Source: Longimicrobiales bacterium (lineage in GTDB: Bacteria; Gemmatimonadota; Gemmatimonadetes; Longimicrobiales; Gaopeijiaceae). From it: 32,747 bases of DNA. Below, piece after piece: positions 1 through 32,747 of the stretch. The stretch's first letter is position 1; the number at the start of each line of letters is the position of its first letter. Made by a program: the position numbers and the translations under genes. The notes below the pieces were generated by a model. That model made no database searches and was not told the DNA's origin. It saw nothing but the letters and a program-made list of their open reading frames with translations. The stretch covers positions 1 through 32,747 of the forward strand of contig JANQDZ010000049.1 of assembly GCA_028278645.1 (NCBI GenBank), written 5' to 3'.

Positions 1-71
<71 letters not shown>

Positions 72-328
72 ACAGGAAAGGAAAGTTACTTTTTGTTCAC
101 AGAAGGGTCAACCCTCCGCGGCGGGCCTAAAGAGCATTTCCGCAAACGTTTGGCGGCCGGATTTGCCATCTGTTTCCCTGGTTTTTCGGACACGCACGAA
201 CAGAGGCCATCCGCGTGGGAGGTAATGTCCTCTCCGGCCCTTCTCGACTTGAATCCGCCAGGCCCCGGCCGAGGTTGGGGCCTACCAACACACCGGTTTC
301 TCGGCTATCTTTTGGGTTCCTGTTGGAA

Positions 329-402
329 CGGGACGTGGCGCAGTCCGGTAGCGCACCGCAATGGGGTTGCGGGGGTCCCCGGTTCGAATCCGGGCGTCCC
401 GA
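329..402 (+). tRNA. tRNA-Pro (GGG)
   Basis: A full cloverleaf is visible. The acceptor pairs CGGGACG with CGTCCCG, the anticodon stem pairs CCGCA with TGCGG around loop ATGGGGT (anticodon GGG at 363-365), and the T arm is CCCGG-TTCGAAT-CCGGG. It reads CCC and CCU proline codons. The 3' CCA is not encoded: TCA follows the discriminator base A. A rho-independent terminator follows at once, so this is probably a single-gene transcript. Confidence 0.96.
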
Positions 403-467
403 TCAACGGCTCCTTGACTTCGGTCGGGGAGCCGTTTTTTCATTGCCGTTGATCGGGACGCCCGGAT
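388..467. repeat. 22-bp perfect inverted repeat made from the tRNA-Pro 3' end
   Basis: The arm at 388-409 (T-arm 3' half, acceptor 3' strand and the following bases of tRNA-Pro) is repeated as an exact reverse complement at 446-467. The 36-nt centre contains the loop and distal arm of the terminator. The RNA could fold into one long nested hairpin that sequesters the tRNA 3' end. An inverted partial tRNA copy can also be left by element insertion at a tRNA gene, but no integrase or transposase is visible nearby. Confidence 0.8.
406..440 (+). terminator. Intrinsic terminator of tRNA-Pro
   Basis: ACGGCTCC (406-413) pairs with GGAGCCGT (428-435) around a 14-nt loop and is followed by a run of six T. 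It begins four bases after the tRNA discriminator base, so it most likely ends the tRNA-Pro transcript. Confidence 0.85.
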
Positions 468-589
468 CGCCGAGGACGCGCTTGACTGCTCTTGTCAGGT
501 TCTCCTGTCTGTGTAGCCCCGGGAGATTCTCGAGCTTATTTGACCAGCGCCCGCAGGCAAATCCGGGGACCTCCCCCTTCCGCCAACGG

Positions 590-3025
590 TCAATCCGTCC
601 TAAAAGCCCTCGCTGGGTCCACCATGGTGGCGCGCCGGGCGGGCAAGAAGGCTGCTAACCAGGCCGTGACGGCGAGGCCCAGGGCCACCGCGCCATAAAC
701 CATTGGATCGAGGACGTTCACCTCGAAGACCATCGATTCCAGCCATCGGGTTAGGAACAAAGCCGCGGCGAGGCCGAAGGCCGTCCCGATTCCGGCCATG
801 GCAAGAGCTCTTCCGATGACCATCCGACGGACATCGGGGCCCTGGGCCCCCAGGGCCATTCGGATCCCGATCTCATGGCTCCGCTGGGATACGAGGTAAG
901 AGAGCACCCCGTAAATCCCCAGGGCGGCAAGGGCTAACGCCATCACGGCGAATCCCCCCATCAAGACCAGAGAAAAACGCTGGCTGGCCAAGCTGACTTC
1001 CAGCAGATCCGACATCGTGCGTGCACGGAAGACCACAAGGTTCGGATCGGTTCTTTTTAATTCCTCGGTGATCGTTTGCCGAACGGAATCCGGATTCCCT
1101 CTGAACCTCACCACCTGGATCAAGGCCCAGTTCCGGTTATCCGCGAACTGGGGGTGGGGGATATATGCTTTTGGGGAAATCGCCCCAAAAACGTCATGAG
1201 GGACGTCTTCTACGATCCCGACTACCGTCCGGACGCCTCCGGCCGCCCGGACTCTTCGCCCAACCGCGGACCCTTCCCCAAAAAGCAACTGAGACAGAGC
1301 CTCATTGATAACCAGGACAGAGTCTGCCTCGGCCCCGTCCTGGGGACCCAGAAGTCTCCCTCGGATCACATCCACGCCCATGGCTTGAAAGTAGTCCCCT
1401 TCGACCATTCGCATGTCGGCGCCAGCGGAGTTTCCCTGGCCTTCTCCCTCCCCAAACACCGATACTCCCCAGCTGTGGTATCGACCCTGAACAGGAAGCC
1501 AGGAGGTTGCTCCCACTTCTTCGATTCCAGGCAAAGCCGCGATCCGGGCAAACGTCTCGCGGTAGAATCGGGTCCGGTCCGCACCGGAAGGATATCGAGC
1601 CTCGGGCAAATGGACCTCGTACGTCAGCACCCCTTCAGTGGCCACCCTCAAGTCGACATCCTGGATAGCCTGGAAGCTTCGGATCAGGATGCCGGCTCCC
1701 ACAAGCAGCACCAAAGCAACGGCCATCTCCGCTACGACCATAATGGACCGGATCGTCTGCTGTGAGCGGCCTCCTGTGCTTCCTCGGCTTTCGTCTCTGA
1801 GACTCTGGGCCAAATCTGCCTTCTGGAGGCGGAAAAGGGGGGCGAGCCCGAACAGCAGACCGGTCAAGACCGAGACCGCCGCGGTGAATAGGAGAACGGT
1901 ACCATCCAGACCGATCTCCCACACTCTTGGGAGGCCTTCTGGGCTGAATACCGGCAGGAGTCGAACCCCGATCAAGGCAAACCCAACCCCAAGCAGGCCC
2001 CCGAGAGTCGCAAGAACCAAGGACTCGGCAAGAAGCTGACCCAGAAGATCTCCACCTTTGGAGCCCAGGGCCGAGCGGACAGCCAGTTCCTTCTTCCGGG
2101 ACATGCTTCGGACCAGAAACAGGTTCGCCACATTCACGCACGTGCTCAGGAGTACCAGGGCCACCGCTGCCATCAGAATCCACAAAGTGGCCCTGACGCC
2201 GCCCACCTCATCCTCTAAAAGGGGAACGACCCTGGGAATCCACACTCCTTCGGAGGCCCATTCCTGCTCCTCGCCAATTGCTCGGGCCAGCACATCGATT
2301 CGTTCTTGGGCCTGGGAGATTGAGGTTCCCGGGGAAAGACGTCCGACCACGGAGAGGTAGTGGTTTTGGCGGGTGTTGGAATCTCCTGGCCTTAGATCCT
2401 GAGGGGTCCAAACCTCGACCTCCCCAGCGGCGGGCCCCCGAAACCCCCGGGGCATCACGCCGACAATCTCATATGCCCTTCCGTCCAGTTCTATGGTACG
2501 GCCCAGCACCTGCGGGTCACCCCCGAAGTGCCTCTGCCAGAGCCCAAAACCGATCACGGCCAGCGGGTAGTCATCTCGTTCTTCGTCGAGGCTGAACCCC
2601 CGCCCCACCTGGGGCTGGATCCCCAAGGTGGAAAAGTATCCGGAACTCACCCTCATCCGGACCACTCGCACAGCACCCTCATCCCCCGATAGGTCCGAAC
2701 CCAGTTCCCGATAGTTGTAAAACGCCGCCATGCTTTCGAACCCTTCAGCCTGGTCGCGCCAATCCGAGAAGTCGGGTCCGGTGACGAAGTTTTGAGCGAA
2801 CTCCCGTTCTCCGGTCTCGGCCACCTGCCATTCTTGATAGATCCGCACAAGCCGATCCGAATCTCTGTAGGGGAGGGGCCTGAGCAGGATGGAGTTCAAG
2901 GCCGAAAACACGGAGGTGTTGGCTCCGATCCCCAAAGCCAGGGTCAAGACGACGACGGTAGAGAATCCCGGTCTCTTCTTCAGGCCTCTCAACGCGAGAC
3001 GAAGGTTCTTCAGGATTTGTTCCAA
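590..3025 (-). CDS. ADOP-type orphan ABC transporter permease (MacB/FtsX family)
   Basis: About 811 residues. The N-terminal helix (STVVVLTLALGIGANTSVFS) is followed by a MacB-type periplasmic domain, a trio of membrane helices (WILMAAVALVLLSTCVNVANLF region), a second periplasmic domain and three C-terminal helices. The end reads PARRATMVDPARAFRTD. This is the duplicated layout of orphan FtsX-like permeases common in Acidobacteriota and Gemmatimonadota. No ATPase gene is adjacent. Substrate unknown; the family is linked to efflux, lipoprotein or envelope functions. I chose TTG at 3025 because AGGAGG (3033-3038) sits 7 nt upstream; an in-frame GTG at 3073 would add 16 residues with no clear ribosome site. 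It lacks the N-terminal prefix segment seen in the second ADOP of this window. Confidence 0.9.
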   Translation of the reverse strand: MEQILKNLRLALRGLKKRPGFSTVVVLTLALGIGANTSVFSALNSILLRPLPYRDSDRLVRIYQEWQVAETGEREFAQNFVTGPDFSDWRDQAEGFESMAAFYNYRELGSDLSGDEGAVRVVRMRVSSGYFSTLGIQPQVGRGFSLDEERDDYPLAVIGFGLWQRHFGGDPQVLGRTIELDGRAYEIVGVMPRGFRGPAAGEVEVWTPQDLRPGDSNTRQNHYLSVVGRLSPGTSISQAQERIDVLARAIGEEQEWASEGVWIPRVVPLLEDEVGGVRATLWILMAAVALVLLSTCVNVANLFLVRSMSRKKELAVRSALGSKGGDLLGQLLAESLVLATLGGLLGVGFALIGVRLLPVFSPEGLPRVWEIGLDGTVLLFTAAVSVLTGLLFGLAPLFRLQKADLAQSLRDESRGSTGGRSQQTIRSIMVVAEMAVALVLLVGAGILIRSFQAIQDVDLRVATEGVLTYEVHLPEARYPSGADRTRFYRETFARIAALPGIEEVGATSWLPVQGRYHSWGVSVFGEGEGQGNSAGADMRMVEGDYFQAMGVDVIRGRLLGPQDGAEADSVLVINEALSQLLFGEGSAVGRRVRAAGGVRTVVGIVEDVPHDVFGAISPKAYIPHPQFADNRNWALIQVVRFRGNPDSVRQTITEELKRTDPNLVVFRARTMSDLLEVSLASQRFSLVLMGGFAVMALALAALGIYGVLSYLVSQRSHEIGIRMALGAQGPDVRRMVIGRALAMAGIGTAFGLAAALFLTRWLESMVFEVNVLDPMVYGAVALGLAVTAWLAAFLPARRATMVDPARAFRTD

Positions 3026-3187
3026 GAATCCACCTCCTGATTTGAGCACACGACGGAGACTGGGCGCATACACAAAACACCAAATCCTCCGACGCTTGTT
3101 CCTTCCTTAGACGTCGAACGGCCGGACAAAGTGTCGTGAGCCTCTGAGAGGATACCAAAAATACGAGCGGGTGGCCGTGCCTCCGGC

Positions 3188-4678
3188 TCAGGAAGGCCCA
3201 AATCGTTGGAGATACTCCTCCAGCCTCACCTTCTTGCGAGTCCGATGGGAACTCATGGATCTCACCTTCCCGAATACGGGGCGCTCCGTCCAGCCCCGGT
3301 CATATCGTCCAAAACACCAGAAGATCCCGGAATAGGAGTTGGGATCCCGCCCGTCGAGGGCGAACCGATCGTTTAGATCGATCATGACGTCCAAGGCCTC
3401 CTTCGGGGTCCGGCTCCACTCCAGGATTTTTTTCCCCCAAAGCATTCTGAGGTAATTGTGGATCACCCCTTCCTTTCTGAGCTGGCGCTGGGCTGCGTTC
3501 CACAGCGGGTCGTGGGTCTCCGCTTCCAGGAACTCTTCAAGGGAGTAGAGGTGAGGGCGGGGATCCCCCTGATGGACAGCCAGGGTGTCCTGAGCCCAAC
3601 CCGGGAGGGAATCATAGCCGGCGTAGTCATCCCTCCTATGGGTCATGTTGAACCCCAGCTCTCTCCAGGTGATGAGTTGGTCGAGGAAGGCTTCCGCCCC
3701 ATCCCCCATCCCCCACCAACCGCTCCGGGATCCGTCGGCGCGACTGGAGAGACGGACGGGGGTCCACCCTTCACGCCGGGCGACTTCCGCGAAGATCTCG
3801 TGGCTGGAGATGTCTCCGAAGTGGAGATATGGAGATAGGCCGGAGGTCGCTCGAAGGTCCGGGTGGTTCCTGTCATTGTGATACCGGTGCAAAACCCCGC
3901 CGAGGAATGCGGACAGCCGGTCGTGGGCCGGTAGGGTCCCGCCCTTGGCTTCAACCGCAGGCACCGATTGGTCGGCGGTGAGAGCCTGAAGCTCTCCGAG
4001 GTCCCCGGAAAGAAGGACCTCCGTCGTCGGCGGCCAACGATCGAGAATGAGTGGATCGAGCTCCGCTGCCATCCCCGCCCCAGCGCCCCCCGACACCAAG
4101 GGCATGGGGCGCGAAAACGGATCGGGTTCGGGCAGCCCCCCCAAATGATCCGGAAGGTTTTTCTGGAGAAACCGACGAAAGTGATACGCCGCGGAGAAGG
4201 TGCGACCGGCCACACTGAGTGGCAGAAGACCGTTGGAGTCCACGGCTTCCAGCCTCACCCCCACTCGGCGGCCACCAGCCTCCACCAGCTTAGGGAGGAA
4301 GAAAGAGGGGAAGTCGTCTGCCACGACACAGCAAGCCTTGTCGGCCAAGCTTTTCAGCAAGCCTCGGGACTCCCCGGATTCCCGCTCGACGAAGGGATAA
4401 TGGGTTACGGGGAATCCCCGGAGGGCCCGCGATCTCTCCGCCATCCCATCCAGGATAAACCGGTGGAAGCGCGGGCTCGCATAGGGGTAGTCCAGGAAAA
4501 GGGCCTCCAAGATCACCAACGGCTTGCCCATGGACCTTGCCAGATCATCCGCGTGTTGAAGGGCGAAGTTCCATCCCAGACGCCGAAAAGCTGTCATCCA
4601 GTAAAGGACATAATCCCCACTGGGGTTCAACTCCTTGGAGTTGACCGGTCGGATTCTGATGGGAGGCACGGAGGTCAT
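3188..4678 (-). CDS. phr: Class II CPD photolyase (deoxyribodipyrimidine photo-lyase)
   Basis: Predicted to repair UV cyclobutane pyrimidine dimers using FADH- and blue light. The N-terminal antenna half contains YVLYWMTAFRRLGWNFAL, a class II signature. The C-terminal FAD/DNA-binding half contains YLHFGDIS, ITWRELGFNMTH, a run near LRMLWGKKILEW, and DGRDPNSYSGIFWCFGRYD followed by the ERPVFGKVR motif. Length (496 aa) is normal for class II. The ATG at 4678 begins 2 nt after the TAG that ends the upstream thioredoxin-like frame and has no good ribosome site of its own, which suggests translational coupling. An in-frame GTG at 4693 overlaps that frame and is the alternative start. Confidence 0.94.
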   Translation of the reverse strand: MTSVPPIRIRPVNSKELNPSGDYVLYWMTAFRRLGWNFALQHADDLARSMGKPLVILEALFLDYPYASPRFHRFILDGMAERSRALRGFPVTHYPFVERESGESRGLLKSLADKACCVVADDFPSFFLPKLVEAGGRRVGVRLEAVDSNGLLPLSVAGRTFSAAYHFRRFLQKNLPDHLGGLPEPDPFSRPMPLVSGGAGAGMAAELDPLILDRWPPTTEVLLSGDLGELQALTADQSVPAVEAKGGTLPAHDRLSAFLGGVLHRYHNDRNHPDLRATSGLSPYLHFGDISSHEIFAEVARREGWTPVRLSSRADGSRSGWWGMGDGAEAFLDQLITWRELGFNMTHRRDDYAGYDSLPGWAQDTLAVHQGDPRPHLYSLEEFLEAETHDPLWNAAQRQLRKEGVIHNYLRMLWGKKILEWSRTPKEALDVMIDLNDRFALDGRDPNSYSGIFWCFGRYDRGWTERPVFGKVRSMSSHRTRKKVRLEEYLQRFGPS

Positions 4679-4680
4679 GG

Positions 4681-5049
4681 CTAGCGAATACACCGAATCC
4701 AGGATTTATGGACGACGTCCTCAAAGCCTTCCATCTCCTGGGCGATCCTCACTGGGAGGAAGTCTTTCGTGAAAATAGGTTCGATATCTTCCCGCTCTAG
4801 CCAGGCTTCCAGCCGGCGGCAGTAGCCTCACCAGTCTGCTCCCGTATGGAGGAAAACCAACCGGCCGTCCTTCTCCGCCTGGGTCAGTGCGGCAGCCAGC
4901 GCTTTTTCAGCGGGAATCAGTTCCTGCTCTGCTACCTCAGGGGGATCTTGGGCAGAGACCTCCCCAGGAGCGCCGACCAGAAAGAGGAAGGACACGAAAA
5001 GAAACAGCGAAGGTGAGAGGGTCCTAAGACTACTTCGATACCGGAACAT
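4681..5049 (-). pseudogene. Exported thioredoxin-like protein with UGA at the first active-site Cys (selenoprotein candidate or decayed gene)
   Basis: ATG at 5047-5049 has a good ribosome site (GGAGGAG, about 8 nt upstream). It starts a clear signal peptide (MFRYRSSLRTLSP then a Leu/Phe/Val core, cleavage near VSAQ). The mature part reads LVFLHTGADW, then TGA (4828-4830), and the same frame goes on with GYCRRLEAWLERE and DIEPIFTKDFLPVRI to TAG at 4681-4683. Family members of this thioredoxin fold have W-C-G-x-C here, so UGA stands exactly at the first Cys (UGYC). Against function: the readthrough product is only about 122 residues, and the usual C-terminal half with the cis-Pro segment (GGIPW-type) is missing. 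Either it is a Sec-encoding gene of unusual length or a pseudogene with a Cys-to-stop change and a 3' deletion. The TAG lies 2 nt before the photolyase ATG. Confidence 0.6.
4800..4817 (-). other. Possible bacterial SECIS-like hairpin downstream of the in-frame UGA
   Basis: Just after the UGA, GCCGGC (4817-4812) pairs with GCC-T-GGC (4806-4800, one bulged U) around loop TGGAA. The loop GG lies 18-19 nt after UGA, inside the spacing known for bacterial SECIS elements, which carry a G in the first loop positions. The stem is only six pairs and the region is GC-rich coding DNA, so chance pairing is quite possible. Confidence 0.2.
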
Positions 5050-5224
5050 GACTCTCTCTCCTCCGGAGAGACGTGGAGTAGCTCGAAGACGTCGAAGTGC
5101 TCGGGCCACAAAATCGACCGGTCGCTTTCACCGGGAAAGGAGGGGTGGATGCATCGACCCGGAGAGGTTCGTAGTATGAGGAGAGACCCGGTCGCCTCCA
5201 ATGATTCCCGACTTGGAACCCAAG

Positions 5225-6760
5225 ATGTTCAGATTAACAACTGGATGGCTGCTATCGTCAGCCACTCTTTGCCTGCTCCTCACCTTCTCGGGTACGTCAT
5301 ACGCCCAGGTTCCGACCTCCGCACATGTACCCAATCCCGTTTTTGAAGAGGTAAGGAGCACCATCCTCGACGCCATAACCACAGGCGAGATCCCCTCAAT
5401 GTCCGTGGCCGTTGCGAAGGGCGGAGAGGTCATCTGGGAGGAAGCGTTCGGGTGGGCGGATCGAGAGAGAATGATCCCGGCCACCCCGCACACCATGTAT
5501 TCAATGGCGTCCATCTCAAAGCCCATCACCACGACCGGCCTGATGGTTCTCGTGGAACGGGAAGAGGTGGATCTGAGCGCTCCGGTGAACAAGTACATCG
5601 CTCCGGCCGAGTTGACCGCTTTTGAAGGAGACGCATCAAAAGCGACCGTGACCCACATTTTGAACCACACCTCCGGCCTCCCGGTCCACTATTCGGTCTT
5701 TTATGATGACGAACCGCACCGCCAACCTCCTCCTTTCACCGAGTCGATCCGTCGGTACGGCATCCTCGTCCATCCTCCCGGTTTCGCGTACCAGTACGCA
5801 AACTTCGGGTTTGGCCTCGCCAGCCACATTATCACCTGTGTTTCGGGGGCTCCCTTCGAGGAGTTCATGAAGAGGGAGGTGTTCCTGCCTCTGGGGATGA
5901 TCCACACCAGCATCGACGTGGGGCCGGGGTTGGAACAGTTCGCCGCGGTCCGTTATGGGGGAGATGGGAAGCCGGTGCCGTTCTTCGTTTCTGACCACCC
6001 GGGGGCGTCCCAGGTCTACTCCAGTGCTCATGACCTCATCCGGTTCGGGCTCTTCCATCTCGGCCACACACTACCGGAGCAAACCCAGATCATCTCCTCT
6101 GAATCCATCGAGTTGATGAAGAAGGACAGCGATCCCAATCCGGCGAATGACCGTTACGGATTGGGTTGGTTCCTCAACGGGAATGAGTACGGGTATCCCA
6201 TTATTTGGCATACCGGGAGCATGCGAGGAACGAACACGATGTTGAAGTTCGTGCCACAGGAGGACATAGCGGTTGTGGTGCTCATCAATACGTCCTCCGA
6301 CCTGCGCCAGAAAATCCCGAGGGATATCATCGGTGTTTTGCTTCCCGACTACGGGGAAAGGTGGAGGGCCGTACGGGACCAACCCAGTGAGTCGATTGAC
6401 AGGCCATTCGAGCCCACGCCGGAGCTGGTTGGTCACTGGGAAGGGAGCCTTACGACTTATGACGAGACGGTTCCGGTCACCGTGACCATCCAAGACGACG
6501 GCGACGTGTTGGTGAAAATCGCAGACCAGTTGAAGACGGTCATGGACCGGGTCCGATTCTCGAATGCCTATCTCACGGGAACCAGCCACGGGACCATCCC
6601 ATCCACCGATGCCAGAACGCATCCACACACCATCAGCTACCGGCTCCTTCTGCAGGAGAACCGACTGAGTGGTTATGTCTCTACCGCGTTCACGACCGAT
6701 CGCTCGTACGGAAATCTCTCGTCCTATCTCAGCCTGGTGAAAGAGGTGCCAGGAAGGTGA
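5225..6760 (+). CDS. Exported serine hydrolase, beta-lactamase / class C (Pfam Beta-lactamase) family
   Basis: About 511 residues. Signal peptide MFRLTTGWLLSSATLCLLL ends near SYAQ. The catalytic triad motifs of serine beta-lactamase and D-Ala-D-Ala peptidase folds are all present: S96-I-S-K99 (SxxK), Y191-A-N193 (YxN) and H329-T-G331 (the KTG-box equivalent). A C-terminal beta-rich extension of about 110 residues follows, starting near PTPELVGHWEGSL, as in DUF3471-like tails. Likely a periplasmic esterase, peptidase or beta-lactamase-like enzyme; the substrate cannot be read from sequence. ATG 5225 fits the signal peptide; ATG 5201 would add eight residues. The next gene's frame is open from an ATG overlapping this stop (TGATG), but its likelier start lies 57 nt on. 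The two are probably one transcript. Confidence 0.88.
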   Translation: MFRLTTGWLLSSATLCLLLTFSGTSYAQVPTSAHVPNPVFEEVRSTILDAITTGEIPSMSVAVAKGGEVIWEEAFGWADRERMIPATPHTMYSMASISKPITTTGLMVLVEREEVDLSAPVNKYIAPAELTAFEGDASKATVTHILNHTSGLPVHYSVFYDDEPHRQPPPFTESIRRYGILVHPPGFAYQYANFGFGLASHIITCVSGAPFEEFMKREVFLPLGMIHTSIDVGPGLEQFAAVRYGGDGKPVPFFVSDHPGASQVYSSAHDLIRFGLFHLGHTLPEQTQIISSESIELMKKDSDPNPANDRYGLGWFLNGNEYGYPIIWHTGSMRGTNTMLKFVPQEDIAVVVLINTSSDLRQKIPRDIIGVLLPDYGERWRAVRDQPSESIDRPFEPTPELVGHWEGSLTTYDETVPVTVTIQDDGDVLVKIADQLKTVMDRVRFSNAYLTGTSHGTIPSTDARTHPHTISYRLLLQENRLSGYVSTAFTTDRSYGNLSSYLSLVKEVPGR

Positions 6761-6816
6761 TGGGGAGAAGCCGGCAGGGATGTGAGGATGTGCATCAGGA
6801 CGGGAGGGGTCGAGTC

Positions 6817-9800
6817 ATGAGACGGTTCCATGGGCTCCCGGGGGCCTTTCCCATGTTCGGTCTCTTGGCAGCCACCGTGCTCTGCGGTGCTTCATCTGCC
6901 GACGCTTCGGCCGCCAGGCCTTCCGCGCTCTGGATCCAACCCGACGACGCACAACGACAGGCCGATCCATCCAGCCTCCGCATCGACCTCCCTCGGACCC
7001 ACCTCTCCGGCTATTCACAGGACGTCCGGGGCGAGGTCCTGAACTACCACTCCCCTATCCCAACCATCAACAGCTCCCTCCTGGTCCGGTCGGAGGACCG
7101 GGTTCGGTCCATCGCCTGGGAAAGCCAACCCGTGCCTCCTGATCTCGGGGAGGAGGTGGTCACCTTCGCGTTGATGTTGGGAATCGACGTGAACGTCGAT
7201 CCCCGGACTTTCGACTTTCGGGTGAACGGCCAGGACGTTTTTCAGATCCAGAACCCGACCGAAGCATCGCTGGGCCAAACCATGGTTTGGGAGGGCCAGG
7301 GTATCCGCGGCGAGTTCAGGGTGACCTTCATGGATCGGTACGGCGACGCCATGGGGTTTTTCTTCCTCACGATCCCCCGACACTTCTGGGAGCCCGGAGA
7401 GGCTGTCCAGTTCGAGGTCTTGGGAGAGAGCGCCGGTGCTCGGACCTGGCTCCTGGTCTTCCGAGACCCCCTGGAGCCCTATGTCCGGCTGAACAACGCC
7501 CCGGCGGTGGTTCGAACCGACGAAGGGGAGGCCCAGATCATCCGGTTGGACCTGCTGACCCTTGGTGAGAGGGACCGCTTCAGGATGGAGAGCGCCATCG
7601 GCTCTGTGGACTCCGTAGTGACCATGGGGCACAGCCGGTTCACTCTTCCGGTCCCGGCTGTAGAGGTGCCTCGGGATGTGGATCTCGAGCTGTTGCTGGG
7701 AAGCCACCGAACCGAGGTCTCTTACCAGGTCACGCCTCCTCGCCGAATGGAGATCCATCTCCACCACCACACCCATCTGGACATCGGATACACCCACCAC
7801 CAAGACGAAGTCGAAAGGCTTCAATGGGCTCACCTGGAGGAGGCCCTCCGACTGGGGGAGGAATCGGAAGGCTACCCTGAAGGGGCACGGTTTGTCTGGC
7901 AACCGGAAGGCATCTGGCCCGTGGACACCTATGTCCGAGCCCACCCCGGAGAGAAAACCGACCTCCTCCTGGAGGGGATTCGCCGGGGTTGGATCGAGCT
8001 GGACGGTATGTATGCAGGACTCCTCACGGGCCTCGCCAATGAGGAAGCTCTTCTCCGTGCTTTCGAGGCCGCTCGTCGCCTCGGCGAGTTGAGTGGGGTC
8101 CCCATCGAGTCCGAGATGGTGAGCGACATCCCCGGATTTTCATGGGGGCTGGTAGAGGCGATGAGCCGGCACGGCCTGAAATACTTATCCATTGGGCCGA
8201 ACTTCGGACACCGCATCGGCCGCCTGACTGAAGAGTTGGGTGACCAGCCTTTCTATTGGGAGGGGCCATCGGGGGAGAGTCGGGTCCTGACATGGGTTTC
8301 CGGCGGAGGCTACGCTTGGTTTCACACAGGCTTGGGGTACGACTCAATCACCGCTCGCTTGGACGAGGAGAAGGTCTTCCGTTACTTGGACCAGTTGGTC
8401 TCGACCGACTACCCGTACGACCTCTCATACCTCCGCTATAACATCGGGTCCGACAACGGTCCCCCCGACCCGGAGCTGGCCCGGTCCGTCCAAGACTGGA
8501 ACCAGCGTTACGCGTCTCCCGTCCTCCGCATCGCCGGAATGACGGAAACCTTCAGGGAATTCGAAAGGCGTTACGGATCGACCCTCCCGACATACCGCGG
8601 GGATATGACGGGTCATTGGGAAGATGGTGCGGCCTCCTCGGCCCGAGAAACGGCCATGGTCCGGAGAGCGGCCGAGAATCTCGTCCAGACAGAAAAACTT
8701 GCGGGCCTGAGAGGGGCCGAGCTGGATTCGGACGCACTGAGGGAAGCCTGGCGTAACGTCCTTCTTTTCTACGAACACACATGGGGGTCCTGGAACTCCA
8801 TCAGCGAACCCTACTCTGATCTCACCGTCACGTCTTGGGAACGAAAGAAGGCATTCGCGGAAAAAGCGGCGGAACTGGCGGACCATCTGAGATCTACAGC
8901 CCTATCCGACACCGGCGAGGACACGGAGCGGAAGATCGCGGTCCACAACACCCTGCCCTGGCACCGGTCCGGCCTCGTGGTGCTTCCGGCTGAAGCGTCA
9001 AGGGAGGGGGACCGGGTCACGGAGCTTGGACGGGGTCCGGTTCCCTCCCAGCGCCTGGCCTCAGGCGACCTGGCGTTCCTGGCGAGGGATGTGCCTGTGG
9101 AAGGGATCAGAGAGTTCAAGGTGGAGCCAGGCGCTGCGTACCCGGCCCCAGAATCGGGCGAGCCGGTCGGCGGCACTGTCGCGACCTCGACCTACGAACT
9201 GACAGTGGACGACTCAGGGCAAGTCACTTCTTTGGTCCACAGGCCGAGTGGCCGTGAGCTCATCGACAGTAGCCAGGGCGGCTTCAACCAATACGTCTAT
9301 GTTCCCGGGAGGGACCCCTCCACGGCCGTCTCCGCGAGACCTGAAACCATACGTTGGATCGACGAAGGCCCCCTCGTATGGACCCTCGAAATCACCACAC
9401 CGGGGAAAGGCCTTCGGGAACCGGTCGTCACCCTGGTCCGGCTCGTTGAGGGCCTGGACCGGGTCGAGATCTCGAACCGGATCGCGAAGGAGTGGGTCCT
9501 GGATCCGGAAGCCGTCCTTTTCCGGTTTCCCCTCGCGATCGAAGAGCCTGAGGTCCGGTTCGACGTCCCCTTCGGAGTAGTCCGCACCGAGGAGGACCAG
9601 GTCCCTGGGTCATCAAAAAACTACTTCAGCATTCAGCGCTGGGTGGACGTGTCCGACGAGCAGGGCGGAGTGACTCTTACCAGCGTTGACGCCCCCCTCA
9701 TTCAGCTGGGTGAGATCAGAACCGATCCGATCGTGGCGGGCTGGTTGGGCCGGGCCGAGCCTTCGGCCACCATCTATTCCTACGTGATGAACAACTACTG

Positions 9801-11442
9801 GGAGACGAATTACCGGGCTGCTCAGGATGATGATGTAGAGTTCCGATACTCCCTCCGAGCTCACGGGCCCTTCCAGGCCGAAGAAGCGGAACGGTTCGGG
9901 CTGGACGAGGCAAGGCCGTTGGTCGTGCGGGAAGTAGGTCCCCGCCCCACTGAGGCCGACCTCCTAGGGACACCGCCCGAAGTGCCCCGTGAGTTTCGGG
10001 CTGCTTGGGTGGCAACGGTGGCAAACATCAACTGGCCGAGCCGGCCCGGATTGCCGGTGTCCCAACAGAAAGACGAAGCCCTGGCCCTGCTGGACCTGTT
10101 GGACAGCCTGAACTTCAACGCTGTCATCTTCCAGGTCCGTCCCCAAGCCGACGCATTGTACGAGAGCGAGATCGAACCGTGGTCCTACTACCTCACCGGC
10201 ACGCAGGGCCAGGGGCCAGATCCATTCTACGACCCGCTGACTTTCTGGGTGGAGGAGGCCCACAACCGGGGTTTGGAGCTCCACGTCTGGCTGAACCCCT
10301 ACCGGGCCCATCACACAAGCGGAGGGGAGGTCACCGAGGCCTCCATCGTCAGGCGGAAACCAGAGTTGGTGGTGTCCCTCCAACAGGGCTTCTGGTGGAT
10401 GGATCCGGCGTTGGAGGGGACGCAGGCCCACTCGTTGGAAGTGGTGAAGGACATCGTCCGACGTTACGACATCGATGGAGTCCACTTCGACGACTACTTC
10501 TATCCCTACCCGGAATACAACGGTGGTGAAGACTTCCCCGACCACAAGAGCTGGGAAGAATACCTACGAAACGGCGGGCAACTCCCCCGGGGAGATTGGC
10601 GGCGGGAGGCGGTAAACACCTTCATTCGCCGATGTTATGACGCAATAAAGGCAGAAAAGCCCCACGTGAAGTTCGGCCTCAGCCCCTTCGGGATCTGGCG
10701 TCCTGGGAATCCCGGATCGATCCAGGGCTTCGACCAGTACAGTCAGCTCTATGCCGACGCCCGCCGGTGGCTGAACGAAGGTTGGATCGACTACTGGACT
10801 CCCCAACTCTACTGGCCCGTGAACCAGATCCCTCAGAGTTATCCCGTCCTCCTTGGGTGGTGGACGCAGGAGAACCCACTGAATCGACATATCTGGCCGG
10901 GGATCAACATCGGGAACGTTTCTGGGAACGAAGGCGTGGACGAGGCCGTCAATCAGATCATGATCACCAGGGGGATGATCCCGTCCGGACCCGGGAACGT
11001 GCATTGGAGTATCGGACCCCTCGTTTCCCGGGACACTCTGGCCCAGGGGATCCGGAGTGGTCCCTACTCGGAGGATGCACTGGTTCCGACTTCCCCATGG
11101 CTGGACGACCAAGCCCCGGCCGTGCCTATCGTGGAGGTGGCGGTTGACGGGCTTGAAGCGCGGGTGAGTTGGGGGCATCCCGATCCCGACGATGTCTTCA
11201 AGTGGGTCCTATACCATCGAACGGGAGATCGTTGGAGCTACGGGATCCTGAACCGAGGGGAGACGGAGGCTTTCATCCCCCTGGAGTTAACACCGTCGGG
11301 GCAATCCACCCGGACCGGAAGAGCTCCCGCATCCGAACAGGGGAGCAGTGAGGCTTCGACTCTTACCGCCGTGGCCGTGGCGGCCGTGGACCGAACTGGG
11401 AATCAGAGCCAAGCCGTCGTTATCCCGGTGCCTTCCGGTTAA
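6817..11442 (+). CDS. Exported GH38 alpha-mannosidase fused to a GHL10 (DUF187) glycoside hydrolase-like domain
   Basis: 1541 residues with signal peptide (MRRFHGLPGAFPMFGLLAAT to ADASA) and a good ribosome site (GGGAGGGG) before ATG 6817. After about 300 residues of beta-rich N-terminal region comes a GH38 domain: zinc motif HHHTHLDIGYT (about 316-326), SDIPGFSW with the probable Asp nucleophile (about 437), FYEHTWGSWNS (about 651), and a long beta-sandwich ending near YVMNNYWETNY (about 990). A short linker leads at about 1055 into REFRAAWVATVANINWPSRPG, the start of a GHL10 domain with FNAVIFQVRPQADALY, HVWLNPYRAH, DGVHFDDYFYPYPEY and YWTPQLYWP. A C-terminal Fn3-like segment (about 1430-1541) closes it. 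GH38 cleaves alpha-mannosides; the GHL10 substrate is uncertain. The stop shares TTAA with the convergent M14 gene. The fusion is uninterrupted. Confidence 0.9.
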   Translation: MRRFHGLPGAFPMFGLLAATVLCGASSADASAARPSALWIQPDDAQRQADPSSLRIDLPRTHLSGYSQDVRGEVLNYHSPIPTINSSLLVRSEDRVRSIAWESQPVPPDLGEEVVTFALMLGIDVNVDPRTFDFRVNGQDVFQIQNPTEASLGQTMVWEGQGIRGEFRVTFMDRYGDAMGFFFLTIPRHFWEPGEAVQFEVLGESAGARTWLLVFRDPLEPYVRLNNAPAVVRTDEGEAQIIRLDLLTLGERDRFRMESAIGSVDSVVTMGHSRFTLPVPAVEVPRDVDLELLLGSHRTEVSYQVTPPRRMEIHLHHHTHLDIGYTHHQDEVERLQWAHLEEALRLGEESEGYPEGARFVWQPEGIWPVDTYVRAHPGEKTDLLLEGIRRGWIELDGMYAGLLTGLANEEALLRAFEAARRLGELSGVPIESEMVSDIPGFSWGLVEAMSRHGLKYLSIGPNFGHRIGRLTEELGDQPFYWEGPSGESRVLTWVSGGGYAWFHTGLGYDSITARLDEEKVFRYLDQLVSTDYPYDLSYLRYNIGSDNGPPDPELARSVQDWNQRYASPVLRIAGMTETFREFERRYGSTLPTYRGDMTGHWEDGAASSARETAMVRRAAENLVQTEKLAGLRGAELDSDALREAWRNVLLFYEHTWGSWNSISEPYSDLTVTSWERKKAFAEKAAELADHLRSTALSDTGEDTERKIAVHNTLPWHRSGLVVLPAEASREGDRVTELGRGPVPSQRLASGDLAFLARDVPVEGIREFKVEPGAAYPAPESGEPVGGTVATSTYELTVDDSGQVTSLVHRPSGRELIDSSQGGFNQYVYVPGRDPSTAVSARPETIRWIDEGPLVWTLEITTPGKGLREPVVTLVRLVEGLDRVEISNRIAKEWVLDPEAVLFRFPLAIEEPEVRFDVPFGVVRTEEDQVPGSSKNYFSIQRWVDVSDEQGGVTLTSVDAPLIQLGEIRTDPIVAGWLGRAEPSATIYSYVMNNYWETNYRAAQDDDVEFRYSLRAHGPFQAEEAERFGLDEARPLVVREVGPRPTEADLLGTPPEVPREFRAAWVATVANINWPSRPGLPVSQQKDEALALLDLLDSLNFNAVIFQVRPQADALYESEIEPWSYYLTGTQGQGPDPFYDPLTFWVEEAHNRGLELHVWLNPYRAHHTSGGEVTEASIVRRKPELVVSLQQGFWWMDPALEGTQAHSLEVVKDIVRRYDIDGVHFDDYFYPYPEYNGGEDFPDHKSWEEYLRNGGQLPRGDWRREAVNTFIRRCYDAIKAEKPHVKFGLSPFGIWRPGNPGSIQGFDQYSQLYADARRWLNEGWIDYWTPQLYWPVNQIPQSYPVLLGWWTQENPLNRHIWPGINIGNVSGNEGVDEAVNQIMITRGMIPSGPGNVHWSIGPLVSRDTLAQGIRSGPYSEDALVPTSPWLDDQAPAVPIVEVAVDGLEARVSWGHPDPDDVFKWVLYHRTGDRWSYGILNRGETEAFIPLELTPSGQSTRTGRAPASEQGSSEASTLTAVAVAAVDRTGNQSQAVVIPVPSG

Positions 11443-13181
11443 CCTTCCGGTACCTCCCGGCGGTACTTGAAGATCGGGTAAACCACCGGATGGTGTTCCG
11501 CCCCCAGGGCCCTCAGCGCTTCGTCGAAGACCCACCATGCCACCATCCCGTCCCGGGCCTGGGGTTCGAGGAGGTAAAAAGCCGCATTGGCCATAGGCTG
11601 GGCCATATCCACGAAGAAGGTGCCCGACGGGAACTCCCGCACGGATGACTCGAAGAACCCTCCCTCCAAAACCGTCATCTGGTAACCACCCCGGTTGACC
11701 TTCCGCATCCGGTCCACCACGAACTCATGGCCCTCTGCCGCTATGGGCTCCTCCAACACCTCGACGTCGATGTTGTGGGTTCTGAGCTTTTCTGCCAGAA
11801 ACCCCATCTCCGCCGGGAAGAGATAACCGCGGGGCACCCAGGAATCTTTCGTCCCCACGGCCATGGTCATGTCCTGGATTCCAGTCACGACCTCCGGTGG
11901 ACCCTCAGGAAGGACGTGGTCTCGGATGCTGGTTCCTGGGAGGTACTCTTGGGGTGCGGAGGGGAACGCGTCCCGGTAAGCCAATAGCTCAATGGGTCCC
12001 CGGGAACGGTATTCTCCATCGATCCAGTTCCGCAGCTCTCCGGACTCGGATCCATCGAGGACCGCCTGGACGGTCCCCTCGTCAGCCGCCTCGGCCACGG
12101 CAACCATCTCCTGAGCGTGTTCGTTCGTGAACTCCAGGAGGGAACTGATCCAAGCGTACTGTGCGAAGACCTGGCGTTCGAAGCTGGCAGCACCTGGCGT
12201 TTCGCAGAGGATCGACATTCGATTCCTCAATCCGTAAGCATTCACTGCGAACTTGGCGTCCACCGCCCAGATGGTCCCGTCGTAATGCCAGGTTTTTGGA
12301 GGCCACTCGTCTTCCATCCATAGGGCATGGGTGAAGGTTTCCAGCTTGAAGTCTTTCCGCACCCGATCAAAGACCGCAGGGAAGATGGAATCCCAGACGT
12401 ACCCCCGCGGCCCAGGATGGGCAGCCACCACGGTGGAGTGGGAGCAACCGATGCCATATGCGACGTTCCCCGTTCCCATTCTGTGGGAATCAAAGAAGAG
12501 GATCGGGTCCCACCGGTTCAAAAGATTCGAGTAGAGGGCCTTAACCTCCTGGGTCTCCAGCTTCACGGCGTCCCGGTTGAGGTCGTGGCCAGTGGCGTTG
12601 GTACGCTTCCCGCCGACCTGCGGGCCTTGGTGCTGTGGGCTCAGTTTCTCCGTTCCATCGACATTAAAAACGGGCGTGATGATGATGATCTGGTTATCCA
12701 GCAGATGGCCCTTTTCGCCGAACAGGATGTCCCTCAAGACCATCAGGGAAGCTTCAGCTCCTTCCGGCTCCGGGGGGTGGATCTTCCCCTGGAGGTAGAT
12801 CACCGGCTTCCCCGATTCACGGGCCTCCCTCGGGGAGGTCACCCGCGGGTTCGCCAATACGATGGCCGAGGAGATCCGACCCAAAGGTGTGGTGAATAGA
12901 TCAAAAACGTGGACGTTCTCGCTTCTCCACTTCACTGCATCCAGGAACTCGTAAACGTCCCTCGTGGTCATGGTCCGGGTGAAATCGCTCTTTTCCGCGA
13001 CGGTCAGAAGCTCTTCGGGCCACACCCCAGTCCATCCATCCGGAACCGTGCTCCCCCAGAGCATCTCGGGGTCGGAGATGACTTTAGAGAGGTCCTGGGT
13101 AGCTGCCGGGTCGTTGAACGCTGAAAGGCTGGTGGTCGGGAGAAGGAACAACAGGAGGGCTAGAATTCGGGAAGTCCTCAT
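11439..13181 (-). CDS. Exported M14 family zinc carboxypeptidase
   Basis: About 580 residues with a signal peptide (MRTSRILALLLFLLPTTSLS). M14 signatures occur in order: HPPE (zinc His135 and Glu138), FNVDGTE, GHDLNRD (Asn202-Arg203 substrate binding), DSHRMG (zinc His233) and ILCETPG (catalytic Glu327). The roughly 100 residues before the catalytic domain and 250 after it make it longer than digestive-type carboxypeptidases, as in large secreted bacterial M14 proteins. Predicted to trim C-terminal residues from peptides in the periplasm or outside. ATG 13181 is preferred over 13220 because it starts the signal peptide and has GGAG about 9 nt upstream. Its stop overlaps the stop of the convergent GH38-GHL10 gene, and no terminator lies between them. 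Confidence 0.9.
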   Translation of the reverse strand: MRTSRILALLLFLLPTTSLSAFNDPAATQDLSKVISDPEMLWGSTVPDGWTGVWPEELLTVAEKSDFTRTMTTRDVYEFLDAVKWRSENVHVFDLFTTPLGRISSAIVLANPRVTSPREARESGKPVIYLQGKIHPPEPEGAEASLMVLRDILFGEKGHLLDNQIIIITPVFNVDGTEKLSPQHQGPQVGGKRTNATGHDLNRDAVKLETQEVKALYSNLLNRWDPILFFDSHRMGTGNVAYGIGCSHSTVVAAHPGPRGYVWDSIFPAVFDRVRKDFKLETFTHALWMEDEWPPKTWHYDGTIWAVDAKFAVNAYGLRNRMSILCETPGAASFERQVFAQYAWISSLLEFTNEHAQEMVAVAEAADEGTVQAVLDGSESGELRNWIDGEYRSRGPIELLAYRDAFPSAPQEYLPGTSIRDHVLPEGPPEVVTGIQDMTMAVGTKDSWVPRGYLFPAEMGFLAEKLRTHNIDVEVLEEPIAAEGHEFVVDRMRKVNRGGYQMTVLEGGFFESSVREFPSGTFFVDMAQPMANAAFYLLEPQARDGMVAWWVFDEALRALGAEHHPVVYPIFKYRREVPEG

Positions 13182-13343
13182 GGGATCGGCTCCGGCTGAC
13201 TGGGCGAAGACCTGAATCAAAACCGGGTCAATGTCGCCTTCCGCGGGATGACCTGCTCATCTTTTGGAAGCAACCATACGCCCAGAAAGCCGATTTTTCG
13301 AGAGGAGGGCCTCGACGGACCCACCGGTTGAGTTTAACCCCGG

Positions 13344-13790
13344 CTAGTCCCCCTCTAGGGTCAGGAGCGGGTCATCCATTCCCGGCACCAGTCTACGGCT
13401 CTCGGCTCGTCGGGCCATGAAGACAGACCCGGAGGCCATCCCTGCACCGATCCCGGTATTGATGACCAGGGGCCCGAGCAGGTAGGGCACCGGCACCCCG
13501 AACGCCATGGGGATGAAGGAGAGCAGAAGGCCACCGACGGCGCCCCACAAAGCGACTCGCCTGAGTGACAAATCTTCCAGCGTCTGTCTCTTCTCGGCGA
13601 TACTGAGAATGACGGCAAAAGAGGTGCCCGCAAGGAACCCTGCGGCAGCCCCGTTGAGGGCCATGGGCACCCAGTAGCTGAGTTGAATCCCTGCCAAAGC
13701 TCCAAACCCAACCCCGAGCCCCGTCCAGGCGATGGCCCAGGTAAAGGCCGTTCCCAGGATTCCACGGACACGCCTTAGCAGCCTATTCAT
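13344..13790 (-). CDS. Small four-helix inner-membrane protein of unknown function
   Basis: 148 residues. I see about four hydrophobic segments: TAFTWAIAWTGLGVGFGALAG, MALNGAAAGFLAGTSFAVIL, VALWGAVGGLLLSFIPMAFG and LLGPLVINTGIGAGMASGSV. The loop between helices 2 and 3 is charged (EKRQTLEDLSLRR), as is the C-terminal tail. A purine-rich ribosome site (GGGGGAG) lies upstream of ATG. Gly/Ala-rich helices suggest close packing. I do not recognise a family with an assigned function. It is the first gene upstream of the M14 carboxypeptidase on the same strand, but about 160 nt separate them. Confidence 0.75.
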   Translation of the reverse strand: MNRLLRRVRGILGTAFTWAIAWTGLGVGFGALAGIQLSYWVPMALNGAAAGFLAGTSFAVILSIAEKRQTLEDLSLRRVALWGAVGGLLLSFIPMAFGVPVPYLLGPLVINTGIGAGMASGSVFMARRAESRRLVPGMDDPLLTLEGD

Positions 13791-13939
13791 CTCGCTCCCC
13801 CTTCCGACCGTTAGAGGCCAGGTCTACTGGTCCCGACGAAGCTCGGTCGGTCAGGGTTTCGCTGAGGCTTCCCGTGGCTGGGGAACAGGGCCCGCCAACA
13901 AAAGCTCATAGATGGCCCTTGAAAGGGGCTGATGCTCCT

Positions 13940-14006
13940 AATATCCTTCACGAAAGAAGATATTTCACGACGGAGGACATTCCTTTCTTCCGTCGTGCTT
14001 TTTTTT
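13940..14006 (+). terminator. Tandem hairpins ending in an intrinsic terminator in the leader of the cytochrome-porin gene
   Basis: AATATC/GATATT (13940-13945 with 13959-13964, plus an inner TTC/GAA) forms a first hairpin. CACGACGGA (13966-13974) pairs perfectly with TCCGTCGTG (13989-13997), followed by C and eight T. The T run ends 20 nt before the ATG of the downstream gene. No plus-strand gene lies upstream, so this looks like a transcription attenuator in a 5' leader or the end of a short RNA. I cannot match the upstream leader to a known riboswitch class. Confidence 0.7.
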
Positions 14007-14026
14007 GATTCTACAGGACGGGATTC

Positions 14027-15262
14027 ATGCAAAAGCGATTGGCTTGGGTTGCCCTCTTTGCCGCACCTCTTCTTCTGACCCCTCCCCAACTCTCGGCCCA
14101 AGCCGCAGAGGAACTCTATGAGGCGAAGTGCGGTCGGTGCCACGTTGCCTATGCCCCAGAAGAATATGCCGCTGAAGAATGGCCGGGGATCGTTCGGTCG
14201 ATGCGGAGTCAGGCTGCCCTGACTGCTGAGGAAGAAGCCCTTCTCACAGACTACCTGGTGGGCTTGGCACCGGGTGGTGAGGCAGACGAGAGTGGGCCCG
14301 ATGGACCGGTCCTCGGGGGATACCTCTACACCGAGTACTTCAAGGATCAGCAGAAAGCGAAGAACTTCGACCTCCACTACCTGGCTTTTACGGTCACCGG
14401 ATGGGCGAGCGACCGGATCCAATATTTCGCCGAGTTCGAGTTGGAACACGGGGGAACGGGCGGGGACAACACGTTCGTGGAACAGGCCTATATCGACTTC
14501 TGGTTGAACAACAACGTGGCCGTGAAAATTGGTGGGATCCTGACTCCGTTTAACCGGTTCGACGAGTTCCACGGCCCACTCGCAAACTTCACCATCTCTC
14601 GCCCTCAGGTCTCCCGGGAAATCGGCGTGAGTGCTTGGAAGGACGTGGGCGTGGTTTTGCACGGGTTTACGGACCTGAGCGAGGACGTCTCATTGGCCTT
14701 CGACGCTTATACGATCAACGGGCTGGGCGACGGATCGAACCTCCGGGGTAGCCGGCAGTACCGGGACAACAACGAGGACCGAGCCATCGGAGGCAGGGTA
14801 AACCTGGTAATCCAAGATGTAGTGGAGGTGGGAGGGTCGGCCTACAACGGGGCATGGGACGACGAGGGGGAATACGATCTCACCATGTTCGGCGGGTTTG
14901 TAATGGTGCGGACCCCCTTCGCCGATTTCTGGGGTGAGTACGCCGACGCCAAGACCGAGAACCCAAGCCCCGACGGTGACGGCGACATGAGCGGGTACTT
15001 CTTCCAGGCCTCTCGCCTGTTCCACGATAAGTTCCGGCCCACGATCCGTTTCGGCTCCCTGGACTATCTGGACCCGGGAACTCAGCTGGGACGAAGCTCC
15101 TCCAAGGGGGACAAGGATCTTACGGAGTTCGTTCTGAGCTTCGCCTATTACCCCACGAACAAGGTAGCCCTGAAGGCGGAGTACATCTTTTTCGGGGAGG
15201 GCGACCGAAAAGAGACTGTCGACAACAACCTCTTCGGCCTCCAGGCCGCGGTGAGCTTCTAA
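14027..15262 (+). CDS. Cytochrome c-porin fusion, outer-membrane beta-barrel
   Basis: 411 residues. A signal peptide (MQKRLAWVALFAAPLLL, cleavage near LSAQA) is followed by a compact monoheme cytochrome c segment: C35-G-R-C38-H39 with a candidate distal Met60 in IVRSMR, ending near LTDYLVG at about 80. After an acidic linker comes a beta-barrel of about 315 residues with alternating strands rich in aromatic, Gly and charged residues (LGGYLYTEYF, VAVKIGGILTPFNRF, VALKAEYIFFGEG). It ends LQAAVSF, and a C-terminal Phe is typical of Bam-inserted outer-membrane proteins. The barrel resembles phosphate-selective porin O/P-like proteins. The layout parallels cytochrome-porin iron oxidases such as Cyc2, although the heme segment looks different, so homology is not claimed. 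Likely passes electrons or binds a redox partner at the outer membrane. Confidence 0.82.
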   Translation: MQKRLAWVALFAAPLLLTPPQLSAQAAEELYEAKCGRCHVAYAPEEYAAEEWPGIVRSMRSQAALTAEEEALLTDYLVGLAPGGEADESGPDGPVLGGYLYTEYFKDQQKAKNFDLHYLAFTVTGWASDRIQYFAEFELEHGGTGGDNTFVEQAYIDFWLNNNVAVKIGGILTPFNRFDEFHGPLANFTISRPQVSREIGVSAWKDVGVVLHGFTDLSEDVSLAFDAYTINGLGDGSNLRGSRQYRDNNEDRAIGGRVNLVIQDVVEVGGSAYNGAWDDEGEYDLTMFGGFVMVRTPFADFWGEYADAKTENPSPDGDGDMSGYFFQASRLFHDKFRPTIRFGSLDYLDPGTQLGRSSSKGDKDLTEFVLSFAYYPTNKVALKAEYIFFGEGDRKETVDNNLFGLQAAVSF

Positions 15263-15287
15263 CGACGGCAGTCTGTCAGATCCTACC

Positions 15288-15935
15288 CTACCCTGAGCCG
15301 GGGTCCTGGGGCCAATCCAGGATCCCGGCGATCAGGCGTCCCGGTCCGTGGATCCCTCGGACCATGATCTGCCCGATATCGGCCGACTTGCTGGGGCCGG
15401 AATGGAGACCCAGCGCCGACGGCATCGGCTCGGTATCCAGCTCTCGAAGGAACTTCAGGGCCGATGCATGGATGGCCTCCGACCACACCCAAACCACCTG
15501 TGTCGGAGGTAGGAGCTGGTTCCGACGCCCGTCCCTGGCGTCCATGACCAGGCTGCCAGTCTCGGCCACGGCGCATCGGGCCATGGACACGCCCAACTCG
15601 GCATTCGACGGCTCACGCTTTTCCGAGGCGATCCGCAGCACCTCCGGAACGGTTCGCCCGTACGCCACCGAACCAAATCCCTGGGTGAAGTCGTCGAGCC
15701 AAGCCCCGGCCTCCTCAATCCCCTCGAAGACGAGCACCTCCGCTCCAGCCGCCTCCATCATTCCCCGGAATCGGTCCATGATCTCGGTGCGGGGGGGATC
15801 CTCATTCGGTTCCTGGCGGGACTTCCCACACTCCAGCGGGGATTCTCCCGGAAAGCTCCCGGGATAGTCCGCAGGGGGCCGGTCTTTCAAGGCCAGTTTG
15901 ATGCGCCGAAAGATCCGTTCTCGGGAGCCACTCAT
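15288..15935 (-). CDS. lutC: Lactate utilisation protein C (LUD domain)
   Basis: About 215 residues starting MSGSRERIFRRIKLAL. LUD-domain features include FGSVAYGRTVPEVL, the AETGSLVMDA block shared with LutB, and a C-terminal GIHGPGRLIAGI (LutC proteins usually have GVHGP-R-L). ATG at 15933-15935 overlaps the LutB stop as ATGA, so the two are translationally coupled. The frame stays open for another 80 codons upstream, but that part only shadows LutB. Third subunit of the LutABC complex that oxidises L-lactate to pyruvate in the cytoplasm. Confidence 0.93.
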   Translation of the reverse strand: MSGSRERIFRRIKLALKDRPPADYPGSFPGESPLECGKSRQEPNEDPPRTEIMDRFRGMMEAAGAEVLVFEGIEEAGAWLDDFTQGFGSVAYGRTVPEVLRIASEKREPSNAELGVSMARCAVAETGSLVMDARDGRRNQLLPPTQVVWVWSEAIHASALKFLRELDTEPMPSALGLHSGPSKSADIGQIMVRGIHGPGRLIAGILDWPQDPGSG

Positions 15936-17326
15936 TTGATCCCGTCCTTCCAGAGGTCCCTGAACAGACGGGGCGACCGGGGCAGGGATCCGCGGGTTTC
16001 TGTCCACGCGCTGAGGACTGGGAGTGCCTTGCTTCCGAAGTCCAGAGGGACTTTTCGAAGAAGGCCTCCAGATGCGGAGAAGAGCCCAGGTCGTTTCGCC
16101 GCCTGGCCAAAAACCCGCATGGCAAAGCGCTCCGCACGTGGCACCAGACCGTCCCTGACAGCACGCTCCCGCCACAGGAGGATGAGATCGGGGATGGGAA
16201 TCTCAACGGGGCACACATCGGCACAGGCGCCGCAGAGGGTGGAGGCATAAGGCAGAGGCATGGCCGCCTCCAGGCCCAGAAGCCCCGGCGCCAGGATTGC
16301 CCCGATTGGCCCGGAGTAGGCCCATCCATAGGCGTGCCCGCCCGTTTGGCGAAAAACCGGGCAAACGTTGAGGCATGCCCCACACCGGATACACCTCAAT
16401 GCTTCCCAGGCGGCTTCCTCCGCCAACAACCGGCTTCGTCCGTTGTCCACCAAAACAACATGGACCTCTTCAGGGCCATCGGGTTCATCGGCCTTCCGCG
16501 GTCCCTGGATCAGGGATACGAAGGTACCGATGGGCTGGCCGGTGGCGGCGCGGGCCACCAGTTGGAGGAACCCGGAGAGGTCCTCCAGGCGTGGGATCAG
16601 CTTCTCAATCCCGACAAAAGCCACGTGAACCCGGGGGAGGGAGGTGGAAAGGCGGATATTCCCTTCGTTTTCCACCAAGGCCAGGGTCCCCGTCTCGGCC
16701 ACCAGGAAGTTCCCACCGCTGACGCCCAGGTCCGCCGACAGGAACTCCTCCCTCAACGCCGCCCTTGCCGCGGCGGCAAGCTGGTCTGGATCGGCGTCCA
16801 GCGGCGTTCCCAGTTCCCGATGAAAGAGAGCCTGGCAATCGGTCAGGCTTCGGTGGATGGCGGGAGCGACGATATGGCTCGGGCCTTCCCCAAGAAGCTG
16901 GATGATGTACTCACCCAGATCCGTTTCACGAATCCCAACACCCAGGCCTTCGAGGAACCGGTTCAAGCCCAGCTCCTCGGTCAGCATACTCTTGGCTTTC
17001 ACGGCCCGCTTAACGCCGTGAGCGGCCACCACCGACTCCAGCACCGTAAAGGCTTCCTGCCCATCTTCAGCCCAATGGACGTGGACGCCGTTTTGGATGA
17101 GGTGGGCCTCTGCTTCCTCCAGGTACCTATCCAGGTTGCTTAGAGTGTGGGTCTTCACGGCTTTTGCCCAGGTCCTCCAAGCTTGGCTGTCGACCTGGTC
17201 ATACGCGTCGGCCCGCCGTTGGTCGAAAGACCTGGATGATTCCTGGACGGATTGGCTCATCTCCGGATGATTCCGGATGATTGACGCGGATTCGGTCAGG
17301 TAGTTTCGGGGAGTCGGATCAGCCAC
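15932..17326 (-). CDS. lutB: Lactate utilisation iron-sulfur protein LutB
   Basis: 464 residues, close to the usual length of about 470. An N-terminal LUD domain contains KSMLTEELGLN (about 139-149) and AETGTLALVENEGN. The C-terminal part carries two [4Fe-4S] motifs: CIRCGACLNVCP and, later, CGACADVCPVEIPIPDLI. It passes electrons within LutABC, the cytoplasmic L-lactate oxidation complex. GTG at 17326 has GGAGG about 8 nt upstream, and the start overlaps the lutA stop by 8 nt. Order is lutA-lutB-lutC. Confidence 0.95.
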   Translation of the reverse strand: MADPTPRNYLTESASIIRNHPEMSQSVQESSRSFDQRRADAYDQVDSQAWRTWAKAVKTHTLSNLDRYLEEAEAHLIQNGVHVHWAEDGQEAFTVLESVVAAHGVKRAVKAKSMLTEELGLNRFLEGLGVGIRETDLGEYIIQLLGEGPSHIVAPAIHRSLTDCQALFHRELGTPLDADPDQLAAAARAALREEFLSADLGVSGGNFLVAETGTLALVENEGNIRLSTSLPRVHVAFVGIEKLIPRLEDLSGFLQLVARAATGQPIGTFVSLIQGPRKADEPDGPEEVHVVLVDNGRSRLLAEEAAWEALRCIRCGACLNVCPVFRQTGGHAYGWAYSGPIGAILAPGLLGLEAAMPLPYASTLCGACADVCPVEIPIPDLILLWRERAVRDGLVPRAERFAMRVFGQAAKRPGLFSASGGLLRKVPLDFGSKALPVLSAWTETRGSLPRSPRLFRDLWKDGIK

Positions 17327-18101
17327 CTGTCACTCCTCCCCGGCCGACTCCTCCACCGCTGGGTGCCCCGGACCCCCGGGCCGATCCTGTGGCCGCCCAA
17401 AGAACGCTGGCCAAATGTCGGAAGGGAACGGACATCCCCCGCTTTTTCGCCCGGCCGGCCAGCTGCATCAAACATCCTCCGTCCGCCGACGTTACCAGAT
17501 CAGGGCTTGGGAGCGTGTCCAGCTTCCTGTCGGCCATGGCTGTCGAAACGTGGGGGACTTTGACCGAAAAGACCCCGCCGAACCCGCAGCACTCTTCGGC
17601 TGCTTCCCATTCCATGACCGCCGCCCCGGCCTGCCGCAGGAGTTCCATTGGCTCCTCGCGGACACCCAAAGTCCGCAAGGCATGACACCCGTGGTGATAA
17701 CAGATCCGCTGGCCTTTCAGGCCATCTCCGAGGTCCGTCACCCCTAAAACCCGGACAATAAATTCCGACAGCTCAAATACGCGGCCGGCCAGCTTCGGAT
17801 GAGCTGCCCCGGTTTTCCCTCCGAGAAGGGTTCCGAAGTGGTGCCTGAGCATCCCGGCACAGCTTCCCGAGGGGAGGACGACGTAGTCGGACGAGTCGAA
17901 CACCCGCACCGTGTGGCGAGCGAATTCCCGAGCCTCCTCCATATGACCGGCATTAAAGGCTGGCTGGCCACAGCAGGTTTGCCCTTTGGGGAAGTCCACA
18001 TTCATACCCAGGTGCCGGAGGAGGCGGACACTGTCCGCCACAGATTCGGCAAAGAACTGATCTCCGACACAGGTCGCAAAGAGGGAGACACGCATATCCA
18101 T
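17319..18101 (-). CDS. lutA: Lactate utilisation protein A (CCG-domain heterodisulfide-reductase-like)
   Basis: About 260 residues. Two cysteine-rich CCG domains show KGQTCCGQPAFNAGH and LPSGSCAGML, then CYHHGCHALRTL, EECCGFGGVFSVK and SADGGCLMQ. These are the iron-sulfur-binding segments of the LutA/YkgE/GlpC-like family. The C-terminal 20 residues are Gly/Ser-rich and unusual for the family. Family members usually begin at M-R-V-S-L-F, so ATG 18095 is as likely as ATG 18101; neither has a strong ribosome site. First gene of the lut operon, divergent from the Tat-exported aminotransferase. Confidence 0.93.
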   Translation of the reverse strand: MDMRVSLFATCVGDQFFAESVADSVRLLRHLGMNVDFPKGQTCCGQPAFNAGHMEEAREFARHTVRVFDSSDYVVLPSGSCAGMLRHHFGTLLGGKTGAAHPKLAGRVFELSEFIVRVLGVTDLGDGLKGQRICYHHGCHALRTLGVREEPMELLRQAGAAVMEWEAAEECCGFGGVFSVKVPHVSTAMADRKLDTLPSPDLVTSADGGCLMQLAGRAKKRGMSVPFRHLASVLWAATGSARGSGAPSGGGVGRGGVTGG

Positions 18102-18271
18102 TGATGCCAAGGTAGGAATCAGACACCTCGACTGTCACGGCCCGACGAGACTGCTGGAGGATTTTTTCGGGACGATGAGGAGCCGTTGGACGGGCCAGGG
18201 CACGCGGACGGAAACGGAGGCTGGCCCATGATCGCCCATATCCCGTAGCTTCGGTGCGCGGAGAGGCCACC

Positions 18272-18289
18272 GAACCCTCTGAGGAACGA
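18272..18289 (+). repeat. 18-bp direct repeat copy A in a 5' leader
   Basis: GAACCCTCTGAGGAACGA occurs here, 18 nt before the start of the class V aminotransferase gene, and again exactly at 23342-23359. It contains the near-palindrome CCTC-T-GAGG. In this copy a separate ribosome site (AGGAG) follows it. Confidence 0.7.
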
Positions 18290-18306
18290 AAACCCAGGAG
18301 ACACCA

Positions 18307-19590
18307 GTGAGAACGTTCGAGCGTCGTTCATTCCTGAAAGCTTCCTTTTCCAGCATTGCGGGGGGAGCCCTCCTCACCGACCTGAGCCGGAAACCACTGA
18401 TGGCCCAGGCGAATGAAACCGCCAATGCACTGGAGCAAGAAGGGGACTCCGAAGCTTACTGGGACCTGGTGAAAGCTCAGTTCACCTTCGTTCAGGGCCT
18501 CTACTACTTCAACAACGCCTCGTTGGGCCCCTCTCCAGAGCTTGTCGCCGACGCGACGGAGAACTTCCGCCGCACCCTGGACGGATTCCCCTCTAAGTAC
18601 ATGTGGGGCGGGTGGAACACCGACAAAGAGCACACGCGAGAAAAGGCTGCCCAGGCCGTAGGCGCCAACGCCGAAGAGATCGCCCTTATCCATAACACCA
18701 CAGAGGGGATGAACGTGGTGGCCGCCAGCATGGACCTGAAGCCCGGAGACGAGGTCATCCTGGCGGATCACGAACACACCAGCGGCACCATCCCCTGGAA
18801 GTATTGGCAGGAAACAAAAGGGATCAAGCTGGTAAGACCCACTCTTCCCCTGATCCCCGAATCACCAGGTGAAATCGTCGATGTCTACCGCCGGGCCATA
18901 ACACCCCGGACCAGGGTGATCTCCATGTGCCATATGGTGAACACCAACGGGATGATTCTCCCGGTGAGGGAAGTGGTGGACCTGGCAGCGCCAAGAAACA
19001 TCCTGGTGGCTGTGGACGGAGCACAAACCGCTGGGATGTTCCCCTTCGATCTCCACGAAATGGGTTGCGACTATTACGCCGCGAGCTCCCACAAATGGCT
19101 CTTTTCGCCGAAGGGCGTGGGGGTGTTTTATGTGAAGGAGGAGTCGCAAGAACACCTGCGGCCCTTGATCGTAGCAAACGGCTATGAGGACGAATCGGTG
19201 CGGCGGTTCGAGAACTACAATACTCGGAACCTTCCCGAGCTCCTGGGCCTTGGGGTCGCCATCGATTTCCACAACCTCCTTGGCGCCGAGAGGAAGGGAA
19301 AACGGATCTATGACCTGAAGCATTACTTCAGAGGAAAAATCTCGGACAATCCTGCGTTCAACATCAAAACCCCGGCCCACGATGAGCTCTCATGCGGGAT
19401 CACGACGGTGGAGGTAGTCGGCCACCGGGTGATCCAGGTCGAGCGGACTCTGGCCGAACAGTACAACATCAACGTTCGACCCATGTCCGGCTTCGGCCTC
19501 AATGGGCTCCGGATATCCCTCTCGGTGTTCAACACCAAAGAGGATGTGGACTACCTCGTGGAGGCCTTAGAGGAGATCGCGTCAGGCTGA
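18307..19590 (+). CDS. Tat-exported class V aminotransferase-fold PLP enzyme
   Basis: 427 residues with GTG start and AGGAG 6 nt upstream. The N-terminus ERRSFLKASFSSIAGGALL is a twin-arginine signal, implying folding with PLP in the cytoplasm before export. The catalytic region is class V (isopenicillin N epimerase / cysteine desulfurase-like): YYFNNASLG at the substrate-binding N-terminus, HNTTEGMNVVA for the PLP phosphate, DGAQTAGMFP with the conserved Asp, and SSHKWLFSPKGVG with Schiff-base Lys263. There is no cysteine-desulfurase catalytic Cys loop that I can recognise, so an epimerase, lyase or aminotransferase role on amino acids is more likely. Exact substrate unknown. Divergent from lutA. 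Confidence 0.88.
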   Translation: MRTFERRSFLKASFSSIAGGALLTDLSRKPLMAQANETANALEQEGDSEAYWDLVKAQFTFVQGLYYFNNASLGPSPELVADATENFRRTLDGFPSKYMWGGWNTDKEHTREKAAQAVGANAEEIALIHNTTEGMNVVAASMDLKPGDEVILADHEHTSGTIPWKYWQETKGIKLVRPTLPLIPESPGEIVDVYRRAITPRTRVISMCHMVNTNGMILPVREVVDLAAPRNILVAVDGAQTAGMFPFDLHEMGCDYYAASSHKWLFSPKGVGVFYVKEESQEHLRPLIVANGYEDESVRRFENYNTRNLPELLGLGVAIDFHNLLGAERKGKRIYDLKHYFRGKISDNPAFNIKTPAHDELSCGITTVEVVGHRVIQVERTLAEQYNINVRPMSGFGLNGLRISLSVFNTKEDVDYLVEALEEIASG

Positions 19591-19635
19591 CCACACCCGA
19601 GGTGGCATCGGACCTTCCACCGAACAGCCCGACGG

Positions 19636-19761
19636 TCACCGGCTTGATCGCTCCTTTCGCGGGATCACGACCGTGTGCACCTTGAAGGGCTCGGACTGGG
19701 CGGAAACCGGAATGGCCCCAGCCGCGGCCACAAAACTTAGGAGAAAAGCTCTGAAAACCAT
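19636..19761 (-). pseudogene. 41-codon signal-peptide ORF, probable frameshifted remnant of an exported protein gene
   Basis: ATG at 19759-19761 lies 9 nt after the stop of the LamG-EEP gene, and AGGAGG overlaps that stop. The product starts MVFRAFLLSFVAAAGAIPVS, a convincing signal peptide ending near SAQ, then only SEPFKVHTVVIPRKERSSR and TGA. Restoring one base near 19650 would let the frame continue as AKGAIKPVTVGLFGGRS with codon use like real genes, until it runs antisense into the aminotransferase 3' end. So this is probably the 5' end of a lost exported-protein gene. A genuine secreted micropeptide is the alternative. Confidence 0.45.
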
Positions 19762-19770
19762 GGCTTGGGC

Positions 19771-21714
19771 CTACCTCCTGGTGAAATAGTCCAGATCGAA
19801 CGTGGACAAGATCAAATAATGGTCGGAAGGGAAGCCCCCCTGGCGCGTCGATATCACTGCGGTCGAAGTATTGGAAAGTCCGGTACCCTTGTAGTACAGC
19901 TGGTCGATCCTCCGACCACTGCGGTGAGAGGCTCCGGGGTACTGGTCCACGTCTGGATAAAGGCTCCGGAAACCATCGGTGAACCCCGCTTCCAACAGTG
20001 CTCTGGAGGCTGGACTGTCTCCGCCGTCAGTGTGGGGAACAGCGTTGAAGTCCCCTCCGAACAGGGTCGGGATTTGGTCGGATTCCTGGAACCGATGCTG
20101 ATGGAACTCAAATACCGCAGGGAACTGATCCATCCCATACCAGTTGGACATCACGTACAGGTCCTGCGTGCTGCTGATCGAGACCTTCGTCCCGACATTC
20201 TGGAAGGGTGAATCGTCTTGCACGTACAGGTCTCCGATGGGGAACCGGCTGATCACAGAGATGTTCGAACCCTGGTTCAGGTAATCCCAATCGACGGTGG
20301 TGGCAAAGAAGTACCCAAGCTCCGCGGCGATGAAGTCTCCGGAAGAGTAGGTCTCCTGCATCATGACCACGTCGACCTTTCTCTCCCGAATCATCTCGGC
20401 GATTGCGATCCTGGAATCCCATCCATCCTCCTCGACGGTCCAGTGCTTGCCACCGTGCCAGATATTCCAGGCAGCAGCCGTCAAAGCTTCCAGTTGGTTT
20501 TCCACTTCAGGCCCACTGGGCTCAAAAAACTCTGCGTAGGAGGCCCCGACCTCCTCGGGAGACAGGGCGCGGTCCCAATACCCCAGGTTGTCGATCTCGA
20601 ATTCAGGCGGATAGAGCCTCTCCCGTTCGGCAAACAACTCGGCCGCTTCCTCCCGGATGACAACCTCCCCATCCACTAGGGAATAAACCTTCGAAACCGG
20701 CGCAATCCCTGTGAAGTTCAGATTCTGGTGGACCGTATACGGGTTCGACATCAGTACGGATTCGGCCTCCCGGATGGGCTCCCAATCCACCGTCTCCATA
20801 GCCTCACGGAAGGCGAGGCTGTCCGCGCCCTGACTAGCCGCAGCATCACCCACCTTCCGGTCGAAAACCCTCCTCGGTTCGGAAATCAGTGGAAGAAAGT
20901 CCTCCGGTTGAACAGGGCCAAGATCGAAAGCGTTGAACGCGTCGACCAAGACCTGTAGCTCTTGGGCACCTTTCAAAATGTCAGGCAGGATCCCGGGTCG
21001 GGAATCCACTCCGTCGCCTTCCCACCCCACGACCAGCGGATTCGAGTTGGAGAAGTCGAAACCATCGGAATCGCTTACGTGATAAGAAACCCAGTTCACC
21101 CCATCAAAAAAAAGCCGGACCTCCGCCAAGGCGCTGTTGTGGGTCATGGTGAGCTGATGCCACCGGCCATCGTTCAGAGGCATATGCTGGCCATTGTCCC
21201 GTTCGTAAGTCAGGCGGCGGGAGCCCGACCCAAGGCTCCAAGCCCAGGTCCCGTTCGAGTGATAGAAAACCCAACCCGGCGCCTTCTGGGATTGGAGGCT
21301 GTTATCAGGAAACTCCTTTTGCGAGAGGACCACAAAACGCCTGCCTGCCTCTGCATCGGTTCTCACCCAGAACTGGACCGAGAAATCCTGACCACTGCCA
21401 TTCGGAAGGCCATCGATGTTGTAAGAGACGCTCCCCGACGAGCCTCCCGGCCCGAGCCGGAGAGATTGCCCCTCCAAACCATGAACGAATGCGGTGTTTC
21501 CAGAAATGGCACCCGTGTGGGTGGGGTCGACTTGGCCCTCGGCATCTCCATCGAACCGGAAAAAAGCAACAGGACTGGGCGTGGCCTGGAACTCGCCGGC
21601 GTCAGTGAAGGCTATTCTTTTCGGCCCTCGGTCCACACCGCCAGCCTGGAAGAAATAAACGCCGCCGGTCAGGACGAAGATGCTCAGGAGCACCACCCCA
21701 GGTTTCCTACTCAT
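19771..21714 (-). CDS. Exported LamG-endonuclease/exonuclease/phosphatase (EEP) fusion
   Basis: 647 residues. An N-terminal signal or anchor helix (GVVLLSIFVLTGGVYFF) is followed by a LamG/concanavalin-like domain (about 47-235). The typical closing element of such a domain (EIDNLGYWDRALSPEEV) appears only at about 373-389, so about 135 residues are inserted. The C-terminal EEP domain (about 411-647) has WNIWHGG (Asn416), MQET (Glu454, metal ligand), GGDFNAVP (Asp555, Asn557), RRIDQLYY and the catalytic SDH (630-632). The nuclease/phosphatase residues are intact. Likely an exported phosphodiesterase, phosphatase or DNase held on a carbohydrate by LamG. It lies 47 nt downstream of the M14 lipoprotein on the same strand, probably co-transcribed. 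Confidence 0.87.
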   Translation of the reverse strand: MSRKPGVVLLSIFVLTGGVYFFQAGGVDRGPKRIAFTDAGEFQATPSPVAFFRFDGDAEGQVDPTHTGAISGNTAFVHGLEGQSLRLGPGGSSGSVSYNIDGLPNGSGQDFSVQFWVRTDAEAGRRFVVLSQKEFPDNSLQSQKAPGWVFYHSNGTWAWSLGSGSRRLTYERDNGQHMPLNDGRWHQLTMTHNSALAEVRLFFDGVNWVSYHVSDSDGFDFSNSNPLVVGWEGDGVDSRPGILPDILKGAQELQVLVDAFNAFDLGPVQPEDFLPLISEPRRVFDRKVGDAAASQGADSLAFREAMETVDWEPIREAESVLMSNPYTVHQNLNFTGIAPVSKVYSLVDGEVVIREEAAELFAERERLYPPEFEIDNLGYWDRALSPEEVGASYAEFFEPSGPEVENQLEALTAAAWNIWHGGKHWTVEEDGWDSRIAIAEMIRERKVDVVMMQETYSSGDFIAAELGYFFATTVDWDYLNQGSNISVISRFPIGDLYVQDDSPFQNVGTKVSISSTQDLYVMSNWYGMDQFPAVFEFHQHRFQESDQIPTLFGGDFNAVPHTDGGDSPASRALLEAGFTDGFRSLYPDVDQYPGASHRSGRRIDQLYYKGTGLSNTSTAVISTRQGGFPSDHYLILSTFDLDYFTRR

Positions 21715-21761
21715 AGGATCGACCCTCGTTTAGACAGTCCGGCGGGACTCAATACGTTCCC

Positions 21762-23048
21762 CTACCTCCGCTGCGCCTCCTGCATCAGGACCTCCATGGT
21801 CCCTCTCGCCGCGGTGGTGGCCACCTCACGAATCAGTGCTCGATCAGTTTGATCACCGACCTCATAGATCAAAGCCGGAGCTCCGAATTCGCGATAGAAC
21901 CAGTTCCGAGAAGTGGGAGTGGCGAGCCCACCAGGGGAGTCGTTGACAACGTAGTCCGGGAGATGGGTATCGATGTAATCCAGCCACGGATCGATGATCC
22001 CCGCCGGATCGGTCTCGAGATCCCTCTGCAAGGTGTAGAACACGTCACGTTGGGTTGAGTGGAAGTCCACACCGAACCAGAGTTCGTGGCCCGGATCCGC
22101 CAGAATCTCAGAGTAGGTCTCCCTGACTACACGGGTCTCGGGCTGGTTAAAGGCCACCCAGTCACGATTCAGGTCCACGCCCCCGGTGTTATGGCGCCAA
22201 TGACCCAGGTCTACCCCGTCGGGGTTCACCAGGGGGATCACGTGGACACGGAAATCCTCCCGGAATTCCTGAGCCAAAGGAGAGTCCCCGGCCAGCTCTT
22301 CCACAAAAGCCAGGAGAGCCATGGTGCCGGTGACTTCAGGGGGATGCTGGCGACCGATGATCATGACGTGCTTCGTGGCCGCCGGATCCCCGAACTGCAC
22401 CATGGGCATGGCTCTGCCCCGGCCGGAACGCCCCGCGATCGTCTTCGAGATATGTGGCTCCCGTGCGAGGCTGTCGGTCCAGGAGTTGAAGAAGGACGAG
22501 GTCATCATCTCTTGTCCCGCAACCCATAGGGTGTCGGGTCCCACGCGGAGGCGGAAGGTCGCCTCGTTGGCATTTCGGTCGATGGCCACGTCGGCTGAAT
22601 CCAAAGGTGCCCAGGCTTCCCCACCGCGTCTGGCCTCCGGCCAGTACCGGTGGGAACCGCCTTCATACGTGAGGGTGACCTCGATCCATTTCGCGTCTTC
22701 CGACCAAAGCTTAAAGGCGTACCACGCGCTGTTGTTGACCGGCGAGTTTTCGGGGCGGAGATGAACCACGAACTCCGAGTCTCCCTCCTGCCAAGCATCG
22801 CTGACCCGACCGCCGTCGAGTTCATTGCTGATCCAGACCCCCGATTCGGTGAACCCGATCGTTCGGCGGTGCATGTCTTCGATGGGCCTGGTCTCCGAAA
22901 TGGCCAGGGTGGGGGCATCGGAAGAGGCGGCGGCACGGCCGCCAGCTTGGGGAGGGCCCCCTCCAGGAGCAACTGGGCTCCCAACGGGCCCGGCCGGGGA
23001 GCAGCCTGCGAGGGCAAGAAGTGAAACGCAGAGAGTTCTCTTGTTCAT
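21762..23048 (-). CDS. M14 family zinc carboxypeptidase, lipoprotein
   Basis: 428 residues. The lipobox LALAGC puts the lipidated Cys at 16, followed by a Pro/Gly/Ala-rich linker and an N-terminal beta-domain (about 45-190). The M14 domain then shows GRQHPPEVTG (zinc His235, Glu238), NPDGVDLGHW, GGVDLNRDW (Asn294-Arg295), GVDFHST (zinc His330) and ALIYEVGDQT (catalytic Glu396). This layout (about 140-residue N-domain plus catalytic domain) resembles cytosolic-carboxypeptidase-like M14 proteins. Predicted to remove C-terminal residues from peptides at the envelope. ATG 23048 with GGGAG 5 nt upstream is chosen over longer in-frame starts, because it begins the lipoprotein signal. Confidence 0.9.
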   Translation of the reverse strand: MNKRTLCVSLLALAGCSPAGPVGSPVAPGGGPPQAGGRAAASSDAPTLAISETRPIEDMHRRTIGFTESGVWISNELDGGRVSDAWQEGDSEFVVHLRPENSPVNNSAWYAFKLWSEDAKWIEVTLTYEGGSHRYWPEARRGGEAWAPLDSADVAIDRNANEATFRLRVGPDTLWVAGQEMMTSSFFNSWTDSLAREPHISKTIAGRSGRGRAMPMVQFGDPAATKHVMIIGRQHPPEVTGTMALLAFVEELAGDSPLAQEFREDFRVHVIPLVNPDGVDLGHWRHNTGGVDLNRDWVAFNQPETRVVRETYSEILADPGHELWFGVDFHSTQRDVFYTLQRDLETDPAGIIDPWLDYIDTHLPDYVVNDSPGGLATPTSRNWFYREFGAPALIYEVGDQTDRALIREVATTAARGTMEVLMQEAQRR

Positions 23049-23279
23049 GGGATCTCCCGGGCGTGACGGCCTGATAGGTCGTTGTGGATTGTTCCTTCTC
23101 CGGGTTGGAGTGTAGGGCGGAAGGCACCGGCGAGGAAAGGCCGGGACCAGACCCCAGGTCGACACCCAAGCCTGGATCGGCTTTCGTTCGGCCCTCTTCC
23201 TTTTCAGCACCGGCGATCCGCCCTCCTGGACCGGGCCACACACCAACCGGCCCGGGAGCCACTTGCGATCCAGCTACTG

Positions 23280-23295
23280 TGTGATCAGAATCACA
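23280..23295. promoter_or_regulatory. Crp/Fnr-family operator upstream of the heme-copper operon
   Basis: TGTGATCAGAATCACA is a perfect inverted repeat around a central AGA-type spacer. It matches the Crp consensus TGTGA-N6-TCACA and also the core of Fnr/Dnr sites (TGAT-N4-ATCA). Its centre is about 77 nt before the start codon at 23365. A TAGGTT hexamer at 23317-23322 would place a -10 box so that the site centres near -41.5, the class II activation position; that part is speculative. This is the main feature I see in the 316-nt gene-free stretch 23049-23364. Confidence 0.75.
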
Positions 23296-23341
23296 TAATC
23301 CCACCACAACAACAATTAGGTTCGCTTCGACGCAGCTATTT

Positions 23342-23359
23342 GAACCCTCTGAGGAACGA
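23342..23359 (+). repeat. 18-bp direct repeat copy B in a 5' leader
   Basis: Exact second copy of GAACCCTCTGAGGAACGA (first at 18272-18289). Here the GAGGAA within it lies about 8 nt before the ATG at 23365 and probably serves as the ribosome-binding site. Confidence 0.7.
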
Positions 23360-23364
23360 TTCCC

Positions 23365-23931
23365 ATGGTGGATTCAGCCGTCGTACTCTGGGGCCAGACA
23401 CTGGCCTACACCCTGTACTGCCTGGTCATGATCTCCCTGGTGGGTTGGTTCGGGTACAGGGTCACTAGAGCAACAGAAGGCCCAGGCGTCAGACCCGCTT
23501 ACTTCTACACATTCGTCGGGTTTCTAGCGGTCCTCGGCGTATCCCTTCACATCATCACCTACAACACAATCCCCTGGACTGCCATGGATCTGCACCGGGG
23601 GGACTACACGCCTGACAAGACATTTGAGATCAGGGTGGCGAACCACGAGTTCCAGCTGCCAGCGGAAAGATTGGAGATCGACTGCAGCGAGCTTGTCCTG
23701 TTCGATGTGACATCGGAGGACCTCACCTACGGGTTCGGGGTGTTCCGGCCTGACCACTCAATGGTGTTTCAGATGCAGGTCGTACCGGGACACCGGAACG
23801 ACATCCTCTGGAGATTCGAAGAGGACGGGATCTACACCATTCGGTCCACCGAATACTCAGGGCCGAGGGGGGTGTTCATGATCATGGAAGATGTGGTGGA
23901 GGTCACCGGGTGTGGGGTAGCGGACGCCTGA
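23365..23931 (+). CDS. Heme-copper oxidoreductase subunit II-like protein with CuA ligands lost
   Basis: 188 residues. Two membrane helices (about 13-32 and 47-68) are followed by a periplasmic cupredoxin domain: ANHEFQLPAERLEI, FDVTSEDLTYGFGVF, VVPGHRNDILWRF and IYTIRSTEYSGPRGVFMIM. Aligned to the CuA pattern C-x3-C-x3-H-x2-M, residues are Ser161, Ser165, Gly169 and Met172, and the earlier His (D-V-x-H-S-F) is Tyr122. So the copper site is almost certainly absent, as in quinol-oxidase CyoA. It probably docks the catalytic subunit and may shape quinol access rather than accept electrons from cytochrome c. First gene of a two-gene operon, 31 nt before subunit I. Confidence 0.85.
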   Translation: MVDSAVVLWGQTLAYTLYCLVMISLVGWFGYRVTRATEGPGVRPAYFYTFVGFLAVLGVSLHIITYNTIPWTAMDLHRGDYTPDKTFEIRVANHEFQLPAERLEIDCSELVLFDVTSEDLTYGFGVFRPDHSMVFQMQVVPGHRNDILWRFEEDGIYTIRSTEYSGPRGVFMIMEDVVEVTGCGVADA

Positions 23932-23962
23932 TCCGATTCACGTCAACGACCGAGCGATAATC

Positions 23963-25582
23963 ATGTCTTTCAAAGAGACGTTCATGAAGGGTGAGCAGGG
24001 GCTCTTCAAACCGGACTCCCTTACCCCCATGCAGAAGATCGTCCTCCGATTCGTCGTTGTGGGATTGGTCTTCTATCTGTTTGCCATTGTCGAGGGGATG
24101 ATCATGCGGATGTATCAGATCACCCCTCTCCCCTTCGTCAGCGAGGAGCAGTTCTTCGCCATCCTCACGGCCCACCCCCTGGTGGGCATTTTTGGATCGA
24201 CTTACTCCCTGGTTTGCGGGGCTTTCCTCTTCCTCGTGCCTTACCTCATGAAGAAGCCGCTGTGGAGCATGAAGGCGGCAAACCTCACCTGGATCTTCAT
24301 CGCCGTGGGAACCCTGGTCTTCTGGGCAGCCGGTTTCATTTCCCACTATGCTCCGCTCTACACGCTCTACTGGCCGCTGCCGGCCGACTTCTCACAGTTC
24401 AGCCTTTGGGGCGGCACCATCTTCGTGGTGGGAATCGCTTTGGTGATGGTGGGAAGCGCGCTGTTCGTCATCAACGTGTTCAAGACCATCACCTACACCC
24501 CGGAGGGTTGGGAGAAGCAACCGGCGGGTGCCTTGCTGGGGTCGGCAATCGGCTACAGCGGGTTCAAGAACCTGTTCCGACGACGCAAGGAAGAACACCT
24601 GGTCCCCCTTCCGGTGGCAGCCATCGCCCGTGGCTCTGTGGACATGGCACTGAACACGACGGTCATCCTCTTCACCGGGGTTCTGATCCTCGTGTATATG
24701 GTGGCCGCCATTTTCGGGACCGACCTCTCCCAGACCGCGGTAGACGCACTGCTCTACAAGAACTGGTTCTGGTGGGGTTTGGATCTCATCGCCGATGGCC
24801 TGGTGCTCATCTTTGTAGCCGGCACCTGGTACCTGTTGGCCATGATGATCACCGGCAGGAAGCTCTTCATGCAGAACATCGCTCGTGCGGCGCTTCTGGT
24901 GGAGTTGGTGGTATCCTGGACGGTGTGGTCCCACCACCTTCTCTCGGACCAAGCCCAACCGGCGATCCTCAAAGTGGTCTCGGGAGAGTTGGTCACCGCC
25001 TTCGAGCTCATCACCCAGGGCCTGGCGTTCTTCATCACGTTGGCAACGCTCTGGGCGGCCCGCCCCCTGAAGATGACCAACGAGCTCAAGTTCTTGCTCG
25101 GGGGTCTTCTTGGATTCGCCCTGGCGGTCCCCGCAGGCATCATGCAGGCCGACGTTGGTCTCAACCGGATCCTCCACAACACCCAGTGGATCGTAGGACC
25201 CCACGTTCACGTGGCCGTCCTGGTAGGCCTGACGATGACCCTGTACGCCGCGATCTACATCCTCTTCCCGATCGTCACCAATGGGGCGAAGCTCTACTCC
25301 CAGAAGCTTGCAAACTTCCATTTCTGGGGACACCTCCTTGGCGGGATCGGAATGGGTGCGTTCATGGGAATGGCGGGACTCCAGGGAATGCTGCGACGTT
25401 CCCTCTACGTGGAAGGGGAGTTCGGGATCTACATGATCCTGGCAGGCCTCTCCGGAGCGTTGTTGCTGGCAGCGTTCCTGGCCTTCTTCCTGAACATCGT
25501 CATGAGCATAGGGCTTCAGGGCGTTATCGGGATCTTCATGCCCGCGAAGCTCAAGACGTCCGACATGGTTCCAGCCGAGTAG
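23963..25582 (+). CDS. Heme-copper superfamily subunit I, probable noncanonical nitric oxide reductase
   Basis: 539 residues with 12 or more membrane helices. Ligands read from the sequence: low-spin heme His71 (TAHPLVGIFG) and His416, high-spin heme His414 (VGPHVHVA), and CuB/FeB His324-His325 (WSHHLLSD). The third CuB/FeB ligand position is Asp274 (FWWGLDLIADG), not His. Four residues later, where NorB has Glu and A-type oxidases have the cross-linked Tyr, it has Asp278. Spacing from 274 to 324 (50) and 325 to 414 (89) matches NorB closely. With no active-site Tyr, oxygen reduction by the usual mechanism is unlikely, and NO reduction is the best guess. Its partner lacks CuA, suggesting quinol as donor. 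The Crp/Fnr-type operator upstream fits low-oxygen or NO control. Exact family is not assigned. Confidence 0.85.
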   Translation: MSFKETFMKGEQGLFKPDSLTPMQKIVLRFVVVGLVFYLFAIVEGMIMRMYQITPLPFVSEEQFFAILTAHPLVGIFGSTYSLVCGAFLFLVPYLMKKPLWSMKAANLTWIFIAVGTLVFWAAGFISHYAPLYTLYWPLPADFSQFSLWGGTIFVVGIALVMVGSALFVINVFKTITYTPEGWEKQPAGALLGSAIGYSGFKNLFRRRKEEHLVPLPVAAIARGSVDMALNTTVILFTGVLILVYMVAAIFGTDLSQTAVDALLYKNWFWWGLDLIADGLVLIFVAGTWYLLAMMITGRKLFMQNIARAALLVELVVSWTVWSHHLLSDQAQPAILKVVSGELVTAFELITQGLAFFITLATLWAARPLKMTNELKFLLGGLLGFALAVPAGIMQADVGLNRILHNTQWIVGPHVHVAVLVGLTMTLYAAIYILFPIVTNGAKLYSQKLANFHFWGHLLGGIGMGAFMGMAGLQGMLRRSLYVEGEFGIYMILAGLSGALLLAAFLAFFLNIVMSIGLQGVIGIFMPAKLKTSDMVPAE

Positions 25583-25648
25583 GGGAGAGCCGGCTTAGAA
25601 GAAAACGACGCGTTGGGTGTGGGTGCGTCGGAAGGCGGATAAGAAGGG

Positions 25649-25689
25649 GAAGCCGAGGGCCAGGAGTTGGTCCTCGGCTTCTTTTCTTG
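25649..25689 (+). terminator. Intrinsic terminator after the heme-copper operon
   Basis: GAAGCCGAGG (25649-25658) pairs perfectly with CCTCGGCTTC (25672-25681), followed by TTTTCTT. It ends the two-gene operon and separates it from the lipoprotein gene downstream. Confidence 0.9.
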
Positions 25690-25793
25690 CCCCCTGTCGC
25701 AGCTAGCGGTTTTGTCACCGGACCTCTATTAGTTCTTCAACCACCTTCCCGGTTCCCCGGCCTTCAGAGGCCCTACTCAACATCGGAGGACCC

Positions 25794-26177
25794 ATGTTCA
25801 AGCGACTGACCACCGCAGCGGCCCTCGGACTGTTTCTGAGCGCCTGCGCAGGTGGCGCACCAGCCGAACCACCGGCACCACCGCCATTCAATCCCTCTGG
25901 GACGTACGATATCACCGTCGCGGCCGAGGGCATGGAGATCGGCGGAGTAATGGTGATCGAAGGAGATGCGGAGGTGGGCTTCACCGGTAGCGTCGACACC
26001 GAGATGGGCGGAGCCGCTCTATCCGACATAATGTTGGATGGCCAAACCATGACGTTCTATATCCCCGAAGCCGACGCCGACGTGACCATCGTCTTCGACG
26101 GAGACAGCTTCAGCGGCGGTATGACAGGCGCCATGGGAGGAGCCGACTTCTTCGGTACCAAGCGAAAGGGCGACTGA
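25794..26177 (+). CDS. Small secreted lipoprotein of unknown function
   Basis: 127 residues. The lipoprotein signal has lipobox LSAC (Cys18), followed by a Pro/Ala-rich linker (APAEPPAPPPF) and a beta-strand-rich domain of about 95 residues (SGTYDITVAAEGMEIGGVMV, then VGFTGSVDTEMGG, IMLDGQTMTFYI). Such short beta-domains occur in outer-membrane or periplasmic lipoproteins with no known activity. GGAGG lies 4 nt before ATG. It has its own leader after the terminator of the heme-copper operon, so co-regulation is not implied. Confidence 0.8.
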   Translation: MFKRLTTAAALGLFLSACAGGAPAEPPAPPPFNPSGTYDITVAAEGMEIGGVMVIEGDAEVGFTGSVDTEMGGAALSDIMLDGQTMTFYIPEADADVTIVFDGDSFSGGMTGAMGGADFFGTKRKGD

Positions 26178-26191
26178 ACGAACGGGGCGTG

Positions 26192-26208
26192 GGCGCTCTT
26201 GGAGCGCC
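26192..26208. other. Short perfect hairpin between convergent genes
   Basis: GGCGCTC (26192-26198) and GAGCGCC (26202-26208) form a 7-bp stem with a TTG loop in the gap between the lipoprotein and the convergent GH95 gene. No T run follows on either strand, so it is at best a weak or rho-assisted 3' boundary. Confidence 0.4.
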
Positions 26209-26299
26209 AAAGCCTCACACTTTTGGGCACTGACCCGACCGGGAACAGAGCCTAGCCATGGTCCCTTCCGAGGCGGACTTCCTCCCCCGCACCCGACAC

Positions 26300-28756
26300 C
26301 TACCGGAGGTCCCGGCCGAGGGAGACCTCCCCCCCCGGATCTATCCTTACGGTCCGCTCCAACTCGCCGTAAGCCACCCTGAATGCCCCTCCGTTTTCCG
26401 AGTGTAGCCTGGCCTGGATCAACTCACCTCCGTCCCACGCCAAATCCACCTCCACACCGCCACGGGCTCTCAGACCTCGCACCCATCCGGTAGACCACGC
26501 AGCAGGTAGGGCGGGCAGGAACCGAATCAGACTGTTGTGAGACTGGAGGAGCATCTCGGCAATTCCAGCCGTTCCACCAAAATTCCCGTCGATCTGAAAT
26601 GGAGGGTGGGCGTCCATGAGGTTCGGGTACGTTCCGCCCCCACCACCGTAGGCCAGCTCTGCGTCCGGATGGGTGAAGGTGAGGAGCTCCCGGTAGAGCT
26701 TGTGCGCCCGATCCCCATCCCTAAGGCGAGCCCAGAGGTTGATTCTCCAGGCCTTCGACCAGCCGGTGGACTCGTCACCTTTGATCTCCAGAGCCACCCT
26801 CGCAGCCTCAGCCAGGTCAGGGGTTAAGTCGGGATCGATCTGAGACCCGGGATGGAGGCCGAACAGATGGGTTTGGTGACGGTGTTGAGGGTCCTGGTCC
26901 TCCCAGTCGTGATACCACTCCTGGAGGCTGCCGTCGTCACCGATCTGGTAGGGAACCATGCCCGTTAAGGCCTGATCCAGCTCGTTCCTGAACTCCGCAT
27001 CGAGATCCAGGAAACCCCCTGCCTCGATCACTTGTTGGAATAGCTCTCTCAACATGGCCATATCGGCCGTGGTGGCGATGGTAGTGGCTCCGGCGTACCC
27101 GTCCGGCGTCCGATAGAGGTTCTCCGGAGACGTCGAAGGAGCCGTAATCAGATATCCGTGCGGCCCTTCCACCAACCAATCCAGGGCAAACTCCGCGGCC
27201 CCCTTCATCAGGGGGTAGGCGTGCGCCTCCAGGTATTCCAGGTCCTTCGTGAAGGCGTAGTGTTCCCAGAGGTGAGTCGCCAGCCAAACACCGGCCATGT
27301 TCCAGTTGGCCCAAACGGGGTGCCCTTGGCCGAAGTCTCCAACCGGATTCGACATGGCCCAGATGTCGGAGTTGTGGGCCACGGACCACCCCCGGGTCCC
27401 CCAGAACTCCTGCGCCGTCACGCGACCGGTAACCGAAAGGTTCTCGATGAAGGACAACAGGGGCCAATGCATCTCGGGGAGGTTCGTGACCTCCGCCGGC
27501 CAGTAGTTCATCTCCAGATTGATGTTGGTGGTGTAGTTGCTGCTCCACGGGGGCCGCATGTGGGGATTCCAGATGCCCTGGAGGTTGGCCGGTACGCCTG
27601 GGGTACGAGAGCTGCTTATCAGGAGGTAGCGGCCGAACTGGAAGTAGAGGGATTCCAGATAGGGATCTGCAGCTCCTTCCGTGTACCGGCGTAATCGTTC
27701 GTCGGTCGTAAGGCCAGGAACCGGGTCCTCGCCAAGGTCCAAGGCTACCCGATGGAAATAGCCGGTGTAATCCTCCAGATGGCGCTCACGAAGTGCCTCG
27801 TGTCCGAGAGAGGAGGCAGCATCCAGCTGATCCGCAGCGATCCTGGCCTGGTCCAACCCACTTAGACCTGGTTCGACATCGAAGCCGTTGAAGCTCGTGG
27901 CAACGGAGATCAAGAGGGTAGCCTGGGAGGCCCCGGAAACGGTGACCTGTCGCCCTACGAACGACGTGCTCCCATCCGTCTCAACCACCTGGGCAAGAAC
28001 CGAGAAACGAGTCCCCTTCCCTTCTTCATAGACGATGGGATCCGGGATGTTACCCCGGTAGTTTGGCTCGGCGTGAACCGGAGCTTCCCCATGGACGGAG
28101 AGGAGCCCTCCCGCTCCGGATGCCTCATGAAGAAGGAGGCTCTCGAATCCGATGGAGAATCCCAGTGTCCCGGGCTCCGAGGCCGAGAGATGGATCACCA
28201 TCACACGGTCTGGATGAGAGACGAAGGCCTGCCGGTGGAATGTGACCCCCTCCACCTCATAGGTGACATCGGACAGGGCCGATCCAATGTCGAGCGTCCG
28301 TTCATAGGCCGAGACATCATCCGAGTGAGCCATCTCCAGGAGGAGGGTACCCAACGGTGCGAAGGACTCTGAGAAGGAGCCCTGGAGTTGCCGTACGAGT
28401 CGATCGGCCAACTCCCACTCCTCATTGAACAGAGCCTCCCTTACGGCAGGCAAATACCGATGTGCGCCGGGGGCCATGTATGGGTCAACCGGCCGGCCCG
28501 CCCAGAGCGTGGCTTCGTTCAGGTAGATGCGTTCGGAGGTTGCCCCACCGAACAACGCTGCTCCCATTCGTCCGTTCCCCAATAGCAACGTCTCCTCAAA
28601 AACCTCGGCTGGTTCGTCATACCGGAGCTCGAGCGTGGGGCCCAGGGTGGTTGTGGATGACCCAAAACCAACGGCGGAATCGGCCTCAGCACATCCCGTG
28701 ATGCCGGCAGACGCCGCCATCAGCAGGAGGGTGCTCCCTGTCACGAAGCGGGACAT
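26300..28756 (-). CDS. GH95 family alpha-L-fucosidase/galactosidase, lipoprotein
   Basis: About 818 residues. A lipoprotein signal with lipobox ITGC (Cys22) is followed by an N-terminal beta-domain starting at [20 protein letters not shown], with the family marker [15 protein letters not shown]. The (alpha/alpha)6 barrel contains [43 protein letters not shown] and [16 protein letters not shown], which hold the conserved active-site residues of GH95. Length fits the family (about 750-850). It inverts and releases terminal alpha-L-fucose (or L-galactose) from glycans. ATG 28756 is preferred over 28774 because it starts the lipoprotein signal and has GGAAGG about 7 nt upstream. It begins 21 nt after ridA, so the two are probably one operon. 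Confidence 0.93.
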
Positions 28757-28777
28757 GGGGTTGCCTTCCCTCATCGG

Positions 28778-29176
28778 TCAGGGCCGGTATGCGATGGCGT
28801 CGATCTCCACCAGCAGCCCGTGAGCAGGGAGTGAGGCTACCTGAACTGTGGTCCGAGCGGCCTTATTCCCCGCCATCATCCTCTCGTAGACCTCGTTCAT
28901 TTTGGGAAAGTCCCTCATGTCGGCGAGGAAGACCCCGCATCTTAGGACATGGTCCAAGCTGGATCCAGCCGCCTCCAGGATCGCTGCGATGTTCTGGAAC
29001 ACCTGCTCGGTCTGAGACTCAACATCTGGGCCTGCCAGTTCCCCGGTTTCGGGCACGTTCGCACCCTGACCGGAAACAAAAACCAGCCTGTCGAAGGTCA
29101 CGCCGGGGGAATAGGGGCCGATGGGAGAAGGGAGACCATCGCCGACCACAGGGCGGTGTTCCTTGGCGTCACTCAA
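28778..29176 (-). CDS. RidA family (YjgF/YER057c/UK114) enamine/imine deaminase-like protein
   Basis: About 132 residues, the normal length. It contains IGPYSPGV, DRLVFVSGQG, FQNIAAILEAAGSSLDHVLR, GVFLADMRDFPKMNEVY, RTTVQVASLP with the catalytic-site Arg, and VEIDAIAYRP. RidA proteins are homotrimers that hydrolyse reactive enamines and imines such as 2-aminoacrylate, although subgroups vary and some act in catabolic pathways. TTG at 29176 has GGAGG 6 nt upstream; an in-frame GTG at 29194 is less likely. It sits immediately upstream of the fucosidase gene, which could hint at a catabolic role. Confidence 0.9.
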   Translation of the reverse strand: MSDAKEHRPVVGDGLPSPIGPYSPGVTFDRLVFVSGQGANVPETGELAGPDVESQTEQVFQNIAAILEAAGSSLDHVLRCGVFLADMRDFPKMNEVYERMMAGNKAARTTVQVASLPAHGLLVEIDAIAYRP

Positions 29177-29399
29177 AGCGCACCTCCAATTCACAGATCG
29201 ATGGGGAACGGGAATCCGAGGACCGACCGGAGCAGCGTAGGCCAGCCCGCTGAAGAGGACAAGTACACCTGCGCCTCACACAGGCGAAAGCCACCGTTGC
29301 GGGTCACAGTCAGGCGGAACTACCGTTGACCCTAACCCCGGCAAATCGGGTTACACCGTAAAGACTGACGCCCCGGAGGCGGAAAGGTGGTGCTACAAC

Positions 29400-29954
29400 G
29401 TGAGAATCCTCCTTCGGTCCACAACCACACCCCTTGGGCCAATGCTCTTGGGCGCCTCCGAGGCAGGGATTGTTCTCTGTGAGTTCGCTGATCGGGGGGG
29501 AGAAGACCGAATCGTGGCCCGTTTGGTCAAAAGGCACAGGTGCGAAGTAAGCCCTGCGGGTGTGTGGCCACCCGAAGAGCACTCCTCCCCACCTCACAGC
29601 CCCCACCTCGACCTCCTGGAAGAACAACTCGATGAGTATTTCGCCGGCAGCAGGAGGGAATTTGACATCCCTCTCGACCTCGGGGGCACACCTTGGCAGC
29701 GAAGGGTGTGGGCCGCCTTGTTGATGATCCCCTTCGGCGTCACCCGGAGCTACGGCGCCCTGGCGAATGATTTGGGAAAACCGGGAGGAAGCCGGGCGGT
29801 AGGGAGAGCCAATGGGGACAACTACGTGGCAATCGTCATACCCTGCCACCGGGTGGTGCAATCAGACGGAGGCCTCCGGGGGTACGGTGGAGGCCTCCAT
29901 CGAAAGCGTTGGCTCCTGGACTGGGAAGCCGGGACGCAGCAACTCTCACTCTAG
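29400..29954 (+). CDS. ogt: Methylated-DNA--[protein]-cysteine S-methyltransferase (Ogt/AdaB type)
   Basis: 184 residues. It removes alkyl groups from O6-alkylguanine by suicidal transfer to Cys149. Visible features are an N-terminal RNase H-like domain (about 1-90), GTPWQRRVWAALLMIPFG, TRSYGALAND, SRAVGRANGDNYVAIVIPCHRVV with active-site Cys149-His150-Arg151, and the C-terminal GGLRGYGGGLHRKRWLLDWE. The usual N-P-I before the active-site strand is N-Y-V here, a small departure at a conserved Pro. GTG start; AGGTGG lies about 11 nt upstream. It converges on the second ADOP permease with 17 nt between the stops. Confidence 0.93.
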   Translation: MRILLRSTTTPLGPMLLGASEAGIVLCEFADRGGEDRIVARLVKRHRCEVSPAGVWPPEEHSSPPHSPHLDLLEEQLDEYFAGSRREFDIPLDLGGTPWQRRVWAALLMIPFGVTRSYGALANDLGKPGGSRAVGRANGDNYVAIVIPCHRVVQSDGGLRGYGGGLHRKRWLLDWEAGTQQLSL

Positions 29955-29971
29955 CGGGTCGGACGGAAAAC

Positions 29972-32590
29972 TCACTCTGCCCGCAACGCCTCCACCGGAT
30001 CCACCTTGGAAGCCCTCCGAGCCGGAACGTAGACCGCCGCAAGAGCCACCAGGGCTAGCAGGAGTGCTGTCCCACCGAAGGTGAGAGGGTCTGTGGCCGA
30101 AACCCCGAAGAGGAGTGACCCCAGAGCGCGACTTACCCCCCACGCGCCCAGCATGCCCACCGCCAAACCTATCCCTGTGAGGGTCATTCCCTGACTGACC
30201 ACGGATCGAAGGACGGTCTCACCAGGGGCTCCCAAAGCCATCCGGACGCCGATCTCCGGCGTCCGCCGGCTGACGATGTAGGAAATCACTCCGTAGATCC
30301 CCACGGTACCGAGGAGCAAGGCAATCCCGGCTGCAATCCCGAGGAGAAGGACGGTAAAGGAAGTGGCGGCCAAGGCGTTGTCCACGATGTCCTCCACCGT
30401 CCGGGGATTGATCAGAGGAAGGCGTGGGTCCACCGCCCGAAGAGCCTCTCGAGCCACGGGGACCATGTCCAGGGGGTCGCCGTTGGTCTGGATGACGACG
30501 TTCATGTAACGAGCCGGATCGGGGTTCTCCGCGCTGCCCCTCAGAACAGGGTAGTACACCATGGTAAGAGGCTCCTCGGCGACGCCGTCGAAACGGACGT
30601 CTCCTGCCACACCAACCACCTCCCAGGAGGTCTCACTGCCCTGGCTACGGACCCGGCGGCCCACCGCGTTCTGATTGGGCCAGAAGGTCTCGGCCAGGTT
30701 GGCGGAGATCACGACCCCCCGGAGTTGGTTCGCTTGATCCTCCCAACTCGGTCCGCGACCTTGGAGCAGAGGTATCCCCATCGTCGCGAAGTATCCCGGG
30801 GTGACCGCGCGCATCTCCACGATGGGTCCCAGCTCACCTTCAGGGACCGGATTGTCCTCGGGTTCCAACGCGCTCGCGCTCTTGGAGCCCGTCAGGGGAA
30901 GTCCGCTCACGGATCCGAGCCCCTGCACCCCAGGACGGGCCTCCAGCTCCTCGGCAAGCCGCCGGTGGAAGTTCAGTACCTGATCGGCTTCTACGTATTC
31001 CGCGCCGGGCAAGGCGAAGCTGAACGTCATCAACCCGGCGGTTTTAAATCCGAGATCGATATTCCGGAGCGCCACGAAGCTCCGGAGCATCAGGCCAGAG
31101 CCTACTAGAAGCATCAGTGCCAATGCGACCTGGGCTACAGCCAGGGAACTCCTTGCCCGGTGCGTCTGCCGCCCGGAGGTGGATGACCGGCCCCCGTCTT
31201 TCAGGGCGTGGGAGACGTCTGCCCGTCCGTATCCGAAGACCGGGAAGACGCCGAAGAACAACCCCGCTCCGACCGAGATGGCAGCCGTGAAAGCGAGGAC
31301 GCTTCCGTCGATACCGATCTCCAGGATCTCCGGAAGTCCGGCCGGCGCCACGGCTAGGAGACCCTTCAACCCATAAGCGGCCAAAACCAACCCCAAGAGT
31401 CCGCTTCCAACTGCGAGCGTGACGGATTCCGTAAGATACTGACGGATCACATCGGCCCGACTCGCCCCCATTGCTGTTCGCAGGGCCTGTTCCCGCTGCC
31501 GAGCTTCTGCCCGGACGAGGAACAGGTTCGCGACGTTTGCGCACGCGATAAGGAGGACAAAGCCGACCGTACCGAGAAGCACCCAGAGGATGTCCCTCAT
31601 ATCCTCAACGTATAGGTCTTTGAGGGGTTTGATGTCCGGTGCCATGCCGATCTGATCCAGCGTTTCCCGCCCGAACTCGTCTGGATTCTCATCGGCGAAC
31701 CGATAAAGCAGATCCTTCATCTCCGCCTGAGCGACCTCGATGGTCTGGCCCTCTGCCAGCCGTGCGGCCCCGATCAATCCCAGGCTCCCGGCGTCTGGAT
31801 TGGTCGGATCAATGACCAACGGGACCCAGAGGTCCTCGCCCGAGACCTGAAAGCCTTCTGGCATCACGCCGATGATTTGTCTCTGGACGCCGTCCATCTC
31901 CACCATGCGACCCAGAATCGTCGGATCTGCGCCGAAGGCGCTGGTCCAAAGGGAGTGCCCCAGAATCGCCACTGGTTCGGCTCCGGGCCGGTCGTCGCCC
32001 TCGGAAAAAGCCCGACCCATGAAGGGCTGGGTCCGAACGACATCGAAATATCCCTGGGTGACCCGGCTCGCCGAGAGCTGTTGAGGTTCACCATCGGAGA
32101 TGAGGTTGACGCTCTCATCGGTGAAAACAGCAAAAGACTCGATGGCCTGAGCATGCTCGAGGTAATGGAGATACGTGGCCTGGGAATGGGGGATCACGGG
32201 CACGTTTACGCCGAGCCCCGGGGCCTCGTGGTTGTAGCTGAGGATTTTGTCGGCGTCGGGAAAAGGGAGGGGATTGATCAGAACACCATCAACAACGCTG
32301 AAGATGGCGGTGTTGGCCCCGATCCCGATGGCCAACGTCAAGCCTGCGAGGGCCGTAAAGAACGGCCGCCTCAGTAGCCCCTTCACTGCCGCCCGAAAGT
32401 CACGCCACATCGAATCCATCGTCCACCCTTCCGTTCTCAAATACAGTGCGTCGGCGAGAGCTCCCCATGCGTGGGTCATTGTCCCCCCACTGGCGGCGAG
32501 CTCGGCGTCCCATTCTTCGATCCAATCCCCACGCACGATCCCGGGGACGAGGACCGATACCGCCCGGACCCAAAAAGTCGGGAAGTTCAT
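29972..32590 (-). CDS. ADOP-type orphan ABC transporter permease with N-terminal prefix domain
   Basis: 872 residues. The first 60 (MNFPTFWVRAVSVL, RGDWIEEWDAELAAS) are the prefix segment typical of ADOP permeases. A MacB/FtsX duplication follows: TALAGLTLAIGIGANTAIFS, a periplasmic domain with GEDLWVPLVIDPT, the central helices WVLLGTVGFVLLIACANVAN, a second periplasmic domain and C-terminal helices ending PARRASKVDPVEALRAE. No ATPase is adjacent. It resembles the permease at 590-3025 but is longer, and divergence is high outside the signature blocks. Function in the envelope is unknown. ATG 32590 is used because the prefix begins there, although no clear ribosome site precedes it. Confidence 0.9.
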   Translation of the reverse strand: MNFPTFWVRAVSVLVPGIVRGDWIEEWDAELAASGGTMTHAWGALADALYLRTEGWTMDSMWRDFRAAVKGLLRRPFFTALAGLTLAIGIGANTAIFSVVDGVLINPLPFPDADKILSYNHEAPGLGVNVPVIPHSQATYLHYLEHAQAIESFAVFTDESVNLISDGEPQQLSASRVTQGYFDVVRTQPFMGRAFSEGDDRPGAEPVAILGHSLWTSAFGADPTILGRMVEMDGVQRQIIGVMPEGFQVSGEDLWVPLVIDPTNPDAGSLGLIGAARLAEGQTIEVAQAEMKDLLYRFADENPDEFGRETLDQIGMAPDIKPLKDLYVEDMRDILWVLLGTVGFVLLIACANVANLFLVRAEARQREQALRTAMGASRADVIRQYLTESVTLAVGSGLLGLVLAAYGLKGLLAVAPAGLPEILEIGIDGSVLAFTAAISVGAGLFFGVFPVFGYGRADVSHALKDGGRSSTSGRQTHRARSSLAVAQVALALMLLVGSGLMLRSFVALRNIDLGFKTAGLMTFSFALPGAEYVEADQVLNFHRRLAEELEARPGVQGLGSVSGLPLTGSKSASALEPEDNPVPEGELGPIVEMRAVTPGYFATMGIPLLQGRGPSWEDQANQLRGVVISANLAETFWPNQNAVGRRVRSQGSETSWEVVGVAGDVRFDGVAEEPLTMVYYPVLRGSAENPDPARYMNVVIQTNGDPLDMVPVAREALRAVDPRLPLINPRTVEDIVDNALAATSFTVLLLGIAAGIALLLGTVGIYGVISYIVSRRTPEIGVRMALGAPGETVLRSVVSQGMTLTGIGLAVGMLGAWGVSRALGSLLFGVSATDPLTFGGTALLLALVALAAVYVPARRASKVDPVEALRAE

Positions 32591-32653
32591 AAAAAGGGTG
32601 TTGCGAAGAGGGGGCGAGCCCCGTTACGAACGCCACGGGGCCATATGAAAGGC

Positions 32654-32730
32654 GGGGCTTCGAGCCGAGCTTGCGAGACGACCGAGCGAAGCGAGGTCAT
32701 CGCATAGCCATGCGCTACGTCGAGAAGCCC
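32654..32730. repeat. Palindrome-rich intergenic segment upstream of the second ADOP gene
   Basis: GGGGCTTC (32654-32661) and GAAGCCCC (32723-32730) face each other about 60 nt apart. The space between holds an imperfect hairpin (GACCGAGCGAAGCGAGGTC). Its base composition and symmetry resemble dispersed intergenic palindromic repeats, but a single copy in the window cannot establish a family. It may also form structure in the 5' leader of the permease transcript. Confidence 0.4.
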
Positions 32731-32747
32731 CAACGAAACAGATGGCC

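Follow-up and report, generated by a model that had tools for sequence, protein, structure and literature searches.

The window, which is the whole stretch of 32,747 nucleotides that was analysed, carries a two-gene unit on the forward strand, in which the gene for subunit II precedes that for subunit I of a putative heme-copper enzyme. The unit is flanked by a divergent M14 peptidase gene (21762–23246, reverse strand) and by a small gene for a lipoprotein-like product (25794–26177, forward strand). The latter, which has no Pfam family, is also present in a genome of the same genus (G001). At 19771–21714 the window encodes a 647-aa protein that combines a LamG-like domain with an endonuclease/exonuclease/phosphatase domain. 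The features of the operon are:

23280–23295, forward strand: Crp/HcpR-like palindrome TGTGATCAGAATCACA, a perfect TGTGA-N6-TCACA located 85 bp 5′ of the subunit II start codon
23365–23931, forward strand: subunit II, with two predicted TM helices and a cupredoxin domain of the CuA type in which the copper ligands are missing
23963–25582, forward strand: subunit I, heme-copper oxidoreductase catalytic subunit of 539 aa (Pfam COX1; fold matches to heme-copper oxidases)
24173–24175, forward strand: codon of His71, low-spin heme ligand (TM2), invariant in 82/82 sequences
24782–24784, forward strand: codon of Asp274, replacing the third CuB/FeB His as judged from conservation, spacing and profile-HMM alignment
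24794–24796, forward strand: codon of Asp278, replacing the cross-linked Tyr of oxidases and the Glu of NorB/qNOR as judged from conservation and alignment
24932–24937, forward strand: codons of His324-His325, remaining CuB/FeB ligands (TM7), invariant in 82/82 sequences
25004–25006, forward strand: codon of Glu348 (TM8), at the alignment position of the SALE-motif Glu of qNOR, where A-, B- and C-type oxidases have a hydrophobic residue
25202–25210, forward strand: codons of His414-x-His416, high-spin and low-spin heme ligands (TM10), invariant in 82/82 sequences
25649–25687, forward strand: likely intrinsic terminator read from the sequence, with a 10-bp stem (GAAGCCGAGG/CCTCGGCTTC) followed by TTTTCT; a scan flagged an overlapping hairpin

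The metal site of subunit I and the cupredoxin of subunit II

Subunit I matched Pfam COX1 (PF00115) with an E value of 4.5e-55, and none of the NCBIfam oxidase models scored above its cut-off. A first-pass annotation had described the retention of five of the six canonical histidines and an Asp at the remaining CuB/FeB position. The open reading frame, the conservation among homologs and the alignment to Thermus ba3 bear this out: H71, H324, H325, H414 and H416 are retained, and these residues as well as D274, D278 and E348 show no variation in an alignment of 82 sequences, which comprise homologs 72–100% identical to the subunit I of the window. The same site residues were found in the more distant homologs L149–L151 (53–54% identity) and in a homolog from Chloroflexota (L167, 43%). 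Since both Asp residues and the rest of the site are invariant and are kept down to 43% identity, the conservation indicates that the metal site, unusual as the annotation had called it, is under strong selection and belongs to a real enzyme, with no decay.

The assignment of the two Asp residues depends on the register in TM6. Profile-HMM alignment to Thermus ba3 was gapless in this stretch and placed D274 at the CuB His and D278 at the Tyr, in a register that we infer, as MAFFT and hhalign open a gap near these two residues. The distance from D274 to the His-His pair is 50 residues, compared with 49 from the corresponding CuB/FeB His in A- and B-type, 50 in C-type and 51 in qNOR enzymes. By sequence inspection no His occurs at residues 213–323; together with the spacing, this argues that the third His is missing whatever the register, and it leaves no other residue of TM6 to act as the third His. 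Against qNOR, the TM6 sequence WWGLDLIADG aligns with WWVVHLWVEG, which puts Asp278 at the position of the qNOR Glu; the earlier placement of an Asp four residues after the lost ligand, at the oxidase Tyr and NorB Glu position, is therefore supported by both alignments. The predicted lack of a cross-linkable Tyr also stood, because the canonical position is occupied by D278, the alternative Tyr position of the C family aligns with Ser328, and no Tyr is present at residues 291–427.

At the K-channel positions of helix VIII the alignment gave Gln352 and Ala355, the latter at the position of the A-type Lys, and the adjacent polar positions are replaced; the structural model is too poor to exclude another proton path. 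This AlphaFold model is weakest at the active site, with pLDDT values of about 54–60 near residues 261–280.

For subunit II, the predicted model combines a cupredoxin fold with two TM helices, and the fold has its best matches in Thermus ba3 subunit II and in CuA domains. Alignment to CuA domains placed Tyr122, Ser161, Ser165 and Gly169 at the ligand positions His, Cys, Cys and His, respectively, while Met172 of the CuA site is retained. The Ser/Ser/Gly replacement noted before was thus recovered and extended by Tyr122, and the alignment identifies subunit II as a cupredoxin of the CuA type whose copper ligands have been lost. In the Chloroflexota relative, the most distant one, a separate short ORF seems, as read from the sequence, to encode the N-terminal TM helix of subunit II. 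A subunit II ORF of 403 aa in genome G049, which is of the same order as the window, was considered as a domain fusion and rejected, as it is an upstream in-frame extension with the conserved start inside.

Placement among heme-copper enzymes

A profile built from subunit I and its homologs gave the best match with Thermus ba3 (E about 1e-16), followed by A-type enzymes from about 7e-14 and C-type enzymes at about 1e-8 or weaker. Profile-profile comparison showed similarity to both the A-type (E 6e-30) and the B-type (2e-28) and none to qNOR. Parallels between the acidic residues of subunit I and those of qNOR would therefore be convergent. NO dismutases are qNOR-like, and this assignment was dropped for the same lack of similarity. 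In a heme-copper tree the family of the operon formed its own long branch (100/100), whose deep position is unreliable owing to long branches and a misaligned qNOR; for the same reasons the tree was set aside as an arbiter between an A-type and a B-type origin.

Thermus ba3, a B-family enzyme, is the best sequence match among solved structures for both subunits and shares the TM10 signature HNTxW...HxH. However, the three traits of a B-family O2 reductase, namely three CuB histidines, the cross-linked Tyr and CuA in subunit II, are all replaced here, and the helix VIII K-channel positions differ as well. With cNOR and qNOR (NorB) the enzyme has in common an acidic residue four positions after the third metal ligand, the Glu in TM8 and the lack of the cross-linked Tyr, but NorB holds FeB by three His and a Glu (HLWVE), where DLIAD is found here, and the operon enzyme has neither a cytochrome c nor a fused qNOR domain. 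The eNOR, sNOR and bNOR enzymes are proposed or shown NO reductases that are related to the B family and have an altered Tyr position (PMC11388526), traits that recall the operon enzyme. They differ in that they have Gln or Asn at this position (PMC8756737 Table A4), whereas Asp278 occupies it here.

The closest agreement in described traits is with gNOR. In gNOR enzymes an Asp is also found at the position of the third His. The published summary gives one active-site Asp, at the Tyr-equivalent position (PMC8756737 Table A4), and describes two subunits, with subunit II a cupredoxin (PMC8756737); the enzyme is quinone-oxidising and non-electrogenic (PMC8906906). gNOR (norGH) has been proposed as the NO reductase of Sulfurimonas, Sulfurovum, Persephonella and Ca. 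Methylomirabilis, quinone-oxidising and without a proton channel (PMC8756737, PMC8906906, PMC6094997). It is a sequence-based proposal and is absent from the biochemically characterised NOR families given in PMC11388526. In the operon enzyme, D278 provides the Asp at the Tyr position (82/82 and the distant homologs, in the register of the ba3 HMM alignment), there are two subunits, subunit II is a cupredoxin that with Tyr/Ser/Ser/Gly would be unable to hold CuA, and the K-channel positions are replaced, although another proton path may exist. On the other hand, two Asp residues are present compared with one in the published summary, a comparison made by description. As the Asp and the loss of CuA fit the published traits, and the enzyme was set beside gNOR by published description rather than by comparison with a labelled gNOR sequence, membership in this family is probable, though not proven. 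The suggestion that the combination with a CuA-less partner might be new was not supported, since an Asp-bearing, two-subunit, quinone-oxidising enzyme with a cupredoxin subunit II had already been described as gNOR (PMC8756737, PMC8906906); the CuA-less pairing is probably this known layout.

Carrier genomes and regulatory context

The enzyme is widespread: a scan of GTDB contigs yielded 231 relatives. The best 80 of these were mostly from Bacteroidales, and their record titles also include Ignavibacteria, Acidobacteriota, Spirochaetes, Anaerolineae, Deltaproteobacteria and Gemmatimonadota. None of these 80 comes from Sulfurimonas, Sulfurovum, Persephonella or Methylomirabilis, the hosts named for gNOR. 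In even genome samples, whose counts include the centre genome, the distribution was sparse, with 12/395 in the phylum of a Bacteroidetes carrier, 4/297, 4/379 and 2/301 in three other phyla and 2/395 in the phylum of the window itself. The genes for subunits I and II are paired in nearly all loci. A plasmid collection gave distant heme-copper relatives only (about 22–30% identity among the matches listed), and a scan of viral contigs gave no relative. One relative lies in a 1.2 Mb genome recorded as Patescibacteria BroJett037 (L089), an assembly that may be mixed or wrongly labelled, and in genome G423 (L065) the gene is apparently present twice (C71 and C90), in addition to a qNOR-like protein.

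The genome of the window encodes three heme-copper proteins: an aa3 oxidase with the HPEVY motif, a cbb3 oxidase and the operon enzyme. A NorB-type enzyme, NirK and NrfA were not found in this genome, and NirS gave a weak match. A NosZ cluster is present and is headed by an Rrf2 gene (173 aa, Fe-S-type), whose product is 26–34% identical to the Rrf2 proteins encoded beside relatives of the operon. This cluster (G000 C39:164000–180000) also encodes Rieske-, cytochrome b- and cytochrome c-like proteins. Among 25 carrier genomes, several of which are incomplete MAGs so that gene absences are soft, NrfA was found in 13 and a qNOR-like protein of about 750 residues in three, and the operon enzyme was the sole heme-copper protein found in six.

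An Rrf2 gene lies directly 5′ of the subunit II gene, on the same strand and at a distance of 2–129 bp, in 46 of the 74 loci whose upstream region is long enough to judge. The encoded proteins carry a C-x6-C-x5-C motif. Among the NCBIfam models the Rrf2 superfamily scored above its cut-off and NsrR, IscR and RirA below theirs; the IscR/Suf/RirA models outscored NsrR and all equivalog cut-offs were missed, so that NO sensing by these regulators is at most a possibility. The conserved Rrf2 regulator is the main functional clue added by the gene context and suggests a link to NO. Other recurrent genes nearby are hemerythrin-like (four loci) and Crp-like (four loci).

No Rrf2 gene lies beside the operon of the window. 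Its upstream region contains the Crp/Fnr-type box of the first-pass annotation, which proved to be a perfect TGTGA-N6-TCACA and the single match in the window, against a chance expectation of 0.47 for matches that allow at most one mismatch. The box agrees with the HcpR consensus wTGTGAnnnnnnTCACAw (PMC1274295), and HcpR and NsrR are both regulators of nitrogen-oxide metabolism (PMC1274295). Boxes of this kind with up to two mismatches were found upstream in 18/78 relative loci, compared with a mean of 7.7 and a maximum of 14 in 30 shuffles; several are located 79–91 bp from the start in loci without an Rrf2 gene. An FNR/DNR-type box (TTGAT-N4-ATCAA) was also tried and showed no enrichment upstream of the relatives. 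Taken singly, the box in the window weakly suggests regulation by a Crp-like protein.

Proposed function and alternative readings

We consider it likely that the operon encodes a two-subunit, CuA-less enzyme from the A/B side of the heme-copper oxidoreductases that reduces NO to N2O and belongs, most probably, to the proposed gNOR family. NO had been put forward as substrate before, and the gene context backs this: it is favoured by the Rrf2 neighbour, by the box in the window and by a genome that has aa3, cbb3 and NosZ but was found without a NorB-type enzyme. The reaction would be 2 NO + 2 e− + 2 H+ → N2O + H2O. Because subunit II appears unable to hold CuA, electrons would pass from quinol directly to the low-spin heme (His71/His416) and from there to the high-spin heme (His414) and a non-heme metal. 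Quinol is the donor that we infer from the absence of both CuA and a cytochrome c domain and from the descriptions of gNOR. The non-heme metal would be held by His324, His325 and Asp274 and is more likely to be iron than copper, with Asp278 and perhaps Glu348 near it as a ligand or proton relay. The enzyme might serve in NO detoxification or in the use of NO under nitrosative stress, induced in most relatives by the Rrf2 Fe-S-type regulator and in the window perhaps by a Crp/HcpR-like regulator.

In oxidases the cross-linked Tyr gives an electron for cleavage of the O–O bond, and an enzyme lacking it would be expected to reduce O2 poorly. The alternative of a quinol:O2 reductase whose site is atypical, and which perhaps works at very low oxygen despite the lost Tyr and His, would be in keeping with the nearest relatives of solved structure, which in sequence and fold are A- and B-family O2 reductases, and many carriers encode other heme-copper oxidases, so that some of them meet O2. 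We nevertheless regard this as improbable, given that the cross-link Tyr and the third His are absent from every homolog examined, that the operon enzyme is the sole heme-copper protein found in six of the 25 carriers and that the gene conserved beside it encodes an Rrf2 regulator of the Fe-S type. A substrate other than NO or O2, or a role as an NO sensor or scavenger instead of a respiratory enzyme, seems very improbable. We know of no characterised precedent for an Asp-substituted heme-copper site, which leaves some room for such a role, but conservation is strict for the heme ligands, the two CuB/FeB histidines and the acidic residues, and the two genes are paired nearly throughout.

Whatever its family name, the enzyme is likely to be an NO reductase. 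Doubt attaches rather to the name, since gNOR was compared by description, two Asp residues stand against the one of the published gNOR summary, and the named gNOR hosts are missing from the best 80 of 231 relatives. These points would suit an unnamed separate family (or nNOR) of similar general chemistry. A separate family of this kind would have a non-heme site of two His and two Asp, an origin from A/B oxidases, acidic residues convergent with those of NorB and a role in nitrosative stress in anaerobic, nitrite-ammonifying Bacteroidales. We think such a family unlikely, because the Asp at the Tyr position, the loss of CuA and the two subunits match the description of gNOR, and the replaced K-channel positions may do so too.

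If the operon enzyme reduces NO, then N2O would be produced from NO by many Bacteroidales and other bacteria in which the gene would be labelled "cytochrome oxidase". With its two invariant Asp residues the site would offer a natural test of how a carboxylate ligand tunes the second metal and of which changes convert an O2 reductase to NO reduction, and the conserved Rrf2 neighbour provides a directly testable link to NO. In a Chloroflexota relative (L168, G1694 C99, about 7900–10000), a type II NADH dehydrogenase gene precedes the two subunit genes by about 250 bp, a position that would fit the quinol route.
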